Positions 1 through 64,000 of a stretch of DNA of 64,000 bases are shown here, piece after piece. Source of the stretch: Frankiales bacterium (GTDB lineage: Bacteria > Actinomycetota > Actinomycetes > Mycobacteriales > Jatrophihabitantaceae); the NCBI GenBank assembly GCA_025966315.1, contig JAOPUZ010000069.1, forward strand, positions 1 through 64,000, written 5' to 3'. Each line of letters opens with the position of its first letter. The stretch's first letter is position 1. The translations under genes were made by a program, and so were the position numbers. The notes below the pieces were generated by a model that was not told the DNA's origin, did not search any database, and was given only the letters and a program-made list of their open reading frames with translations.

Positions 1-122
1 AGGAACATCGTGGAACAGCTGGGCAGACCAGCAGATCCGTCGCGCCACTTCGCGCCAGCACCCGCCCGATGATCAACTACAGCTGGTCAAGATCATTCGA
101 TCAGCGGTTCCACGGATCGAGG
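1..122. other. Left-edge stretch without a recognisable gene
   Basis: The first 122 bases precede the stop codon of the PAP2 fusion gene, which reads leftwards. No ORF with protein-like composition was seen on either strand, and there is no convincing terminator hairpin. It is probably the 3' flank of the leftward operon. Confidence 0.4.
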
Positions 123-1988
123 CTAAACCATTGGGATGGCGACAGCGGGAGTGCCGCTTGCCTCGACGGATGCGTGCCTGTCGTGCCGTCGGGTGAGCAG
201 CCATACGCTCCAGCCGATGGTCACGATGAAGGCGAGGCTGACGAGGCGATAGAGCAGCACGACGGCCGCTGCGGTGGCAACGGGTACGCCGCTGTCGCCC
301 AGGGTGAGCACCATCGCGGCGTCGACGATCCCGAGGCCGGCGGGCACGAGGGACAGTCCGGACACGCTCATTCCGGCGAGGTAGCTGGTGACGATGAGGG
401 TGAGCGTCGGGCCGTTGAGCCCGATCGCCTTCGCGCACGCGAACAGGCAGAGCAGATCGGCGGCCCAGCTGGATGTGGCCAGGGCGAGACCCAGTGCCCA
501 GTCTCGGGTACGCGGCCTGATCGCAGAAAGCTCGCCGAGGTATTTGTGGATGCCCTCGATTCCGGTGGTGGCCGGGCGGCGGCGCAACCGGTTCGCCACC
601 GAGAACAGGTGCGTCCCGATCCGAACCGATAGTTCGGGCCGATGGCTCAACATGCGCAGCGCCGTGAGGACACCGGCCATGACGATGACTGAGATGACCA
701 GCACAGCGGGGCTTGCTTGGGCGGCTCCGAATGTCACCGCAGCGGCAAGGGCAATCAGTGCGAAGGACGAGGTGCTGAGGACTCCGGAGGAGATGAGAGT
801 GAAGCTGGCCGAGGGCGCGCTGGCCCCCCATGCGCGGAGCCGACGGAAGGTGTAGCCGGATGAGATCGCGGTTCCGGCCGGCAGCGTCATGCCGACCGCG
901 TTGGCTGCATAGGTCATCGCCGCGATCTTGCGCCTTGAGATCTGGCCGCCCGCAGCGCGAAGCATCCGGTGCTGCATCTGGCCGAACGTCGCCATGGAGG
1001 TCAGTTCGACCGTGATCGCCGCGGCCAGCCACCAGAGATTCGGATGCCGTAGCCAATTTCCGGTCCGGCCGATGTAGGGCTCGACGGCGACCAATTCGCT
1101 CACCAGCAAGGCGGCGAGCGCCGCGGCGAGAACCCGACGACGAACCCGATGCGCGGCACGCCCCGCAGCCCGCGGCTGCTGACAGGTGCGCCTAGGTCGG
1201 CCCACGGCCGTAACCGCGACCGACGCGAGCGCGAGCACCGCGGCTCCGGCCAAGACGTCGAGAAGGTAATGGTTGCCGGTGGCCATGACGACGAATGCCG
1301 TGAGCACCGGGTAGCTCACGCCGGCGATGCGGATCAGTCGATGGTGGGCGTGCCGCGTAACAAGCCACCCGGCCCACAGCGCCCAGACCACATGCAGCGA
1401 GGGCATCGCGGCGTACTCGTTAGCCAAGCCACTCAGGCCGCGAGGTGCGCTACTCGGCCCGGCCCACGATCCCCACTGGTGGACGTCGGCCAGGGTGTCG
1501 CGGATCCCCGAGCCGGGCAGCAGGCGAGGCGGTGCGGTGGGGAACAGCCAGAAGCCGACAAGACAAGCAACAGTGGCGATGACGAGGACCCGGCGCGCAG
1601 TCCGGTAAGAGTTCGGGTGTCGGCGATAGAGCCAGACAAGCACGCCGGGTGTGACGATGAAATGCAGCGTCGCATAAAAGTATGCCGACGGCACGGCCAG
1701 CCCGGGCAGCTGCCACAGGAGTTGGTTGAGCCGGTGCTCGGGCGCGACGTGCAGATGCCTTTCCGCGTGTAGGAGTAACCAGCCGTTGTGGTCGGCCGTA
1801 ACGACGGTGGCCTGCCGCAACCCGCGGGTGGCGCCGTAGACCCCGTACAGCAACACGACGAGCAGCACCTCTGTCTGCCAACGCGGGCGCCGGCGTGGTT
1901 GAGACGGAGGCGACGCGGCCGCCGCCTCCGTCTCGATAAGCCCGTCGGAACGGGCAAGCCAGACAGTCATGAGCAATCGCCGATACAC
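123..1988 (-). CDS. PAP2 phosphatase domain fused to lysylphosphatidylglycerol-synthase-type transmembrane domain
   Basis: The 621-residue membrane protein has two halves. Residues about 40-260 are a PAP2/inositolphosphotransferase-like domain: an MPSLHVVW motif near 195-202 gives the conserved PSLH, and GNHYLLDVLAG near 238-248 gives the third phosphatase motif with His and Asp. Residues about 290-600 are a multi-pass segment like the UPF0104/LPG-synthase flippase family, with repeated glycine-rich helices and the ending SVWLLTRRHDRH. Known PAP2 proteins dephosphorylate lipid phosphates or move polar head groups. The second half resembles the membrane part of MprF-like proteins, without the aminoacyl-transferase domain. 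I infer a role in envelope phospholipid or polyprenyl-phosphate turnover. The start is a GTG at 1988; an in-frame ATG six codons later is an alternative. It follows a decayed coding stretch and the MMPL gene on the same strand. Confidence 0.8.
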   Translation of the reverse strand: MYRRLLMTVWLARSDGLIETEAAAASPPSQPRRRPRWQTEVLLVVLLYGVYGATRGLRQATVVTADHNGWLLLHAERHLHVAPEHRLNQLLWQLPGLAVPSAYFYATLHFIVTPGVLVWLYRRHPNSYRTARRVLVIATVACLVGFWLFPTAPPRLLPGSGIRDTLADVHQWGSWAGPSSAPRGLSGLANEYAAMPSLHVVWALWAGWLVTRHAHHRLIRIAGVSYPVLTAFVVMATGNHYLLDVLAGAAVLALASVAVTAVGRPRRTCQQPRAAGRAAHRVRRRVLAAALAALLVSELVAVEPYIGRTGNWLRHPNLWWLAAAITVELTSMATFGQMQHRMLRAAGGQISRRKIAAMTYAANAVGMTLPAGTAISSGYTFRRLRAWGASAPSASFTLISSGVLSTSSFALIALAAAVTFGAAQASPAVLVISVIVMAGVLTALRMLSHRPELSVRIGTHLFSVANRLRRRPATTGIEGIHKYLGELSAIRPRTRDWALGLALATSSWAADLLCLFACAKAIGLNGPTLTLIVTSYLAGMSVSGLSLVPAGLGIVDAAMVLTLGDSGVPVATAAAVVLLYRLVSLAFIVTIGWSVWLLTRRHDRHASVEASGTPAVAIPMV

Positions 1989-2404
1989 CTTGACCTAGAC
2001 AGCAGCCAGGTCCGGTCGAGTTTCGTGATCAGCCGACGTGGCCCTCGGTGCCCCCACGAACGCATCGGGCCTTGCGGGTCGACGATCTTGCCGATCTCGG
2101 TTCGGCCCGACCTGCCCGGCGGCTTACCGTCGAGCGCGCGGACGCCGAACAGGTTGCCGGAGCGATCCGCGCCGAGGAGAGCAAACGGCCGCCCACTCGC
2201 CCGGATGACTTCCCCAGCGGGGCGACTGAGCAGGCGGGTCGACGATCTTGATGCAGTCCTCGTCGGTGTCGGCGAGGACGGCGCCGAAGCGGTTGAGCCC
2301 CCCGTGGTGGTGGCTGCCCTGCGCTGGGGTGCCCAGCCATGACCGATCCCACTTAAATGCAGGTCGTGAGGGGTGCCGGCGTGATTCATGCGGATGTCCT
2401 TCAA
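1989..2404 (-). pseudogene. Possible decayed coding remnant (two frames)
   Basis: On the minus strand two successive frames look protein-like but neither is an intact gene. The upstream frame (about 2380-2235) reads through HHHGGLNRFGAVLADTDEDC and then IKIVDPPAQ. After about 2235 a neighbouring frame continues with GRPFALLGADRSGNLFGVRA and ends at a stop just inside the next gene's start. A frameshift near 2230 would join them. The family is not recognised. An alternative is that both are chance ORFs in GC-rich spacer. No gene call is justified, but the spacer is nearly 500 bases long and nothing else was seen in it. Confidence 0.25.
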
Positions 2405-2481
2405 TGGTCGCCCAGGAATGGCTTGTCGCCCGGTATTACGCCGGCCGGTCCTGCCCGGGAAGGAGTCAGTCGCTGATGCTG

Positions 2482-4695
2482 CTATCCCTCTCGGGCTGAA
2501 GTGGCAGCGGCGGCGAGTTCCCGCGCGGGGAGCTTGCGCTCGAGCCGTTGTCCCTCGATGTCGGGGTCAGGGATGTACCTGGCGAACCATTCCGGGTGGT
2601 ACCAGAGCTTGGACTGGACGATGGCCATGACTGCCGGCACCAGGGTGAGCCGTACAACGAAGGCGTCCAGGAGCACGCCGATGGCGAAGCTGAAACCGAT
2701 GGCTTTGATGGTCGGGTCGTTGGTGAACATGAAGGCCACGAAGATGGAGAACATGATCAGCGCGGCGGCGGTGACGACCCGGGCGGACAGCGCGGTGCCG
2801 CGTTGCACCGCTCGGCGGGCGTCGCCGTTCTTGGTGTACTCCTCCTTGATCCGGGAGACGACGAACACCTCGTAGTCGCTGGATAGGCCGAAGATGATCG
2901 CGAGCATGACGATCGGCAGGAAGCTGATCGTCTGCGACGGCGTGATGCCGAAGATGTGCTCGCCCCAGCCCCACTGGAACATCGCGACCTGCGCGCCGAC
3001 TGCGGCGGCCATCGAGAGGAGGAAGCCCAGGATCGACTTGAGTGGCACCAGGATGGTGCGGAACGCGAACGTGAGCAGGATAAATGCCAGTCCGACCACG
3101 ACGAGCAGGAACGTCGGCAGCGCGCTGGACAGCTTGGCCGAGATGTCGATGTTGGACGCCGTCGTTCCGCCGACCAGGAAGTGCGCGCCCGTCTGGCCCT
3201 CGATGGCTGCTCGGTCGTTGCGCAGTGTCTGCACGAGATGGGTGGTGGCCGAGTCGTTCGGACCGGACTTCGGAATCACCCGGATCAGCGAGATGCCGTT
3301 CTGCGCGGCCAGCGGGGTGACCAACGAGACGTCGGGGACCGTGGCCAAGGCGCCCGCGATCTGCTGGGTGGCGGATGGACTGGTGACGTTCTGGGTGACG
3401 ATCAGCAGCGCGCCGTTGAAGCCGGCGCCGAAGCCTTCGGTGGTGAGGTCGTAGGCCTTGCGCTGGGTGTTGTTCGTGGCCTGCGAGGCGCCGCTGGGCA
3501 GGCCGAGCTGGATCTTCGTCGCCGGGATTGCGAGCACGCCGAGCAGGACGATTCCGCCGATGAGTACCGGCACCCGGTGGCGCACCACCGACCGGGCCCA
3601 GCCTGCGCCGGCCGTGCGGTCGGGGTCCGCGGCGGAACGGCGCGCGACCCGCTCGGCGCGCGCGCCGAGCAGCGGCAGTCGGGTGAACGTGGCGACCTTC
3701 ATACCGGCGAAGCCCAGCATGGCCGGTAGCAGCGTGAGGGCGATCAGCAGCGCGACGGCGACCGAGGCTGCGGCGGCCAGCCCCATGATGGTGAGGAACG
3801 GGATGCCGACGACGCTCAGGCCGCTCAGCGCGATGATTACGGTGAGGGCGGCAAAGACCACGGCGCTGCCGGCCGTGCCCATGGCCAGCGGCACGGACTC
3901 CTCCGGAGTCATCCCGTTGAGCAGGTTGCTTCGATGCCGGGACAGGATGAAGAGCCCGTAGTCGATGCCGCAGGACAGCCCGAGCATCAGGGCGACGGTG
4001 GTCGAGGCCGACGCGATCGTCAGCACCGACGCGACGGCGGTGATGCCCATCAATGTGGTGACCACCCCGATGATCGCGCCCAGGATGGGCATGCCGGCGG
4101 CCGCGAAGGCCCCGAAGGTGATCATGAGGATGACGAATGCCACGAGCAGCCCGATCAGCTCGGGCGTGTCGGTGATCGGCGGGCGCCAACCGGGGTAGAC
4201 GCTGCCGCTGTACTCAACCTGCACGCCGTCGGCCTGCACCGGTTTCAGCGCGGCCTTGACGGCGTTGAGGTTGGCGTCCTTCACGTCGGCCGGCTTCGCC
4301 GACCACTGCACCTGCCCGAGCGCCACCGTGCCGCTCGCCGACACCAGCTGCCCCTGGAACGGATCGACGGCGGCGGAAACCTGCGGCACCGACCTCAGCG
4401 TGGCCATCGCGGTCTGGATCGCCGCCTTGACGGACGGATCGGTGACCTTCGCGCCGCCGTTGGTGGTGGCGAACACGATCGTGCTCTGCCCACCGCCGAA
4501 CGCCGGCAGCTTGGCCGACAGCACGTTCGCGGCGTTCTGCGCCTCCGTGCCCGGGATCGTAAAGTTGTCGTTCGTCTTCCCGCCGCTGAGTTGAGCGATC
4601 GCGATCGCGGCGATGGCCGCAGCCAGCCAGACCGCCAGGACGAGTCGCCGGCGGTGGAACGCAAACAGGGCCAGGCGGTACAGGTAGCTGGACAC
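2482..4695 (-). CDS. MMPL/RND-family transporter
   Basis: This 737-residue inner-membrane exporter is of the MMPL (mycobacterial membrane protein large) class within the RND superfamily, expected to use the proton gradient to move lipids or hydrophobic drugs. An N-terminal helix (about 17-36) is followed by a first extracytoplasmic loop, a block of helices bearing GIDYGLFILSRHR, a second loop, and a second block bearing GLSSDYEVFVVSRIKEEY. The paired Asp-Tyr motifs in the two halves are the family's proton-relay signature. Length is normal for the short (MmpL3/11-like) type. The start is GTG at 4695, preceded by AGGGAG. It lies at the end of a likely operon with the azoreductase, the DHA2 exporter and a small ORF, suggesting drug or lipid export under stress. 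Substrate is unknown. Confidence 0.9.
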   Translation of the reverse strand: MSSYLYRLALFAFHRRRLVLAVWLAAAIAAIAIAQLSGGKTNDNFTIPGTEAQNAANVLSAKLPAFGGGQSTIVFATTNGGAKVTDPSVKAAIQTAMATLRSVPQVSAAVDPFQGQLVSASGTVALGQVQWSAKPADVKDANLNAVKAALKPVQADGVQVEYSGSVYPGWRPPITDTPELIGLLVAFVILMITFGAFAAAGMPILGAIIGVVTTLMGITAVASVLTIASASTTVALMLGLSCGIDYGLFILSRHRSNLLNGMTPEESVPLAMGTAGSAVVFAALTVIIALSGLSVVGIPFLTIMGLAAAASVAVALLIALTLLPAMLGFAGMKVATFTRLPLLGARAERVARRSAADPDRTAGAGWARSVVRHRVPVLIGGIVLLGVLAIPATKIQLGLPSGASQATNNTQRKAYDLTTEGFGAGFNGALLIVTQNVTSPSATQQIAGALATVPDVSLVTPLAAQNGISLIRVIPKSGPNDSATTHLVQTLRNDRAAIEGQTGAHFLVGGTTASNIDISAKLSSALPTFLLVVVGLAFILLTFAFRTILVPLKSILGFLLSMAAAVGAQVAMFQWGWGEHIFGITPSQTISFLPIVMLAIIFGLSSDYEVFVVSRIKEEYTKNGDARRAVQRGTALSARVVTAAALIMFSIFVAFMFTNDPTIKAIGFSFAIGVLLDAFVVRLTLVPAVMAIVQSKLWYHPEWFARYIPDPDIEGQRLERKLPARELAAAATSAREG

Positions 4696-4743
4696 GGAGG
4701 TCTCCCTAGTTCGTTCTCGTTCTGATAAGTGCTGTGGCGTCGG

Positions 4744-4857
4744 TCATGTCATGACCAGGTCGTGTGCGGCGTCAAGGAAATGGCACAGTTCGATCGTGAA
4801 ACGACGCCCGGTGGGCAACGGGCAACCGTCGCGGCCCTGGTGCGCGATCGCGGTCAT
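4744..4857 (-). CDS. Small ORF (37 codons) between two exporter genes
   Basis: The ORF begins with ATG at 4857, seven bases after a good AGGAG ribosome-binding sequence, and ends at TGA (4744-4746). The predicted peptide begins MTAIAHQGRDGCPLPTGRRF and ends with a short amphipathic stretch, LCHFLDAAHDLVMT. It sits 43 bases after the MFS stop and 48 bases before the MMPL start, on the same strand. I do not recognise a family. It could be a small exporter-associated peptide, a translational leader for the MMPL gene, or an accidental ORF. Its placement and RBS are the only support. Confidence 0.35.
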   Translation of the reverse strand: MTAIAHQGRDGCPLPTGRRFTIELCHFLDAAHDLVMT

Positions 4858-4900
4858 CGACGTGCTCCTAGGCCTCGACGGTGACCGCGTCGTTGCTGGC

Positions 4901-6385
4901 CTAGGCATCGGTTGTCTGCGAGGCCGTGGGTCGGAGGGCGAAGAAGGTCAGCAGCACGGTCGCGGCGAGCAAGATTGCCGCCACGAAGAAGGCGCGGTCG
5001 GCGCCCACCATGAACGCGTGGCGGGCCACTTCGGCCGCGCTTTCACCCGGGCGCACGTGGCGGGCGGCGTGGGTGCTTGCCGTGCCGAACACGGTCACGA
5101 GCACGGCCAGCCCGAGCGAGCCGCCGAGCTGCTGCATGACGTTGACCAGCCCGGATGCGGCGCCTGCGTCCTCGGGTGCGACTCCGTTTAATGCTGCGGT
5201 GGTCAGTGGCACGAACGAGATGCCGGTGCCCATCCCGAAGAGCAGCAGCGGGCCGAGCACCGAGAGGTAGCTGCTGGTCTCGGACAGCTGGGTGAGCCAC
5301 AGCAGCCCGCCGGTGGAGAGGGTGATGCCGCCAGCGATCTGGGCCCGGTTGCCGAACCGCTCGACGAGCACGCGGGCGCTGAGCGTCGAGGCGGCGAACA
5401 GCATCGCGGTGAGCGGGAGGAAGGCGAAGCCGGTCTTGAGCGGGCTGTAGCCGAGCAGGTTCTGCAGGAACTGGGTGAGGAAGAAGAACATCCCCAACAT
5501 GCCGGCGGCGAGCAGCAGGCGCGCGAGGTAGGAGGTGCTGCGGTTGCGGTCGGCGAACAGTCGAAGCGGGGTGATAGGCGAAGGCGCCCGCAGTTCGGTG
5601 AGCACGAATGCGGCCAGGAGCACGACGCCGACCGTGAACGACGCGATCGTGGCGGTGTTCACCCAGCCGTTACTGGCGGCGTGCACGAGGCCGTAGACGA
5701 GCGCGGTCATGCCGATAGTCGAGGTCAGCGCGCCGGGGAGGTCGAAGCGACCCGAGCGGCGTGGCGTCTCGGGCAGCACGAGCCGGGACAGGGCGATGAC
5801 GGCCACCCCGATCGGCACATTGACGAACAACACCCAGCGCCAGGAGGCCCACTGGGTGAGCATGCCGCCGGCGATGAGCCCGACGGCGCTACCGCCGACG
5901 GACACCGCGGTGTAGAGGCCGATGGCGCGGGTACGTTCACGCCCCTGCGGGAACATCGTCATGAGCAGCGCGAGCGCGGACGGCGCGGCCAGCGCGGCTC
6001 CAATGCCCTGCGCGGCGCGTGCGGCGAGCAGTTCCGCGGAGGATGCGGCGAAGCCGCCGAGCAGCGAGGCCAGCGTGAACAGGGTGATGCCGACCAGGAA
6101 CGTACGCCGCCGGCCGAGGATGTCGCCGGCGCGGGCGCCTAGCAGCAGCAGCCCGCCGAAGGTCAACGTGTAGGCGTTGATCACCCAGGACAGGCTGGCG
6201 GGGGAGAAGTGCAGCGCCGTGCGGATGTCGGGCAGCGCGATGTTCACGATCGTCGCGTCCAGCACGACCATCAGCTGGCAGGTCAGGATGAGAGCGAGGA
6301 CGACGCCGGGGTGTCCGCGTAACAGCAGTCGGCGTCGGGGAGAGGGCGCGGCGGTAGCCGGCGTGGTGGAAGAGTCGATCGCCAT
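4901..6385 (-). CDS. DHA2-family MFS drug exporter (EmrB/QacA type)
   Basis: The protein has 494 residues, the normal length for 14-helix DHA2 drug:H+ antiporters. Residues 36-56 contain the motif-D1-like LDATIVNIALPDI. Later segments include GARAGDILGRRRTF (motif A, loop 2-3) and a glycine-rich helix after GVSVGGSAVGLIAGG (motif C region). A cytosolic, arginine-rich N-terminus of about 30 residues precedes helix 1. The ATG at 6385 has an AGGAG eight bases upstream. The gene starts 40 bases after the repaired stop of the azoreductase on the same strand. This pairing (quinone or azo reductase plus efflux pump) is common downstream of MarR regulators, consistent with the MarR debris and palindrome upstream. 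Efflux of quinone-like or cationic compounds is inferred, not shown. Confidence 0.9.
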   Translation of the reverse strand: MAIDSSTTPATAAPSPRRRLLLRGHPGVVLALILTCQLMVVLDATIVNIALPDIRTALHFSPASLSWVINAYTLTFGGLLLLGARAGDILGRRRTFLVGITLFTLASLLGGFAASSAELLAARAAQGIGAALAAPSALALLMTMFPQGRERTRAIGLYTAVSVGGSAVGLIAGGMLTQWASWRWVLFVNVPIGVAVIALSRLVLPETPRRSGRFDLPGALTSTIGMTALVYGLVHAASNGWVNTATIASFTVGVVLLAAFVLTELRAPSPITPLRLFADRNRSTSYLARLLLAAGMLGMFFFLTQFLQNLLGYSPLKTGFAFLPLTAMLFAASTLSARVLVERFGNRAQIAGGITLSTGGLLWLTQLSETSSYLSVLGPLLLFGMGTGISFVPLTTAALNGVAPEDAGAASGLVNVMQQLGGSLGLAVLVTVFGTASTHAARHVRPGESAAEVARHAFMVGADRAFFVAAILLAATVLLTFFALRPTASQTTDA

Positions 6386-6425
6386 GGTGCACTCCTATCG
6401 GGTTCAGGTGCCGCGGCGGGACGGG

Positions 6426-7072
6426 CTAGGCCCAGGCCGGTGCCGGGGTCCACAGGTCGTCGATGGCGCGCTCGGCCTCGGCGAGGCTCTGCTCGGCCAG
6501 GGGGATCAGGTCGGCCATTGCCGGGGTGGTGTGGGCGAGGGTGAGTTCGGTGGTGATGAAGCGTGGTATCAGGCCGATGATCGATACGGCGTGCGGAAGC
6601 CAGGGTTCGGCGTGGTCCCATCCGTGTCGGGGGTGCCTTCGGCGTAGCCGCCGCCGCGGCTCGCGAGTACGACGAAATCACGGCCGCCGAGCAGGGGGGC
6701 GTGAGTGTCGGGGTCGAGGGACAGGCCGCGCGCGATGAGGTGGTCGACCCAGGCCTTGACGGTGCTGGGCGCGCCGAAGTTATACAGCGGAAGCCCGAGC
6801 AGGATGGTGTCGGCTTCCTTGATCTCGTTGATCAGCTCTTCGGTCAGTGCCCACGAGGCGGCCTGAGCCGGGGTGTGCAGCTCCGGTGCTACGGCCCGGG
6901 CCATGCCGGTGGCCGCGTCGAAGTGTGGGACAGGGTTGGTGCCTAGGTCCCGGTAGGTGACGGTGCCATCCGGGTGCGCGGCACCCCAGGCGTCCCGTGC
7001 GCGGGCGGTGAGTTTGCGGCTGACCGAACGCTCACCCTGGACGCTGGAATCGATGTGCAGCAAGTGCGGCAT
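6426..7072 (-). pseudogene. FMN-dependent NADH-azoreductase, interrupted by a single-base frameshift
   Basis: From ATG 7072 the first frame encodes a typical flavodoxin-fold azoreductase: HIDSSVQGERSVSRKL at the N-terminus (FMN phosphate loop), LLGLPLYNFGAPSTVKAWVD in the middle, and ASRGGGYAEGTP. It then runs into non-homologous residues and stops at 6569. The adjacent frame continues the family sequence as WDHAEPWLPHAVSIIG and ends ERAIDDLWTPAPAWA at the TAG 6426-6428. Adding one C to a run of five C (plus-strand G run near 6619-6623) restores one 215-residue frame, the usual length. The family reduces azo bonds and quinones with NADH and FMN. The break is either a real mutation or a sequencing or assembly error in a homopolymer. 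The intact product would head the exporter operon. Confidence 0.8.
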
Positions 7073-7086
7073 TTCAATGACCCTTC

Positions 7087-7117
7087 ATAGATGACTTGTA
7101 GAACACAAATCATCTAT
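7087..7117. promoter_or_regulatory. 31-bp near-perfect palindrome, likely MarR-type operator
   Basis: The arms ATAGATGACTTGT and ACAAATCATCTAT are reverse complements at 12 of 13 positions, separated by five bases. The palindrome lies 15 bases upstream of the azoreductase ATG and faces the remains of a divergently oriented MarR-like gene. AT-rich in a GC-rich genome, it is the obvious operator/promoter region for the azoreductase-MFS-MMPL operon. The regulator is inferred from context only. Confidence 0.65.
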
Positions 7118-7199
7118 ACCATACGAGTCACTGTTGCGGCTACAGTCATTTATGTTTCATTGTGCGTAGTCAACTCGGCGACGCACCGTTCGGGTGCGC

Positions 7200-7305
7200 T
7201 GCTTGATCACCTCGCGCCGGATGCTGGCTGCGGGCCGAGGCGGTGCTGGCGCCGCTGGGCCTGCGAACGCGTCACCTGGTGGCGCTCACCGTGCTGCGCG
7301 AGCGG
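7200..7305 (+). pseudogene. MarR-family regulator fragment
   Basis: One plus-strand frame around 7225-7305 reads LAPLGLRTRHLVALTVLRE, which matches the N-terminal helix region of MarR regulators (compare the common APLGLRPRHLVAL pattern). The frame has no start and is cut off at about 7300, where unrelated sequence begins. There is no wing or DNA-recognition helix. It would have been transcribed divergently from the azoreductase operon, across the palindrome at 7087-7117. It is therefore the stump of the original local repressor. Confidence 0.5.
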
Positions 7306-7480
7306 AGCGGCCGGCGTCGACGAGTTGTTGGTCGGTGAATCCCAGCCCGCGCAGGTGATCGGTGAGGGCGGTCCAGCGTGTCGATCGGGACGCCGGAGGC
7401 CCGGAACTCCTCCAGCACGGCGTCGAGGGCATTGACGGCAAGCGTCCTGGCATTGGCTGTTCTCAACCAAGGTGGGAACT
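7300..7480 (-). pseudogene. Phage/ICE-type primase (toprim-replication) fragment
   Basis: The minus strand reads LAVNALDAVLEEFRASGVPI and then, after a one-base shift, ALTDHLRGLGFTDQQLVDAG followed by RSARAAR and a stop. The second part matches the linker before the catalytic core in DnaG-like primases carried by actinobacterial integrative elements (pattern LGFTDEQLVDAG). Both flanks are missing. It lies between the MarR stump and the integrase fragment and is interpreted as debris of an integrated element. Family assignment is from recalled motif similarity only. Confidence 0.4.
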
Positions 7481-7776
7481 GCACTGCGAGAGGGCAATTG
7501 GAAACGCTCGGTGAAGTGGTCAGAGGCGCGACTCGCAATCGGTCGCCCGACCATTCGGGTGCACGACCTCAGGCACACGGCTGCATCCATCTGGCTCTCG
7601 GACGGCGCCGACCCGAAAGTTGTCCAACGGATCCTCGTCCACGTATCGGCCACGATGACGATGGATCTTTACGGGCCATCTCATCGACGGCAACCTGTGG
7701 ACTGCCGCAACCCAGATCAGCGCCCGTCGTGCTGAAAGCCGTGCGGGGCACAGCGCGGGCACGCGAGCGCAACCAC
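7472..7776 (+). pseudogene. Tyrosine site-specific integrase, C-terminal fragment with frameshift
   Basis: The frame from about 7472 encodes the C-terminal catalytic part of a phage-type integrase. RVHDLRHTAASIWLSDGADP carries the conserved HxLRHT box, followed by KVVQRILVHVSATMTMDLYG with the catalytic tyrosine context. After MDLYG the frame is lost, but the next frame continues the family ending as GHLIDGNLWTAATQI, so there is a one-base shift at about 7670. The N-terminal SAM-like and core-binding domains are absent. The fragment ends about 60 bases from the 3' end of tRNA-Thr, the classic arrangement of an element integrated into a tRNA gene. It is not functional. Confidence 0.75.
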
Positions 7777-7803
7777 TCACGGAGGTACACATGCAGAAAA
7801 CGA

Positions 7804-7831
7804 CTGAAGGCCCCGTTTCCGGGGCCTTCAG
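7804..7831 (-). terminator. Intrinsic terminator of tRNA-Thr
   Basis: Arms CTGAAGGCCCCG and CGGGGCCTTCAG form a perfect 12-bp stem with a four-base loop. Reading on the minus strand, the hairpin begins five bases after the tRNA 3' end and is followed by a short T run (CGTTTTC). This is a standard rho-independent terminator. Confidence 0.85.
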
Positions 7832-7835
7832 GGTG

Positions 7836-7908
7836 AGCCGCCTCAGAGAATCGAACTCTGGACCTTCTCATTACGAGTGAGATGCTCTGCCGACTGAGCT
7901 AAGGCGGC
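7836..7908 (-). tRNA. tRNA-Thr (anticodon CGT)
   Basis: The 73-base minus-strand gene folds as a standard cloverleaf. The acceptor GCCGCCT pairs with AGGCGGC, the D-arm GCTC/GAGC is intact, and the anticodon stem TCTCA/TGAGA encloses CTCGTAA, giving anticodon CGT. The T-arm is CAGAG/CTCTG with loop TTCGATT, and the discriminator base is T. CCA is not encoded. The gene decodes ACG. Its 3' end borders integrase debris, so it is the probable attachment site of a lost element. Confidence 0.95.
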
Positions 7909-8198
7909 GTGCCCGGCGAACCCGCGCTCGGCGAGTTTATCCGTACTCCTCCATCGACTACCAATCCGCCCGCGCCGCTGTGGCTTGCATTGTCCTGCAA
8001 GCCGCTACGACCATCCGGGAAACCAGCTGGAACAGCTGATCCACTGCCGCTCTCGCCGAATGGCCATAGCAATTTAACGTTCGCGACAGGCGACGCTTCA
8101 GTGCAAATACGGACAATACGCGTATCGTACGCCGCAACAGATCGTGACCCCATTCGTCCGCAGCAGCCGTGATAGCCCGCTGAACAAAGGGGAAAGTC

Positions 8199-8933
8199 GT
8201 GACTGACATCGTCCGCAAAGCCTTGGCTGAAGCGCTGGGAACATTCCTGCTGGTGTTCTTCGCGGTGGGCTCAGCTGTGTTCGGCATCGACAAAATCGGC
8301 GCCCTCGGCGTCGCCCTCGCCTTCGGCCTGGTCCTCTTGGCGCTGGCTTACTCCATCGGCCCGGTGTCCGGCTGCCACGTGAATCCGGCCGTCACCCTCG
8401 GCGTCCTGTTACGCCGTGGCATCACCGTGCCGGAAGCGGTCGCGTACTGGGTCGCCCAGGTCATCGGCGCGGTCATCGGCGCGGCCGTCCTGAAGCTGAT
8501 GACCTCCAGCTTCGGCAAGGTAACCGACCAGACCGGCGCGCTGGGGACCAACGATTGGGGCAAGTCGATCAGCGGCGGTGGGGCGTTCGTCCTGGAGATC
8601 GTGCTCACCTTCCTCCTGGTCTTCGTGGTGCTGCTGGTCACCGGACGCGCCGCCGCACCAGGCTTCGCCGGCCTCGCCATCGGCCTGGTACTGACGGTCA
8701 TCCACCTGGTCGGCATCCCGCTCGACGGGACCTCGGTGAACCCAGCGCGCTCGCTCGGCCCGGCAATCTTCGCCGGGACACACGCCATGTCACACGTGTG
8801 GCTGTTCATCGTGGCCCCACTCATCGGTGGTGTCATCGCCGCCCTGGTGGTACCGCTCTTCGACACGACTCCCGGCACCCTCAGCGATGAGCCGGCCGAC
8901 GTCGACCCGACTGGGGTCAACGTTCCCGACTGA
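8199..8933 (+). CDS. aqpZ: Aquaporin Z-type water channel
   Basis: This is a six-helix MIP-family channel of 244 residues. Both half-helix signatures are present: HVNPAVTLG near residue 50 and SVNPARSLG near 180. In the selectivity filter region the segment IHLVGIPLDGTSVNPARS keeps the His, Thr and Arg seen in water-selective AqpZ rather than glycerol facilitators. The start is GTG at 8199 after AAAGGGGAAAG. A hydrophilic acidic tail (about 25 residues) follows helix 6, longer than in E. coli AqpZ. It has a 290-base upstream spacer beyond tRNA-Thr and appears monocistronic. Role: rapid water movement during osmotic change. Confidence 0.9.
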   Translation: MTDIVRKALAEALGTFLLVFFAVGSAVFGIDKIGALGVALAFGLVLLALAYSIGPVSGCHVNPAVTLGVLLRRGITVPEAVAYWVAQVIGAVIGAAVLKLMTSSFGKVTDQTGALGTNDWGKSISGGGAFVLEIVLTFLLVFVVLLVTGRAAAPGFAGLAIGLVLTVIHLVGIPLDGTSVNPARSLGPAIFAGTHAMSHVWLFIVAPLIGGVIAALVVPLFDTTPGTLSDEPADVDPTGVNVPD

Positions 8934-9119
8934 TCGACGCCCGGTCGGCCAACGCATCGGCACTCGAGAACGTGCCGACTTAAAGATCACTCAGCCAACT
9001 GCTGGTGTGTTGCCGGCACATTGCGCGACTATTGCTTAGCGCTCAGTGCGCGACGTAGTCTCGATGTGACTACGCCCGACCGTCCGGTCGGTTTAGATTC
9101 GATCTTGAATGGGGTGACT

Positions 9120-10547
9120 ATGTCCGAAGCAAACGTGCACGACGGGCAGCACTACATCAACGGTGCCTGGGTATCGGGTGTTTCTGGTGAGCTGATCGAC
9201 GTGATCAATCCGGCGACGGAGACTGTGATCGGCAGCGTCCCGGCCGGCACGACGGACGAGGTGGACACGGCAGTTCTGGCGGCCCGCGCGGCATTCGATG
9301 CCTGGGCGTCGACGTCGGCCGAGGTCCGTGGCAAATACCTGTCGGCTATCGCCGATGGCCTCAAGGAGCGTGCGGCCGAAATCGCCGACGTCGTGTCTCG
9401 CGAGATGGGCTCGCCCTCCAAGATGGCGACCAACGTTCAGGCCATGTTGCCGCTGATGTCCTTCACGGTGGCCGCTGACCTGCTCAAGGGCTACGAGTTC
9501 GAGTCGACCCTAGGCACCTCCACCATCGTGCGCGAGCCGGTCGGCGTCGTCGGGGCCATCACCCCGTGGAACTACCCGCTGCACCAGGTTGCCTGCAAGG
9601 TCGCTCCGGCCCTGGCCGCCGGTTGCACCGTGGTTGTGAAGCCGTCCGAAATTGCTCCGCTTTCGACGGTCATCCTGGCCGAGATCATCGACGCCGCCGG
9701 ACTGCCGGCTGGTGTCTTCAACCTGGTCCAGGGCGTCGGACCGGTCGTCGGTGAAGCCATCGCCTCGCACCCCGAGGTCGACATGGTGTCGTTCACCGGT
9801 TCCACCCGCGCGGGTCGCCGCGTCAGCGAGCTCGCCTCGCAGACGATCAAGCGCGTCGCCCTCGAACTCGGCGGCAAGTCGGCCAACATCATCCTCGATG
9901 ACGCCGACCTGGAGAAGGCCGTCACGTCCGGTGTCGGTGCGTGCTACGCCAACTCGGGCCAGACTTGCTCCGCACTCACCCGCATGCTGGTACCGCGGGC
10001 CAAGCTGGCCGAGGCCGAGCAGATCGCCAAGCGCGTGGCCGATTCGTACACGATCGGTGACCCGTTCGCCGAGGGCACCAGGCTCGGCCCGCTGGTGTCG
10101 GGTGTGCAGCGTGACCGCGTTCGCGGCTACATCGAGAAGGGTGTCTCCGAAGGCGCCAAGCTCGTTACGGGCGGCGCGACCGTTCCGGACGAACTGTCGA
10201 CTGGCTACTACGTGGCCCCGACCGTCTTCTCGGAGGTGACCACCGACATGACCATCGCCAGGGAAGAGATCTTCGGCCCGGTTCTGTCGATCATCGCCTA
10301 CGACACCGAGGACGAGGCCGTGTCCATTGCCAACGACACCGTCTACGGTCTCGGCGGCGGCGTCTGGTCCGGCGACACCGAGCATGCTCGCGCGGTGGCC
10401 AAGCGGATGCGTACCGGCCAGGTCGCGATCAACGGTGGCGAGTTCAACCCGCTCGCACCGTTCGGCGGCTACAAGCAGTCCGGTAACGGCCGCGAGTGGG
10501 GACCGTTCGGCTTCGAGGAGTTCCTCGAGGTCAAGGCCCTCACCTGA
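9120..10547 (+). CDS. NAD(P)-dependent aldehyde dehydrogenase
   Basis: This ALDH superfamily enzyme has 475 residues from the ATG at 9120, which follows GGGGTGAC. An upstream in-frame start at 9021 would add residues unlike the family and is not chosen. The NAD-binding segment [20 protein letters not shown], the conserved KPSE, the general-base Glu in [11 protein letters not shown] and the catalytic Cys in [11 protein letters not shown] are all visible, as is the C-terminal [15 protein letters not shown]. It should oxidise an aldehyde to its acid. The subfamily resembles broad-range or betaine-aldehyde/vanillin-type enzymes, but the substrate cannot be read from sequence. It is followed by a strong terminator and has no operon partners. 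Confidence 0.9.
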
Positions 10548-10554
10548 TCGAACT

Positions 10555-10595
10555 TTTGAAGGGTTCTGCACCTATCTGGTGCAGAACCCTTCAAA
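10555..10595. terminator. Bidirectional terminator between convergent genes
   Basis: A perfect 18-bp stem (TTTGAAGGGTTCTGCACC and its complement) surrounds the loop TATCT. It carries A/T tracts on both sides, as expected for shared termination of the aldehyde dehydrogenase (+) and the repeat-tailed membrane protein (-). Confidence 0.9.
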
Positions 10596-10605
10596 ACATT
10601 TAGCT

Positions 10606-11208
10606 TTAGTTGGTGCCGGTACCGCCACCGCGATTGAGCTGCCGACCGCCGAAGCTGCCGTTGCCGAAGCTGCCGTTGCCGAAGCTGCCGTTGCCGAAAC
10701 TGCCGTTGCCGAAACCACCGCGGTTGCCGAAGCCACCGCGGTTGCCGGCCGGAGCGCCGGTATTCGTCCCCGAATTTGAAGGCGCTACGGCAGCGACCGC
10801 GACCGTGCCCGCGGATGCGATCACTACCGCCACGACGGCAGCGATCACGGTGCGCCGTACCGACCAGAAGGCGCCTCGGTCGGCTTGCGGGTCGGCCAGG
10901 CTTCGCGGCGCCGCATCACCGCTTCGCGGCGCCGCAGCACCTAAGTCACTCGAAGTCACGACCGGCCAAGCAGGTGGCTCCACTCCGGGCTGGATCGGAA
11001 GCTGAGGGGCGGCCCACACCGGCCCCGACGGATTGGCGGGAGTAACCGCATTCGGCGTTGGCGCCTCGACCCACGTGGCAAAGCCGTGCGTCTGGATGAC
11101 GCCGTGCTGGTCCACCGAGTACGGCTCGGCGCCGTGCTCGTCCACCGAGTACGGCTCGGCGCCGTGCTCGACCGCGTCCGGTCCGGTGTTCGGTGTCTGG
11201 TCTGGCAA
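10606..11208 (-). CDS. Single-pass membrane protein with Gly/Asn/Phe repeat tail
   Basis: The predicted protein of 200 residues starts at a TTG (11208) with AGGGAG six bases upstream; an earlier start at 11373 would add implausible N-terminal sequence. Order of parts: an acidic N-terminus with a duplicated EHGAEPYSVD unit (about 15-35), a Pro-rich stretch (45-85), a single helix VIAAVVAVVIASAGTVAVAA (120-140), then an outer tail of two GNRGGF and four FGNGS repeats. The expected topology is cytoplasmic N-terminus and extracellular repeats. No family is recognised. It is convergent with the aldehyde dehydrogenase and divergent from the two-component operon, so it may be a target or partner of that system (inference). 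Slippage-prone DNA repeats underlie both repeat zones. Confidence 0.65.
   Translation of the reverse strand: MPDQTPNTGPDAVEHGAEPYSVDEHGAEPYSVDQHGVIQTHGFATWVEAPTPNAVTPANPSGPVWAAPQLPIQPGVEPPAWPVVTSSDLGAAAPRSGDAAPRSLADPQADRGAFWSVRRTVIAAVVAVVIASAGTVAVAAVAPSNSGTNTGAPAGNRGGFGNRGGFGNGSFGNGSFGNGSFGNGSFGGRQLNRGGGTGTN
10649..10744. repeat. Tandem 15-bp and 18-bp repeats in the membrane-protein tail
   Basis: Four copies of CCGAAGCTGCCGTTG (one variant) are followed by two 18-bp CCGAAGCCACCGCGGTTG-like units. They encode the FGNGS and GNRGGF repeats on the minus strand. All are multiples of three, so copy changes keep frame. Confidence 0.9.
11111..11170. repeat. Tandem 30-bp duplication
   Basis: Two identical 30-bp copies (11111-11140 and 11141-11170) occur in the 5' part of the membrane-protein gene, with a partial third copy just before. 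They encode the duplicated HGAEPYSVDE unit and keep frame. Confidence 0.9.
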
Positions 11209-11431
11209 TTCGCGCTCCCTCGTTCCGGCGCGACAATGGCGCCGCCATGGCCCGACGCTCCGGGCATACGCTCCCAGAATCGGCCGCCATGCTGGCATGA
11301 AGCTGTGCCAGGGCTGGCCAACAGTCAGGACCTCAAGGCCCACCGACGGCAGGCACGCGGCAATCAAACGCACAGTTTCGGCACAGGATGCCCACAGTGG
11401 ACCACCAGCGAGTCAGCCGATTCTGTACAGC

Positions 11432-12169
11432 GTGACCACAACCAGCGCCTCCCGTCCGGCCAGCCTGCTGCGCACCGACGGAACTCCCGTCCGCGTCCTC
11501 GTCGTGGACGATGAACCGAACCTTGCCGACCTGCTGAGCATGGCGCTCCGCTACGAGGGTTGGGATATTCGCACCGCCGCCGACGGCTTGTCCGCCGTCC
11601 GCGCCGCCCGCGATTTCAAGCCGGACGCGGTCGTCCTCGACGTGATGCTGCCGGACATGAACGGGCTCGAGGTGATGCGCCGCCTGCGCGACGACTCCCC
11701 CGATCTGCCGGTCCTTTTTCTCACGGCCAAGGACGCGGTCGAGGATCGCATCGCCGGGCTCACCGCCGGCGGCGACGACTACGTCACCAAGCCGTTCAGT
11801 TTAGAAGAAGTGGTGGCCCGGGTCCGCTCGCTGATGCGCCGCACGTCGGTTGCCGCGGCTAAGGCCGGTTCGGTACTCACCGTCGGAGATCTCAGCCTGG
11901 ACGAGGAAAGCCACGAAGTCTTCCGAGCCGACGATGAGATCAACCTGACCGCGACCGAATTCGAGCTGCTGCGTTACCTGATGCGCAACCCGCGCCGGGT
12001 GCTGTCCAAGGCCCAAATCCTCGACCGGGTCTGGAACTACGACTTCGGCGGCCAGGCCAACGTGGTCGAGATCTACATTTCCTACCTGCGCAAGAAGATC
12101 GACGCCGGCCGCGAGCCGATGATTCACACCCTGCGCGGCGTCGGCTACGTATTGCGTGCCTCGGCCTGA
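11432..12169 (+). CDS. OmpR/PhoB-family response regulator
   Basis: The DNA-binding regulator has 245 residues from the GTG at 11432. The receiver domain (about 20-135) has the acidic pair in VVDDEPNLADLL, the phosphoacceptor Asp70 in VVLDVMLPDMNG, the switch Thr in FLTAKD and the Lys in TKPFSLEE. The C-terminal winged helix (about 150-242) has ATEFELLRYLMRNPRRVLSK and the recognition-helix region NVVEIYISYLRKKID. The nearest described types are actinobacterial MprA/TcrA-like regulators. It overlaps or abuts the histidine kinase gene downstream, forming an operon with it and the GT39 gene. There is no clear Shine-Dalgarno before the chosen start, so translation could be leaderless. Confidence 0.92.
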   Translation: MTTTSASRPASLLRTDGTPVRVLVVDDEPNLADLLSMALRYEGWDIRTAADGLSAVRAARDFKPDAVVLDVMLPDMNGLEVMRRLRDDSPDLPVLFLTAKDAVEDRIAGLTAGGDDYVTKPFSLEEVVARVRSLMRRTSVAAAKAGSVLTVGDLSLDEESHEVFRADDEINLTATEFELLRYLMRNPRRVLSKAQILDRVWNYDFGGQANVVEIYISYLRKKIDAGREPMIHTLRGVGYVLRASA

Positions 12170-12170
12170 C

Positions 12171-13760
12171 ATGAACACCCTGCTGCGGCGGCTTCGTCCC
12201 CAGCCGCTTCGCAATTGGACGCTCCGGGCCCGGATCACCACCAGCCTGCTGGGGCTGCTCATCGTCATGTGTATCGCGATCGGGACGTTCACCGAACTCG
12301 CCTTGCGGCATTCGTTGATGAATCGCCTCGACGCCCAGTTGACCGCCCAGGGTGGCCGGCAGGGAAACGCCGATCGCGGCTTTCGCGGCACCGGCTCGGG
12401 TGACCTCGGCCCGGCTCCCCAGACGTTCACCTGCGGGCAGCTGAACCAGAGTTTCGTGCTGCCACCCGGCTCCGAAGTGAACGCGATCGGGGCCAGGGCG
12501 TGCGCCGACGGCAGCACGGCCGGCGTGATCCTGCAACAAGGCAGTGGCTTCGTTTTGACGAGAACCCCGTTGAGCACCGGTGCGATCAGCACGCTGCTGA
12601 GCGTGCCCAGTGACAGCGGGCCGCACTCGGTGACCGTGCCGGGCCTCGGTGAGTACCGCGTTATCTCGTCCAAGGACACCGCCGGTGACGTCACGATCAG
12701 CGGGCTGCCGATGAAGAGCGTCCGAGACACCCTGGTGAACCTGACCGCCGTCATCACCGCGGTCACGCTGCTGGGGCTGGTCATCGCCGGCCTGATCGCG
12801 GCCCTCATCGTCCGGCTCGCCTTGCGGCCCCTTCGCCGGGTCACCTCGACCGCCAGCCGGGTGGCCGAAATGCCTTTGGATCAAGGCGAAGTGGCGCTCG
12901 CCGAACGGGTGCCCGACGCGAACCCGCACACCGAGGTGGGTCAGGTCGGCGTCGCGCTGAACCGGATGATCGAGAACGTCAACGAGGCCTTGAACGCGCG
13001 GCATCACAGCGAGACGCGGGTCCGCCAGTTCGTGGCCGACGCCAGTCACGAGTTGCGCACGCCGTTGGCCTCCATCCGCGGCTACGCCGAACTGACCCGC
13101 CGCAGCCGGGACGCCGCGCCGCCGGACATCGCGCACGCCATGACCCGGGTCGAGGCCGAGGCGAGCCGGATGACCAGGCTGGTCGACGATCTGCTTTTGC
13201 TCGCGCGGTTGGACGCCGGCCGGCCGCTGGAGAGCGAGGAGGTGGACCTGACCCGGCTGACCGTGGACGTCCTCAGTGACGCCCACGCGGCGGGCCCGCA
13301 ACACCATTGGCACCTTGATGTCGGTGAAGAACCCGTAGTGCTCACCGGCGATTCGCCCCGCTTACACCAGGTCCTGGTGAATCTGCTGGCCAACGCCCGT
13401 AGCCACACACCGGCCGGCACTAACGTCTGGGTACGGCTGAGCGAACAACCCGGAACCGCAACCTCCGCCGCCGCCGCGATCATCGAGGTGTCCGACGACG
13501 GCCCGGGCATCCCACCCCACCTGATGCCCGACATTTTCGAACGATTCTCTCGCGGCGAGCAGTCGCGGTCCCGGGCCGCCGGCAGTACGGGCCTCGGCCT
13601 GGCCATCGTCGGCGCCGTGGTGGCCGCTCACGGTGGGCACATCCAGGCCACCAGCCAGCCGGGCCGGACGTCGTTCTTAGTTACTCTGCCGATCCACCGG
13701 GATCATCAAGGCGACGCACAGACTCCCGCCAGCTCAGGTGCCCAAGCTCTTACGGTATGA
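12171..13760 (+). CDS. Sensor histidine kinase (HAMP-HisKA-HATPase)
   Basis: The 529-residue membrane kinase is the cognate partner of the regulator just upstream (ATG one base after its stop). A first helix (about 20-45) and a second (about 190-215) flank a 140-residue extracellular sensor domain with two cysteines. A HAMP segment follows. The phospho-His is in DASHELRTPLASIRGYAE (about residue 293). The ATPase N-box is LVNLLANARSHT, the G1 box SDDGPGIP, the F-box FERFSRG, and the G2 box STGLGLAIV. Its last codon overlaps the GT39 start (ATGA). The stimulus is unknown. Tight coupling to a glycosyltransferase suggests regulation of envelope glycosylation. Confidence 0.92.
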   Translation: MNTLLRRLRPQPLRNWTLRARITTSLLGLLIVMCIAIGTFTELALRHSLMNRLDAQLTAQGGRQGNADRGFRGTGSGDLGPAPQTFTCGQLNQSFVLPPGSEVNAIGARACADGSTAGVILQQGSGFVLTRTPLSTGAISTLLSVPSDSGPHSVTVPGLGEYRVISSKDTAGDVTISGLPMKSVRDTLVNLTAVITAVTLLGLVIAGLIAALIVRLALRPLRRVTSTASRVAEMPLDQGEVALAERVPDANPHTEVGQVGVALNRMIENVNEALNARHHSETRVRQFVADASHELRTPLASIRGYAELTRRSRDAAPPDIAHAMTRVEAEASRMTRLVDDLLLLARLDAGRPLESEEVDLTRLTVDVLSDAHAAGPQHHWHLDVGEEPVVLTGDSPRLHQVLVNLLANARSHTPAGTNVWVRLSEQPGTATSAAAAIIEVSDDGPGIPPHLMPDIFERFSRGEQSRSRAAGSTGLGLAIVGAVVAAHGGHIQATSQPGRTSFLVTLPIHRDHQGDAQTPASSGAQALTV

Positions 13761-15844
13761 GCACAGACACCCTTTCGCCATCGGGCCTTTCCGCGACACA
13801 CCGACCCTTTGACAAGGCGCGAGCTGGCGGATCGTCCCGGCTCCGCACCGTCGTGCGCGGCCGCAGCGAAGACGCCGGCTGGATCCGGCCGACCCTGATC
13901 GGCCTGCTGATCGCGACCGGCGTGCTGTACCTATGGGGCCTGAGCGCCTCCGGTTACGCGAACTCGTTCTACTCCGCCGCGGCCCAGGCCGGCTCGGTCA
14001 GCTGGAAGGCATTCTTCTTCGGATCCTCCGACGCGGCGAACTCGATCACCGTCGACAAGACGCCCGCGGCACTCTGGGCGATGGCACTGTCGGTACGCAT
14101 TTTCGGCCTGAATTCCTGGAGCATTCTCGTTCCGCAGGCTCTGGAGGGCATCGCCGCGGTGGCCATGCTCTACCTCGCCGTACGCCGGACATCCGGACCG
14201 CAGGCCGGCCTGATTGCCGGCGCGGTACTGGCCGCCACCCCGGTCGCGGCGCTGATGTTCCGCTTCAATAACCCGGACTCGCTGCTGGTACTGCTGCTCA
14301 TCATCGCCGCCTACTGCGTGGTGCGGGCGCTGGAACATGGTTCGACTCGCTGGCTCGTCGGCGCCGGCGCGCTGGTCGGTTTCGGTTTCCTGACCAAGAT
14401 GTTGCAGGCCCTGCTGGTGGTGCCCGCCTTTGCGATCGCCTACCTGATCGTCGCGCCAAATCCGTTGCGCAAGCGGATACTGCAACTGCTGGCCGCGGGT
14501 CTGGCCATGGTGGTAGCGGCAGGCTGGTGGATCGCCATCGTCGAACTGGTCCCGGCCAGCGCCCGTCCTTACATCGGCGGGTCGCAGAACAACTCGATCC
14601 TGCAATTGACCCTGGGCTACAACGGGTTCGGCCGGCTGACCGGCAACGAGACCGGCAGCGTAGGTGGCGGCGCGACCGCTGGCGGCCAGTGGGGCAGCAC
14701 CGGCTGGAGCCGGCTGTTCGGCAGCCAGATGGGCTCCGAGATTGGCTGGTTGCTACCTACGTCGCTGATCCTGCTGGTTGCCGGTTTGTGGTTCGGACGT
14801 AAAGCTATTCGTACTGATCGCACCCGCGGCGCCCTCATCGTCTGGGGCGGCTGGCTGCTCGTCACCGCGGTCATCTTCAGCTACGCCCACGGCATCATCC
14901 ACCCGTACTACACGGTGGCGCTTGCCCCCGCCGTCGGCGGTGTGATCGGCATCGGTGCAGTCACCTTGTGGCGTCACAAGTCTGCCTTCGCGGCGTCGAT
15001 GGTGCTCGGCGTGACGCTCGCGATCACCGTCGCCTGGCAGTTCCTACTGCTGGACCGGGTGTCCGGCTGGCAGCCGTGGCTGCGGTACGCCGTGCTCACC
15101 CTCGGCGTGGCCACCGCTCTGATGCTCGTCGTCAGCACCCAATTGAGGCCCAAGGTACGGGCCGGGCTGGCCGCGACCGCAATCGTGGTCGGTCTGATCG
15201 GTCCCGGGGCCTATTCGATCGCAACAGCCGCGACACCCCACACCGGAGCGATCCCGAGCGTCGGGCCGGCCGGTTACAGCACCGGCGGCATCGGCGGCCG
15301 CGGTGGCGGTGGCGGCGGCGGCGGTGGCGGTGGGCCAGCGGGCCAAACCGGTACCGGCCGCGCCTTCGGCGGTGGAACCGCTCCGGGCGGCACGACCCAG
15401 GGTGGCACGGGCGGCACGACCCAGGGCGGCACGACCCAGGGTGGCACGACCGGAACTGCCCGAGGCGGCGCAGCCGGTGGGTTGCTAGGCGCCAGTACCC
15501 CCTCCGCGGCGGTGGTCTCGGCCCTGACGGCCAACTCGTCCAACTACACGTGGGTTGCTGCGGCCGTCGGCTCGAACAGCGCGGCTGGTTACCAGCTCGC
15601 GACACAATTGCCGGTGATGCCAATCGGTGGCTTCAATGGCAGCGATCCGTCACCGACGCTGGCCCAGTTCAAGGCCTACGTCGCAGCCGGCAACATCCAC
15701 TATTTCATCGCCAGTGGCGGCGGCGGGTTCGGCAGTCAGATGGGTGGCAGCAACAGCTCGTCGGAGATTGCCAGCTGGGTGGAAAGCAACTTCAGCAGCA
15801 CCACGGTCGGCGGGGTAACCCTGTACGACCTCACCCAAAGCTGA
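13757..15844 (+). CDS. GT39/ArnT-like membrane glycosyltransferase with Gly-rich insert
   Basis: This 695-residue polytopic protein resembles the ArnT/PMT-like (GT-C fold) glycosyltransferases common in actinobacteria, which move a sugar from a polyprenyl phosphate to an acceptor outside the membrane. After a 55-residue cytosolic N-terminus, the first external loop carries the acidic/aromatic pattern SSDAANSITVDKTPAALWAM, where family members have their catalytic Asp/Glu. About eleven helices run to residue 490. Residues about 509-576 are an almost pure Gly/Thr/Gln tract, followed by a C-terminal soluble domain (580-695). Its start overlaps the kinase stop by four bases (ATGA). The strong hairpin 15867-15913 follows. 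The sugar and acceptor are unknown. Confidence 0.85.
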   Translation: MSTDTLSPSGLSATHRPFDKARAGGSSRLRTVVRGRSEDAGWIRPTLIGLLIATGVLYLWGLSASGYANSFYSAAAQAGSVSWKAFFFGSSDAANSITVDKTPAALWAMALSVRIFGLNSWSILVPQALEGIAAVAMLYLAVRRTSGPQAGLIAGAVLAATPVAALMFRFNNPDSLLVLLLIIAAYCVVRALEHGSTRWLVGAGALVGFGFLTKMLQALLVVPAFAIAYLIVAPNPLRKRILQLLAAGLAMVVAAGWWIAIVELVPASARPYIGGSQNNSILQLTLGYNGFGRLTGNETGSVGGGATAGGQWGSTGWSRLFGSQMGSEIGWLLPTSLILLVAGLWFGRKAIRTDRTRGALIVWGGWLLVTAVIFSYAHGIIHPYYTVALAPAVGGVIGIGAVTLWRHKSAFAASMVLGVTLAITVAWQFLLLDRVSGWQPWLRYAVLTLGVATALMLVVSTQLRPKVRAGLAATAIVVGLIGPGAYSIATAATPHTGAIPSVGPAGYSTGGIGGRGGGGGGGGGGGPAGQTGTGRAFGGGTAPGGTTQGGTGGTTQGGTTQGGTTGTARGGAAGGLLGASTPSAAVVSALTANSSNYTWVAAAVGSNSAAGYQLATQLPVMPIGGFNGSDPSPTLAQFKAYVAAGNIHYFIASGGGGFGSQMGGSNSSSEIASWVESNFSSTTVGGVTLYDLTQS
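15290..15480. repeat. Low-complexity Gly-coding tract
   Basis: A GGC/GGT-rich stretch followed by repeated GGCACGACCCAGGGTGGC-like units encodes the glycine tract and GGTTQ repeats of the GT39 protein. Internal copies differ by whole codons. Confidence 0.8.
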
Positions 15845-15866
15845 CCCAACCCGGCCCGTTTCGCCC

Positions 15867-15913
15867 AATCGTGCAACTCCTGGCATCACAGCGATGCCAG
15901 GAGTTGCACGATT
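15867..15913. terminator. Strong hairpin terminator after the two-component/GT39 operon
   Basis: A perfect 21-bp stem (from AATCGTGCAACTCC to its complement) surrounds the loop ACAGC and is followed by a short T run. It separates the operon from the next plus-strand gene 67 bases on. Confidence 0.85.
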
Positions 15914-15979
15914 TCGGCATTAAGGGAGCCCACAGGGACGGCACAACGACCCGCCAGCCGCACCGCCGAATCTGGATAC

Positions 15980-17239
15980 ATGACATCGCTGGCCGAGCCG
16001 CACACCATGACCATCGACCCGGCGGCAGCGCATCCGGTTCTGGACGTGACCATCCCGGTCTACAACGAGGAACGCGATCTGGGCCCGGCCGTCCGGCGGC
16101 TGCACGAACACCTCACCCGCAATTTCCCGTACCCGTTCCTGATCACCATCGCCGACAACGCCAGCACCGACGCGACGCCGGAGGTGGCGGCCGAGCTGGT
16201 GGCCACGATGAGCAACGTCCGTCAGCTCCGCCTGAGCGAGAAGGGTCGGGGTCGCGCGCTGGCCGCCGCCTGGTCTGCCTCCACCGCCGAGGTCCTGGCC
16301 TACATGGACGTCGATCTCTCGACCGACCTGTCGGCCGTGCTGCCCCTGGTGGCGCCGTTGATCTCCGGGCATTCGGACCTGGCGATCGGCTCGCGACTGA
16401 CCCGACAGAGCCGGGTCATCCGCGGCACCAAGCGGGAATTCATCTCGCGCTGCTACAACCTGTTGCTGCGCAGCACGTTGCGAACCCGGTTCTCCGACGC
16501 GCAGTGCGGTTTCAAGGCCATCCGGGCCGACGTGGGCAAGCGCCTGCTGCCGCTGGTACGCGACACCGGCTGGTTCTTCGACACCGAGCTGCTGGTGCTG
16601 GCCGAACGGTCGGGGCTGCGCATCCACGAGGTGCCCGTCGATTGGATAGATGACCCGGACAGCCGGGTGGACATCATGGCCACGGCGCTGGCCGATCTGC
16701 GCGGCATCGTCCGCGTCGGTCGCGCGCTGTCGTCCGGACAGCTCCCGCTGGCCGAGATCCGAGCTCAGTTGGGTCGGCAGCCGCTGTCCGATCCGACGGC
16801 TCCGGGAGCGCCTGGGCTGCTGCGGCAACTCGTCCGCTTCATCGCGATCGGCGTCCTCAGCACGCTCGCCTACCTGCTGCTGTTCCTGCTCATGCACGGG
16901 GCGCTGGGCTCGCAGGGGGCCAACTTCTTCGCCTTGCTGATCACTGCGATCGCCAACACGGCGGCCAACCGACGGCTGACTTTCGGCATATCCGGAAAGG
17001 ACAAAGCCGCAACCCATCAGTTCCAGGGCCTGATGGTGTTCGGTCTGGGATTGGTGCTGACGTCCGGCGCACTGGCGGTGCTGAACGCCGTCGTCGCGAA
17101 ACCGCCCCGGGCTACGGAGCTGGTCACGCTGGTCGCGGCCAACCTGCTGGCCACGGTTTTGCGTTTCGTACTGCTGCGGCACTGGGTGTTCGCGGCCCGG
17201 CGGCCGGCCGGGGTATCGGAAACTACGCCGGTCCACTGA
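15980..17239 (+). CDS. GT2 glycosyltransferase fused to GtrA-like membrane domain
   Basis: The protein has 419 residues. Residues about 20-250 are a dolichol-phosphate-mannose-synthase-like GT-A domain: DVTIPVYNEERDLGPAVRRL, the metal-binding YMDVDLSTDLSA (DxD-like), and FSDAQCGFKAIRAD. Residues about 275-400 are a four-helix GtrA-like domain. Such fusions make a polyprenyl-phosphate sugar and help present it outside. They often supply GT-C enzymes, so this gene plausibly feeds the GT39 transferase upstream. The start is ATG 15980; a second in-frame ATG lies nine codons later. Its 3' end overlaps the convergent ricT gene by 17 bases. Confidence 0.88.
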   Translation: MTSLAEPHTMTIDPAAAHPVLDVTIPVYNEERDLGPAVRRLHEHLTRNFPYPFLITIADNASTDATPEVAAELVATMSNVRQLRLSEKGRGRALAAAWSASTAEVLAYMDVDLSTDLSAVLPLVAPLISGHSDLAIGSRLTRQSRVIRGTKREFISRCYNLLLRSTLRTRFSDAQCGFKAIRADVGKRLLPLVRDTGWFFDTELLVLAERSGLRIHEVPVDWIDDPDSRVDIMATALADLRGIVRVGRALSSGQLPLAEIRAQLGRQPLSDPTAPGAPGLLRQLVRFIAIGVLSTLAYLLLFLLMHGALGSQGANFFALLITAIANTAANRRLTFGISGKDKAATHQFQGLMVFGLGLVLTSGALAVLNAVVAKPPRATELVTLVAANLLATVLRFVLLRHWVFAARRPAGVSETTPVH

Positions 17240-18080
17240 GGCCGGAGCCGACCGTGCCGTCCCCGTAGAAGCTGTCGTGCGCCTTGCGGGACGAACAAAC
17301 CGATGCCATCGCGCAGCTGGTCCGTCGGCCGTCGGAGTTCATTCGCAGCACGACCGACTCGGACGGGACGGAGTGACCAACCACGGTCGCCTCGCCGTCC
17401 GGCGTCGAGACGCACGAGCCGATGGCTGGCGCGTTGGCCTGGAAGTCCTGGTACAGCGGGTGTTCGTACTTGAGACAGCACATCAGCCGGCCGCACGCAC
17501 CAGAGATTCGCATCGGATTCAACGGCAGGTCCTGGTCCTTGGCCATCCGAACCGACACCGGCTCGAAGTCGACCAGGAAGGTGGAACAGCACAGCTCACG
17601 CCCGCAGGAGCCGATGCCCCCCATCACGCGGGCCTCATCGCGCGCCGACAGTTGCCGCAGCTCGACCCGGCCGCGCAACGTCGAACCGAGGTCCCGGACC
17701 AGGGCCCGGAAGTCGACCCGGTGCGGGGCAGTGAAATAGATGACCGTCTGGTTGGTGGACAGCACGTGATCGACGCCGGCCAGCTTCATCGGCAGCTGAT
17801 GCTCGCGGATCAATCGCTTGGCGGCCACCCGGGCTTGGGCCCGCATGGTCCGTCCCGATTCCAGCGCCTCGAGGTCGGCCGCGGTGGCCAGACCTAGCAA
17901 TGCCGGCAAACCACCGACATCTTCCGACGTCCATTGCGGCGCCCACATCACCTGCGCCACCTCGGGTCCGTCCGGCGTCGGGTAGCGGACACGGTCGCCG
18001 ACGACGAGGGTCAAGTCACCCGGATCGGCGTAGTAAAGCCTGCCCTTGTCGGTGAAAGTGACCGCGCAAATCAGACCCAT
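17223..18080 (-). CDS. ricT: RicT/YaaT-like PSP1-domain protein
   Basis: This 285-residue protein is the PSP1 C-terminal family, known in Bacillus as RicT (YaaT), part of a complex affecting RNase Y activity and development. In actinobacteria its role is not settled. Two cysteine clusters typical of the family are present, GSCGRELCCSTFL and GACGRLMCCLKYEHP, which in RicT help bind iron-sulfur clusters. The N-terminal beta-rich part starts MGLICAVTFTDKGRLYYADP. It lies downstream of holB and the MFS/tmk fusion on the same strand. This neighbourhood is widely conserved, but here it is split by an intron remnant. The C-terminus overlaps the convergent GT2 gene. Confidence 0.88.
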   Translation of the reverse strand: MGLICAVTFTDKGRLYYADPGDLTLVVGDRVRYPTPDGPEVAQVMWAPQWTSEDVGGLPALLGLATAADLEALESGRTMRAQARVAAKRLIREHQLPMKLAGVDHVLSTNQTVIYFTAPHRVDFRALVRDLGSTLRGRVELRQLSARDEARVMGGIGSCGRELCCSTFLVDFEPVSVRMAKDQDLPLNPMRISGACGRLMCCLKYEHPLYQDFQANAPAIGSCVSTPDGEATVVGHSVPSESVVLRMNSDGRRTSCAMASVCSSRKAHDSFYGDGTVGSGLSGPA

Positions 18081-18099
18081 TGGTAGTCAGGGACGCCGG

Positions 18100-18470
18100 C
18101 GCTGTTGTGCAGCCCGTTTCCCCATCCCCCTTTCAATCCGTCCGTGCGGTTTTCTCGCATACGGCTTACCGATGATCTTCCGGACATCGTTACGCTGCCT
18201 TCGGATGGCGGATCGTGCCACTCAGTTGGTGCAGGCCGTGCCCGTTTAACCAGGCCTGAGTCCACTGTTGGGCTTGTCCGGCGCGTAGGTTGCGCCCCCG
18301 CTTCTTGACCATCAAGCGGTGCAGCCGCCACACGACGCAGCGGCCTACAGCTACGGCCCGCGATCTTGCTCCCGAACCGGGACTTGCCACTGGGCGCTCT
18401 GGAGCCTACCCAGACGGGACTCACACCCGCGGGCTTGGTCCAGCTTTCAGGACGCAACATGGCGCGACTC
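18100..18470 (-). mobile_element. Shrunken group II intron (maturase C-terminus plus domain V)
   Basis: The 400-base gap between holB and ricT carries the 3' half of a bacterial group II intron on the minus strand. The end of a maturase frame (18190-18390) reads LHRLMVKKRGRNLRAGQAQQ and then WTQAWLNGHGLHQLSGTIRH, ending PKAA with a natural stop. About 20 bases after that comes a domain V-like hairpin (18135-18168) starting AAGCCGTATGCG with the AGC catalytic triad. Upstream sequence (18390-18470) looks like intron domain I, so the reverse-transcriptase core appears deleted internally. It cannot be self-mobile. Whether the RNA still folds and splices is unknown. Confidence 0.65.
18135..18168 (-). 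ncRNA. Group II intron domain V-like hairpin
   Basis: The minus-strand sequence begins AAGCCGTATGCG, has a GAAA-type loop, and returns CGCACGGACGGATT. It resembles the 34-nt domain V of bacterial introns, including the AGC triad, with one imperfect pair in the lower stem. Confidence 0.6.
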
Positions 18471-18480
18471 TAATCCCTGC

Positions 18481-19749
18481 TCAGCTCCGATTGGGCCTGG
18501 TGTGGGCGATAGATCCATCCGGCTGTCGATCACGGCGATCACCGCGATCACGGCCAGGCAGCCGCAAACTCGCCGTCAACGCCTCGACCGCGATCTTCGG
18601 CTTCACGTTCAGATCGATCGCCTCACGACAGGCCAGCACCGCATCGAGACGGCGCAAGGCACCGGCCGGATCGACCGACCGCGCTACCGTGGCGACGTCC
18701 CGCGCGAAGTCCGGATGCGCGGCCGGCGCGTCGGCACCGGCATGGACGAGCAGCACGTCGCGGTAGAAGCTGGCCAGGTCGACCAGCGCCCGATCCAGCG
18801 CGTCGCGTTGCAGGCGGGTGGCCCGCGACTTCTGCTTGCGTTCCAGCTCTTTCAAGGCACCTGCGCTGCCGCGAGCCGCGCCGGCCGCGCCCTTGCCGGT
18901 GCCGCCGGCACCCAGGGCGACCTTCAGTTCCTCGGTCTCGGTGTCATCCAGTTCATCGGTCAAGGTGCGCGCTTCCGCCTCGGCTGCCTTGACCAGATGA
19001 TCGGCGGCCGCGAAGCAATCATCGAGGGACACCAACTGCGCGGGAATCGCCAACACCGCTTCTCGTCGCTGCCGGGCCTCGTCGTCCCGGGCCAGTCGTC
19101 GCGCCCGTCCGACGTGGCCCTGCCCGGCCTGCGCGGCCCACTGAGCCAACGACGGTTCGACACCCTCGGCGGTCAGTACCTCGGCGACGGCGTCAGCCGG
19201 CGGGATTCGAAGTCCAACCACCCGGCACCGGGATCGGATGGTCACCAGCACGTCATCGGGGTGCGTCGACGGCGCGCAGAGCAGGAACATGCTGCGTTCG
19301 GGCGGCTCCTCGATCGCCTTCAACAGCGCGTTCGAGGCACCTTCGGTGAGCCGGTCGGCGTCGGCGATGATCACGACCTGCCAGCGTCCCGCGGACGGCC
19401 GCCGGGCCGAGGTCGAGACAACGGCACGCATCTCGTTGACGCCGATGGACAGGCCCTCCGGGATGACGGCCCGGACGTCGGGATGCGTGCCGGCCCGCAC
19501 CATGTGGCACGCGGCGCAGCGGCCACAGCCCGGCACCGGCAACTCCGTCCGCTCGCACTGCAGTCCCGCCGCGAGGGCTTTGGCCGCGACGGACCGGCCC
19601 GAGCCGGGCGGCCCGGTGAACAGCCAGGCGTGGGCCAGTGCGCCGGGCGCCACGGGCTCGCCGGCCACCACGTCGGCGGCCGCACGGACCGCCCTGGACA
19701 GCTCGGTCACCGCGGACCGTTGGCCGATCAGGTCGTCGAAAACGCTCAC
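18481..19749 (-). CDS. holB: DNA polymerase III subunit delta prime
   Basis: The clamp-loader subunit has 422 residues from the GTG at 19749 (MSVFDDLIGQ, the usual actinobacterial start). An ATG six codons upstream is possible. It shows the AAA+ fold with a P-loop variant GPPGSGRS in which the Lys is Arg, fitting a subunit that does not hydrolyse ATP. A zinc-binding CGRCAACHMV, the Walker-B/SRC region and the sensor segment SNALLKAIEEPPERSMFLL are present. A charged linker rich in Gly/Ala (about residues 300-325) precedes the C-terminal collar. It acts in replication with tau and delta. It lies directly downstream of the MFS/dTMP-kinase gene, and the intron remnant begins at its stop. Confidence 0.93.
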   Translation of the reverse strand: MSVFDDLIGQRSAVTELSRAVRAAADVVAGEPVAPGALAHAWLFTGPPGSGRSVAAKALAAGLQCERTELPVPGCGRCAACHMVRAGTHPDVRAVIPEGLSIGVNEMRAVVSTSARRPSAGRWQVVIIADADRLTEGASNALLKAIEEPPERSMFLLCAPSTHPDDVLVTIRSRCRVVGLRIPPADAVAEVLTAEGVEPSLAQWAAQAGQGHVGRARRLARDDEARQRREAVLAIPAQLVSLDDCFAAADHLVKAAEAEARTLTDELDDTETEELKVALGAGGTGKGAAGAARGSAGALKELERKQKSRATRLQRDALDRALVDLASFYRDVLLVHAGADAPAAHPDFARDVATVARSVDPAGALRRLDAVLACREAIDLNVKPKIAVEALTASLRLPGRDRGDRRDRQPDGSIAHTRPNRS

Positions 19750-19773
19750 CCGGCCATCATCGCGCACCGGCCA

Positions 19774-21858
19774 CTACGGCGTCAGCCCGCTCGCCGGCCT
19801 GGGCGCGTTGGGCAGGTTGGCCAGCGGCGCGTCGGCCGGGGGCTCGAACGGCGGCCTGGGTCGCAGCGCCAGCACCCCGCGTACCGCGATCAGCACCGTG
19901 CTGGCCAGTTCCTCGACCGGCAGCGTCGCGTCCAGCACCAGGTACCGGTTCGGGTCGGACTCGGCCAACCACCGGAAACTCTGCCGGACGCGATCGTGGA
20001 ACTGGATGGTCTCGCGTTCGAGCCGATCCGGGCCGCCGTGATTGGCGCGGCTGGCCACCCGAGCCAGCCCCTCGGCGGGCGGGATGTCGAGCAGCACGGT
20101 CAGGTCCGGGACCAGGTCCTCGGTTGCCCACCGGGACAGCCGTTTGACCTCGTCCGTGGACAACGTGCGGCCGGCTCCCTGGTAGGCCAACGACGAATCG
20201 ACGAACCGGTCGGTCAGCACCACTTCGCCGTTGTCCAGCGCCGGCCGGATGATGGTGGCGACGTGGTGCGCCCGATCGGCGGCAAACAGCAAGGCTTCGC
20301 TGCGGGGCGAGATCGGGGTTTCGGTCTCCAGGAGCAGCTTGCGGATCTGAGCACCGACCGGGGTGGCGCCGGGTTCGTGCGTTTCGACGACGGCTACCCC
20401 GTCGGCCCGCAATTGTTCGGCCAGGCGCCGGATCTGGCTCGACTTGCCGGCCCCTTCGCCGCCCTCGAAGGCGATCAGCACACCGCCGGAATTAAGCCGG
20501 CGACGTCCGGAGCTGTCCCGCCGCAGCGACGTCATCAGGTCGGCCAGCACCGGGACCTTGCCCCGGTCGTCCATCTGCCGGTAGGCGAAGACGCCGGCCA
20601 GCGCGGCCAACGTCCCGGCCACGAAGAGCACGATCCGGGTGCCGTCCACGGTGCCGCCGATGCCGGGCAGCTTGCGCTGGCCGATGGTGCCCACGAGGAC
20701 GGGTACCGCCGCCAGCGCCAGGATCAGCACGACCCGGACGAGGGATTGGATGAAGGCGAAGATCCGGCCGCGCATGTCGTCGCTGATCTCCGCGCCGAGC
20801 AACGTGACCGCCGACAGGTAGGACACGCCAGCGCCGAAGCCGACCCCGAACACCGTGATGATGGCCAGCGCCACATGCGGCATCACCGCGGTCAGGGCCA
20901 GGCAGATCCCGGAGAAAACGATGGCCAGCCCGAAGATCCGGCGCCGCGACACCTCGCGCGCGACCCGTGGGCCGAACGCCATGCCGAGCCCGAGGCCCAC
21001 GAAGACGGTGCCGAACAACATGCCGTACGCCGCGTCGCCGCCGCCGAGGCTGCCGACGTAGGTTTTGCCGGCACCAATCACGGCGCCGCCGGCCGCGAAG
21101 GCGCCGAGGATGCCGAAGATGATGCCGCGAATCAGTCCGGTGGTGCGGATGAAATGCGCACCCTCGCGCAGCATCGTCCACAGGCCGGGCTGTCGTTCGG
21201 ACGGGTCCGTCCGGGCGTGCGGACCGGAAATTTCGCGGATGAAGACGACCGTGATGGCACCGACCAGGAACGTGGCGGCGTTGAGGTACAGCGCCAGCCC
21301 GACCTGATTCGTACCGAAGAAACCGAACTGGGTGGCCAGCGCCTTCGAGATCAGGGCCAGCAGGCTGAATACGGCCGCCGCGGCGACCGGCGTCAGCCCG
21401 TACGTAGTGATCAGGCTCAGCTGGTTGGCGGCCTCGATCTGGTCCTTGCGCACCAGGTTGGGCACCGAGGCGTCCTTGGCCGGATTCCAGAACAGCCCCA
21501 CGCACTCGATCAGGAACGTCGCCACGTAAAGCACGGTCAACGAATGGGTCAGCGGAATCCACATGAACAGGAAGAACCGCAGCAGGTCGGTGATGATCAT
21601 CGTGTACCGGCGATCGAACCGGTCGGCGAACGCACCGGCCAGCGGGCCCAGCACCGCGGACGGGATGAGGCGTACCACCAGCACCGCGCCGAGGGCGTAG
21701 TTCTGAGCCTGATAGCCGGTGGCCAGCTGGGTTGCCAACGCTGTCGTGGCCAGCAGCCCGAGCCAGTCCCCCAGGCTCGACAAGCCGGTGCAGTACCAGA
21801 GGCGGCGAAACGGCGTGTTCTTCAGGACGCCCCGGACAGCGCCTATCCCGGACACCAT
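19774..21858 (-). CDS. Bifunctional MFS transporter / thymidylate kinase
   Basis: This is a fusion of a 12-helix MFS permease (about residues 1-440 from the ATG 21858) and a complete dTMP kinase (about 470-695). The kinase has P-loop FEGGEGAGKSSQIRRL, the DR motif LTDRFVDSSLAYQGAGR and the LID region near GLARVASRANHGGPDRLERE. It phosphorylates dTMP to dTDP for DNA synthesis; this is the only tmk seen in the window. The permease half has LGPLAGAFADRFDRR (motif A). This fused form is known in several actinobacteria and the transporter's cargo is unknown. A TTG at 21999 would add 47 residues, but that stretch consists of DNA repeats whose spacing is not in frame, so the ATG is preferred. Confidence 0.9.
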   Translation of the reverse strand: MVSGIGAVRGVLKNTPFRRLWYCTGLSSLGDWLGLLATTALATQLATGYQAQNYALGAVLVVRLIPSAVLGPLAGAFADRFDRRYTMIITDLLRFFLFMWIPLTHSLTVLYVATFLIECVGLFWNPAKDASVPNLVRKDQIEAANQLSLITTYGLTPVAAAAVFSLLALISKALATQFGFFGTNQVGLALYLNAATFLVGAITVVFIREISGPHARTDPSERQPGLWTMLREGAHFIRTTGLIRGIIFGILGAFAAGGAVIGAGKTYVGSLGGGDAAYGMLFGTVFVGLGLGMAFGPRVAREVSRRRIFGLAIVFSGICLALTAVMPHVALAIITVFGVGFGAGVSYLSAVTLLGAEISDDMRGRIFAFIQSLVRVVLILALAAVPVLVGTIGQRKLPGIGGTVDGTRIVLFVAGTLAALAGVFAYRQMDDRGKVPVLADLMTSLRRDSSGRRRLNSGGVLIAFEGGEGAGKSSQIRRLAEQLRADGVAVVETHEPGATPVGAQIRKLLLETETPISPRSEALLFAADRAHHVATIIRPALDNGEVVLTDRFVDSSLAYQGAGRTLSTDEVKRLSRWATEDLVPDLTVLLDIPPAEGLARVASRANHGGPDRLERETIQFHDRVRQSFRWLAESDPNRYLVLDATLPVEELASTVLIAVRGVLALRPRPPFEPPADAPLANLPNAPRPASGLTP

Positions 21859-21921
21859 GGTTGGTGTTTCGGCGGGACCAGGCTCGACGGTGATGACGGC
21901 TCCGGGGGACGAATTGGAGGG

Positions 21922-21994
21922 CTGGACGGGTACGCCGTGGTGGCTGGACGGGTACTCGTGGTGACTGGACGGGTACTCGTGCCGGCTGGACGGC
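21922..21994. repeat. Short tandem repeats upstream of the MFS/tmk gene
   Basis: Four copies of CTGGACGGGTAC-type units begin at 21922, 21944, 21965 and 21986, with spacings of 22, 21 and 21 bases. The 22-base step breaks the reading frame, which argues that the repeats are not protein-coding or are very recent. Confidence 0.75.
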
Positions 21995-22057
21995 CTCAAC
22001 AGCCTAACGGGGTAGGCGGCGGGCGGATCAGTGCCGCGCTCACCGCGCTCTCAGCTG

Positions 22058-22111
22058 CCCGAAAGTCCTACCCAGGCGAGGTCATGACGACGCGGGGGTA
22101 GGACTTTCGGG
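22058..22111. terminator. Hairpin overlapping the 3' end of tamR
   Basis: CCCGAAAGTCCTACCC and its perfect 16-bp complement flank a 22-base loop. The hairpin spans the tamR stop codon. It probably ends or attenuates tamR transcription before the MFS/tmk gene. Confidence 0.55.
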
Positions 22112-22609
22112 GAGGACTGCGCCAGCGACGAGCAGGGTGCGCAAGGATCGGATCAGGCTGGCGTGTTCGCGCTGACCGAGGGCAGCGACCAGTTCATGCT
22201 CCCAAGCCAGCAGCGAGTCCATGGCCGCATCTAGCCGGCGCCGGCCGACCGGACTCAACCGGATCAGGCTTTGCCGGCCATCCGTCGGATGGGAGCGCCT
22301 GGTCACGAACTGCCGCCGCTCCAGGCGGTCCAGCCGGTTGGTCATCGTGCCGGACGTCACGTGAGTGGCTTCCATCAGCTGGCCGGGCGTCAACTCGTGC
22401 GGGCCGGGGCTGCGGCGAAGGGCGGCTAGCACGTCGAACTCGTGCTGGCCGAGTTCGTATTCGGCGAAGATCGCGGCTCGGCGGTCGGCGGCCAGCTGCG
22501 CGATCCGATGGATCCGGCTGAGGATATGCAGGGGCATCAGCACTTGCGGGGTCAGGCTCGTACGGGCATCGAGCCAACCCGCCACGATCTCGTCCACCTC
22601 GTCGTCCAT
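22082..22609 (-). CDS. tamR: MarR-family repressor, TamR-like
   Basis: The 175-residue winged-helix regulator has a helical N-terminus, recognition region THVTSGTMTNRLDRLERRQF and wing TRRSHPTDGRQSLIRLSPVG. It is transcribed away from a trans-aconitate methyltransferase gene. Streptomyces TamR is a MarR protein that represses such a divergent tam gene and releases DNA on binding trans-aconitate and related ligands; the same layout is seen here with two matching operators between the genes. The N-terminal helix before the core (about 1-25) is also a feature of that subgroup. Function by analogy; ligand binding is not shown. Confidence 0.85.
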   Translation of the reverse strand: MDDEVDEIVAGWLDARTSLTPQVLMPLHILSRIHRIAQLAADRRAAIFAEYELGQHEFDVLAALRRSPGPHELTPGQLMEATHVTSGTMTNRLDRLERRQFVTRRSHPTDGRQSLIRLSPVGRRRLDAAMDSLLAWEHELVAALGQREHASLIRSLRTLLVAGAVLPESPTPASS

Positions 22610-22623
22610 GCGCCGATGATATC

Positions 22624-22662
22624 TCTTGACGTCGAGGTATTATGTCTTGACATCAAGGGATT
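22624..22662. promoter_or_regulatory. Two TamR-type operators in the tamR/tam divergent promoter
   Basis: CTTGACGTCGAG (22627-22638) and CTTGACATCAAG (22648-22659) share the palindrome CTTGA-NN-TCAAG, the second perfectly outside its central two bases. Their centres are 21 bases apart, two helical turns, so two dimers would bind the same DNA face. Confidence 0.75.
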
Positions 22663-22703
22663 TCGTCGCGGTCGAAGTCTTCCTTTCGGCATTGGAGTCG
22701 CTC

Positions 22704-23489
22704 ATGTCCGACCAACCCCTCCAGTGGGATCCCCGGCAGTACGCCAAGTTCGACACCGAGCGCAGCCGTCCATTCTTCGATCTCGTCGGACAGATCCGAG
22801 CCGTGTCCCCGCGCACGGTTGTCGACCTAGGTTGCGGTCCCGGCGAATTGACCGCCACGCTGGCTGATCGATGGACGTCGGCCGAGATCACCGGGCTCGA
22901 CTCGTCGCCGGACATGCTGACCCAGGCCTGCCACTACGCCGGTGACCGGGTGCGGTTCGCGCAGCAGGCCGCCGAGCAGTTCGACGCCTCCGGGGTTGAC
23001 GTGCTCGTCAGCAACGCGCTGCTGCAGTGGGTTCCCGGACACCTCGAACTGCTGACCCGCTGGGCCGGTCAGCTGGCGGCGGGCGGCTGGCTCGCCTTCC
23101 AGGTACCGACCAATTTCGGTTCGCCGTCGCACACGCTGATGCGCGAATTGGCCGAGAGTCCCACGTGGCGGCCGCAGCTCGGATCGGTCCTGCGGCACGC
23201 CGACGCTGTTGCCGAACCGGATCAGTACCTCGATCTGCTCAGTGCGGCCGGGCTGGCTACGACGGCCTGGCAAACGAGCTATCTGCATGTCCTGAGCGGG
23301 CCGGACCCCGTGCTCGAATGGGTGCGCGGGACGGGCCTGCGCCCCGTTTTGCAAAAGCTGTCGACAGAGGACGCGCAGGCCTTCACGTCGGAGTACGCCG
23401 CCCAGCTACGGCTGGCTTATCCGGCGCGGCCCTACGGGACGGTATTTGCGTTCCTGCGCACGTTTGTCGTCGCTCAGAAGGCGCCCTAA
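22704..23489 (+). CDS. tam: Trans-aconitate 2-methyltransferase
   Basis: The class I SAM methyltransferase has 261 residues from the ATG 22704 (TTGGAGT upstream); an earlier GTG-like start overlaps the operators and is rejected. Motif I is DLGCGPGELTATLADRW, followed by GLDSSPDMLTQA, and motif IV is LVSNALLQWVPGHLELL. Then come QVPTNFGSPSHTLMRELA and the C-terminal region ending TVFAFLRTFVVA, all typical of Tam. Tam esterifies trans-aconitate, a damaging aconitase inhibitor formed from the citrate-cycle intermediate cis-aconitate. Regulation by the divergent TamR through the paired operators is likely. Confidence 0.9.
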   Translation: MSDQPLQWDPRQYAKFDTERSRPFFDLVGQIRAVSPRTVVDLGCGPGELTATLADRWTSAEITGLDSSPDMLTQACHYAGDRVRFAQQAAEQFDASGVDVLVSNALLQWVPGHLELLTRWAGQLAAGGWLAFQVPTNFGSPSHTLMRELAESPTWRPQLGSVLRHADAVAEPDQYLDLLSAAGLATTAWQTSYLHVLSGPDPVLEWVRGTGLRPVLQKLSTEDAQAFTSEYAAQLRLAYPARPYGTVFAFLRTFVVAQKAP

Positions 23490-23497
23490 CTTGCCGC

Positions 23498-23542
23498 TTC
23501 CGGGCGCCAGATAGTCGCCACGCCACCATTTGGCACCCGGAA
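23498..23542. terminator. Shared hairpin between convergent tam and the F420-type oxidoreductase
   Basis: TTCCGGGCGCCA and TGGCACCCGGAA pair at 11 of 12 positions around a 21-base loop. Position between two convergent stops suggests a bidirectional terminator. Confidence 0.5.
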
Positions 23543-23556
23543 TCCGGCAGCCGGAG

Positions 23557-24516
23557 TTAGGCGAAGCGCTTCGTGACCTGCTCTGCGCGGGCGACCAGAT
23601 CGAGGTCGTGGGCCACGCCGGGCACGTAGAAGATCACGTAATCGGCGCCGGCCGCGAGCACGGCCTCGACCCGATTCGCAATCTCGTCCTCGGTGGCGAT
23701 GATGGTCTGCTGGGAGAACCGCTCCCAGTCCACGCCGCCCCGGGCCTTTTCGGTGGCGGCCTTGGGATCGTCGCCGGCATCGATCGGGAACACGTTCAGG
23801 TTGGTGGACTTGATGATCTGGTCGTAGTCACGCCCAACGGTGTCGCAATGGCCTTTGAGGATCGCGGCTTTCTCTTTGAACACCTGCGGGTTGCCGGCGC
23901 CGATGTTGGCTGCGTCGCCGTACTTGGCGACAAGTTTCAGGGTGACCTTCTCGCCACCGCCGCCGATCCACAGCGACGGATGCGGCTTGCGCACACCCTT
24001 GGGCTCGTTGATGGGTTTGTCGACCGAGTAGTACTTGCCGGTGTACTGAACCGCATCTTCGGTCCACATCCGGTAGATGATCTCGGTGGCTTCCCGGAAG
24101 GCGCCCATCCGGTCCTTGAGTTCCGGCCACTCGTAGCCGTAGGCCTTCCATTCATGCTCATACCAGCCCGCTCCGATGCCGGCGTACAGCCGACCGTGAC
24201 TGGCCACGTCGACGGTTGAGGCGATCTTGGCGTAGAGCGCGGGATTGCGGTAACCGTTGCAGCCGACCATCTGACCGATGTTGACCCGCTTGGTGTCGCG
24301 GGACAGGGCGGCGGTCGTCGTCCAGCATTCGAAGGTGGTCTCGGTGGACGGATCCGGCACGGTATGGAAGTGGTCATAGACCCAGATCGAGTCCCACGAA
24401 CCTTCATCGGCGGCCTTGGCCACCGCGGTCATCGCCTCCCACTGTTCAACCGGGTCACCGATTCCGACCAGGTCCATTCGCCAGCCTTGCGGTACGAAAA
24501 TTCCGAAGCGCGTCAT
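23557..24516 (-). CDS. LLM-class F420-dependent oxidoreductase
   Basis: The enzyme has 319 residues from the ATG at 24516, which has GGAGA nine bases upstream; ATGs further upstream lack spacing. It is a luciferase-like (beta/alpha)8 barrel of the F420-dependent type. N-terminal FGIFVPQGWRMDL, then GSWDSIWVYDHFHT, VNIGQMVGCNGYRNPALYAK, ASHGRLYAGIGAGWYEHEW and HPSLWIGGGGEKVTLKLVAK are family signatures. It is expected to transfer hydride from F420H2, a cofactor typical of actinobacteria, to an unknown substrate. It is monocistronic, convergent with tam. Confidence 0.88.
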   Translation of the reverse strand: MTRFGIFVPQGWRMDLVGIGDPVEQWEAMTAVAKAADEGSWDSIWVYDHFHTVPDPSTETTFECWTTTAALSRDTKRVNIGQMVGCNGYRNPALYAKIASTVDVASHGRLYAGIGAGWYEHEWKAYGYEWPELKDRMGAFREATEIIYRMWTEDAVQYTGKYYSVDKPINEPKGVRKPHPSLWIGGGGEKVTLKLVAKYGDAANIGAGNPQVFKEKAAILKGHCDTVGRDYDQIIKSTNLNVFPIDAGDDPKAATEKARGGVDWERFSQQTIIATEDEIANRVEAVLAAGADYVIFYVPGVAHDLDLVARAEQVTKRFA

Positions 24517-24858
24517 GAGCGACATTCTCCGACGGTTGACGCCCCGGGCGGCTAGCGGCGTGGTCCATGCCACACGACGCTCGGCCGACTACTGCAGCAC
24601 GGGCGCTGGAAGCTCAGCCGGCACTGGCAGCGCTGGCGGGCTCAACCGGCACAACTGGGCGGCGACTGGCGGCGGAAAATCCCAGGAAACGCCACAGGCA
24701 GAACGCAATGCTCGTCCCGAACGGGGGTGTCAGGGCGAGCGCGCTCTGCCTGCGGGGTCTCACCGCTCTCGCGGCACGACGCTCTTGTCTATCACCGGTG
24801 CCTGGCGAAGTAAACGACAACACGCGTTCGCTTGGTGACGCTGAGCGGATCAAAAAGG
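24517..24858. other. Intergenic stretch, no supported gene
   Basis: About 340 bases lie between the start of the oxidoreductase and the end of the LEA-like gene. Overlapping ORFs on both strands have no family resemblance. A direct GCACTGGCAGCGCTGGCGG-like patch and GC skew are the only features noted. It presumably contains the oxidoreductase promoter. Confidence 0.4.
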
Positions 24859-25485
24859 TCAGTTGCTTCGGAGGTCCTTGGCCTTGTCCGACGCACTGCC
24901 GGCCGCACTGTTAGCCGCACTCGACGCCTTCGAGGCAGCATCACTGGCCGCGGACGACGCCTTGGACGCAGCATCACTGGCCGCGGACGACGCCTTCGAC
25001 GCAGCATCACTGGCCGCGCTCGACGCCTTCGACGCAGCCTCGCCAGCAGCATCCACGGCCGTCTTCGCCTTTTCCGTCGCCGCTTCACTGAACGACTTCG
25101 CCCTGTCCGAAGCCGCGTCACCGGCAGACTTCGCCTTGTCGACCGCGGACTCGATCACCGGCTGTGCCTTCTCGGCGACAACCTCTGATGCGTGCTTGGC
25201 CCGATCGCCGACCTCTTCCGCAAATTCTGCTGCCTTGGCCGTTGCCACCGAAGCGATGTCTTTCGCCTTGGCACCGAGATCAGCCTCGCGCACCTGATCG
25301 GCGGTGTGGGCGGCAAATTCCTTGACCGCGGCAACCGCCTCGGGGCCATGTTCGCGAACCGCATGCTTGGTCGATTCGTAGCCGCCCGAGACTGCCTGCT
25401 TGGTGCCCTTGGCCAGATCCAGCAGAATGCCGATGATCGCACCGACGAAAGCCCCTACAGCCAATCCTCGCCATACGTTTCGCAT
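24859..25485 (-). CDS. YtxH-like/LEA-like protein with 11-residue repeats
   Basis: The protein has 208 residues, with an N-terminal hydrophobic glycine-zipper helix (GLAVGAFVGAIIGILLDLAKG), as in YtxH-family general-stress proteins. A long Ala/Lys/Glu helix is followed by four tandem copies of an 11-residue unit, ASSAASDAASK. The 11-mer amphipathic pattern resembles group-3 LEA (desiccation-tolerance) proteins. It probably sits at the inner membrane with a long helical cytoplasmic tail. The underlying DNA is a 33-bp tandem repeat. It is transcribed alone. A stress-protective role is inference from composition only. Confidence 0.75.
   Translation of the reverse strand: MRNVWRGLAVGAFVGAIIGILLDLAKGTKQAVSGGYESTKHAVREHGPEAVAAVKEFAAHTADQVREADLGAKAKDIASVATAKAAEFAEEVGDRAKHASEVVAEKAQPVIESAVDKAKSAGDAASDRAKSFSEAATEKAKTAVDAAGEAASKASSAASDAASKASSAASDAASKASSAASDAASKASSAANSAAGSASDKAKDLRSN
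24923..25054. repeat. Four 33-bp tandem repeats
   Basis: Units beginning GACGCCTT start at 24923, 24956, 24989 and 25022. They encode the 11-residue ASSAASDAASK repeat on the minus strand. The near identity suggests recent expansion. Confidence 0.9.
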
Positions 25486-25630
25486 CGTGGCTCCTCACAA
25501 GTATCGCGGTCTCGCATCAGGCGTCAGGCGCCGATACGCCGACCGTCCGTTTTCGCATCGACTCGCTGCTGAGTTCGGATGCCGCTGCCGTCAGCTAAAC
25601 CCTACCCGGGTCTCACCTTGCTTCGATCGC

Positions 25631-26572
25631 TTACGCCTGCCCGATGGGCGCCTCGGCGCTGAGCGACCGGTCCTCGAGCCGGCCGGTCACCAGGGTCCGC
25701 CCGTCGCGCGACCCCTGCAGTTCGAAGAATCGACTCGACGGACGCAGCGCGGGGCGCGTTTCGATCAGCCGCACATCGCCGGGCAACGGCACCGGTTTGC
25801 GGAATTCGCATTCGACGACGAACTGGTCGGGCAGCCGCCCTTCGAAGCAGCTGAGCAGGCGCGCCTGAAGCCACATTCCGTGGGCGATCGCCCGCCGGAA
25901 TCCGAACAGCCGCGCCGACATCGCGCTGAGGTGGATGGGATTGCGATCGCCGGACACCGCCGCGTACCGGCGGCCGACGTCGGCCGGCACCTGAAACCGG
26001 ATTCCAACGCCGTGGCGCTCCTGCGGCGAGTTAGGCGGGTCCTGCGGGGAGTTAGGCGGCTCCTGCGGAAAGTTACGGCGTTCTTCGCGCCGGCCGCGGC
26101 ACAGGTAGGTGCTGGTTTCGGTCCAGACCAAAGCGTCGTCCAGCCGGGCCTCGGTGATGATGTCGACCTGCTGGCCCGACCGGTGCGGACGAAGGTTGGC
26201 TGCGTGGACGGCCAGCCTTGGCCGATCGGCCAGGGTCAGCTGCCGATGCTGACTGGTGCGGTTGACCACGTGCACCAGACCCAGCAGCGGAAACGGGAAG
26301 TCCGCCTGGGTCATGCGGGCCATGGCCAGCGGGAAACCGAGAACGTGCAGGTAACCCGGCGGCAGCACATCGCTGACCCGAGCCCCGCAGACCCTTTGGT
26401 AGGCAGCGAGTCGTGCCTGATCGATGGCCTGGGGTCCAGTGCGTAGCACCAGGTCGGGTGAGAGGGCCGCACGGCCGGATCGAACGCGGGCCAGCGGCAG
26501 GCTTCGCACGACACCCTTGGCCATTGACAGCGCAACCGACCGTGGCGCCGACTCGGGTTCCGGTTGGCTCAT
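25631..26572 (-). CDS. htdX: Double-hotdog (R)-3-hydroxyacyl dehydratase, HtdX-like
   Basis: The protein has 313 residues from the ATG 26572, whose ATGA overlaps the fabG4 stop. The N-terminal half is a MaoC-N-like hotdog. The C-terminal half holds the hydratase-2 motif region YAAVSGDRNPIHLSAMSARL, with the catalytic Asp and His, and FGFRRAIAHGMWLQARLLSC. It dehydrates (R)-3-hydroxyacyl thioesters to trans-2-enoyl forms. Together with FabG4 (reductase) and FadA2 (thiolase) it matches the mycobacterial Rv0241c-Rv0242c-Rv0243 set, though there fadA2 is divergent. An unusual Pro/Asn/Gln linker of three 7-residue repeats joins the halves (about residues 165-190). Confidence 0.88.
   Translation of the reverse strand: MSQPEPESAPRSVALSMAKGVVRSLPLARVRSGRAALSPDLVLRTGPQAIDQARLAAYQRVCGARVSDVLPPGYLHVLGFPLAMARMTQADFPFPLLGLVHVVNRTSQHRQLTLADRPRLAVHAANLRPHRSGQQVDIITEARLDDALVWTETSTYLCRGRREERRNFPQEPPNSPQDPPNSPQERHGVGIRFQVPADVGRRYAAVSGDRNPIHLSAMSARLFGFRRAIAHGMWLQARLLSCFEGRLPDQFVVECEFRKPVPLPGDVRLIETRPALRPSSRFFELQGSRDGRTLVTGRLEDRSLSAEAPIGQA
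26018..26080. repeat. Three 21-bp repeats encoding the HtdX linker
   Basis: Units start at 26018, 26039 and 26060, each beginning with (C/G)TCCTGCGG. They encode NSPQEPP-like heptapeptides between the two hotdog domains, in frame. Confidence 0.85.
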
Positions 26573-27951
26573 GCGCCCAGCCAGTTCTGGCCGCATACCC
26601 GGACCGTCTGGCCGCTGATGCCGGCCGAACCGGGCCACGCCAGCCAGCCGACCGTCTCGGCTACGTCGACCGGCAGCCCAGCCTGTTGCAGGCTGTTGAT
26701 CCGGCGAGCGACTTCCCTGGAGGCCAACGGCATCCGGTGCGTCATCGCGGTGTCGATGAAGCCAGGAGCAACCGCGTTAATCGTGATACCTCGTCCGTGG
26801 AAAGGCGGCGCCATGGATCGGACCATGCCGATGATGCCCGCCTTCGAGGCGCCGTAATTGGTTTGACCGCGGTTACCCGCTAGCCCCGTGGTCGACGCCA
26901 GGCAGATGATTCGGCCGCCCGGCCGCAGCCCATCCGTCCGCAGCAACTCGGCGTTGAACTGCACTTGCGACTGCAGGTTCACCGCCAGCACCGGATCCCA
27001 GGACTCGGCTTTCATGTTGGCCATCAGCTTGTCCCGAGTGATGCCAGCGTTGTGCACGACGACGTCCAGACCGCCGAACCGCTCGCCGGCGTATCTGATC
27101 AGCGTGCCGGCCGCCGACTCATCGGTGACGTCCAGCTGCAGGGCGGTGCCGTTGATCCGGTTCGCTACCTTCGCCAGGGCTTCGCCGGCCGCCGGCAGAT
27201 CAGCCGCGATCACCTTTGCTCCGTCCCGGGCCAGTACCTCGGCGATGGCGGCGCCGATGCCGCGGGCCGCGCCGGTGACCACGGCGACCCGGCCAATCAA
27301 CGGAGTGGCCCAGTCTGCCGGCGCATCGACAGCAACCGCAGCAACGCGCAGGGTCTGACCGTCCACATAAGCCGCCCGGCCGGACAACAGGAAGCGCGCT
27401 AGCGATTGCAGTGCGTCCGAGCTGGGCGTCCCCGCGAGCGACACCAGGTTGGCTGTGGCGCCGGCCCGTAGTTCCTTGCCGAGTGATCGGACGATGCCGT
27501 CCAGCGCTTGCCGGGCGGCATCCCACCCATGGTCCGTCCCGTCGGGTTCGCGTCCGATGATCAGTACCCGCCCGCTGCTGCTCAGCCGTCGGAGTGAGCC
27601 GGCCAGAAACTCCCGGATCGCGGCCAGCCCGGCCACGCCGTCCAACTCGCTGGCGTCATAGACGAGCGCGCCCAGTCGATCGGCCGATGGCGGGTGTTCG
27701 CCGCGCGCACCAGCGGCCTCGCCGGTGACCACCTCGGCACCGGCCGCGGTGAGGGCCTGCGCGAGGCCGGTCAACCCGTTGCCGCCGAGCAGCAGCGGGC
27801 CGGGAAGGAGGGCATCGCCTGCACGGAACCGCCGCAACAGCGCCGGTCGGGGCAGACCGATCCGAGCGGAAACGGTCCGTCCGATCGAGGTGTTCATCAG
27901 GTCGCGGTACTTGTCCGGCGCGCCGCGGCTGGTGCGCTCGCCGTTGCTCAT
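26569..27951 (-). CDS. fabG4: 3-oxoacyl-ACP/CoA reductase, high-molecular-weight FabG4 type
   Basis: The 460-residue short-chain dehydrogenase has an extra N-terminal flavodoxin-like domain (about 1-210), the hallmark of HMW FabG. The C-terminal Rossmann domain has VAVVTGAARGIGAAIAEVLA, the HNAG motif in VVVHNAGITRDKL, catalytic Ser in IICLASTTGLAGN and the YGASKAG Tyr-Lys pair. It reduces 3-oxoacyl thioesters, with NADH in mycobacterial FabG4. Its ATG overlaps the fadA2 stop (ATGA) and its stop overlaps htdX (ATGA), so the three are translationally coupled. Roles in fatty-acid elongation or beta-oxidation reversal are inferred from the family. Confidence 0.9.
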   Translation of the reverse strand: MSNGERTSRGAPDKYRDLMNTSIGRTVSARIGLPRPALLRRFRAGDALLPGPLLLGGNGLTGLAQALTAAGAEVVTGEAAGARGEHPPSADRLGALVYDASELDGVAGLAAIREFLAGSLRRLSSSGRVLIIGREPDGTDHGWDAARQALDGIVRSLGKELRAGATANLVSLAGTPSSDALQSLARFLLSGRAAYVDGQTLRVAAVAVDAPADWATPLIGRVAVVTGAARGIGAAIAEVLARDGAKVIAADLPAAGEALAKVANRINGTALQLDVTDESAAGTLIRYAGERFGGLDVVVHNAGITRDKLMANMKAESWDPVLAVNLQSQVQFNAELLRTDGLRPGGRIICLASTTGLAGNRGQTNYGASKAGIIGMVRSMAPPFHGRGITINAVAPGFIDTAMTHRMPLASREVARRINSLQQAGLPVDVAETVGWLAWPGSAGISGQTVRVCGQNWLGA

Positions 27952-29237
27952 GCCGCCTCGATGATCGCCACGACGCCCTGGCCGCCGGCCGCACAGATCG
28001 AGATCAGTCCGCGGCCGGACCCCTTGTCGTGAAGCAGCTTGGCGAGCGTGGCGACGATCCGAGCCCCAGTAGCCGCGAAGGGATGCCCGGTCGCCAGCGA
28101 CGAGCCGGTGACATTGAGACGGGACCGATCGATGCCCCCGAGTGGTGCCGCCAAGCCGAGACGATCACGACTGAAGTCAGGGTCCTGCCAGGCGGCCAAC
28201 GTGGCGAGGACCGTGGCCGCGAACGCTTCGTGGATTTCGTAGAAGTCGAAATCCTGAAGCGTCAGTCCATTGCGAGCCAGCAACCTGGGCACCGCGTAGA
28301 CCGGTGCCATCAGTAAGCCATCCGCCTTCCGATCGCCATGCACGTAGTCAACCGCCGCCGTCTCGGCATCGACGAAACGGGCCAGTATCGGCAGCCGGCG
28401 CTCGGCCGCCCACTCTCGCGTACCGAGCAACACGGCCGCGGCGCCATCGGTCAGGGGCGTCGAATTACCCGCCGTCATGGTCGGCTCGCTCTCGCCACGG
28501 CCGTAGACCGGCTTGAGTTCGGCCAGTCTCTCGACTGTGGAATCCGGCCGGAGGTTGTTGTCCCGCGTGAGGCCCAGGAACGGCGTCACCAGATCGTCGA
28601 AGAATCCTCGTTCGTAGGCGGCAGCGAGATTCTGGTGGCTGGCCGCCGCAAGCTCATCCTGCTGCTGGCGGGTGATGGCCCACTCCCGGGTCGTGACGGC
28701 TTGGTGCTCGCCCATGGACAAGCCGGTGCGAAGCTCGGAGTTCGACGGTGTGGCCGGTGCGAGATAGGACGGTCGGATCGACGCCAACGCCTTGAGACGG
28801 GCCGGTAGGTTCCGAGCCCGGTTGGCGGCAAGCAAGGCGGTACGCAGCCCCTCGCTGACCGCGATCGGCGCGTCCGAGACGGTGTCGACACCTGCGGCAA
28901 TGCCCGAGTCGGCTTGACCGACGGCGATCTTGTTCGCCACCAGGATCACCGATTCCAGGCTGGTGCCACAGGCCTGCTGGATGTCGTAGGCGGGCGTCGT
29001 CGGCGCCAGCGCGGAGCCCAGTACCGACTCTCGGGTCAGGTTGAAGTCCTGCGAATGTTTGAGCACGGCGCCGGCCACCACCTCACCCAGTCGTTCGCCC
29101 TGCAATCCGAAACGGGCAACCAGCCCGTCCAGCGTGGCGGTGAGCATGTCCTGATTCGAGGCCAGCGCGTAGCGGCCGTTGGCGCGCGCGAACGGAATAC
29201 GATTGCCACCGATGACGACGGCTTCGCGAGTCGGCAT
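27948..29237 (-). CDS. fadA2: Acetyl-CoA C-acyltransferase, FadA2-like thiolase
   Basis: The 429-residue thiolase carries the nucleophilic Cys90 in YDIQQACGTSLESVI, the His of YEIHEAFAA, GHPFAATGARIVATL and the second Cys in ISICAAGGQGVVAI, all catalytic signatures. It cleaves 3-ketoacyl-CoA, or condenses two acyl-CoAs. It begins three bases after the stop of the S53 peptidase and overlaps fabG4 by four bases, so at least three enzymes of the same acyl cycle are made together. The start PTREAVVIGGNRIPFARANG is typical of the subgroup. Confidence 0.92.
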   Translation of the reverse strand: MPTREAVVIGGNRIPFARANGRYALASNQDMLTATLDGLVARFGLQGERLGEVVAGAVLKHSQDFNLTRESVLGSALAPTTPAYDIQQACGTSLESVILVANKIAVGQADSGIAAGVDTVSDAPIAVSEGLRTALLAANRARNLPARLKALASIRPSYLAPATPSNSELRTGLSMGEHQAVTTREWAITRQQQDELAAASHQNLAAAYERGFFDDLVTPFLGLTRDNNLRPDSTVERLAELKPVYGRGESEPTMTAGNSTPLTDGAAAVLLGTREWAAERRLPILARFVDAETAAVDYVHGDRKADGLLMAPVYAVPRLLARNGLTLQDFDFYEIHEAFAATVLATLAAWQDPDFSRDRLGLAAPLGGIDRSRLNVTGSSLATGHPFAATGARIVATLAKLLHDKGSGRGLISICAAGGQGVVAIIEAA

Positions 29238-29240
29238 CGT

Positions 29241-30839
29241 TCAGCGCTGCAGCTCGGCCAGCAGGTCCGTACCGATCGGCACGCCCAGACCAGTGCACGC
29301 GTCCCAGCCAGGGCGAGCCTCGAAGGCTCCGTTGTTGCCTTGGGTGATGTCGCGGAAACCGGTCACCGAACCAGTGCTCGACAACCCGGCGTACAGCTTC
29401 GGCTGAAGCAGGCCAAGCTTTGTGCCCAGCCCTTGGGCGAGCCGGCACACCAACCCCGCCCAGAGCGGTGCCACCGCGCTGGTGCCGCCGATCACGGTTG
29501 CCTGCCCGTCGACCAGCACCTGGTAGCCCGTGCGTGGATCGGCATCGGCTGCGACATCAGGTACGCCTCGTCCGGTGCCCGAGGCGGGCGTCGGCGCCGG
29601 AACGCCCGCTGATTGTTGCCAATCCGGCAGCGGAAAGGCCGTACTCACACCGCCGCCGGTGGCACCGCCGCCCGAGGACGAGGCCGAGGTGTTGTTGTTC
29701 CACACGGTCTCAGAACTGACCGAACCGGAGCTCGGATCAGCGTGCAGGCTGGTACCGCCGCAGGCCAGAACATGTGGGCTGGAAGCGGGAAAGTCCACGT
29801 GCGACGCCTGGTCGGTGGCCCGATCCGTACTGCCGTCATCGCCAGCCGCGACGGTAACCGTGACACCGAGCAGAGACGCGTCGGCGAAGGCCTGATCCAT
29901 CGCGGTCCGCGCCTGCTCCGTCCATTGGTCTTCGCTCTGCCCCCAGCTGATGGACATCGCCGTCGGCGTCGGACTGGCGTGGGCGGCGGTGCTCACCGCG
30001 TCCAGGAAGCCGTCATCGGTGTTGGGCGCGAAGTAGACGACCAGATCCGCGGCCGGCGCAATGCCGCCGGCCACCTCGATGTCGAGTAGTACCTCACCGT
30101 CGGCACCGGATGGGTCCTGGCCGGGCTGATTTTCGGCGCCGTCCACCCCGACCGCGCGAACCGAAGGCGTCGCCAGACCGAGCCCCCCGAAGTAGGCGTC
30201 CAGGTCGGCTGGTCCGAACCCGCCCCCCAACTCGATGATTGCCAGCGTTTGCCCCGATCCGTCGGTGCCTTCGGGCATCTCGTAAACGCGGGCCAGGTCG
30301 AGCGGCGTGTAGCTCGTGGTCACCGCATTGGCCTGCGCGATGAGATACCGGGAGCGAGCCTGCGGACGATTGTCCAGCCCCAGCACCGCAACCACTACCG
30401 GTTCAAGATCCACCGGCAGCTGCAACGACCCCGAGCGATGACGAACTTCGACGTCGCCGCGGCCGACCACCGGCACCGTCCGCAGATCGAGTTGAGTGCC
30501 GAAGAACTTGTTCAGCCGGTCGACCGGAGCCGAGATCCGCATCCGTCGTGAGGCCGGATCAACAGAGAGAACATCGATTCCCGCGGCGGACAGCCCGTCC
30601 TGCACGCGCTGAACGTCGGCCGGATCAGCGCCGAACCGTTCCTCGAGTTCGGCGGCGGACAACGGTGCGCCGCTGAGGTCGGCCGGAGTGGGCTCTGCGC
30701 GTCTGCGTAAGACCAAAGTGGCTTCGACGCGGGCCTGTGGGTCGAGGGGCCGGGTGGTACCGCGGCTGTCCAACTCGGCGCGGTAGCTGCCTGGCTGCTC
30801 GGTGGTGGCGGGGGTGTCATCAGGGGTTGATTCGCTCAT
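29241..30839 (-). CDS. S53-family (sedolisin/kumamolisin) peptidase
   Basis: The serine-carboxyl peptidase has 532 residues from the ATG 30839; the longer ORF upstream is not protein-like. A pro-kumamolisin domain (about 40-160, ending in DNRPQARSRY) precedes the catalytic domain. The Glu/Asp pair is in GEVLLDIEVAGGI, the oxyanion Asp is in the following beta segment, and the nucleophile Ser is in IGGTSAVAPLWAG. C-terminal Asp-rich residues should bind calcium. These enzymes self-process and work at acid pH. No signal peptide is visible, as in many bacterial members. It lies just upstream of fadA2, which may be chance or read-through. Confidence 0.9.
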   Translation of the reverse strand: MSESTPDDTPATTEQPGSYRAELDSRGTTRPLDPQARVEATLVLRRRAEPTPADLSGAPLSAAELEERFGADPADVQRVQDGLSAAGIDVLSVDPASRRMRISAPVDRLNKFFGTQLDLRTVPVVGRGDVEVRHRSGSLQLPVDLEPVVVAVLGLDNRPQARSRYLIAQANAVTTSYTPLDLARVYEMPEGTDGSGQTLAIIELGGGFGPADLDAYFGGLGLATPSVRAVGVDGAENQPGQDPSGADGEVLLDIEVAGGIAPAADLVVYFAPNTDDGFLDAVSTAAHASPTPTAMSISWGQSEDQWTEQARTAMDQAFADASLLGVTVTVAAGDDGSTDRATDQASHVDFPASSPHVLACGGTSLHADPSSGSVSSETVWNNNTSASSSGGGATGGGVSTAFPLPDWQQSAGVPAPTPASGTGRGVPDVAADADPRTGYQVLVDGQATVIGGTSAVAPLWAGLVCRLAQGLGTKLGLLQPKLYAGLSSTGSVTGFRDITQGNNGAFEARPGWDACTGLGVPIGTDLLAELQR

Positions 30840-30873
30840 GTCTCGATGATGCCCCCGCCCACCGACAAAACTG

Positions 30874-31029
30874 TTACCAGTAGTGGCGGCGGCCGCCGAT
30901 TTCGCGGCCCAGGCCGCCGGCAATGGCCAGCACGGCACCGATGATGAGCACGATGATGCCCAGCGTCCACAGGATCGGCACGCTGAACACGAACCCGACG
31001 ATCAACAGCACGATGCCCAGAATTATCAC
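30874..31029 (-). CDS. Small hydrophobic two-helix protein (DUF6131-like)
   Basis: The predicted protein is 51 residues: MIILGIVLLIVGFVFSVPIL, a turn WTLG, a second helix IIVLIIGAVLAIAGGLG and a charged tail REIGGRRHYW. The GTG at 31029 has GGGAG eight bases upstream; a GTG three codons earlier has no spacing to that site. It matches a family of tiny actinobacterial membrane proteins of unknown function. It lies between the STAS gene and the S53 gene on the same strand. Confidence 0.75.
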   Translation of the reverse strand: MIILGIVLLIVGFVFSVPILWTLGIIVLIIGAVLAIAGGLGREIGGRRHYW

Positions 31030-31060
31030 AGTGATCACTCCCACTTTCGGTTGTCTGCTG

Positions 31061-31486
31061 CTAACGGTGGTGAAGCGCGAGCGGTGGTACCGGTTTCATG
31101 CCGAGCCCTTCGAGGGCGGCCGCGATCGGTGCACTGAGCGCGATCAAACGCACCTCCCTTCCACCGTGTTGGACCCGTTCCCGGGCCGCCGCGACGACCA
31201 GTTCCATTCCACGGTGGTCGACTCGCGAGACGCCGTCGAACGCGAGTTCGATGGCGCCCGGCAGCTGCCCCGGACCGGACAGAATGCCGCCGACCGCATC
31301 GGCGGAGGCAAGATCCAGCGATCCGGACAGACCCAGCTTCGCTCGCGAACCGTGGACTTCGAGAGTCAGCTGGTAGCCATGGGATTCCACGTCGGACGCC
31401 AGCGCGCCGTCCAGCCGCTCGAGCGCGTCTAAATCGGCGGCATCGAAAGCATCAGACGGATTCGGGAAGGGGCCTAGCGCGGTCAA
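31061..31486 (-). CDS. STAS-domain protein (anti-sigma-factor-antagonist-like)
   Basis: The 141-residue protein starts at a TTG (31486) with GGAGG six bases upstream. The STAS fold is seen in YQLTLEVHGSRAKLGLSGSL, DLASADAVGGILSG and AIELAFDGVSRVDHRGMELV. The usual phosphorylatable Ser/Thr (in D-S-S/T-G) appears replaced: the segment reads SRVDHRGMELV, so phosphorylation control may be absent. Family members regulate sigma factors or act as sensors. No kinase partner is seen nearby. It starts a minus-strand run that continues with the tiny membrane protein. Confidence 0.65.
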   Translation of the reverse strand: MTALGPFPNPSDAFDAADLDALERLDGALASDVESHGYQLTLEVHGSRAKLGLSGSLDLASADAVGGILSGPGQLPGAIELAFDGVSRVDHRGMELVVAAARERVQHGGREVRLIALSAPIAAALEGLGMKPVPPLALHHR

Positions 31487-31858
31487 GAGAGCCTCCGGCG
31501 TGGGCCTGCTTGGAGCATCGTTGGAGCGTCCAAGCGGGCCCTCGAGCGGTACGGCTGCGTTCTAGCCGTCAGTCAAAGTACCGCAATTTGTGGGGGGAAG
31601 TACAGCGCCGCGTACAGTTCGCTTTCCAAATAACGCTTCGCTGAGTAGGTTCGAGATACGGCTCAACCCGCAGCCCGTCTGATCGAGGCGCGCATATTGG
31701 TGCGCGACCGTCGTGAGGATCGTCTCGGATCTCTTCCGCGCATGCGGTTACCGATCATCGGGTTTCTCTGCCGTTATCGAACCGCCAGCGAGTGGCGGAT
31801 GGAATGGCGCCCGGCCGATGTCGATCTCACGGTGAACCTGACGAAGGAGTGAGCCATC
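31487..31858. promoter_or_regulatory. Divergent control region of the STAS gene and the dps operon
   Basis: 372 bases hold no ORF of interest. GTTGGAGCGTCCAAGC-like repeats flank 31510-31535 and a GGGGGGAAG run lies at 31591-31600. The region is somewhat AT-richer at 31570-31650. Promoters for both genes must lie here, but I could not fix -10/-35 or stress-sigma motifs with confidence. Confidence 0.4.
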
Positions 31859-32461
31859 GTGGCCGCAACTGCACGCCGTTCCACCGCCAAGGCGCCGACT
31901 AAGAGCGCGGTCACCACCGATCCGCCGTTCACGATTCCAGGCATGTCCCAGGGCGACGCCTCGATGCTGATCGAACTGCTGCAGGATCGGCTCAATGCAC
32001 TCAATGACCTCGCCCTGACGCTGAAGCACGTCCACTGGAACGTCGTCGGACCGAACTTCATCGCCGTGCACACCATGCTCGATCCGCAGGTCGACGCGGT
32101 CCGCCTGATGGTCGATGCGGTCGCGGAGCGAATTGCCACCATCGGCGGCAGCCCGGTGGGTACGCCCGGCGCCCTGGTCAAGCAGCGCAGCTGGGACGAC
32201 TATTCGATCGGTCGCGCGGACGCAATCGAGCACCTCAGCGCACTGGACGTCGTCTACGCCGGTGTCGTCGAGTCGCACCGCAAGGCGATTTCGGACACCG
32301 AAGAGCCGGACCCGGTCACGCAGGATCTGCTGATCGGACAGTCTGGCGCGCTGGAACAATTCCAGTGGTTCGTCCGTGCGCACATCGAACAATTGGGCGG
32401 CACACTGGCGAACAAGGGCGCCAACACCGAGATGGCGGCAGCGCGCAGAGTCAAGCGATGA
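31859..32461 (+). CDS. dps: Dps-family DNA-binding ferritin-like protein
   Basis: The 200-residue protein starts at GTG 31859, with GAAGGAGT upstream. The ferritin-like four-helix fold includes LKHVHWNVVGPNFIAVHTML, with the intersubunit ferroxidase ligands, and VDAVRLMVDAVAERIATIGG. A 35-residue basic N-terminal extension (ARRSTAKAPTKSA) is suited to DNA binding, as in mycobacterial and streptomycete Dps. It stores iron and shields DNA from oxidants. Its stop overlaps the next ORF (ATGA), so it heads an operon with glycosyltransferase, acyl-CoA dehydrogenase, deacetylase and methyltransferase genes, an unusual set of partners. Confidence 0.9.
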   Translation: MAATARRSTAKAPTKSAVTTDPPFTIPGMSQGDASMLIELLQDRLNALNDLALTLKHVHWNVVGPNFIAVHTMLDPQVDAVRLMVDAVAERIATIGGSPVGTPGALVKQRSWDDYSIGRADAIEHLSALDVVYAGVVESHRKAISDTEEPDPVTQDLLIGQSGALEQFQWFVRAHIEQLGGTLANKGANTEMAAARRVKR

Positions 32462-32724
32462 CGATCCCCCCGGTGCAACCGGGGCCCGCCGTCCCGCCGA
32501 TCGCACCGGAACCGGCCCCGCCCCCGCTGCCGCCGACGGAACCGCAACCGCCCGTTCCGCAACCGCCCACACCACAACCACCGTCGCCCGAGCCCGCGCC
32601 GCCACCGGAGCCGACGCCGACGAACCCGGATCCCGATCCACCGGCGCCGATACCGGATCCGCTACCGCCCGCACCGGCGCCCGACCCAGTGCCGCCAGCG
32701 CCTTCCGTGCGCGCCGGCGGATGA
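32458..32724 (+). CDS. Proline-rich small protein (about half Pro)
   Basis: The 88-residue ORF has 44 prolines, mostly in PxP and PEP/PDP patterns (for example PPTEPQPPVPQPPTPQPP), with acidic residues towards the end and no hydrophobic helix. It starts with an ATG overlapping the dps stop and ends in a TGA overlapping the glycosyltransferase ATG, so translation coupling at both ends supports it as a real gene. No signal peptide is visible. It should be extended (polyproline II). Function is unknown. The alternative is a translational bridge that is conserved only as a spacer. Confidence 0.55.
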   Translation: MTIPPVQPGPAVPPIAPEPAPPPLPPTEPQPPVPQPPTPQPPSPEPAPPPEPTPTNPDPDPPAPIPDPLPPAPAPDPVPPAPSVRAGG

Positions 32725-33494
32725 CGCTGGCGGCCAACGGTTCGATCGATCGGGTTGCCATCGTGGTGCCCGCCCACAACGAGGAAGTCCTGCTGGACGC
32801 GTGCCTCCAATCGTTGGATCGTGCCGCGGCTTCAGTGCCGGTGCCGGTGCATGTATGCATCGTGCTCGACAGCTGCACGGACGGTTCGATGGATGTTGTG
32901 GCGGCGTTCGCGCCCCGTTGGCTGGCCTCGATCGACGCGCTCGACGTGACCCACCGCAGCGTGGGCGCGTCACGAGCCGCGGGAGCTGATTTCGTGCTCG
33001 GGCGCTTCGCCGTGTCAGGATTGTGGCTGGCGAACACCGACGCGGATTCCGAGGTTCCCGTGAATTGGATCGGGCGGCAACTCCTTCATGCCGGCGACGG
33101 TGCCCAGGCCGTGGTCGGTACGGTCGTCGTCGAGGACTGGTCGATGCACAGCACCGAGGTACGCCGGACCTACCTGAGTCGATACCGGTTCACGCCTGGT
33201 CACCGCCATACCCACGGCGCAAACCTGTCCATGACAGCAGCCGCCTACGTACGCGCCGGCGGCTTCCGCGACCTGCGCACCAGCGAGGACGTTGCGCTGG
33301 TCGAATCCCTGCTCGCGGAAGGGCAATCGGTGGTGTGGGCCGCGGATGTGCCGGTCCTGACCAGCGCGCGCCGGATTGGCCGCGCGCCGCACGGATTCGC
33401 CGACCACCTGCTCAGCCTCGTTCCGGGCGATCGGTGCGCCGAGCGGATGACATTAGGAGACGCCCCGGCGACGCCCACCGAACGGGCTATCTGA
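32721..33494 (+). CDS. GT2-family glycosyltransferase (short)
   Basis: The GT-A fold enzyme has 257 residues. RVAIVVPAHNEEVLLDACLQ begins the domain. LDSCTDGSMDVV is the nucleotide-sugar segment, and NTDADSEVPVNWI gives the DxD metal site. HTHGANLSMTAAAYVRAGGF and the EDV motif in RTSEDVALVESL complete the acceptor side. It has no membrane helices and lacks the extra domain of processive NodC-type synthases. The ATG overlaps the upstream stop and the downstream gene overlaps its stop. I infer that it makes a glycoside that the deacetylase and methyltransferase later modify. Substrate is unknown. Confidence 0.85.
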   Translation: MTLAANGSIDRVAIVVPAHNEEVLLDACLQSLDRAAASVPVPVHVCIVLDSCTDGSMDVVAAFAPRWLASIDALDVTHRSVGASRAAGADFVLGRFAVSGLWLANTDADSEVPVNWIGRQLLHAGDGAQAVVGTVVVEDWSMHSTEVRRTYLSRYRFTPGHRHTHGANLSMTAAAYVRAGGFRDLRTSEDVALVESLLAEGQSVVWAADVPVLTSARRIGRAPHGFADHLLSLVPGDRCAERMTLGDAPATPTERAI

Positions 33495-34513
33495 TGTCGG
33501 ATACCGAGACGGTGGCCGCCGGCCTTCCCGGCAGTCGGATCCGGGAACTCATAGCGCGGGGCGCGGACGAGATTCCGCTGCCGGGCCAAGGCGAAACGCT
33601 GTCGCGTTGGCAACGCCTGGCCGAGGTGGCCGACGAGGATCTGGGGCTGGTCAAACTCTTCGAAGGTCACACCGACGCACTGGCCATCCTGGCTGAACTG
33701 GGCGTGTCGACGAGTGACCCGCTCCCCCGCGCTGAAGGCGACGTGTGGGGGACCTGGGCCGCGGAGCCGCCGTCGGCCCGGCTTCGTGCATCGGGCGACG
33801 GCGATCAACTCTTCGTGGACGGCCGAAAAGCATGGTGCTCCGGTGCGGACGTGGTCAGTCATGCTCTCGTCACCGCGTGGGACGCGCAGGGCCGGCAATG
33901 CTTGGCCGCAGTGCGAATGGACGAAGCCGGGGTCGAGGTCACCGGCGAGGGCTGGCACGCCGTCGGCATGGGTTCGGTGGCGAGCCCGGACGTGCTGTTC
34001 GACCACGTCCGTGCCGTGCCCGTCGGCCGCCCGGGTCAGTACGTGCAGCGGCCGGGTTTCTGGCACGGCGGCTGTGGGATAGCGGCCTGCTGGTACGGAG
34101 GGGCCCTGCTCTTCGCCGATGCCGTCGCTCAGCGTTGCGCGGATCGCCCGGACCCACACACCCTCGCCCACCTGGGCGCCATCGATACCGCGATGCTGGG
34201 CACCCGCGCGTTACTGGGCGAAGCAGCGGCCTGGATCGACCGCAACCCAACCGCCTCGGCCCAACAATGGGCTTTGCGGGTAAGGGCGTCCACCGAATCG
34301 ACCGTGACCGAAGTGCTCGAGCGGGCGGGCCGGGTACTCGGTGCCGGACCGCTCTGCCGGGATCCGCGGACCGCACGCCACTTTGCCGATCTGCCGATTT
34401 TCCTCCGGCAGAGTCACGCCGAACATGATCTTGCCGCGCTGGGCGAAACACTGGCTGCCGATCCGAGTGCCGCCAGGCAGGCGTGGTCGCTACGAGGTGA
34501 AGCACATGACTGA
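33494..34513 (+). CDS. Acyl-CoA dehydrogenase-like protein
   Basis: The 339-residue protein starts at an ATG overlapping the glycosyltransferase stop (TGATG). Sequence such as GTWAAEPPSARLRASGDGDQ and LFVDGRKAWCSGADVVSHAL matches the middle beta domain of the flavin acyl-CoA dehydrogenase fold. The C-terminal helical domain has GAIDTAMLGTRALLGEAAAW and RVLGAGPLCRDPRTARHFAD. It is about 40 residues shorter than usual and the N-terminal helix bundle is reduced. The catalytic Glu is not identifiable by eye. In this operon a dehydrogenase on a carrier-bound acyl or amine substrate is possible, or a non-catalytic relative. Confidence 0.8.
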   Translation: MSDTETVAAGLPGSRIRELIARGADEIPLPGQGETLSRWQRLAEVADEDLGLVKLFEGHTDALAILAELGVSTSDPLPRAEGDVWGTWAAEPPSARLRASGDGDQLFVDGRKAWCSGADVVSHALVTAWDAQGRQCLAAVRMDEAGVEVTGEGWHAVGMGSVASPDVLFDHVRAVPVGRPGQYVQRPGFWHGGCGIAACWYGGALLFADAVAQRCADRPDPHTLAHLGAIDTAMLGTRALLGEAAAWIDRNPTASAQQWALRVRASTESTVTEVLERAGRVLGAGPLCRDPRTARHFADLPIFLRQSHAEHDLAALGETLAADPSAARQAWSLRGEAHD

Positions 34514-35285
34514 AGACTCCGATCTGGCCGCGACCGCCGACCGTACGGTCGCCGGTGAGGGCACACCGATCGCGGATTGGCAGGCTTGGCCGCCCTGGCG
34601 TCAGGCACCGTTGATCGATGTCGACGTACTCGTACCCGAAGGCTGCCGGTTGGTCGTCATCTCCCCCCATCCGGACGACGAGATTCTCGGCAGCGGGGCG
34701 TTGCTGCACGACGCGCACCGAGCCGGTCGCGAGGTACTGGTGCTCGCGGTAACCGACGGCGAGGGCAGCCATCCCGGTTCGCGGCAGTGGGCACCGGGCG
34801 AGCTGGGTTCGACGCGGGCCTATGAGAGCGAGAAAGCCCTTGCGGTGCTGGGCATTCCGGCCGACCAACTCGTCCGGCTCGGGCTGCCCGACGGCGGCCT
34901 AGTCCGCCGTCAAGCCGAGGTCAGCCGGGCGCTGGTCAGCCACATCGACCGGCGGGACGTGGTGGTGACCCCATGGCGTTACGACGGCCACCCGGACCAC
35001 GAAATCGTTGCCCACGCAGTGTTGGACGTCCTGGACATAACCGCGGCCGCCCACCTCGAAGTGCCGATCTGGGGCCTGCACTGGGCTCGGCCGGAGCAGC
35101 GGGTGCTGCCCTGGCATCGCGCCCACCGGCTCCCGTTGGACGCCGAAACTCAGAAGCTCAAAGCGGCGGCGGTGGACTGCTTCGGCAGCCAACTGGCGCC
35201 GGACGAAACCACCGGTCGCGACGCCGTGCTGCCGACCTGGGCGCTGGACCGGCTCGTCACAGACTGCGAAGTCTATTTCCGGTGA
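34506..35285 (+). CDS. PIG-L family N-deacetylase
   Basis: The 259-residue zinc deacetylase has the PIG-L metal-binding motif VVISPHPDDEILGSGALLHD and the downstream DGHPDHEIVAHAVLDVL (second His pair). The family removes acetyl from GlcNAc linked to inositol, lipid or small molecules; MshB and the antibiotic deacetylases are examples. An N-terminal extension of about 45 residues is not typical. It overlaps the preceding gene by eight bases and the methyltransferase gene by four (GTGA). In many genomes PIG-L and a NodS-like methyltransferase are fused; here they are separate adjacent genes. Confidence 0.9.
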   Translation: MTEDSDLAATADRTVAGEGTPIADWQAWPPWRQAPLIDVDVLVPEGCRLVVISPHPDDEILGSGALLHDAHRAGREVLVLAVTDGEGSHPGSRQWAPGELGSTRAYESEKALAVLGIPADQLVRLGLPDGGLVRRQAEVSRALVSHIDRRDVVVTPWRYDGHPDHEIVAHAVLDVLDITAAAHLEVPIWGLHWARPEQRVLPWHRAHRLPLDAETQKLKAAAVDCFGSQLAPDETTGRDAVLPTWALDRLVTDCEVYFR

Positions 35286-35968
35286 TCCAGGACGACACCC
35301 CTGCGGGCCAGGCGGCCGATTCCACCGCCCTGACGCACCGTTCGCCGCTGACCGATCCGGTTGATCTCGCGTACTTTGACGCGCAATACCAGCACCACGA
35401 GGATCCGTGGCATATCCGTGACAGCTGGTACGAGACGCGCAAACGGGGGCTGGTGCTGGCCGCGCTCGACCGGCCGTCCTACGCCAACGGCTTCGAGCCG
35501 GGCTGTTCGGTGGGCGAGATCACGGCCGCCCTGGCGCCGCGGTGCCGTTCGCTGCTGGCGGTGGACGCCCACGTCTCGGCGGTGGAAACTACGCGTCGCC
35601 GGCTCGGCCCGGACACCCACGTCATGGTCGCGCAGGCCGTATTGCCCAACGATTGGTCGGCGGTGGTCGCGCCGTCGGGACCCTTCGATCTGGTCGTCGT
35701 CAGCGAGATCGGTTACTTCTTCACACCCGTGGCCTGGCGCGAGTTCTGCTCGTTGCTGTCGGGCGGTCTGACCGCGGACGCGACCGTGCTTGCCTGCCAC
35801 TGGCGGCCGGATTTCGCCGAGCGCACGATGGCCACCGCCGAGTTGCACGAGATACTCGGCGACGCGTTGGGCCGGCCGGTGCAGTCAACGTTGACCGACG
35901 CCGATTTCAGCCTGCAGGTGTGGGCCGGTGCGGGTGCATCGATCGCCGAACGGGACGGCTTGCGGTGA
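35282..35968 (+). CDS. NodS-like SAM-dependent methyltransferase
   Basis: The 228-residue class I methyltransferase starts at a GTG overlapping the deacetylase stop. FDAQYQHHEDPWHIRDSWYE and ETRKRGLVLAALDRPSYANG are typical of NodS-type N-methyltransferases. Motif I is GFEPGCSVGEITAALAPRC, and the family pattern FDLVVVSEIGYFFTPVAWRE follows. NodS methylates the amine exposed when NodB deacetylates a chitin oligosaccharide. By analogy this enzyme may methylate the amine exposed by the PIG-L deacetylase. The gene ends 3' with a GTGA overlap to a topoisomerase-like stub. Confidence 0.85.
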   Translation: MIQDDTPAGQAADSTALTHRSPLTDPVDLAYFDAQYQHHEDPWHIRDSWYETRKRGLVLAALDRPSYANGFEPGCSVGEITAALAPRCRSLLAVDAHVSAVETTRRRLGPDTHVMVAQAVLPNDWSAVVAPSGPFDLVVVSEIGYFFTPVAWREFCSLLSGGLTADATVLACHWRPDFAERTMATAELHEILGDALGRPVQSTLTDADFSLQVWAGAGASIAERDGLR

Positions 35969-36144
35969 TTGGGCTGAGCACGGTCTCGCCCGATGACCGC
36001 GGTTGGACGCGAGGGCGCCAGGGCAACGGCTTCCGCTACGTCGACGGGCATCCGTCAAGCTACTGCGCCGGGCGCTGTCCGATACCTGAGGCCGATCCGC
36101 TCAACGGCTTGCCGAGATGGATGGCCCCGGGCTCGTTGGCGTAG
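35965..36144 (+). pseudogene. Truncated N-terminus of a eukaryotic-type topoisomerase IB
   Basis: The frame from GTG 35965, overlapping the methyltransferase stop, reads SPDDRGWTRGRQGNGFRYVD and resembles the start of bacterial topoisomerase IB proteins (pattern GxxRRRxGxGFxYxD). It then becomes non-homologous and stops at 36144, inside the convergent GNAT gene. All catalytic parts are missing. It is probably a deletion relic at the operon's end; the similarity is from memory of the family pattern. Confidence 0.45.
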
Positions 36145-36584
36145 TGCCCGAACGCCGGAATCTCGCGATAACCGGATGACTCGTACAGCTGAATCGCCTC
36201 GGGCTGCTGGTCACCGGTTTCCAGTATCAACCAGTCCATACCGGCCGCACGGGCGGTGGTTTCGAGCTCGGCCAGCAAGGCCCGGGCCACACCGCGGCCC
36301 CGGGCTTGCGGCGCGACGTACATCCGCTTGATCTCGGCCGCCGGCCCGGCCCACGCGGTGTCCACCCGCTCGTCACCATGCCGCCGCCAGCCGCCCATGC
36401 CAACGGGCTCGGCGCCGTCGTAGGCGAGCAGAAAAGTCCCCGCCGGTTCGGCGAACTCGGCCGGATCCATGGGCGATTCGTCTGGGCCACCGTAGCGACG
36501 GACGTATTCGCGCTGCACGTCCGCAGTCAGACGCTGGGCGTCATCGTGGTCGTATCGCACGGTCTGGATTTTGATTTCGGGCAC
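36060..36584 (-). CDS. GNAT-family N-acetyltransferase
   Basis: The 174-residue acetyltransferase has motif A around AEIKRMYVAPQARGRGVARA, with the acetyl-CoA pyrophosphate loop, and motif B in LILETGDQQPEAIQLYESSG followed by YREIPAFGHYANEP. It resembles the small amino-acid/polyamine-acetyltransferase-like group; the substrate is unknown. Its last residues overlap the topoisomerase stub on the other strand. It is monocistronic. Confidence 0.88.
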   Translation of the reverse strand: MPEIKIQTVRYDHDDAQRLTADVQREYVRRYGGPDESPMDPAEFAEPAGTFLLAYDGAEPVGMGGWRRHGDERVDTAWAGPAAEIKRMYVAPQARGRGVARALLAELETTARAAGMDWLILETGDQQPEAIQLYESSGYREIPAFGHYANEPGAIHLGKPLSGSASGIGQRPAQ

Positions 36585-36806
36585 CGGTAGACCCTAGAAC
36601 GGCACGAGCCGACGAGTCCGGTCAGGCTGCTTCCGGGTCGGGGCGTGGCGGGTCAGTCGCCTCGCGCGGCGAAACGTCGTGATCGGTCTCGCATTCGCGG
36701 CCCACGGCGGGCGCGGATCGATGACGAGCGAGGCCGGACCGGGAGCAGTGATAGTCGGCCACGCTGTGGTCGGGATGGATCAGTGGTCGGCATGACGACC
36801 GCACGG

Positions 36807-37484
36807 TCAGCTCCCGGCCGGCGGCACCGGGCCATCAGCAATCAGCGGCACCTTGTCCGAGATCTCGATGACGCCGGTTTCGGCGATCTCGCTCGCGATG
36901 GCGCGCAGCTTGACGTGCCGATGTTGACTCGCGCGTCGCATCAGATCGAACGCCTGATGTGCGCTGAGTTTGTGCCGCTCCATGATGATGCCGATGGCAA
37001 CGCCGATCTCGCGGTTGGTCATCAGACCGAGGGCCAGATTGTCGGCTCGGGCGCAGGCCATCGCGAGCGCGTCGGCGGCGCGCTGCTCGCGGATCAGCGA
37101 GGCGGCATGCTGGGCCAGCAGGCGCGCGACCACGCCGTCCTGTTCGGTGGCGTTGCGCGCGAGCCAGCCGAGCTCGAACGTGACCGCATAGGCCGGGTGT
37201 TCGCCCACTGCCGGCAGTTCGACGGCCGAACGCCACGCGCCCGGGCTTGGTGCGCTGCCCCGTGGCCATGTCGCAGTAGTCGTCTTTTCGTCCGGCCCGG
37301 TCAGCGTGACGGTCACCTGATCGCATACGGCGGGCACGCAGACGCGTTGCAGGCTAGCGAACACAATGGCCGGGTCGGCCGAGGCGACGAGTTGGGTCAG
37401 GGCATTGGCGATGTCGGACGCGTTGGCGCCGGTGTCGCGTTGGTGGCCCGGGTAGGTGGACGAGGAAATGCTGGCGAGGCTCAT
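36807..37484 (-). CDS. GAF-like/ANTAR-domain RNA-binding regulator
   Basis: The protein has 225 residues from the ATG 37484, with GGAGA six bases upstream; the longer frame upstream is not protein-like. A GAF-like sensory domain (about 30-140) is followed by an ANTAR domain (150-215): ALGLMTNREIGVAIGIIMER, then HKLSAHQAFDLMRRASQHRH. ANTAR proteins bind dual-hexaloop RNA hairpins and prevent transcription termination. It is divergent from the MerR-B12 gene across a 115-base spacer. The signal and RNA targets are unknown. A second, related GAF-ANTAR gene is at 46.2 kb. Confidence 0.88.
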   Translation of the reverse strand: MSLASISSSTYPGHQRDTGANASDIANALTQLVASADPAIVFASLQRVCVPAVCDQVTVTLTGPDEKTTTATWPRGSAPSPGAWRSAVELPAVGEHPAYAVTFELGWLARNATEQDGVVARLLAQHAASLIREQRAADALAMACARADNLALGLMTNREIGVAIGIIMERHKLSAHQAFDLMRRASQHRHVKLRAIASEIAETGVIEISDKVPLIADGPVPPAGS

Positions 37485-37599
37485 GGCTGTCTCCGAAACC
37501 GGGCCCGAGATGCCCGGGCGCCGGCTGATTGCGTTGGCTTGTGTGTTCAACCAAAATTGATGATGCGGCACCTGAAGCGGCTGCACCAGGACCGAAGCT

Positions 37600-38580
37600 A
37601 TGCAAAATGGTTCCAACCCTGTGCAGAGATTGTCAGAGCTTCGGCCCGCAACCCATGATGAGGACGTGGACAGCAACCAAGACGGGCCGGGGCCGGACGA
37701 GGATGTCCCCCTGGGCGAGGTTCGGCTGTCCGATGTCTCCCGCCTGCTCGGCGTTCCGATGCCGACACTGCGTTCCTGGGAGTTGCGTTACGGCATACCC
37801 GCCACCGATCGGGCGCCTGGTCGGCATCGGCGTTACGCAGCCGCGGAGCTGCACGCGCTGCGCCTGATGCGTGACGAGATCGCGCGGGGCATGCGTGCCG
37901 GTGCGGCCGCCCATTCGGTCCGAAGCGTGCTCGGATTGACCGGCCGAGCCGCCGAGTTGGTGAGCGGATTCCTCGACGCGGCGATGCGCGGGGACCCCTC
38001 GGCCATTCGCGAACAGCTCGACCGTGCGCATCGCGAACTCGGCCTGCCCGCCTGCGTTGATGACGTGTTGTTGCCCGCGATGCGGCAGATCGGATCCTGG
38101 TGGCAAGCCGGCCAGTGCGATGTCGAGCAGGAACGGCTGACGACCGAGACGGCCCGAGCCTGGCTGGATCGGGTGGCCGCGGCAGCTCCGCCGAGCACGC
38201 ACGGCCGCCCGATCGTGCTCGCGTGCGGGCCGACTGACCTGCATACCCTCGGCCTCGAGGCGCTGGCCATGCTGCTGCGACATCAACGCTGGTCCTGCCG
38301 GGTACTCGGCGCTCGCGCCTCGGTGGTCGCGCTGGTCACGGCGATCCAGGCCTCCGGAGCAGTCGGGGTCGTCGTCGCTTCGCACCTCAAGACCGGACGG
38401 CGGCGGGCGGTGGAATCGATCCACGCCGCCGACGCGCTGGGCGTCCAGGTGTTCTATGCCGGCAATGCCTTTGGGTCTGAGTCGAATCGGCGCCAGGTGC
38501 CCGGGCGATACCTGGGCGTACGGGTTCAGGACGCGTGCCGTCTCATAGATGCCGCCCTCACGCCAATCGCGGACGCTTGA
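37600..38580 (+). CDS. MerR-family regulator with cobalamin-binding domain
   Basis: The 326-residue regulator has a MerR-type helix-turn-helix (about 45-110, RLSDVSRLLGVPMPTLRSWE, LRYGIPATDRAPGRHRRY), a helical middle domain and a B12-binding Rossmann domain (205-320). The lower-axial-ligand motif is intact as DLHTLG. In CarH/LitR photoreceptors the helical domain carries W-x9-EH; here it reads WQAGQCDVEQER, with Arg at the His position. So cobalamin binding is likely, but classic light control is uncertain. Family members control carotenoid or stress genes. It is divergent from the ANTAR gene, and its TGA abuts the crotonase stop. Confidence 0.85.
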   Translation: MQNGSNPVQRLSELRPATHDEDVDSNQDGPGPDEDVPLGEVRLSDVSRLLGVPMPTLRSWELRYGIPATDRAPGRHRRYAAAELHALRLMRDEIARGMRAGAAAHSVRSVLGLTGRAAELVSGFLDAAMRGDPSAIREQLDRAHRELGLPACVDDVLLPAMRQIGSWWQAGQCDVEQERLTTETARAWLDRVAAAAPPSTHGRPIVLACGPTDLHTLGLEALAMLLRHQRWSCRVLGARASVVALVTAIQASGAVGVVVASHLKTGRRRAVESIHAADALGVQVFYAGNAFGSESNRRQVPGRYLGVRVQDACRLIDAALTPIADA

Positions 38581-39399
38581 TCAGCGCGCCTGCCATTTCG
38601 GGGGGCGCTTTTCGACGAAAGCCCGCGGTCCTTCGACGGAGTCGGCCGACTTCATCAGCTCGGTCCGCTCCGAGTTGGACAGCCGCCAGGATTCGTCCTC
38701 GGCGTGCACGTGCCCACCGACTATCCCGTTGGCAATGCGCTTGCTCGCCTGCACCGAAAGCGGCGCGTTCGCACAGACCCGGTCGGCCAGGTCGAACGCG
38801 GCGTCGAGCAGTTCGTGCTGCGCCACGACCCGATTGACCAGCCCGAGTTCCAGAGCGCGGTGGGCGCTGATCGGTTCACCAGTCAGGATCATCTCCATCG
38901 CGACCTTCTTCGGTAGCTGGGCGGGCAACCGGAACACCCCGCCCGCAGCGGCCAGAATTCCGCGTTTGACCTCGGGCAAACCGAAGGAAGCCGTGTCGGC
39001 GGCAACCACCAGATCCGAGGCCAGCGAGATTTCGGTGCCGCCGCCCAGGGCGAACCCGTTCACCGCCGCGATGGTGGGCTTGCTGATGTGATGGGACACG
39101 TAGCCGGCAAATCCCCACCCGGACCGAACCGGATCGTCCGGGTAGCGCTGTTCACCACGCGACACGGCCTTCAGATCGGCTCCGGCGCAGAACGCTTTGT
39201 CGCCGGCCCCGGTCACGATGACGATCCAGACGTCACGGTCGTGCTCGGCCGCTTCCAGCGCGTCGCCGAGGGCAATGGACAGCTCCAGGTTGACGGCGTT
39301 GCGAACCTCCGGCCGGTTGAGGGTCAGCAGCAGGACGTGTCCGCGGCGTTCGCTCAACACCACCGGGCTGTGCTGCGAGTCCGCTGGGCTGGACGTCAT
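38581..39399 (-). CDS. Enoyl-CoA hydratase/isomerase (crotonase)
   Basis: The 272-residue crotonase has the oxyanion-hole segments AFCAGADLKAVSRGEQ and AAVNGFALGGGTEISLASDL. The catalytic Glu region FGLPEVKRGILAAAGGVFRL keeps one of the usual Glu residues. The C-terminal trimerisation helix ends EGPRAFVEKRPPKWQAR, as in enoyl-CoA hydratases that end FxEKRxPxW. Its ATG overlaps the CoA-transferase stop by four bases, so the two are co-translated. It probably hydrates the acyl-CoA made by the transferase. Confidence 0.9.
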   Translation of the reverse strand: MTSSPADSQHSPVVLSERRGHVLLLTLNRPEVRNAVNLELSIALGDALEAAEHDRDVWIVIVTGAGDKAFCAGADLKAVSRGEQRYPDDPVRSGWGFAGYVSHHISKPTIAAVNGFALGGGTEISLASDLVVAADTASFGLPEVKRGILAAAGGVFRLPAQLPKKVAMEMILTGEPISAHRALELGLVNRVVAQHELLDAAFDLADRVCANAPLSVQASKRIANGIVGGHVHAEDESWRLSNSERTELMKSADSVEGPRAFVEKRPPKWQAR

Positions 39400-41936
39400 G
39401 AAGTTCTCCTTTGTCTAGTGATGCCGGGCGCGATGCGGGGCGCCACCTGGTCGTCAGACGACGATGAGACGCCCCGAATCGGGTCGGTGACGGCGACCTC
39501 GAGGACCCCGTCGGCCAGCAGCGATTCGATCTCATCGGGGGTGAGGCCCAGCAGTCGGCCGGCGATTTCGCGGGTCTGCTCACCGGCCAGCGGTGCCGGA
39601 CGCAGCTCCGGATCGGGCAACCGGTCGAAGCGGGCCGGTGCGCGCTCGGTGGGGAGCATTCCGGCCAGCAAAGGGTGGCTCAGCTCGGTCAGGAAGCGCC
39701 GATGCCCGAACTGCGGGTCGCCGCGAAACTCGGGGATGCGCTGCATCATGCCGGCCGGCACGCCCGCCGCCTGGAGCTGCCCGACCAGCTGACGCGGCGC
39801 GCGCCGGATGGTCCAAGCCGCCAGCGCCGCGTCCAGTTCCGTGCGGTTCGCGACTCGTCCGATGCCCGTCGCGAACCGGCTGTCGTCGACCAGTTCCGGG
39901 CGTCCGATGGCGGTGGCCAGCGCGGCGAAGTCGGCGTCCCCACGGACCGTGACCACCGCCCACTCGTCGTCACCGGCGCACGGAAAGATGCCGCGGGGCG
40001 CGTCGCCGGTGATCGTGTTGCCGACCGCAGTGACGCTTCCCGGTCGGACGGATTCGAGCGCAATCTCGGTGCCTAGTTCGGTGAGGATGGTCTCGGCCTG
40101 GGCCACGCTGACCTGGCCGCCGCGACGGGTCCGGCGACGCTCGATTAGCTTGGCCAGGACGGCAACAGCGCCGACCCGAGCGGCGACGTGATCGGGGAAG
40201 ATCGTGGACGCGTCGCTGAAGCTGCCGGCGATATCGGGGTAACGCCACAGATCGGTCAACCCGCATGATGCCCGCACCAGGGGCCCATACCCCATTCGCC
40301 TGCTCCACGGGCCGGTCGGGCCGAACGCGCTGGAGTCGGCCATCACGATGCCCGGGTTTCGCTGGACCAATTCCCGGTAGCCCAGGCCGAGCGATTCCAG
40401 CGTGCCCGGCTTGAAATTGGACAGCACGACATCGGCGGTTGCCGCGAGCTGACCGAACAATGCCTTGCCCCGCGGATCGCGCAGGTTCAGCCCGATGCTC
40501 GTTTTGTTACGGTGGCCAAAGGCGAAACCGGCCGTCATGCCACCCGGCTTCAACGCCTGCCGGCTACCATCGGGAAACGCGGCGTTCTCGACCTTGATCA
40601 CTTCGGCACCCATGTCGGCCAGCAACCGGCCCAGTTCGGCGCCGACCACGATGACGCCGAGGTCGAGCACCCGCAGTCCGGACAGCGGTCGGCGGATCGC
40701 CTCGGAGTGCGCGGGCTGTGCTGCGGGTTCGTTCGTCGATTCCGCAGTGCGCCAGGTGGCCAGTTCGGCCAGCACCTGCGCGGTGTGCTCGCCGACCTCG
40801 GGTGCGGCCCGGACGATGCCGGCCCGCCGCCCGTCCACCTCGACCAGTCCGTTCGGTATCCGCACGCGACGGTCGCTGCCGGCGGCCAACGGCAGCTCGA
40901 CGAACGATCGGCGGTCGGAGAAGTGTTCACTTTCGGCCACCTCGGACAGCGTCAACAGCGCCGCCGTCGGCACGCCATGCTGCTGGCCCTGAGCAATCGC
41001 CGCATCCCTGGTGAGATTCGCGAAATGCCTTTCGTAGGCGAGGCGAAGTGCCTCCGACGCCGCGTGCCGGTTCAGCAGCGAGGCGAACGACGGGTCGGCG
41101 AAATCGGCGGGTTCGCCTAGCCAGCGGTACATGCCCGCCCACTGCCGAGCGGACAGCACGCAGAGTCGTACCCAGCCGTCTGCGCAGGCGACGATCGGAT
41201 AGAGGTGGCTGGCGTCCGGTCGGCCGCGCGGCCAGGCCAAGGACGGATCACCACTGGTGGCGCTGCCGCCGATGCCGAATCCTGGGTCCAGTACCTGCGC
41301 CGTGGCCTCGTACGCGGAGACGTCGGCATGCGCACCTTCGCCCGTGCGCAGCCGATGGAAGTAGGCCACCAGTGCGACCCACGCGCACTGCAACGCGGTC
41401 GACTCGGTAGCCAGCGACCCGGGCGGCAGTAACGGCGGCAGCCCCGGTAGACCGGAGCGGGACAGGACACCGGCCATAGCCAGCAGTACCGGTTCGGTTC
41501 CGATCCAGTCCCGGTACGGGCCGGAGTCGCCGAAATCGCTGATGGTGACGACCACCAGGCTGGGCTTGGCGCGTCGCAGACTCTGCGCCGTGACGCCGGC
41601 GCTGGCGAGTTCGGCTGCGCGAGCGGGCAGCACGATGATGTCCACGCCGTCGGCCAGTCGGTACAGCGTTTGCTGTCCCGCGTTGCTGGACAGGTCCAAC
41701 TCGATCGCGCGCTTGTTGGCGTTGTGCGTGAGGTAACGAAGGCTGGTGCCGTCGACCAGGGGTTCACTTCGGCGGGACGGCCCGCCGCCCGGCGGCTCGA
41801 CCCGGATCACGTCCGCGCCGAGGTCGGCGAGATAGCGAGTTCCCAATTCACCCAGGCCGTCGGTTAAGTCGAGTACCCGCAGTCCGGCCAGTGGGAGTGG
41901 CGCATCATCGGGGCAAGCAAGCTGTGCTGCGGTCAT
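39396..41936 (-). CDS. Tandem type III (CaiB/BaiF) CoA-transferase
   Basis: The protein has 846 residues from the ATG 41936 with GGAGG upstream; an earlier start at 42050 would add no family sequence. It contains two full CaiB/BaiF units in tandem. Unit 1 has LRVLDLTDGLGELGTRYLAD and the CoA-site pattern NANKRAIELDLSSNAGQ. Unit 2 has GLRVLDLGVIVVGAELGRLL and HRNKTSIGLNLRDPRGKALF, and the Asp-containing segment ADSSAFGPTGPWSRRMGYGP. Such double-length forms transfer CoA between carboxylic acids as a pseudo-dimer in one chain. The downstream crotonase suggests use in acid or steroid-type degradation. Specificity is unknown. Confidence 0.88.
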   Translation of the reverse strand: MTAAQLACPDDAPLPLAGLRVLDLTDGLGELGTRYLADLGADVIRVEPPGGGPSRRSEPLVDGTSLRYLTHNANKRAIELDLSSNAGQQTLYRLADGVDIIVLPARAAELASAGVTAQSLRRAKPSLVVVTISDFGDSGPYRDWIGTEPVLLAMAGVLSRSGLPGLPPLLPPGSLATESTALQCAWVALVAYFHRLRTGEGAHADVSAYEATAQVLDPGFGIGGSATSGDPSLAWPRGRPDASHLYPIVACADGWVRLCVLSARQWAGMYRWLGEPADFADPSFASLLNRHAASEALRLAYERHFANLTRDAAIAQGQQHGVPTAALLTLSEVAESEHFSDRRSFVELPLAAGSDRRVRIPNGLVEVDGRRAGIVRAAPEVGEHTAQVLAELATWRTAESTNEPAAQPAHSEAIRRPLSGLRVLDLGVIVVGAELGRLLADMGAEVIKVENAAFPDGSRQALKPGGMTAGFAFGHRNKTSIGLNLRDPRGKALFGQLAATADVVLSNFKPGTLESLGLGYRELVQRNPGIVMADSSAFGPTGPWSRRMGYGPLVRASCGLTDLWRYPDIAGSFSDASTIFPDHVAARVGAVAVLAKLIERRRTRRGGQVSVAQAETILTELGTEIALESVRPGSVTAVGNTITGDAPRGIFPCAGDDEWAVVTVRGDADFAALATAIGRPELVDDSRFATGIGRVANRTELDAALAAWTIRRAPRQLVGQLQAAGVPAGMMQRIPEFRGDPQFGHRRFLTELSHPLLAGMLPTERAPARFDRLPDPELRPAPLAGEQTREIAGRLLGLTPDEIESLLADGVLEVAVTDPIRGVSSSSDDQVAPRIAPGITRQRRTS

Positions 41937-42276
41937 CGGGCCTCCGACGGGCGGTGTGTGCTGTGGGCAGTCTGCTGAGAAACATTGCACTACCGGGCAC
42001 AGTTCACCAGCCCACCCCGGGCCGGGTTCCAGCTGGATCCATCGGCCCAAGCGCCGTGAACCAGGACGATCGCGGACTTCGGCATCTTCGCTGCTGATGC
42101 GGACGACAATCGGTAGCTGAGTCGGCCTCAGAATACGGGCGATCGGTCACGGCGAACATCGTCGAGGCTGCCGCAGCTCCCGTGGTGCGGGGTCCGCCGT
42201 CCGTCTGAGAGAATGTCCGTCTGAGGGACGCGGGTCGGGTTCTCCTTGGGGACTCCGATTTTTTTGTGCGTCCTCC

Positions 42277-42351
42277 GGGCCTCTAGCTCAATGGCAGAGC
42301 TGCGGACTTTTAATCCGTAGGTTGTCGGTTCGAGTCCGACGGGGCCCACCA
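42277..42351 (+). tRNA. tRNA-Lys (anticodon TTT)
   Basis: The cloverleaf is complete. The acceptor GGGCCTC pairs with GGGGCCC (one G-T pair), the D-arm is GCTC/GAGC, the anticodon stem GCGGA/TCCGT holds CTTTTAA, and the T-arm is GTCGG/CCGAC with TTCGAGT. CCA is encoded at 42349-42351. It decodes AAA/AAG. The AT-rich sequence just before it (TTTTTTTGTG) may be part of its promoter. Confidence 0.97.
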
Positions 42352-42483
42352 AGTTCGATCCCAGTGATCACGGGGTCTCCAATTCGAAAAGCGAATCATT
42401 GCCGGTTACCCGACCAGCCGAATGGCCGGAAATGTCCGCGCGTCCCCCCGAAAGGACCGCACCAGCCGCCCGACCAGGCCCAT

Positions 42484-42537
42484 CCGGACCGTCCTGCGCA
42501 GGCGTCGCTATAGGGACGCCTGCGTAGGACTGTCCGG
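42484..42537. repeat. Long interrupted palindrome after tRNA-Lys
   Basis: Two 23-base arms (from CCGGACCGTCCTGCGC to GCGTAGGACTGTCCGG) pair with two mismatches around an 8-base loop. There is no T run. It may terminate tRNA-Lys, but its length and the lack of a U tract are unusual; a mobile-repeat unit is an alternative. Confidence 0.7.
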
Positions 42538-42559
42538 TAGAAAAGCGTGGTGCGCGTGG

Positions 42560-42775
42560 TCAACCGAGACCGAAAACGCGCCGTATCCGGTGGTCGTCCA
42601 CCCACGCCGTGACCCGATCGGGACGATAGTCCGCGGTGACCGGTGCGTCCTCCTTGTAGATGCAGCGCAGGGTTCCGCCCGCCTCGGTCACCGCCTGCCG
42701 AGCTTCATCCTCGGACAATCCAACGAGTGACGTCAGGTCCAGGGCGCCGAGCGACCCGGGCATCTCTGTGCTCAT
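42560..42775 (-). CDS. I78-family peptidase inhibitor
   Basis: The 71-residue protein starts at ATG 42775; an internal ATG four codons on has a better-spaced AAGGG. The single-domain fold has LVGLSEDEARQAVTEAGGTL and APVTADYRPDRVTAWVDDHR, the I78 (potato-inhibitor-like) core including TxDYRPDR. No signal peptide is visible. Known members inhibit serine peptidases. It lies 19 bases after an S51 peptidase on the same strand, so the pair may be regulated together, although S51 enzymes are not known targets. Confidence 0.85.
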   Translation of the reverse strand: MSTEMPGSLGALDLTSLVGLSEDEARQAVTEAGGTLRCIYKEDAPVTADYRPDRVTAWVDDHRIRRVFGLG

Positions 42776-42794
42776 CCCTTCATGGTGCGCGTCT

Positions 42795-43523
42795 TCAGAG
42801 GAGCGTGATCGGTAGCACCGTCTCGACGGCCTGCCCGGCACCGTCGCGTTCAACGAAATAGGCCCGGGCGTCGTCCTTCTCGGCGAACGCTCCGACCATG
42901 TTTTCACCGCGGTACAGCAGCCCCGCTCCGTCGTCCGTGGCGTAGCCGCCCGGCAGTTCACCGCGGGCAATCAAGGATTGGAACAGCGGCCGGCGCCGTT
43001 CCTCGGAGTCGTAATGCACCGCGTTGGAATAGGGAAGGAATGCCAACCCGTCATTGACCATTCGCAGTTCGGGCCCGAAAGAATCCGTCGTGCCGCCGGC
43101 ATGCCAGCAGATCGATCCGGCCGATACTCCGGTCAGCACGACGCCCGCCTGCCACGCCTGTCGCAAAGGGACTTCCAAGGAATGCAAACGCCACATTGCC
43201 AGTAATCCGGCTACGCTGCCGCCAAACACCCAGATGACGTCCTGACTCAACAGGTGTTCATCGACGTCCTCGATATTCGGCATCGGAAAGAGCGCTAGAT
43301 GGCTGGCGTGCCAGCCCGCCAACTGTGCCGCGTCATAGAACGAACGGATCAGTGACGAGTCATCGCCCATTGCCGTGGCCAGAAAGCACACCCGAGGCGA
43401 TCGACCGGTCACCCCGGACAGATCGACGGCATAGGACGTCAGGGGCCCAGTTTGCCAGCGGGTACGAACCCCCGGCACCAAGCCACCGGAAGTGGCGAGA
43501 ATCGTCGGTTCGTCGGCAGGCAC
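42795..43523 (-). CDS. S51-family peptidase (dipeptidase E-like)
   Basis: The peptidase has 242 residues from the GTG 43523. The catalytic nucleophile Ser134 lies in the GxSAG box LTGVSAGSICWHAGG. Other family features are ATMGDDSSLIRSFYDAAQLA, WVFGGSVAGLLAMWRLH and the His/Glu region near GGYATDDGAGLLYRG. S51 enzymes cleave Asp-X dipeptides or related cyanophycin pieces, typically in the cytosol. The start is not firmly fixed, because upstream GTGs lack a good SD. It forms a two-gene unit with the I78 inhibitor. Confidence 0.87.
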   Translation of the reverse strand: MPADEPTILATSGGLVPGVRTRWQTGPLTSYAVDLSGVTGRSPRVCFLATAMGDDSSLIRSFYDAAQLAGWHASHLALFPMPNIEDVDEHLLSQDVIWVFGGSVAGLLAMWRLHSLEVPLRQAWQAGVVLTGVSAGSICWHAGGTTDSFGPELRMVNDGLAFLPYSNAVHYDSEERRRPLFQSLIARGELPGGYATDDGAGLLYRGENMVGAFAEKDDARAYFVERDGAGQAVETVLPITLL

Positions 43524-43602
43524 ACCCGCATTATGGATCAACCGGCTCGGGTTGGCCGCGGCGGATCCAGCACCGCCGCGGCCCAAGGGAGTACCCGAGC
43601 GT

Positions 43603-44928
43603 TTACTGACCGCCCGGCGGCAGATCCGCCGGCGCCAATGGCTGACCCAACATTGCGTTGGTCATGTCGTAGAAGGCACCATCCTTGAACGGTGTCAGCT
43701 TGCCGTTGTGGACGATATCGAAGGTCGCCGTCCGGTTGTAGTCATTGGCAAACGGCGCGCCCAAACCTGTGAATGGCTTGGTGAAGTCGACATCGGCCGA
43801 CATTCCGTTCATCTTCACGGTGGCCTTCTGCGCCGTGGCCAAGAAGGTCGCGGCGGTGAGTGGCCCGGTCATACCTTCGACGATCTGCTGGAATGCGACG
43901 TAGGCCGCCCAGGTCCCGAGCCCACCGAGGCTGTTGTAGTCCTGATCGCTGGGCGCCTTGTACTGGGAAATGGCCGCGCGGTAGTCGTTCCACACCGGCA
44001 GGGACAGATCCGAATACGCACCGATGATGACGGCACCCTCGGTTGCTTCGGCGAAGGGCTTAACGACCTTGCCGTCGAGGTTGCCCTGCGGGCCGTACAG
44101 CCGTTGGGTGCCACCGGAGGAAGCGAAAGCCGACAAGAAAGGCGGGAAGTTGGCCTCACCGATACTGGCCATGATGCAGTCCGTGCCGTCGGTCGCTTGC
44201 GCTACCTGGGCCGAATAGTCCTGCGCCGTAAGGGGTATCAGCACCGTTGATTTCAGTCGATCGCTGGCGTTCATCGATTTGAGGGCGTTCTTGACGATCG
44301 TTATGCCGAATTGAGTGGCCGCACCGGCGTCGAGTACCACCAGGGAGATGTGTTTACAGCCGTCCTGAACCGCCTTGACCGCAAACGCGGCGATAGTGCC
44401 GCCGCTACCGATCTGCTGAACGATCGGGCTGGTCAGTTCGATGGCGGAGGCAGCACAGCAAATCCCGAACCACGAAATGTTCGAGGCCGCCAATTCCGGA
44501 ACGATCGACGCGCCGTTGAACGTGAACGATCCGATCACCGCAACGGACTTGTTCGCGACGGCCTGCCGCCCGCAGGCCGCGATCTTGTTCGGGTCGCCCT
44601 GCTCATCACAGGTAGTCACCTTCAGCGGGCGATGCGCAACACCACCATGGGCGTTTATCCACGACTCGTAAAGCTTCGCGGTCGTGAGGATATTGGCGTA
44701 GTTCGGGCCGGTGTAGTTGACCGACGCGATGGTCATAACGTTGATCGGATCGCCCGAAGGTGGGGCTCCGGTATAGGCCGAAGCGCTACCGCTGCCGCCG
44801 GGCACTACGACGTCGCCGGTCTTCGTACCCGACCCGCCGCCACAGGCGGCCAAGACCAAGGCTACGGCGATGGCTGCCGCAATGACGCCTCGTGTTCGGC
44901 GCCGGTGGGAAAATACGCGATTGTTCAT
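43603..44928 (-). CDS. Branched-chain-amino-acid-type ABC substrate-binding lipoprotein
   Basis: The 441-residue protein has an N-terminal lipoprotein signal peptide: Arg-rich start (SHRRRTRG), hydrophobic core and lipobox LVLAACGGG. The mature part is a type I periplasmic-binding fold of the LivJ/urea/amide class, with INVMTIASVNYTGPNYANIL and GSFTFNGASIVPELAASNIS. No permease or ATPase genes flank it, so it is an orphan or works with a transporter encoded elsewhere. It belongs to a group often expanded in actinobacteria that degrade aromatics and sterols. Ligand unknown. Confidence 0.9.
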   Translation of the reverse strand: MNNRVFSHRRRTRGVIAAAIAVALVLAACGGGSGTKTGDVVVPGGSGSASAYTGAPPSGDPINVMTIASVNYTGPNYANILTTAKLYESWINAHGGVAHRPLKVTTCDEQGDPNKIAACGRQAVANKSVAVIGSFTFNGASIVPELAASNISWFGICCAASAIELTSPIVQQIGSGGTIAAFAVKAVQDGCKHISLVVLDAGAATQFGITIVKNALKSMNASDRLKSTVLIPLTAQDYSAQVAQATDGTDCIMASIGEANFPPFLSAFASSGGTQRLYGPQGNLDGKVVKPFAEATEGAVIIGAYSDLSLPVWNDYRAAISQYKAPSDQDYNSLGGLGTWAAYVAFQQIVEGMTGPLTAATFLATAQKATVKMNGMSADVDFTKPFTGLGAPFANDYNRTATFDIVHNGKLTPFKDGAFYDMTNAMLGQPLAPADLPPGGQ

Positions 44929-45449
44929 AAACTCTCCAGCTGCTCGGCAGAGACGAAGCGAACTATGGACGCTAAGAACAAAAATCCGCCGCCCGTCGAA
45001 CTCGGGCGGCCGTGTAACGCGGGACTATGCCACAACAATCGTGATCATGGCCACACTCTCGGCGGAAACGAATTGGTATCGAGCTGGAAACATCGCCGCG
45101 CTGAGACGGTATGAAGTCGGCTAAATCGCCGCTTCAGCCGTGCGGTGAATGGCGCTCGGAAATTATCGTGAAACGCAATGGTTTCAAGCGTGTGCGGCGA
45201 TCGGTGCGCTGCGCGACCCACACTGACCCACACAACGGAACGCGCCGCACCCTATGTCAAGGCACCGGGTGCGGCGCGTTAAACCCGTTCGCGATCCCCC
45301 CAGAGGAAGTGACGCCAACGCTTTAGAAATTAACAACAGTGTTGAACTTTTGACCACTGCTGTGATGCGTCGCATGCTCAGGGGGCCCAAACCAGGCGGC
45401 CGCGCGCAGACACCCGGACGCGGGCAGCTCCAGCCGAACGAGGATTCCC
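44929..45449. other. Divergent intergenic region with inverted repeats
   Basis: 520 bases separate the binding-protein gene (-) and the HAD gene (+). Several short ORFs occur on the plus strand but none is family-like. Notable items are a 14-bp perfect stem at 45239-45280 and a CAACA-G-TGTTG palindrome at 45334-45344. The region is less GC-rich than its neighbours. Both genes' promoters should lie here. Confidence 0.45.
45239..45280. repeat. 14-bp inverted repeat, possible terminator or operator
   Basis: AACGCGCCGCACCC and GGGTGCGGCGCGTT are perfect complements around a 14-base loop. There is no clear U tract on either side, and no gene ends immediately before it, so it could mark the end of an unannotated transcript. 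Confidence 0.55.
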
Positions 45450-46142
45450 GTGAACACTCCCAAGAACAATTCCGCAAACAAGGTGCGCGGCGTCCTTTTC
45501 GACGTCGACGGAACGTTGGTGGACAGCACATTCATCCACACCCTGTGCTGGTGGCAGTCCTTCCGGCAGTTCGACCAGATTGCCCCGATGGCCGTAATCC
45601 ATCGCGCGATCGGCATGGGCGGATCGCGGCTGGTCGAACACCTCCTCGGTGCCGATCACCCGTCCGCCGACGAACTGACGGCGGCCCATGACGCGCTGTA
45701 TTCCGCCTACTGGACCCGGCTGGTTCCGTCGGCCGGCGCCCGCGCGTTGTTGCGGGCATGCAAGGCCGCCGGGCTGATCACCGTGCTGGCGTCCTCGGCG
45801 GCGCAGCGCGAGGTCGAGGTCCTACTCGAGGTGCTGGACGAGTCGTCCAGCATCGACCACGTGACCAGCTCCAGTGATGCCGACAGCAGCAAGCCCGACC
45901 CGGACATCGTCGAGGTGGCTCTGACCAAGGCCGGGCTGGCCCCGGACGAAGCGGTCTTCGTGGGCGACGCGGTCTGGGACGTCGAGGCTGCCGCCCGCGC
46001 CGGCGTGCCCTGCATCGGACTCGAGTGCGGTGGCACCAGCGAGCTGGAGCTCAGCCGAGCCGGCGCCGTGGCCACCTACCGGGATCCCGCCGCGCTGCTC
46101 GAGTCTTTCGATCGCAGCCTGCTCGGCCGTCCGCGGAGCTGA
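45450..46142 (+). CDS. HAD-superfamily hydrolase (phosphoglycolate-phosphatase-like)
   Basis: The 230-residue subclass I HAD phosphatase starts at GTG 45450. Motif I is VLFDVDGTLVDSTFI (nucleophile Asp). Motif II is the Ser in TVLASSAAQREVE. Motif III Lys is in SDADSSKPDPDIVEV, and motif IV is AVFVGDAVWDVEAAARAG. The cap helices around LCWWQSFRQFDQIAPM are of the beta-phosphoglucomutase/PGP type. The substrate is a small phosphate ester, not known. It stands alone between divergent and convergent neighbours. Confidence 0.9.
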   Translation: MNTPKNNSANKVRGVLFDVDGTLVDSTFIHTLCWWQSFRQFDQIAPMAVIHRAIGMGGSRLVEHLLGADHPSADELTAAHDALYSAYWTRLVPSAGARALLRACKAAGLITVLASSAAQREVEVLLEVLDESSSIDHVTSSSDADSSKPDPDIVEVALTKAGLAPDEAVFVGDAVWDVEAAARAGVPCIGLECGGTSELELSRAGAVATYRDPAALLESFDRSLLGRPRS

Positions 46143-46217
46143 TGGTCATCGCGGCGTTGATCAGCGCCGGCCGGCTCAGCGCCTGCGCAAGGTTGCCAGT
46201 CTGCGAAGCGCCGCCGG

Positions 46218-46952
46218 TCAGACGGCAGGGCGGCGGGTGGGCCACTCGGGTAGCGATCCGGTGAGCACCACATCGTCGGCCACGTTGCGAAGTTTGTCGT
46301 GCCGGTGCTGGGAGGCCGTCCGCAACAGGTCGAACGCGCGTGCCTCGGTCACCCGGTACTCGGCCATCAGAATGCCCATCGCCACGCCGATCTTCCGATT
46401 GGTCTGGATCGCCAGTTGCAGGTTCGCGACCTTGTCCATCGTGGTGGCGGCATCCACGCTGATCGCCGCGTGCTGGGCGAAGACTGCTCCGATGTCGACC
46501 ATCTCGTCGGTAAAGTAGTTGGGCTTGGTCGAGGACAGTACTAACGCACCGACGTTGCGGTCACCCAGATCGAGCGAGTAGCCCACCGCGGAGAGCAGCA
46601 GTTTCTCGGTCTGGCTGATCACGAACGCGCGGTACGCGGGCCAGCGGTGGTCCGTCCGGATGTCGTCGACCCGGATGGTGACATGCGTGTGCAGGCAGGA
46701 CCAGGCCACGCCTTCTCGGACGCGGTTGATCAAGCTGCTGAACTCGCGGGCCAGCGCATCGTCGTTGGCCGCCAGCATCTTCGCCGCACCGGCATCGGTG
46801 AGCGTCCAGACGGCCGTGGAGTCACAGTCGAGGACACTCTTGGCCAGCTCGACCACGCGCAGGGTGGTGGCCTGGGCGTCTTTCTGGTCCGCGAGCTCAT
46901 TGGCAATCCGCGCGAACAATCGCGCGCTGTCACCAGCGGTCGGCGCAGTCAT
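46218..46952 (-). CDS. GAF-ANTAR regulator
   Basis: The protein has 244 residues from ATG 46952, with GAGGT upstream. A GAF domain occupies about 20-160 (TAVWTLTDAGAAKMLAANDD, GVAWSCLHTHVTIRVDDIRT). The ANTAR three-helix domain is at about 170-225 (LQLAIQTNRKIGVAMGILMA, EYRVTEARAFDLLRTASQHR). It should bind dual-hairpin RNA as a dimer to allow read-through. It shares its architecture with the 36.8-kb protein, suggesting an expanded set. It is convergent with the HAD gene and divergent from the BtuF-like gene; partners are unknown. Confidence 0.88.
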   Translation of the reverse strand: MTAPTAGDSARLFARIANELADQKDAQATTLRVVELAKSVLDCDSTAVWTLTDAGAAKMLAANDDALAREFSSLINRVREGVAWSCLHTHVTIRVDDIRTDHRWPAYRAFVISQTEKLLLSAVGYSLDLGDRNVGALVLSSTKPNYFTDEMVDIGAVFAQHAAISVDAATTMDKVANLQLAIQTNRKIGVAMGILMAEYRVTEARAFDLLRTASQHRHDKLRNVADDVVLTGSLPEWPTRRPAV

Positions 46953-47144
46953 GTCCGGCACCTCTTTCACTATGTCGGTGGCCGCTGCTGGACCGAGCCG
47001 AATCCTAAACACCGGAAGCCAAATTCCGTAGTGCGGCCCGAAAACGTGTGAGCGCGTCCGAAACTACGCTTTTTCGGGCGCACTATTGCCTCGCCCGGCA
47101 GCGGGACCCCGGTAGGACTGGCGCAATGCGGGCACGATGGGGCA

Positions 47145-47912
47145 ATGAGCCACCGCCGTGCCGTCGATGACCTCGGCACATCCGTTGCCTTGCCGGGCCG
47201 GGCGGAACGGATCGTTTCGCTGGTCCCGTCCCTGACCGAAGCGATCGTGACCTCGGCGGGCGAGGCGCTGGTTGCCGCGACGCAATGGTGCACCCATCCG
47301 GCTGATCTGCCGGTGGAACGCGTGCGCGGAACCAAGAATCCGGACGTCGCTCGGATCATCGCCATGCGGCCCGACCTCGTCGTCTGCAACCAGGAAGAAA
47401 ACCGCGAACTCGACGTCACCCGGCTGCGGGCGGCCGGCGTCGCGGTCTGGGTGACCCGAATCGAGACGCTCGACGAGGCCTTCGAATCAATGACGAGGCT
47501 GTTCACGATCGCGATGGGTCGGCCGCGACCGGCCTGGCTGGCGGTCGCCGAAGCCGCGTGGTCGGTACCGTCGATCAGCCCACGGCGCAGCGTCGCCGTC
47601 CCGATCTGGCGCGATCCCTGGATGGTGGTGGGCAGTCGGACCTTCACGTCCGATCTGTTGGGGCGCCTCGGTGCAGACAACGTGTACGGCTCCGCGGCCG
47701 AGCGCTACCCGCACGTGACGATCGAGCAGATCCTCGATCGGAATCCGGACCTCATCGTGTTGCCCGACGAGCCGTACACGTTCCATGCCGGTGACGGCCC
47801 CGAGGCATTCCCAGGCCGGGAATGCCTGCTCGTCAGTGGACGCGACCTGACCTGGTACGGGCCGTCGCTGGTCTCGGCCCGAGCAGAGCTGAACCGCCTG
47901 CTGGACCGCTGA
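47145..47912 (+). CDS. Cobalamin-binding (BtuF-like) helical-backbone protein, cytosolic type
   Basis: The 255-residue protein is of the class III metal/B12-receptor family. RIVSLVPSLTEAIVTSAGEA is the BtuF-type start, followed by ATQWCTHPADLPVERVRGTK and the linker helix region RIETLDEAFESMTRLFTIAM. SDLLGRLGADNVYGSAAERY and ILDRNPDLIVLPDEPYTF form the second lobe. No signal peptide or lipobox is seen, unlike classic BtuF, so it may be cytosolic. It sits just upstream of the B12-dependent mutase icmF, which supports a cobalamin link. Confidence 0.8.
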   Translation: MSHRRAVDDLGTSVALPGRAERIVSLVPSLTEAIVTSAGEALVAATQWCTHPADLPVERVRGTKNPDVARIIAMRPDLVVCNQEENRELDVTRLRAAGVAVWVTRIETLDEAFESMTRLFTIAMGRPRPAWLAVAEAAWSVPSISPRRSVAVPIWRDPWMVVGSRTFTSDLLGRLGADNVYGSAAERYPHVTIEQILDRNPDLIVLPDEPYTFHAGDGPEAFPGRECLLVSGRDLTWYGPSLVSARAELNRLLDR

Positions 47913-47971
47913 GGGCGACCGGGTGAACGCTCGACGTCACATCGGGCAACACCACTTGCTTACCTGTGCTT

Positions 47972-48019
47972 ACTAGGTCGTCCTAGTGTTTAATGGTTTT
48001 ACTAGGAAGACCTAGTAAA
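47972..48019. promoter_or_regulatory. Twin operator ACTAGG-N4-CCTAGT before icmF
   Basis: ACTAGG-tcgt-CCTAGT at 47972-47987 and TTTACTAGG-aaga-CCTAGTAAA at 47998-48019 are both perfect palindromes apart from the four central bases. Their centres lie 29 bases apart. The second ends 27 bases before the icmF ATG, so bound protein would block the promoter or RBS region. A TetR-family repressor is the likely reader, but none is encoded nearby. Confidence 0.75.
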
Positions 48020-48046
48020 TGTGCGAACCGGGTCGTAGGAGCTGTC

Positions 48047-51000
48047 ATGGACGAAATCTACGTACCCCAGCACCCGTTCCGCGTTCTGACCGCGGCCGCA
48101 TTGTTCGACGGCCACGATGCCGCGATCAACATCATGCGCCGGATCTTGCAGTCCCAGGGCGCCGAAGTCATCCATCTCGGGCACAACCGCTCGGTCGACG
48201 AGATCGTCACGGCCGCCATCCAGGAGGACGTGCAGGCCGTCGCCATCAGCTCGTACCAGGGCGGCCACGTCGAATTCTTCGAGTACCTCGTCCGGCTGCT
48301 GGCCGAGCGCGGCGCCCCGGACATCAAGGTCTTCGGTGGTGGCGGCGGCACGATCGTCCCGGCCGAGATCGACTACCTGCACTCGGTCGGCGTCAGCCGG
48401 CTGTTCTCCCCCCAGGACGGCCAGCGGCTCGGTCTGGCTCGCATGGTCAACACGATCATCTCCGACAGCGACCGGCCGCTGCCCGCCGCCGATCCACGGT
48501 TGGCCGAACGCCTGCACACCGGTGAATCCGGCGCCCTGGCCCGGACGATCTCGCTGCTCGAACAGGACGAACTGGCACCCGTCACCCGCGCCCAACTGCG
48601 CGCGACCGGCGGCGCGGGCGTGGTCCTGGGGGTCACCGGCACCGGCGGCTCAGGCAAGTCCTCGCTCACCGACGAGCTCATCCGGCGATTCCGGATCGAC
48701 CTGCAGGACAAAGTCCGGATCGCCGTACTGGCCGTCGACCCGACCCGGCGCAAGGGTGGCGGCGCGCTGCTCGGCGACCGGATCCGGATGAACAGCCTGG
48801 GCGATGACCGGGTCTACTTCCGCTCGCTGGCCACCCGCGGCAGCGGTAACGAGGTGCCCCCCGCGCTGCCCGACGCCATCCTGGCCTGCCAGGCCGCCGG
48901 CTTCGACCTGGTGATCGTCGAGACGCCGGGCATCGGGCAGGGCGACTCCGCGATCGTCAATCTGGTCGACTGCTCGCTGTACGTGATGACGGCGGAATTC
49001 GGCGCCGCCTCGCAGCTGGAGAAGATCGACATGCTCGACTTCGCCGACGTGGTGGCCATCAACAAGTACGAGCGCCGCGGCTCGGAGGACGCCCGCCGTG
49101 ATGTGGCCCGCCAGCTGGTACGCAACCGCGAGGCGTTCGGCCAGAGCTGGGAAGAGATGCCGGTCTTCGGCACCAGCGCGGCCAGCTTCAATGATGACGG
49201 GGTGACCGCGCTTTACCAGCACGTACGCGACGCCCTGAAGACCCACGGACTGCCGGTGGTCGACCCGATCCTGCCCGCCGTGACCGGGCACGCCTCGACC
49301 GGTTCGGCCAGCCCGCTGCCGGCCCAGCGGGTGCGCTACCTGGCCGAGATCGCCGAAGCCATCCGCGGCTATCACGCCGAAACCGCCGAGCAGATCACCC
49401 TGGTACGCCAGCGGCAGGCCATCGAGACGGTACGTGAGCTGGCCGATCTGAGTGCGGACCAGCGCCTGGCGATGGCCGGTGCGCTGCAACCGGCAACCGA
49501 GCGGGTATCGACGGCGCTCAGTCCGGCCACCGTCCAGGCGCTGGCCGAGTGGCCCAAAGTGGTCGAGCAATACGCCGGCGACGAGCTGGTCGTTAGCGTA
49601 CGGGGCCGCGACGTGCACACGCCGCTGACCCGAACGACGCTGTCCGGCAACCAGGTGCGCCGGGTGGCCGTCCCGAGGTTCGGCGACGACGGCGAGCTGC
49701 TGAAGTTCCTGCGTAATGAGAACCTGCCGGGCTTTTTCCCTTACACCGCAGGGGTTTTCCCGTTCAAGCGGGACGGCGAAGACCCGGCCCGGATGTTTGC
49801 CGGCGAGGGCGATGCGTTCCGGACCAACCGCCGATTCCACCTGCTGTCCGAGGATCAGCCCGCTACCCGGTTGTCGACGGCGTTCGATTCGGTGACGTTG
49901 TACGGGCAGGACCCGGGCGAGCGGCCGGACATCTACGGCAAGGTTGGCACGTCCGGGGTATCGATCGCCACGCTCGAGGACATGAAGGTGCTCTACTCAG
50001 GATTCGACCTGTGCGCGCCGAACACCTCGGTGTCGATGACGATCAACGGTCCGGCTCCGACCATCCTGGCTTTCTTCCTCAATACCGCGATCGATCAGCA
50101 GTTGGACGCCTTCACCACCGCCAATGGCCGGCCGCCCTCCGAGGCTGAAGCCGCCGACCTGCGAGCCCGGGCGCTGGCCACCGTGCGCGGGACGGTTCAG
50201 GCCGACATCCTCAAAGAGGACCAGGGTCAGAACACCTGCATCTTCTCCACCGATTTCTCGCTGCGGATGATGGCCGACATCCAGGACTGGTTCATCAGCA
50301 ACAAGGTGCGCAACTTCTATTCGGTCTCCATTTCCGGGTATCACATCGCCGAAGCCGGGGCGAACCCGATCAGCCAGCTCGCCTTTACGCTGGCCAACGG
50401 ATTCACCTACGTCGAGAGCTACCTCGGTCGTGGCATGGACATCGACGACTTCGCGCCGAACCTGTCGTTCTTCTTTTCCAACGGTATGGACGCCGAGTAC
50501 ACGGTGCTGGGCCGGGTCGCCCGCCGCATCTGGGCCATCGCCATGCGCGATCGTTACGGGGCCAACGAGCGTTCCCAGAAACTCAAGTACCACGTCCAAA
50601 CCTCGGGCCGGTCGTTGCACGCTCAGGAGATGGCGTTCAACGACATCCGCACCACGTTGCAAGCGCTGAATGCCTTGTACGACAACGCAAACAGCCTGCA
50701 CACCAACGCTTACGACGAAGCCGTGACGACCCCGTCAGCCGAATCGGTACGCCGCGCGCTGGCCATCCAGCTCGTCATCAACAAGGAATGGGGATTGTCG
50801 GCGAACGAGAATCCGCTGCAAGGTTCTTACATCGTCGACGAGCTGACCGAGCTGGTCGAAGCGGCCGTACTGACCGAATTCGATCGGATCACCGAACGCG
50901 GCGGTGTGCTGGGCGCGATGGAAACCGGCTATCAACGGGGCCGGATCCAGGACGAGTCGATGCTGTACGAGCACCGCAAACATGACGGCAGCCTGCCCCT

Positions 51001-51289
51001 CATCGGCGTCAACACCTTCCTCGCCCCGCACAGCGACGCCGCCCCGGCCGAACTCGAACTGGCCCGCGGCACCGAAAGCGAGAAGCAGTCACAGCTCAGT
51101 CGCCTGCACGCGTTCCAGGACGATCACCGCCAGCAGGCCGAGCAGGCCCTGGATCGGCTCCGCCAGGTCGCCTCGACCACCAACGAGAATGTTTTCGCGG
51201 TGCTGATGGACGCGGCCCGGGTCTGCTCGTTGCAGCAGGTCACCGAGGCCTTCTTCGAGGTCGGCGGCCAGTACCGGCGCAACGTCTGA
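48047..51289 (+). CDS. icmF: Fused isobutyryl-CoA mutase (IcmF)
   Basis: The protein has 1080 residues from ATG 48047, with GTAGGAG upstream. Order: an N-terminal B12-binding domain (lower ligand His23 in LFDGHDAAIN), a MeaB-like G-protein chaperone (P-loop VTGTGGSGKSS near 197-207), then the (beta/alpha)8 mutase body with FPYTAGVFPFKRDGEDPARM and ISGYHIAEAGANPISQLAFT. It interconverts isobutyryl-CoA and n-butyryl-CoA using adenosylcobalamin; family relatives act on pivalyl-CoA, and the exact specificity cannot be settled here. The twin operator upstream implies tight regulation. B12 supply may come via the BtuF-like neighbour. Confidence 0.95.
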   Translation: MDEIYVPQHPFRVLTAAALFDGHDAAINIMRRILQSQGAEVIHLGHNRSVDEIVTAAIQEDVQAVAISSYQGGHVEFFEYLVRLLAERGAPDIKVFGGGGGTIVPAEIDYLHSVGVSRLFSPQDGQRLGLARMVNTIISDSDRPLPAADPRLAERLHTGESGALARTISLLEQDELAPVTRAQLRATGGAGVVLGVTGTGGSGKSSLTDELIRRFRIDLQDKVRIAVLAVDPTRRKGGGALLGDRIRMNSLGDDRVYFRSLATRGSGNEVPPALPDAILACQAAGFDLVIVETPGIGQGDSAIVNLVDCSLYVMTAEFGAASQLEKIDMLDFADVVAINKYERRGSEDARRDVARQLVRNREAFGQSWEEMPVFGTSAASFNDDGVTALYQHVRDALKTHGLPVVDPILPAVTGHASTGSASPLPAQRVRYLAEIAEAIRGYHAETAEQITLVRQRQAIETVRELADLSADQRLAMAGALQPATERVSTALSPATVQALAEWPKVVEQYAGDELVVSVRGRDVHTPLTRTTLSGNQVRRVAVPRFGDDGELLKFLRNENLPGFFPYTAGVFPFKRDGEDPARMFAGEGDAFRTNRRFHLLSEDQPATRLSTAFDSVTLYGQDPGERPDIYGKVGTSGVSIATLEDMKVLYSGFDLCAPNTSVSMTINGPAPTILAFFLNTAIDQQLDAFTTANGRPPSEAEAADLRARALATVRGTVQADILKEDQGQNTCIFSTDFSLRMMADIQDWFISNKVRNFYSVSISGYHIAEAGANPISQLAFTLANGFTYVESYLGRGMDIDDFAPNLSFFFSNGMDAEYTVLGRVARRIWAIAMRDRYGANERSQKLKYHVQTSGRSLHAQEMAFNDIRTTLQALNALYDNANSLHTNAYDEAVTTPSAESVRRALAIQLVINKEWGLSANENPLQGSYIVDELTELVEAAVLTEFDRITERGGVLGAMETGYQRGRIQDESMLYEHRKHDGSLPLIGVNTFLAPHSDAAPAELELARGTESEKQSQLSRLHAFQDDHRQQAEQALDRLRQVASTTNENVFAVLMDAARVCSLQQVTEAFFEVGGQYRRNV

Positions 51290-51290
51290 G

Positions 51291-52052
51291 CTAGCGAGGG
51301 GCCATTCGGATCGCGCCGTCCAGCCGGATGGTTTCGCCGTTCAGCATCGGGTTGGCGATGATGTGGCTGACCAAGGCGGCATATTCGCTCGGGTCACCGA
51401 GCCGGGACGGATGTGGCACCTGGCGGCCAAGTGATTCCTGGGCGTCCTCGGGCAGCCCGGCGAGCAACGGAGTCTTGAACAAGCCCGGCGCGATCGTCAT
51501 CACCCGGATGGCGAGCGAGGCCAGATCCCGCGCGATCGGCAAGGTCATTCCGACGATGCCACCCTTGGACGCCGAGTACGCGGCCTGCCCGATCTGACCG
51601 TCGAACGCCGCCACCGACGCCGTGTTCACGATGACGCCGCGTTCCTCGCCCACCAGCTCGTTCTCGGCGATGCTGGCCGCGGCCAACCGGATCACGTTGA
51701 ACGTGCCGATCAGGTTTATGCCGATGACGCGGGAGAAATCGGCCAGCGGGAATGGCCCGTTCCTACCCACGGTCTTGATCGCGTTGGCGATGCCGGCGCA
51801 GTTGATGACCACGCGCAAGGGGGCGGCCTGACCGGCCGCCTCCACCGCCGTGGCCACCTGCCCTTCGTCGGTCACATCGGTGGCGATGAACGACACCCGG
51901 CCGGCTGCGGTGGCCGCGACTTCGGCCCCGGCCGAGGACGGCAAGTCCGCGATGGTGACGTAGGCGCCTTGCGCGGCCAGCGCATCAACCGCGGCTCGAC
52001 CGAGGCCGGACGCCCCGCCGGTGACCAACACACCGCATTCGTTCACCTGCAT
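51291..52052 (-). CDS. SDR-family 3-hydroxyacyl-CoA dehydrogenase-like
   Basis: The 253-residue SDR has the cofactor motif [20 protein letters not shown], an Asp at the end of beta 2 (IADLPSSAG) favouring NAD+, the NCAG motif in [14 protein letters not shown], and catalytic Ser plus YSASK in [20 protein letters not shown]. It resembles type II (HSD17B10-like) 3-hydroxyacyl-CoA dehydrogenases by [20 protein letters not shown]. It starts 28 bases after the alpha/beta-hydrolase stop on the same strand and is convergent with icmF. Branched acyl-CoA oxidation would link the three, which is plausible but not shown. Confidence 0.9.
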
Positions 52053-52080
52053 GACTCGCGCTCCTCTACTCCTAGCACTG

Positions 52081-53055
52081 CTAGCCCGGCTGATCCCAGA
52101 CTGCCAGCAGGGTACGCAGCGCGGTCACCAGCGCCAGTGGCTGGTCGAGCATGATCGCGTGACCGGCCTCGGGCATCTCGATGACCGTAGCGGGACGGCT
52201 CAGCGCCTGATCGATCGCGGCCTGCATCTCGGCGCTGATCATGCCGCGTTCGGCTCGCAGCATCGCCAGCCGGATGTCGATGTCGCCCAGCGACGTCAGC
52301 GACAACCGCGTTCGGTTGAAGATTCGCGGATCGAACTTCCAGGTCCAGCCACCGTCGATGTGTCGGATCGAATTGTCGGCAACGTAATTTGCGATGTAGG
52401 GCAACATCGGCTGCGCCGGGATCGGACGGAACCGGGCGAGCAACTCCTCGCGGGTTCGATAAAGCTTCAGCGGGCCGAACGCCTTGTGCGTAGCCGCGGC
52501 CTCGTCCTCAGGCAGCCGCGTCCGCACCGGCGAATCGACGGTGATGACCCCGGCCAGTCCGTTGCCAGCACGGGAGGCGGCCTGCAACGCGACGAACCCG
52601 CCCATGCTGTGCCCGATGACAATCGGCGGCGCCGCGCACCGTTCGCCGGCCAGCGCGATCACCTCGTCAGCCCACAGATCCAGGCTGTACTGCTCACGCC
52701 GGCCGCTGTCGCCGTGCCCGGTCAGGTCAGCGGCGACAACGACCCGGCGGCCGTGGGTCAGCAGCGGAGCGATGTGATCCCACCAGCGGGCGTGCGCACC
52801 GCCGCCATGCAAGAGGATGACGGGCGCCTTGCCCGCGACGGGTTCGGCAGCATCGTGCGCCGGAACGTCGCCGGTCGAGACATCGGCCCACGCGCGGTAA
52901 CGCATGGGCACTCCGGCGACGACGATCTCGTCCACCACCGGTTCGGTGGCGACGGCAGCCGCAAACCACTCCGGAACGTAAGCCGGGTCTGACGTCGAGT
53001 TTTCGTCGATGCCGGCGCCCGCCGGCGACGAGAGGGTCGAATGTCGCGATTCCAT
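52081..53055 (-). CDS. Alpha/beta-fold hydrolase
   Basis: The 324-residue hydrolase has the oxyanion loop [19 protein letters not shown], nucleophile elbow [15 protein letters not shown] and catalytic His in [16 protein letters not shown] helical cap between about 190 and 260 is present. It has no signal peptide. It is upstream of the SDR gene on the same strand and may form an operon with it. The substrate class (ester, thioester or epoxide) is not decidable. The start is not firmly fixed, but the ATG is the first in frame. Confidence 0.87.
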
Positions 53056-53166
53056 CCGTCGAGTATCGCCAACACCGCACAGCCTGCCCCCGGAACATGC
53101 CGGGTTTCACAGCTCGGCCGCCCGGCGGATCAGTGCGCGGGGCCGGAGTCCTCGGACAGCAGGCTG

Positions 53167-53652
53167 ATGCGGACCATCTCTTTCGGGATGTGGGTCAATC
53201 CCACCGACGTAGCCGAGGCGATGCCGTCCACCGGCTATCAACTCGTTCCGGAGCTGGCGTACTTCTTCGTCCGCAGCCCAGTCTCACACTCCCCTGACAA
53301 GGTGATCTACCGCTTCGGGCTGGCGAACTCCCTGGCACTCCGGCTCTTGGAGGATGGAACGCCTGAGTGGCAAAGTAGGGGCATGGCGACGAACAAGCAG
53401 CGGTACATGGACTGGGATGAGGCACCGGACGACGGCAACCATGTTGTCGATGACGGGACCTTCGAGCAGAGTGTCGTCGCCATGCCTACGCCGCACTCGG
53501 TGGACAGATGGCACGCCGTTTGGTCTACCGACGCCAACAATGGGTTTGAAGAGTTCGAGGGCAGCAAGGACGAGGTAGTGACCTGGTCAATCGGCCGCTG
53601 CAAGGTCGCGTGGATCTGGTCCGACGAGAAGCAGGACGTGGAGCGACGCTAG
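53167..53652 (+). CDS. Hypothetical protein in a foreign-looking patch
   Basis: The predicted protein is 161 residues from the ATG 53167, rich in Trp/Asp/Glu (WHAVWSTDANNGFEEFEGSK, RCKVAWIWSDEKQDVERR) and Tyr/Phe, with few Ala/Arg codons. Its composition and less GC-rich codon use differ from flanking genes. No family is recognised. It ends four bases into the phage terminase remnant that reads the other way. It could be a phage or toxin-type cargo gene. Confidence 0.55.
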   Translation: MRTISFGMWVNPTDVAEAMPSTGYQLVPELAYFFVRSPVSHSPDKVIYRFGLANSLALRLLEDGTPEWQSRGMATNKQRYMDWDEAPDDGNHVVDDGTFEQSVVAMPTPHSVDRWHAVWSTDANNGFEEFEGSKDEVVTWSIGRCKVAWIWSDEKQDVERR

Positions 53653-53803
53653 GCGGTTCGCACGCGGAACACGAACTGGTCCTTCAGATGGATCGTCATG
53701 ACGGCGTACCGCTCCATTTCGCAGGCGTCGTCCATCTCCTTCACCGGCTCATCGAGTGGGTTGTCGTTCTTGTCGAGCTTCCAGCTGTGGTTTTCCTTCT
53801 CCC
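53649..53803 (-). pseudogene. Phage terminase large-subunit tail
   Basis: The minus strand reads WEKENHSWKLDKNDNPLDEP followed by VKEMDDACEMERYAVM and a short C-terminus. This matches the end of phage terminase large subunits (pattern PvdxxNHaxDAxRYAv). The rest of the gene is absent; the frame is cut at about 53803. It is prophage debris in a chromosomal context; similarity is recalled rather than searched. Confidence 0.5.
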
Positions 53804-53893
53804 AAGGAGTACGCGGACGAACTGGGTCGTTCGGTGCGGATCGATTCCTACCAGGACGGCGTCCGCGCGCTGCTCGCCGGGATGGCGCGGTAA
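53804..53893 (+). pseudogene. C-terminal stub of a chromosomal gene
   Basis: A plus-strand frame with no start reads KEYADELGRSVRIDSYQDGV and RALLAGMAR and then stops. It looks like the protein-coding end of a gene cut off by the phage patch; the boundary at 53803 coincides with the terminase frame limit. Family not identified. Confidence 0.35.
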
Positions 53894-53905
53894 CCGGCCA
53901 CGGCG

Positions 53906-54805
53906 TCAGGTCGTCGCCACCGCGTCCAGCTCGGCCGACAGTCGCTGCACGTCGGCCGCGCTCTTGTCGCGGTCGGCGGTGGCCGCATCGAGTTCGGTAC
54001 TCAGCTGGCGGACGTAGCGATCGCGCTGGTCCAATGTGCGTTGCGCGCGGGCCAGCGATCGGGTCAGTTCGCGCGTCCGGACCGCTGCTTCCTGGGCGGC
54101 CTTGCGTGCCGCGGCTTCGGCGGCCTCGGCGGCTTCGGCCGCTTCCCGCGCGGCGGCGGCCTCCCATTCGCTCTCGGCGTCCTGCTTAGCGGCCTTTTCG
54201 TCGGCCGGGTCGACGTCGCGACCGGATTCGGGCTTGGCCCGGGCGCCCGAACGCTTCCGCTCCGCGGTCCGAGCAGCCCGCCGTTCGCGGGCCGGCGCCA
54301 GCGCGAACACGGCGCTGGCATCGTCGGCGTCCGTCTCGAGGTCACCGAAGCCGGAGTAGCTCAGCCCGGTGGACAACCGTCCGTCGGTCACCTGCTCTGC
54401 AGCATCGGCGTCCGCCAGCACGGCTTCCAAGGACTGCTGGAATCCCCGGATGACGTCAGCCGTCAGCTCTCGTCCGGCCAGCGACTGGCCGAGCTTGGTC
54501 AGCTCAGCGAGCATTCCCTGTCGCTGCTTGGACAACTCGCGCATCCGCTTGCCGTCCAGCGAACGCTGGGCCGCGCGGAATTGCCGGCCCAAGTCCACCA
54601 GCTCGCGGACCGCATCCGGCTGCTGTCGGCTGAGCGAATTGACCAGCCACGCGACCACGGTCGGGCGGCGCAGCTTGCCGATGCTGGCCGCCAACGAGCG
54701 ATCGCCGGACGCCCGGGCCTGCGTCATCGCATCGGTCCTTAGTGCGACAAACTCCTCAGGTGGGGCGGCATAAAGCTGGTCGGCCACCTCGTCGAGTTCC
54801 GCCAC
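53906..54805 (-). CDS. Conserved actinobacterial coiled-coil protein
   Basis: The protein has 299 residues from the GTG 54805, with GGGAGG five bases upstream. The N-terminal part, LDEVADQLYAAPPEEFVALR and SIGKLRRPTVVAWLVNSLSR, is conserved in many actinobacterial hypothetical proteins. The C-terminal half is a long Ala/Glu/Arg coiled coil with heptads (EAAAAREAAEAAEAAEAAAR). It is cytosolic with no catalytic motif. Function unknown; a structural or nucleoid-associated role is only a guess. Confidence 0.8.
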   Translation of the reverse strand: MAELDEVADQLYAAPPEEFVALRTDAMTQARASGDRSLAASIGKLRRPTVVAWLVNSLSRQQPDAVRELVDLGRQFRAAQRSLDGKRMRELSKQRQGMLAELTKLGQSLAGRELTADVIRGFQQSLEAVLADADAAEQVTDGRLSTGLSYSGFGDLETDADDASAVFALAPARERRAARTAERKRSGARAKPESGRDVDPADEKAAKQDAESEWEAAAAREAAEAAEAAEAAARKAAQEAAVRTRELTRSLARAQRTLDQRDRYVRQLSTELDAATADRDKSAADVQRLSAELDAVATT

Positions 54806-54977
54806 CAGACCTCCCGATGCCGTCGGACGTGCCCGGCCGCCGCTTGCCACGCCCGGCTTGGGTCCGCTGGCACGCAGTCTAGGTCGTGGCCGCAGCACCT
54901 AGGCACCGGTCGTGGACGCCGAACTCGAGCCGTCAGAACTGACCCGAAGTGCCCGATGAGGCATACCATCTGCCCTC

Positions 54978-55751
54978 ATGAAGAAGCCGCTGAGCCTGGC
55001 CGCTGTCCGTGCCCACTGGGAATCCGAGGGGGCCAAGGACGCGATGTGGGGCGTACTCACCGATCCGGATCGGGCGCCGGACGGCTGGGATCCGGACGCG
55101 TTCTTCCGTACCGGCGAGGAGGACATCGCCCTTATCTACCAGCAGGCACAGGCGGTGGGCCTCGACCTGACACCCGGGAACGCCCTCGATTTCGGCTCCG
55201 GGGCGGGCCGGTTGAGCCAGGCCCTGGCGGCGCGAAACACGACGGTGACGGGCGTCGACGTCGCGACGAGTATGGCCAGCGAGGCGACGCAGCGGGCCGC
55301 TGAGCGTGGCGTGGACAACGTGACGTTCGTGGTGAACGTCGAGCCGCGATTGCCGTTCGCCGACGGCCAGTTCGACCTGGCCCTCACCCTGATCGTGCTG
55401 CAGCATCTGCCCCCGAAAGTTGCCCGACAGTTCATCGGCGAGTTAGTCCGCGTTGTCCGACCGGGTGGCACCGTGATCTTCCAGTTGCCGAGCCATGTCG
55501 AAGCCGGCGATCCGGCCGCCTCGTTGCAGCAGCGGGCCCTGAGCGTGACGCCGGACCTGGTGGGCGACCAGATCCGCAGCGTCCGGATCAACCGGTCGGG
55601 GGTCCGGAATCATTCGATGCATGGCGCCCGGCCGGCGCGCGTGCTGAACCTGGTCGAGCAAGCGGGCGGCGATGTGGTGGCCATCATCAAGGATGAGTAC
55701 GCAGGCAAGACCTGGCGCAGCTACCGGTACTTCATCCGCAAGTTGGGCTGA
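54978..55751 (+). CDS. Class I SAM-dependent methyltransferase
   Basis: The 257-residue enzyme has motif I in ALDFGSGAGRLSQALAARNT, an acidic residue after beta 2 in VTGVDVATSMASEATQRAAE, and motif IV in FDLALTLIVLQHLPPKVARQ with GGTVIFQLPSHV. It starts the plus-strand side of the surface-polysaccharide region but the substrate may be unrelated. It starts at ATG 54978; the next gene, UDP-glucuronate decarboxylase, begins 67 bases after its stop. Confidence 0.85.
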   Translation: MKKPLSLAAVRAHWESEGAKDAMWGVLTDPDRAPDGWDPDAFFRTGEEDIALIYQQAQAVGLDLTPGNALDFGSGAGRLSQALAARNTTVTGVDVATSMASEATQRAAERGVDNVTFVVNVEPRLPFADGQFDLALTLIVLQHLPPKVARQFIGELVRVVRPGGTVIFQLPSHVEAGDPAASLQQRALSVTPDLVGDQIRSVRINRSGVRNHSMHGARPARVLNLVEQAGGDVVAIIKDEYAGKTWRSYRYFIRKLG

Positions 55752-55818
55752 GTCCTTGCCGTACGCTGAACGCACTGTGGTGACGGGGGTATCTGTCGTC
55801 TGGTGATCGGAGTGCAAG

Positions 55819-56781
55819 GTGGCGGTTCGTAGGATTCTGGTAACCGGCGGAGCGGGATTCATCGGCTCGCATCTCGTGCGCCGATTGCTCAGGGAGGGCA
55901 ATGACGTCCTGGTCGTCGACAACTTCTACTCCGGCATGAGGTCGAACATCGTCGACCTCATGGGCGACCCGCATTTCGAGCTGCTGCGGCACGACGTCAC
56001 GTTCCCGCTGTACGTCGAGGTGGACGAGATCTATCACCTGGCGTGCCCGGCGTCACCGATCTTCTACCAACGCGATCCCGTGCAGACCACCAAGACCTCG
56101 GTCGTCGGTTCGATCAACATGTTGGGTTTGGCCAAGCGGGTAAAGGCGAAAATCCTGCTCGCCTCGACGTCGGAGGTGTACGGCGACCCCCAGGTCCATC
56201 CGCAGACCGAGGACTACTGGGGCCACGTCAACCCGATCGGGCCGCGTTCCTGCTACGACGAGGGCAAGCGCTGTGCGGAAACGCTCTTCTTCGACTACTA
56301 CCGCCAGCACAGCCTGCCGATCAAGGTCGCTCGGATCTTCAATACGTACGGGCCCAACATGCGCCCCGATGATGGCCGCGTCGTTTCGAACTTCATTGTT
56401 CAGGCGCTGAATCAAGAACCGATCACGCTCTACGGTGACGGTCGGCAGACCAGATCGTTCTGCTACGTCGATGATCTGGTCGACGGCCTGATCCGGCTGA
56501 TGAATTCACCCAAGGACGTTACCGGTCCGATAAACATTGGTAACCCCGAGGAATTCAACATGATCGAACTCGCCGAGAAGATCGTCGGAAAGGTCGGCGG
56601 TGACAGCTCGATTGAATATCGCCCGCTCCCGCAGGACGATCCGACCCAGCGCCGTCCCGACATCAGCCTGGCCCAACAGTTGCTCGGGTGGTCGCCGTCC
56701 ACCAGTCTCGACGTCGGCCTGGATTCAACGATTAGCTATCTGCGCACCACCGACGCGGTTACCATGTCGGTGCCCGCCTGA
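55819..56781 (+). CDS. UDP-glucuronate decarboxylase (UDP-xylose synthase type)
   Basis: The 320-residue extended SDR starts at GTG 55819. The NAD-binding motif is [20 protein letters not shown] and the decarboxylase marker [20 protein letters not shown] follows. Then come the Tyr-Lys pair in [20 protein letters not shown] and [20 protein letters not shown]. It converts UDP-glucuronate to UDP-xylose, or its 4-keto intermediate. It supplies a sugar donor for the polysaccharide assembled by the downstream genes. The [11 protein letters not shown] pattern is close to plant and bacterial UXS. Confidence 0.92.
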
Positions 56782-56836
56782 ACCGAGACCGAACCGAACC
56801 GAACCCCGAGGCCTGACGTCTGAGGTTTGGCCGCGA

Positions 56837-57601
56837 CTAGCGGATCGAGCGCCGCAGCTGCTGCCTGGTTCCGGCGATCATGTTGCGGACCTGCAAGCCG
56901 AGGCTCTTCTGCAGAACTCCCGACCAGCCCACAGTGTCTGCCGGCGGCGTGAACGCATCGGCCTCGCTCCGCTTGATCACCGCCGCGATGTTGTGCCGGA
57001 ACCGTACTTCGACGATGTCGATGTCGAGCTGCGTGGCCGAGAATTTCGGCGACCGGAAGTCGGGATAGTTCAGCCGATCGGCCCGGTCCTTCAGATAAGC
57101 CATCGACGTCCAGCGGCTGCGACGGAGCAGACTGCCGCCCCAGGTCGGCCAGTACGACGTCTGAAGATCTTCGATCGCATAGACGCCGCCGGGAAGCAGC
57201 ATTGGAAACAGCGTGGTGAAGGTCGTGATCACGTGCGCGCTGATGTGGCTGCCGTCATCGATGATGACGTCGAACGGTCCGAACTTGTCATTGATCCGAC
57301 GTAGTACCGCGGGATCGGACTGGTCGCCCGTCTCGATGTGAATCCGGTCGGACTCGAACCGCTTCTTGTCGTACAGGTCGAGCCCGACGATGGTGGCTTG
57401 CGGGAAGTAGTCGCGCCACATGCGCAGCGAGTGGCCACCCACCGTGGTGTTGGCGTCGCCGCCGACGCCGATCTCGAGCAGCTTGATCGGGTCGTTGCGC
57501 CGACCCGCCAGCAACGCCTCGTAAAACCCGGTGTAGTCGTGCAGGCCTGCCTTGTCGGTACCGAACCGCTGGGCGATCGTCGTCAGGTTCTCAAGAGTCA
57601 T
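56837..57601 (-). CDS. Class I SAM-dependent sugar/oligosaccharide methyltransferase
   Basis: The protein has 254 residues from the ATG 57601 (AAGGA six bases upstream); two earlier ATGs lack spacing. It is of the MycE/TylF/CephH-like type: GTDKAGLHDYTGFYEALLAG, KLLEIGVGGDANTTVGGHSL (motif I), TIVGLDLYDKKRFESDRIHI and FDVIIDDGSHISAHVITTFT, where the two Asp residues and the His may hold a metal. YAIEDLQTSYWPTWGGSLLR is also family-like. It probably O-methylates a sugar of the surface polymer. Confidence 0.85.
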   Translation of the reverse strand: MTLENLTTIAQRFGTDKAGLHDYTGFYEALLAGRRNDPIKLLEIGVGGDANTTVGGHSLRMWRDYFPQATIVGLDLYDKKRFESDRIHIETGDQSDPAVLRRINDKFGPFDVIIDDGSHISAHVITTFTTLFPMLLPGGVYAIEDLQTSYWPTWGGSLLRRSRWTSMAYLKDRADRLNYPDFRSPKFSATQLDIDIVEVRFRHNIAAVIKRSEADAFTPPADTVGWSGVLQKSLGLQVRNMIAGTRQQLRRSIR

Positions 57602-57754
57602 CTGCATCCTTGTCATTCGATATCAGGTGTCGCTCACTATCCTGTCCCGCGCGGTTGCCGCGAACGGCTGCACTGCCCCGGAAGGCTATCTCGCGAGTGT
57701 GTCAACCATGAAACTCAGCAACCGAACGCCCGTTCGACCGCGAGGCGGGCTGGA

Positions 57755-58252
57755 TCAACTGAGGCTGCGAGCGGGAACGCCCGCCCAGGTCTCACCGGCG
57801 GGCACGTCCTTGGTCACCACCGCGCCCGCGCCGATGAGGGCCCGATCGCCGACCTTGATCGGTCCCAGCAGGGTCGCGTTCGGCGCTATGTAAACGTCAT
57901 TGCCGATGATCGGCGATCCGCCGCGCGCCTCGCCCAACACCACGCCCGGGCCAATTTGACAGTTGCTGCCCACCCTGGCCTCGCTGTTCATCACGATCAT
58001 TCCCCAGTGCGGCAGGCGAATCCCCTTGCCGAGGTTGCCGGGCTGAACGGTGTAGCCGAGCCGGACCGCCCCGGCTTGCAACCGCCACTTGAGGAACTGG
58101 CGCAGCCCCGGCACCCGGCACCACTCCGTGATGCGTAACCGGACGAGCCAGCGACTCTGCGGTTGACGCAACAGCGTCACCACCGGCCGTTGCGGGAATC
58201 GCGCCAGATCCGCAGCGATCCAGGAGCGGAGATCGGCGACGGTCTCGATCAT
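57755..58252 (-). CDS. Serine-O-acetyltransferase-like hexapeptide-repeat transferase
   Basis: The 165-residue acetyltransferase has a left-handed beta-helix: LPHWGMIVMNSEARVGSNCQ, IGPGVVLGEARGGSPIIGND and VYIAPNATLLGPIKVGDRAL, IGAGAVVTKDVPAGE. The catalytic His of the LPHWGMIV loop is visible. It resembles CysE-related sugar acetyltransferases more than true serine acetyltransferase because the N-terminal helical domain is short. Its start overlaps the GT61 stop by four bases. It acetylates a polysaccharide unit by inference. Confidence 0.85.
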   Translation of the reverse strand: MIETVADLRSWIAADLARFPQRPVVTLLRQPQSRWLVRLRITEWCRVPGLRQFLKWRLQAGAVRLGYTVQPGNLGKGIRLPHWGMIVMNSEARVGSNCQIGPGVVLGEARGGSPIIGNDVYIAPNATLLGPIKVGDRALIGAGAVVTKDVPAGETWAGVPARSLS

Positions 58253-59409
58253 CCAAGCCGTCCCGGAGTAGCGCTGCCGCCGGCCAGCATCTCCGCCACC
58301 GAGGCAACCACCTGGGCTGGGTCGACCCGAATGTCGGTCGACTTGGCGCTGGTCAGATCGCCGGCCGGCTCACCGATCAGATACCAGTACGGATGTCCGG
58401 CCGCGCGGGCAACCGCGTATTGGCAAGGGTTTATGTAGCGCGGCTGAAAGAGCTCGAGCACTTTCAGCTCGCGTCCGAAGACGATATTCGCCATCCCGGC
58501 GCCGTGCGGGCCGATCACGATGTCCGCGCCGCCGAACAACTCGACCTGCTGGGCGAAGGTCAGCTCCTCCGGTCGGACCAACTCGAAGCCGAAGTCGGCG
58601 ATGGCGGACATGACCTCGTCCTCGTTGCTCAAGCGGCGTTCGCGCCGGCTGATCAACAGCCGCCGACCGGACTTCACCACGTCCGCGGCGAAGGAATCTC
58701 GCAACCAGCCCGCGGCTTGGGTCGTGCAGAAAGCGATCGGCGCGGCGCCGCTGGCCCAGACGAGTTCGTCGGCGCTGACGTGCGAACCGGTGTACGGCAC
58801 CAGCCGCTCAGGACGAATGCCGAGCGCGGTCAACGAGTCGCGCTGGAAACGGGAAAGTCGAGCGGGGACCAGCAGCGGCAGCTCGAGATAGCCGGCGGTC
58901 TGCAGTACGTGCAGCCGTGGCAGCGAATCGATGAGCCAGTGGTAGTAGTTGTCACACCACAGCGACATCAAGGATCCGAGTTGCCCGTCCACGTGGGTCG
59001 CGGCCGGTACCCGTACCCGCCGGCCGAACGAGCGCTGCAGATGTTCCTCGTCCCACAGCGCCTCGCCGACCAGGACGCCATCGGCCGACAGGACGCCGAC
59101 GCCTTCGGTGGCGACGCGCCCGCCGGTGACTTCTGCGGTGCGCGGTACGAACCCGGCGAACTTGGTCGCGCGATAGTCGTTCATCGTCGGGTTCGGTTGT
59201 GCTTGCACCGTTCGGGGGCGCTGCTCCTCGGCGTAGTCGACATCGATCGGCGCCGGTCGCGAACTCGCTTGCCCGGACGGCAGATCGGCAAAGCGGGCGA
59301 CCCGGCCTGAGGGCACCATCTCGAAGTTAGCGACGCCGACCGCACTGCGGAATTCATCGACGATGTTGGTGGTGCGTTTCAACATCTGCTTGACCGCGGA
59401 ACGTTGCAC
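58249..59409 (-). CDS. GT61-family glycosyltransferase
   Basis: The 386-residue enzyme begins at GTG 59409 after a strong AGGAGG. The GT61 domain (EGF-domain/xylosyltransferase-type family) spans about 150-360: LMSLWCDNYYHWLIDSLPRL, RRLLISRRERRLSNEDEVMS and GGADIVIGPHGAGMANIVFG. Plant GT61 proteins add xylose or N-acetylglucosamine. Here UDP-xylose made by the UDP-glucuronate decarboxylase is a tempting donor (inference). The N-terminal 120 residues are not recognised. The gene is divergent from the ligase/polymerase gene. Confidence 0.85.
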   Translation of the reverse strand: MQRSAVKQMLKRTTNIVDEFRSAVGVANFEMVPSGRVARFADLPSGQASSRPAPIDVDYAEEQRPRTVQAQPNPTMNDYRATKFAGFVPRTAEVTGGRVATEGVGVLSADGVLVGEALWDEEHLQRSFGRRVRVPAATHVDGQLGSLMSLWCDNYYHWLIDSLPRLHVLQTAGYLELPLLVPARLSRFQRDSLTALGIRPERLVPYTGSHVSADELVWASGAAPIAFCTTQAAGWLRDSFAADVVKSGRRLLISRRERRLSNEDEVMSAIADFGFELVRPEELTFAQQVELFGGADIVIGPHGAGMANIVFGRELKVLELFQPRYINPCQYAVARAAGHPYWYLIGEPAGDLTSAKSTDIRVDPAQVVASVAEMLAGGSATPGRLG

Positions 59410-59727
59410 TGTGCCTCCTAGGAACAACCTGCCAGACGTGCCAGCCCCGGGGTTTGCCGCAAACAATACTGCGCGGCGGATGCCACTCCAGCCGTTTCGG
59501 CCAGCCATGAAAAGCCGGAATGGTCAGATATCGTTCCGCCGGCGATGGGTTAAACTTTCGGCAAAACCGAACTGTTGCCCACCCAACGGTCATAGACGCA
59601 ACGACGCGTCATACAGGCGTAACTCTGTGGTCACCTCGTTGCCTGCGACTTCCCCTAGGGTCGTCCGCAGAGCAATCAAGACCATCCGTTGGTTGACGAG
59701 ACAGTCTCATGGACGTCAGGGGAGACA
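59410..59727. promoter_or_regulatory. Divergent control region of the polysaccharide locus
   Basis: The 318-base spacer between GT61 (-) and the ligase/polymerase (+) has no gene. A GAGAC-A-GTCTC palindrome at 59698-59708 precedes the ligase SD. A region near 59545-59570 (GTTAAACTTTCGGCAAAACCG) is AT-rich and could house a promoter. No JUMPstart element seen. Confidence 0.45.
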
Positions 59728-61272
59728 GTGCCGGCCAGCAGCAAAAGTCGATCCGCGACGCCGACGGTGCGAGGCAGCGTCCGGGTGCTGGTGATGCTCG
59801 GCCTGACCGCGGTCGCCGTCGCGGCCGCCGCCGGCATGTTCACGCAGAACCTGTTCAACCAGGTATCGACGGTGAAGTGGATCATCACCGTTGCCGCACC
59901 GGTGGTTCCGCTCTTCCTACTGCTCACCCGGCGCCCGGTCACCTATCTCGCCGCGGCCACGGTCGCGCTGTTGCCGTTCTCCGCGCTGTCCTATGGCCTC
60001 GGCTCGGTGCACATCTCGCCGGTGGTCGTCGTCGAGATTGTCGGCGTCCTGGTCGCCTTCTTCAGCTCGAACACCAGCACGTCCAGCCCGATCGAGGACA
60101 GAATCAGCGGCTCGAACCTGCTTGCCCCGGGCAGCGTGGCCACTTTGTTGCTGCTCTTCCCGGGGGCGGTCCGAGGCGTTGGAGTGCCGGACTGGTTCAC
60201 CCAGGTGGCGATCACCGCCGGGTTGGCCTACATCATTTGCCGGGCCTGCGCGCTGGACCGGCACGCACCGCTGATCGTCGCGGGCACGTTCGTAACCGGC
60301 GCCGGAGCGCAAGGCTTGTTGGCCATCAACGAATTCCGTACCGGTCACGTGTTCAACGCCTACGGCGGTGGCGTGGCCTCCTACGGTTCCGACTATTTCT
60401 ACGGCTACGAGGGCTCGTTCCGCTCAGCCGGCTCGTTCTTCGACCCGATCTCGCTGGGCAATATGCTGGCGCTGGCCATTCCGATCGGCTTTGCCATCGT
60501 GTGCTTCCAGGCGTTCCCGAAGTGGGTACGGGCCTGGTCGGCACTGTGCTGTGTGTCGGCCGTGTCCGGGTTGATTCTGACCTTCTCGCGGATGAGCTGG
60601 GTCGCGGCCACGGCGGGCATCGTGCTCGTGATCGTGCTGTCGCCCGGCCGCGAACGGTGGCGCCAGGTGGGCGCCCTCGTGGTCGGCGGCGCGATCGTCT
60701 CCAGCACCGCCATCGGTCTGGCCGGCCCACAGCTGATTCAGCGGTTCGACTCGATCCTGCATCCGACCGCGGAAGGCGTCGTGACCGCGCAGGGTGATCA
60801 AACCCGGCAGCAGCTGTGGCACGCCGCACTGGCGGTGTTCGGCAAACATCCGATCTTCGGGGTCGGCAACGGCAACCTGCAGACAATCCTGCACGAGCAG
60901 GTCGGTGGCGTCAGCGTCTTCTCGCACGCGCATTCCACGTACTTCCAGAACCTGGCCGAATCCGGTTTGCTGGGCGGGGCCGCGATCGCGGTGATCTACC
61001 TGTGCGCCGCGTCCGACATCTCCCGCCGGCTCCGGCAAAACCGGCAGACCGACCTGTTCGCGCGCGCTTGTGCGGGTGCGCTGATCGCGCTGTCGATCGT
61101 CTGGCTGACCGACTACACGATTCGATACACCTCGGTGCTGGCGTGCATGGCGATGCCGTTCATCCTGCTCGTCGCCTCGCGGCGCACGGTGCGCGACACC
61201 CCCGGTCAGCTCGAGGCGCTGCCGCTGAACCGTGACGATGTGCTACCCGACAGGCAGCTGGTCGACGCGTGA
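59728..61272 (+). CDS. O-antigen ligase/Wzy-like polymerase
   Basis: The protein has 514 residues from the GTG at 59728, with AGGGGAGA upstream. About twelve helices surround a large external loop between residues about 360 and 440: STAIGLAGPQLIQRFDSILH, then FGKHPIFGVGNGNLQTILHE and SHAHSTYFQNLAESGLLGGA, the WaaL/Wzy_C signature including the conserved His and the N-x-x-L pattern. It joins or polymerises lipid-linked oligosaccharide units outside the membrane. Its stop overlaps the flippase GTG (GTGA), so the genes are co-translated. Confidence 0.88.
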   Translation: MPASSKSRSATPTVRGSVRVLVMLGLTAVAVAAAAGMFTQNLFNQVSTVKWIITVAAPVVPLFLLLTRRPVTYLAAATVALLPFSALSYGLGSVHISPVVVVEIVGVLVAFFSSNTSTSSPIEDRISGSNLLAPGSVATLLLLFPGAVRGVGVPDWFTQVAITAGLAYIICRACALDRHAPLIVAGTFVTGAGAQGLLAINEFRTGHVFNAYGGGVASYGSDYFYGYEGSFRSAGSFFDPISLGNMLALAIPIGFAIVCFQAFPKWVRAWSALCCVSAVSGLILTFSRMSWVAATAGIVLVIVLSPGRERWRQVGALVVGGAIVSSTAIGLAGPQLIQRFDSILHPTAEGVVTAQGDQTRQQLWHAALAVFGKHPIFGVGNGNLQTILHEQVGGVSVFSHAHSTYFQNLAESGLLGGAAIAVIYLCAASDISRRLRQNRQTDLFARACAGALIALSIVWLTDYTIRYTSVLACMAMPFILLVASRRTVRDTPGQLEALPLNRDDVLPDRQLVDA

Positions 61273-62759
61273 CCGAAGCGCCCACCTCGACCGGATCGCC
61301 GTTGTCGAACGGCACGCCATCAACCAACGACGCCGACGCCGAAGTCAGCCGGCATTCCAAAGGCATCGTCTCCACCTCCGGTCTGCTGCTGATCCGCAAG
61401 ATCGTGGTCACCTTCGGCTCCGCGATCGCCACCGCGGTCATCGCCCGCAAGCTGGCGCCGGGGTCGTTCGGTGTCTACTCCGCAGCGATGGCCACGTTCT
61501 TCCTGGCCCAGTCGCTCTGCGATCTCGGCTTCGGCACCATCGTTGCCCGCGAGATGGCGATCCGGACGACCGAACAGGCAAAACTGCTGCGAGCCACGAT
61601 GCGGCCGGCCACTATCTGGTCGGCCGTGCTGTCCCTCGGGCTGGCCGGCTTCGCCTTGCTGTCGGACAACCACACCCGGACGCTGTGCCTGTTGATCCTG
61701 GCTCCGGCGATCACGCTCACCGGTGCCGCCGTAGCCCGGCAGTACTTCGTCGTCGCTTACAACGTGCGGCGGATGGCGACCGTGGACACAGCGTGCAACC
61801 TCAGCCAGGCGATCGGTTTGGTCGTGGTCAGCCTGCTCGGTGGCGACGCTCCGGAGCTGGCGCTGGTCGTCAGCGTCTTCGCCGTCCTCGACACGGTGCT
61901 GATTGCGCGGCTGGCTCGGCTCGATGCCGGCAAGGGCGACAGCACCTGGTCGGACAGCTGGCAGATCACCCGGATGTCCCTGCCGTTCGGGCTGGCGTCC
62001 CTGCTGGCTTCGGCCTACTTCACGATCGACCTGGTCATCGCCGGATACATGGTCAGCGATACGGAGGTCGCCCGGTACGCCGCCGGCGTCAAGCTGCTCA
62101 CGCTGGTGACCGTGCTGCCATCGCTGCTCATGAGTACGGCGTTGCCGGGGTTGTCAGCGGTGGACTCGGCCGGTGATCGGCGCGCACTGGGTGATCTGGC
62201 CGCGCGGGTCTGGCATTGGCTGGCGTCGCTGGCCCTGCCGCCGTGCATCGCGATCGCCTGCTTCGCCCCGCTGGCCATCGAGGTCTTCTTCGGGCACAAC
62301 TACGACCGCTCGGCCGCGCCGACCCGAATCCTGATGGCGGCCGGCGCCGTCGCCTTGATGACCAACGTCCTCGGCATGCTGTTGATCGCCCAGCGTCGAG
62401 CCGCGGTCACCTTTTGGCAGAACGCCGTCGCGCTCGTCGGCAACGTCGGGCTCAACCTGTTGCTGATCCCGCATCTGGGCATCATGATCTGTGCCTGGTT
62501 AACCCTGGGCACTGAGATCTTCATCTGCGCGGCATCGTTCCCACTGGTGCGCAAGACGCTGGTGTGGACACCGATCCTTCGGGTATCGGCCAAGCCGTTC
62601 GTGAGCCTGGTCGGCTTCGCGGTGGTGGCCGCGCTGCCGATACCGACCGTGCTGCGGCTGGTGCTGGCTACGGCCGCCTTCCTGGGTGCGATGACGCTCA
62701 CCCGGGGCTGGCCGGACGAGGTCCAGACCGTCCTGTCCCGGAGGCTTCACCGTGGTTAG
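61269..62759 (+). CDS. Polysaccharide flippase (Wzx/MATE-like)
   Basis: The 496-residue polytopic protein has about 12-14 helices. RHSKGIVSTSGLLLIRKIVV and the following helix pair resemble polysaccharide-synthesis (RfbX/MviN-like) transporters, as does the motif GTIVAREMAIRTTEQAKLLR. It moves lipid-linked repeats across the membrane. The starting GTG overlaps the ligase stop, and its own stop overlaps the next GTG. It belongs to one operon with the ligase and GT2. Confidence 0.9.
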   Translation: MTEAPTSTGSPLSNGTPSTNDADAEVSRHSKGIVSTSGLLLIRKIVVTFGSAIATAVIARKLAPGSFGVYSAAMATFFLAQSLCDLGFGTIVAREMAIRTTEQAKLLRATMRPATIWSAVLSLGLAGFALLSDNHTRTLCLLILAPAITLTGAAVARQYFVVAYNVRRMATVDTACNLSQAIGLVVVSLLGGDAPELALVVSVFAVLDTVLIARLARLDAGKGDSTWSDSWQITRMSLPFGLASLLASAYFTIDLVIAGYMVSDTEVARYAAGVKLLTLVTVLPSLLMSTALPGLSAVDSAGDRRALGDLAARVWHWLASLALPPCIAIACFAPLAIEVFFGHNYDRSAAPTRILMAAGAVALMTNVLGMLLIAQRRAAVTFWQNAVALVGNVGLNLLLIPHLGIMICAWLTLGTEIFICAASFPLVRKTLVWTPILRVSAKPFVSLVGFAVVAALPIPTVLRLVLATAAFLGAMTLTRGWPDEVQTVLSRRLHRG

Positions 62760-63606
62760 CGTCGAGGCGCACATCGTCTCCTACAACTCGCGCGATTTGA
62801 TCGGCGCCTGCCTGGATTCGCTCTACAAGTTCAAGCCGACCGACCGCGACATCGAATTCTCGATCGCATTGCTCGACAATGCCTCACCCGACGGCTCCGG
62901 CGAATTCGTGGCCCAGTCCTACCCGGATGTTCGGCTGATCCAGCAGGCCACCAACACCTGGTACGGGCCGGCCAGCAACCGACTGGTCGAGACGTCGACC
63001 GCGGACTTCATCCTCGTCATCAATCCCGACACCGAGATCGAGCAGGACGTGGTGTCCCCGCTGCTCGCCGCCCTCACCGCCGAACCCGACGCGGTGCTGG
63101 CTTATCCACAGATCCTGGACGTCGATCACATCGTCCAGCCGTCGACCCAAAAGCTGCCCACCCTCGGCTTCGAGTTGGCGATGTTGCTGCGCGGCACCAA
63201 AGTCGCCAAGTTGCTCTCACCGTGGTGGCACGCCGGCGACGTGGTCCGTCGTCATCGGGACGAAAAACCGGTCGCTGGCCGAGCCATCCCGATCGGGTTC
63301 GTCTGGTCGACCGGCTGGCTGATCCGCCGCGAAGCCGCACTGCGCTTCCCGTTCAGCCCCCAGTTCCCGATGTACGACACCGATGTCGACATCTCGAGGC
63401 GGATGAGTGACGCCGGCGCGACCGCGGTCTACGTGGACTCGGCGTCAATCGTGCACATCGGCGGAGCAAGCTCTGCGCCGGAACGCAAGCGGCGCATGGA
63501 ACGCGATTCGCGAGCCGCCTACTACCGGATCTATCACGGACGCCTTTACAGCCAGGCGTATCTCGCAGTGCATTGGGCTGGAGTTCGTAAACGCAGGAAG
63601 GCCTAA
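62752..63606 (+). CDS. GT2-family glycosyltransferase (rhamnosyltransferase-like)
   Basis: The 284-residue GT-A enzyme starts at GTG 62752 inside the flippase end (eight-base overlap). AHIVSYNSRDLIGACLDSLY, the DxD-type LVINPDTEIEQDVV and VWSTGWLIRREAALRFPFSP with the later DTDVDISRRMSDAG are like rhamnosyl/galactofuranosyltransferases. It lacks membrane helices. It adds one sugar to the repeat unit, exact sugar unknown. Confidence 0.9.
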   Translation: MVSVEAHIVSYNSRDLIGACLDSLYKFKPTDRDIEFSIALLDNASPDGSGEFVAQSYPDVRLIQQATNTWYGPASNRLVETSTADFILVINPDTEIEQDVVSPLLAALTAEPDAVLAYPQILDVDHIVQPSTQKLPTLGFELAMLLRGTKVAKLLSPWWHAGDVVRRHRDEKPVAGRAIPIGFVWSTGWLIRREAALRFPFSPQFPMYDTDVDISRRMSDAGATAVYVDSASIVHIGGASSAPERKRRMERDSRAAYYRIYHGRLYSQAYLAVHWAGVRKRRKA

Positions 63607-63608
63607 CG

Positions 63609-64000
63609 ATGACCGCACCTTCGTTCGAAAGCTACCAAGCACGATCCCGGTTCAAGGCTCTCGACGGGGTGCGCGCGCTGGCCGTGCTGCTGGTCGTGAC
63701 CTGGCACGTTCGAAGCGGGGCGCTGTCCGGCGTCAATGGTGACTTCGGAGTGTCGATCTTCTTTATCCTGTCGGGCTTCCTCATCACCACGCTGGCCATC
63801 CGGGAAGAACACCGGACCGGACGCTTCTCCTACGCCGCGTTCATGATCCGGCGTGTCTTCCGGATCTGGCCGCTGTTGTGGCTGGGGATCCTGGTCTACG
63901 CGGTGGCCATCTACGGCTTGCATCTGGACAACCGGGGCGTCGCGTTCGCGCGCGCCGTTCCGTATTACATTTTCTACTTCCCCGAGTACCCGCTGTTCTC
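63609..64000 (+). CDS. Acyltransferase-3 family membrane protein (runs off the window)
   Basis: This is the first 130 codons of an O-acyltransferase-3 (OafA-like) protein. The pattern FKALDGVRALAVLLVVTWHV contains the family's N-terminal DGxRALAxLxVxxxH. FGVSIFFILSGFLITTLAI and FMIRRVFRIWPLLWLGILVY follow. The gene starts two bases after the GT2 stop and continues past position 64000. It is expected to add acetyl or acyl groups to a surface polysaccharide. Confidence 0.9.
   Translation, partial: MTAPSFESYQARSRFKALDGVRALAVLLVVTWHVRSGALSGVNGDFGVSIFFILSGFLITTLAIREEHRTGRFSYAAFMIRRVFRIWPLLWLGILVYAVAIYGLHLDNRGVAFARAVPYYIFYFPEYPLF

Follow-up and report, generated by a model that had tools for sequence, protein, structure and literature searches.

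A conserved cassette of glycosyltransferase, N-deacetylase, NodS-like methyltransferase and ACAD-fold flavoprotein, with a proposed role in aminosugar glycoside synthesis

Six overlapping genes at 31859-35968 of the window (the whole 64,000-nucleotide stretch of Frankiales bacterium DNA that was analysed) contain a four-gene core encoding a family 2 glycosyltransferase (GT2), a flavoprotein of the acyl-CoA dehydrogenase (ACAD) fold, a PIG-L N-deacetylase and a NodS-like methyltransferase, which on sequence comparison is not specific to this strain. We think it somewhat probable that this conserved core assembles a small aminosugar glycoside by the four steps proposed below, with control of the stress or stationary type in several lineages. 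The best reading of its product is an aminosugar glycoside, N-deacetylated, N-methylated and probably flavin-oxidised, whose synthesis is often stress-controlled; most likely, as far as sequences can tell, the cassette builds an N-methylated amino-sugar compound. The flavoprotein, our marker for the cassette, occurs in roughly one-tenth of the sampled genomes of two large phyla, and literature searches found no assigned product.

The overlapping run and the spread of its core

The first-pass annotation described six genes overlapping by 1-8 bases, and the coordinates of all six agree; read from the sequence, successive neighbours share 4, 4, 1, 8 and 4 bases.

31859..32461, + strand: Dps-like ferritin, first of the overlapping run, GTG start (PF00210, NCBIfam Dps)
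32458..32724, + strand: proline-rich ORF of 88 aa, ATG at 32458, ATGA overlap on each side
32721..33494, + strand: GT2, predicted soluble, GT-A fold (PF00535, AlphaFold2, alignments)
33494..34513, + strand: ACAD-fold flavoprotein of 339 aa, the cassette marker (AlphaFold2, fold search, profiles)
34506..35285, + strand: PIG-L (LmbE-like) N-deacetylase (PF02585, metal motifs)
35282..35968, + strand: NodS-like SAM-dependent methyltransferase, GTG start (PF05401, profile match to 4isc and to NodS 3ofj)

Conservation of the GT2-ACAD-PIG-L-methyltransferase order, proposed earlier as a check, extends far beyond the strain, into two phyla. The flavoprotein family was found in 36/296 sampled genomes of the window's own phylum, Actinomycetota, and in 36/397 sampled Pseudomonadota genomes. 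Its core partners are mostly present beside it in fixed order: among 46 core loci picked by choice and fetched with about 16 kb each, the methyltransferase stands beside the flavoprotein in 43, the glycosyltransferase in 42 and PIG-L in 41, with all four genes in 39, while the best 80 loci from a genome-contig search gave 79 with the methyltransferase, 78 with PIG-L, 65 with the glycosyltransferase and 64 with all four. In 14 distinct genomes a single open frame spans both PIG-L and the methyltransferase (10/28 core loci of one set and 4/20 of another). Counts of gene overlaps across loci, made with the start codon closest to a 4-base overlap and biased by that choice, were given no weight. 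Some cassettes have no PIG-L and no replacement seen nearby (G631, G573), and a few flavoprotein genes, L030, L031 and L032 among others, have no adjoining partner. Recurrence in two phyla, together with recurrence of the proline-rich ORF within the genus, indicates that the gene order is more than chance. A linked flavin reductase was rejected as a general cassette partner, since FMN reductases are not systematically linked (within about 5 kb in 2/16 genomes).

In a distant actinobacterial branch a CE4/NodB-like deacetylase replaces PIG-L, before the ACAD gene, in 10/10 examined loci, with the matched stretches of the two genes 78-181 nt apart and the CE4 motifs intact in every case. For the four deacetylases scanned, NCBIfam NodB (TIGR04243) was always the best family, at 106-133 bits, below its cut-off of 240. 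A ferredoxin-NAD reductase-like gene follows the methyltransferase in 9 of these loci, and the tenth locus ends early. The set was formed without L159 (split flavoprotein frame, no partners, <190 bits) and without G120, G130, G280, G256 and G264, which gave no locus. Because two unrelated N-deacetylase families occupy one place, the substrate would be N-acetylated and probably a sugar; this narrowing of the chemistry makes a targeted metabolite search feasible.

Literature searches, with most subscription papers outside their coverage, turned up nothing written about this cassette. The available portions of PMC4636370, PMC7792162, PMC12029717, PMC5423435 and PMC11089254 do not describe it. Queries that paired diacetylchitobiose deacetylase with NodS, or were aimed at DszC residues or at nitrososynthases, yielded no papers.

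Core enzymes

The GT2 matches PF00535 at 49 bits, above the gathering score, and its DAD and ED residues are conserved in the alignments. The AlphaFold2 model (pLDDT 88.7) is of a protein predicted to be soluble, with a GT-A fold supported by fold search. QxxRW, the motif of processive GT2 enzymes, is present in 2 of 28 aligned glycosyltransferase rows, and the match to the TIGR04283 glycosyltransferase equivalog is 38.2 bits, below the cut-off of 182. PIG-L matches PF02585 at 103.8 bits (gathering score 28.2); its metal motifs HPDDE and HxDH are invariant in 38 aligned rows, and its nearest solved structures are TT1542 and diacetylchitobiose deacetylase. Family and metal motifs are shared with the archaeal diacetylchitobiose deacetylase, MshB and BshB, but the cassette protein reaches none of the NCBIfam equivalog cut-offs. 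PIG-L proteins act also on non-sugar amides. The methyltransferase matches Pfam NodS (PF05401) at 38.8 bits (gathering score 24), and its profile finds the uncharacterised structure 4isc and NodS 3ofj at E 3e-27; its closest characterised relative is NodS, and its score against the NCBIfam NodS equivalog is 48.8 bits, below the cut-off of 300. From these matches, it probably N-methylates. The PIG-L, methyltransferase and glycosyltransferase alignments hold part of the non-redundant rows, and the rows omitted from the PIG-L alignment include L028 and L037, the latter an unrelated PIG-L of opposite strand.

In Pfam the flavoprotein finds only the ACAD middle domain PF02770, at 30.1 bits, under the cut-off of 33.3. 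The confident AlphaFold2 prediction (pLDDT 92.3) supports an ACAD fold. In a fold search the model matched TdsC (Z 30.0, rmsd 2.8, 315 aligned), with dehydrogenases tied at Z near 29-30. Profile matches are to TdsC, DszC, MsuC, nitrososynthase 3mxl and DnmZ, and also to 3m9v/4kcf, listed as an FAD-dependent oxidoreductase, which we take to be KijD3; several other matches outscore those to nitrososynthases, and 3mxl was lost with a larger alignment. The predicted fold is common to the group D flavin monooxygenases (DszC, TdsC, MsuC, SfnB) and the nitrososynthases, with identity to group D of about 20% over about 320 residues. Profile scores were 137 for the SfnB-like proteins (258 columns) against 124 for dehydrogenases (288 columns), a small lead over fewer columns.

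The flavoprotein alignment A5 has 51/110 long rows left by a redundancy filter plus the window's own. Active-site columns were compared with dehydrogenases and with an SfnB-like set of 13/14 loci (L276, having no usable frame, was left out; 6 matches in the SfnB-like search exceeded the SfnB cut-off). The YEGT-type Glu is the catalytic residue of acyl-CoA dehydrogenases, and isovaleryl-CoA dehydrogenase has its catalytic base at another place. None of the 46 flavoprotein family rows has a Glu at columns 303-309, where Gln 306 is invariant, whereas 12/20 dehydrogenases have one at column 307 of the same alignment. Positions corresponding to the flavin-site residues of DszC were compared as well. 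H59 is found in 46/46 of the family, 10/13 SfnB-like proteins and 8/20 dehydrogenases, and W154 in 46/46 and 12/13, with none shown in dehydrogenases. Column 115 is C in the family, S/C/T in SfnB-like proteins and I/V in dehydrogenases; column 116 is S/T in nearly all rows of the three sets. At columns 115 (C/S), 117 (G) and 154 (Trp) the flavoprotein looks more like the SfnB-like set than like the dehydrogenases. H308 is present in 45/46 family rows, but the His of the SfnB-like set is at column 306, two columns away, and the family has invariant stretches of its own, around R186-W200 and R305-D312. The flavoprotein leans towards the group D flavin monooxygenases; this lean and the missing YEGT-type Glu leave acyl chemistry unsupported. 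The acyl-processing role first read from the label 'acyl-CoA dehydrogenase' is therefore not borne out, and among the six genes of the run there is no Pfam match to an acyltransferase, an acyl carrier or a ligase.

A proposed pathway and its alternatives

In the route that we infer, which this organism may express, the soluble GT2 would transfer an N-acetylhexosamine from a nucleotide sugar to a small acceptor, PIG-L (or the NodB-like CE4 enzyme of the one branch) would remove the N-acetyl group, and the NodS-like enzyme would N-methylate the freed amine. The ACAD-fold flavoprotein, supplied with reduced flavin or with electrons by a reductase, would then oxygenate or oxidise what these steps yield, the amine being the likeliest site. 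A more specific version, which we regard as a long shot, is that Actinomycetota and Pseudomonadota share a route to an aminosugar glycoside bearing an N-methyl-N-hydroxy group (hydroxylamine or nitrone), a small and so far undescribed stress metabolite that scavenges radicals or protects against desiccation; the deacetylase and the NodS-like enzyme would yield a secondary amine, and the flavoprotein, as an N-oxygenase, a redox-active group. A stress protectant would bear on desiccation and stationary-phase survival; were the product a signal, Nod-like chemistry would extend well outside the context in which it is known.

The rhizobial Nod-factor pathway has the genes nodC-nodB-nodS, and the cassette likewise encodes together a GT2, an N-deacetylase and a NodS-like N-methyltransferase. 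The Nod-like chemistry suggested by the first-pass annotation survives in part: deacetylation and N-methylation of an aminosugar are now likelier, given that NodS is the closest relative of the methyltransferase and that the far-branch deacetylase is NodB-like. A lipochitooligosaccharide signal, which these two enzymes and the GT2 would also suit, is very unlikely, since the GT2 is predicted soluble and mostly lacks QxxRW, no acyltransferase is matched in Pfam among the six genes, and neither the NodB nor the NodS equivalog cut-off is reached; PIG-L as the deacetylase of most loci, an added ACAD-fold flavoprotein, occurrence in two phyla and stress genes nearby in several lineages further set the cassette apart from the Nod genes. 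That the flavoprotein is a true dehydrogenase of an acyl or acyl-ACP intermediate, giving an acylated product, fits its full ACAD fold, the tied dehydrogenases in the fold search and the public records, which annotate acyl-CoA/acyl-ACP dehydrogenase, but the residues at columns 115, 117, 154 and 303-309 and the want of acyltransferase and acyl carrier matches among the six genes make it improbable. Least credible is a low-molecular-weight thiol route, a variant of mycothiol or bacillithiol synthesis. The pairing of PIG-L with a neighbouring stress gene is reminiscent of the MshB/BshB setting, but the cassette protein scores 20.7 bits against a cut-off of 224 for MshB, 20.3 against 277 for Mca and 52 against 182.5 for BshB1, no ligase match occurs among the six genes, and the same genome has MshB and Mca genes at other positions, both above cut-off. 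We rejected this route, and with it the earlier concern that PIG-L might act on mycothiol.

Perhaps trehalose or another alpha-glucan is decorated instead, with trehalose as the GT2 acceptor and an aminosugar-bearing trehalose derivative or modified polymer as product; we consider this unlikely, though less so than the other alternatives. On a Comamonas plasmid the order is otsA-ACAD-PIGL-MT-GT-otsB, with gene ends mostly overlapping; a Legionella plasmid has otsB-GH65-PIGL-MT-GT-ACAD; and in Acinetobacter otsA/otsB lie about 2 kb from the cassette on the opposite strand. The Pseudomonas cassette sits behind GH77 and alpha-amylase-family genes, which we read as treY, malQ and glgX, and genes of this type occur in 49 of the 77 long loci of one locus set. 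However, trehalose/glucan genes occur in only 6/56 fetched loci (0/20 control loci; p 0.15, not significant) and in neither the window region searched nor the genus loci L123-L125, and shared regulation accounts for the linkage equally well.

Stress genes, Dps and the proline-rich ORF

Counted together, stress or trehalose/glucan markers are found in 19/56 fetched loci against 1/20 control loci (Fisher p 0.009), a difference to be read with caveats. Among the neighbours of 11 Pseudomonadota loci there are no clear stress families, and no enrichment of such families is seen in the first 25 families listed (2-4 counts each; the control neighbour table covers 106/247 control proteins). By neighbouring sequence, then, the stress link appears good in some lineages and goes unseen in others. 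The available part of PMC5660220 marks A. baumannii GT, MT, LmbE and ACAD-related genes, ACICU_02432-02435, as one operon (Table 2), whose expression falls 31- to 62-fold, along with that of OtsA/OtsB and catalase, in mutants dependent on colistin. It was the only paper that a search by ACICU locus tags found. The four product names are the same as in the cassette and their order matches; these are table rows with no function assigned, and orthology is judged by the shared names and order and by comparison with the loci seen in Acinetobacter. The co-regulation comes from colistin-dependent mutants, not from a stress experiment. The suggested stress connection of the cassette thus holds for several lineages and the published Acinetobacter table, and fails to appear in the 11 Pseudomonadota loci.

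The Dps-like ferritin matches PF00210 at 84 bits, above the gathering score, and NCBIfam Dps (NF006975) at 112.5 bits (cut-off 114). It had been taken as the head of the operon, a position it does not keep: Dps matches are absent from L123-L125 and, among the 56 fetched loci, are present in L128 and L223 only; L041, the Comamonas locus, has a weak match at 20.3 bits, and control loci have 0/20. Dps was therefore rejected as a constant partner and is a local addition to the run. The proline-rich ORF (50% Pro), for which travel with the core was likewise a proposed check, does accompany it within the genus: an ORF starting MTIPP directly precedes the GT2 gene in 3/3 other genus genomes where the cassette was found. 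It has no Pfam match, and a composition scan beyond the genus turned up no comparable ORF directly before GT2, other matches resembling wrong-frame noise.

The region upstream of Dps has 0 SigF/SigB-like sites and 2 SigH-like sites (0.4 expected from simple shuffles). In the genus, L123 shows a single site for each of the two patterns, and L124 and L125 show neither; a stress sigma-factor promoter before the run was not adopted. A PHROGs comparison gave nothing useful, and Rfam and tRNA scans detected two tRNAs.

The overlapping run and its occurrence

Six overlapping genes had been read in the first-pass annotation as almost surely one operon, perhaps for Nod-like lipochitooligosaccharide or aminosugar synthesis under stress. 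The run is present as described, with successive overlaps of 4, 4, 1, 8 and 4 bases in the window sequence, and a GNAT gene lies directly past it:

31859-32461, +, Dps (Pfam/NCBIfam support for ferritin/Dps)
32458-32724, +, Pro-rich ORF, 50% proline, without a family
32721-33494, +, GT2 (Pfam/NCBIfam support)
33494-34513, +, ACAD-like flavoprotein (Pfam middle domain alone, under cut-off)
34506-35285, +, PIG-L deacetylase (Pfam/NCBIfam support)
35282-35968, +, NodS-like methyltransferase (Pfam/NCBIfam support)
36060-36584, -, GNAT gene, opposite strand to the run

Farther out, the product of 29241-30938 (-) has a pro-kumamolisin activation domain, and that of 37600-38580 (+) is a MerR-type regulator with B12-binding domains.

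The last four genes of the run form a cassette that recurs across the window's phylum and Pseudomonadota, so the gene order is conserved well beyond this strain. The best description is that of a widely conserved but uncharacterised aminosugar-modifying cassette, which combines Nod-like deacetylation and methylation with an added flavoenzyme and has a stress linkage in several lineages; our literature search turned up no publication devoted to it. The flavoprotein, taken as marker, occurs in 31 of the 61 relatives-set genomes (counting the window's own), in 36/296 evenly sampled genomes of the phylum and in 36/397 Pseudomonadota genomes (the phylum of Variovorax genome G357); the last two counts may be low since 5-7 candidates were scored per genome. 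The plasmid collection gave 53 records matching the flavoprotein, and other ACAD-fold proteins may account for the weakest of these, at ~28-30% identity. In the GTDB species collection at least 521 places match; the 80 best of these, predominantly Pseudomonas, were retained.

Within the window's genus the flavoprotein occurs in 4 of 9 genomes and is absent from two relatives of 98-99% completeness, so its occurrence there is patchy. A Pro-rich ORF precedes GT2 in all four genus genomes where the cassette was found, starting MTIPP in the three relatives (L123:9022-9273, L124:9648-9875, L125:9111-9332), while no Dps match was found in these three loci. Of the two extra genes of the run, the Pro-rich ORF is kept, as an extra of this genus, and Dps is not; Dps heading the overlapping run is seen in this genome. 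Matches to topoisomerase IB and to DJ-1/PfpI occur in each of the three loci, and the topoisomerase IB gene of L046 (=L125) shares 4 bases with the methyltransferase gene.

Gene order and the replaced deacetylase

Partner genes were detected with profiles made from our alignments. Among 46 core loci chosen for fetching (~16 kb each), the flavoprotein is adjoined by the methyltransferase in 43, GT2 in 42 and PIG-L in 41, with all four together in 39; ACAD-PIGL-MT-GT is the most frequent arrangement (26 loci), and the window's order, GT-ACAD-PIGL-MT, occurs in 8. The best 80 of the at least 521 GTDB-collection loci have the methyltransferase in 79, PIG-L in 78, GT2 in 65 and all four in 64. Core loci of the Pseudomonadota sample gave 25/25 for the methyltransferase and 22/25 for PIG-L, and those of the phylum sample 19/20 for each, where short flanks lose many GT2 genes.

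Exceptions, part of which are contig ends, lack a same-strand methyltransferase (L028 (=L137), L030, L031 (=L138), L032, L036, L066, L142 (=L233), L159) or, the far branch aside, PIG-L alone (L013, L037, L118, L158 (=L231), L178 (=L216), L188, L193 (=L209), L197 (=L206)). In L028 a PIG-L and methyltransferase pair adjoins the flavoprotein on the opposite strand. In L066, ~5.5 kb on the same strand separates the flavoprotein from the remaining cassette genes, which suggests an insertion. Among the best 80 GTDB-collection loci, a second PIG-L extends the order to ACAD-PIGL-MT-GT-PIGL in 29 and ACAD-PIGL-MT-PIGL in 4; this more distant PIG-L lies ~0.2-0.4 kb past the last cassette gene in many Pseudomonas loci (L043-L122; e.g. 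L043:12127-12888).

A far branch of actinobacterial loci (L160-L168 and L202, from nine genomes of family f32 and one of f23), with flavoproteins scoring about 120-139 bits, has no PIG-L beside the flavoprotein in any of the ten loci examined. A CE4 polysaccharide deacetylase instead precedes the flavoprotein on the same strand in 10/10, with 78-181 nt between the matched stretches. All ten deacetylases have CE4 motifs, and NodB was the top NCBIfam model for each of four scanned (106-133 bits; cut-off 240). A search of six far-branch genomes for cassette-type PIG-L gave none in five and one weak, unlinked match in the sixth. In nine of the ten loci the gene after the methyltransferase is ferredoxin-NAD reductase-like (L162 ends there), and those four of them for which 16 kb was fetched (L199-L202) have GT2 next. 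PIG-L is retained in 4/5 distant Pseudomonadota relatives (L194-L198). PIG-L and CE4 are unrelated families, yet both take N-acetyl groups off sugars, so the step replaced in the far branch is most likely N-deacetylation. In 14 distinct genomes (10 of the relatives set, 4 of the phylum sample) a single open frame contains both PIG-L and the methyltransferase; this fusion and the CE4 replacement argue that the cassette genes act together.

Predicted chemistry

The idea of an aminosugar-type metabolite is strengthened by these results; the Nod-factor and acyl parts of the original reading gained no such strength. All 38 aligned PIG-L rows have the metal motifs HPDDE and HxDH unchanged, and the nearest solved structures are TT1542 and archaeal diacetylchitobiose deacetylases. 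The methyltransferase profile matched the uncharacterised structure 4isc best, then NodS (E 3e-27). For GT2 a soluble GT-A enzyme is predicted (pLDDT 88.7), in which DAD and ED residues are conserved; the folds closest to it, WrtF fucosyltransferase, chondroitin polymerase and AvpGT, fix neither donor nor acceptor. A mycothiol route was rejected: the operon PIG-L scores ~20 bits with the MshB or Mca model, and MshB (393 bits) and Mca (485.5 bits) are encoded elsewhere in the genome.

The flavoprotein is predicted to have a complete ACAD fold (pLDDT 92.3). Fold search left TdsC and several dehydrogenases tied near Z 30. By sequence profile with the larger alignment, 7/8 best chains belong with the monooxygenases (5gj7/5z8t, TdsC, MsuC, DszC), counting 5gj7 through its near-twin 5z8t, titled flavin-containing monooxygenase, with ordinary dehydrogenases close behind; profile comparison gave 137 for 13 SfnB-like proteins (group D flavin monooxygenase relatives) and 124 for 20 dehydrogenases. 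Glu at the YEGT-type site, the dehydrogenase catalytic position, occurs in 0/46 rows; every row has Gln 306, and 45/46 have His 308. Column 115 (C), column 117 (mostly G) and Trp 154 resemble the SfnB-like set; column 116 does not discriminate. We put the chances of an oxygenase or oxidase at about even. Weaker profile matches were a nitrososynthase, DnmZ, 3m9v/4kcf, among which DnmZ alone persists with the larger alignment; by analogy with nitrososynthases, the flavoprotein may be linked to N-oxidation of aminosugars.

Stress and trehalose/glucan surroundings

Plasmid-collection cassette loci lie near catalase, otsA/otsB, PA2169-type, CsbD, PRC-barrel, ferritin-like or DUF421 genes. In Pseudomonas loci the cassette stands behind GH77 and alpha-amylase-family genes, which we read as malQ, treY and glgX; for P. 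putida, PMC4636370 gives glgA, treY, malQ, treZ and glgX as a single cluster.

Among 102 neighbour proteins from nine actinobacterial loci, families seen 2-4 times included sigma-70 factors (4), DJ-1 (3), STAS (3) and LigD, TopIB, Asp23 and GAF-ANTAR (2 each), and ordinary families too, e.g. BPD_transp_1 (3); no stress theme was seen among 112 neighbours of eleven Pseudomonadota loci. The control for these family counts is partial, with 106 of 247 control proteins. A tally with ten marker proteins for stress or trehalose/glucan genes gave 19/56 fetched loci vs 1/20 control loci, the latter taken from 20 genomes that also supplied fetched loci (p 0.009). It overstates the difference: the markers were picked after the neighbours had been seen, part of the queries were supplied by loci that are themselves counted (L235; L046, which is the L125 contig), and the three genus loci do not count as independent. 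Some lineages thus show a good stress link; for others, among them the window's organism apart from its Dps gene, the link is unproven.

Table 2 of PMC5660220 lists Acinetobacter baumannii ACICU_02432-02435 (glycosyltransferase, SAM-dependent methyltransferase, LmbE protein, acyl-CoA dehydrogenase-related protein) as operon 'e', which we infer to be the cassette from names, order and the Acinetobacter loci found here. In two colistin-dependent mutants the transcripts of operon 'e' are lowered 31- to 62-fold; the paper counts 33 down-regulated genes in all, with trehalose-6-phosphate synthase, trehalose-6-phosphate phosphatase and catalase also on the list. These data show co-regulation, not stress induction as such.

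The A. baumannii locus L259 (NZ_CP077849.1) carries the cassette on a 3.66-Mb record filed as a plasmid, and its flavoprotein gene has the resistance genes aph(3')-Ia, aac(6')-Ib and catB8 ~6.5-10 kb away. Two phage-collection contigs named Acinetobacter phage MD-2021a (CAKLQH020000004.1 and CAKLQF020000002.1; 232 and 306 kb), possibly bacterial contigs, encode the flavoprotein at 36% identity.
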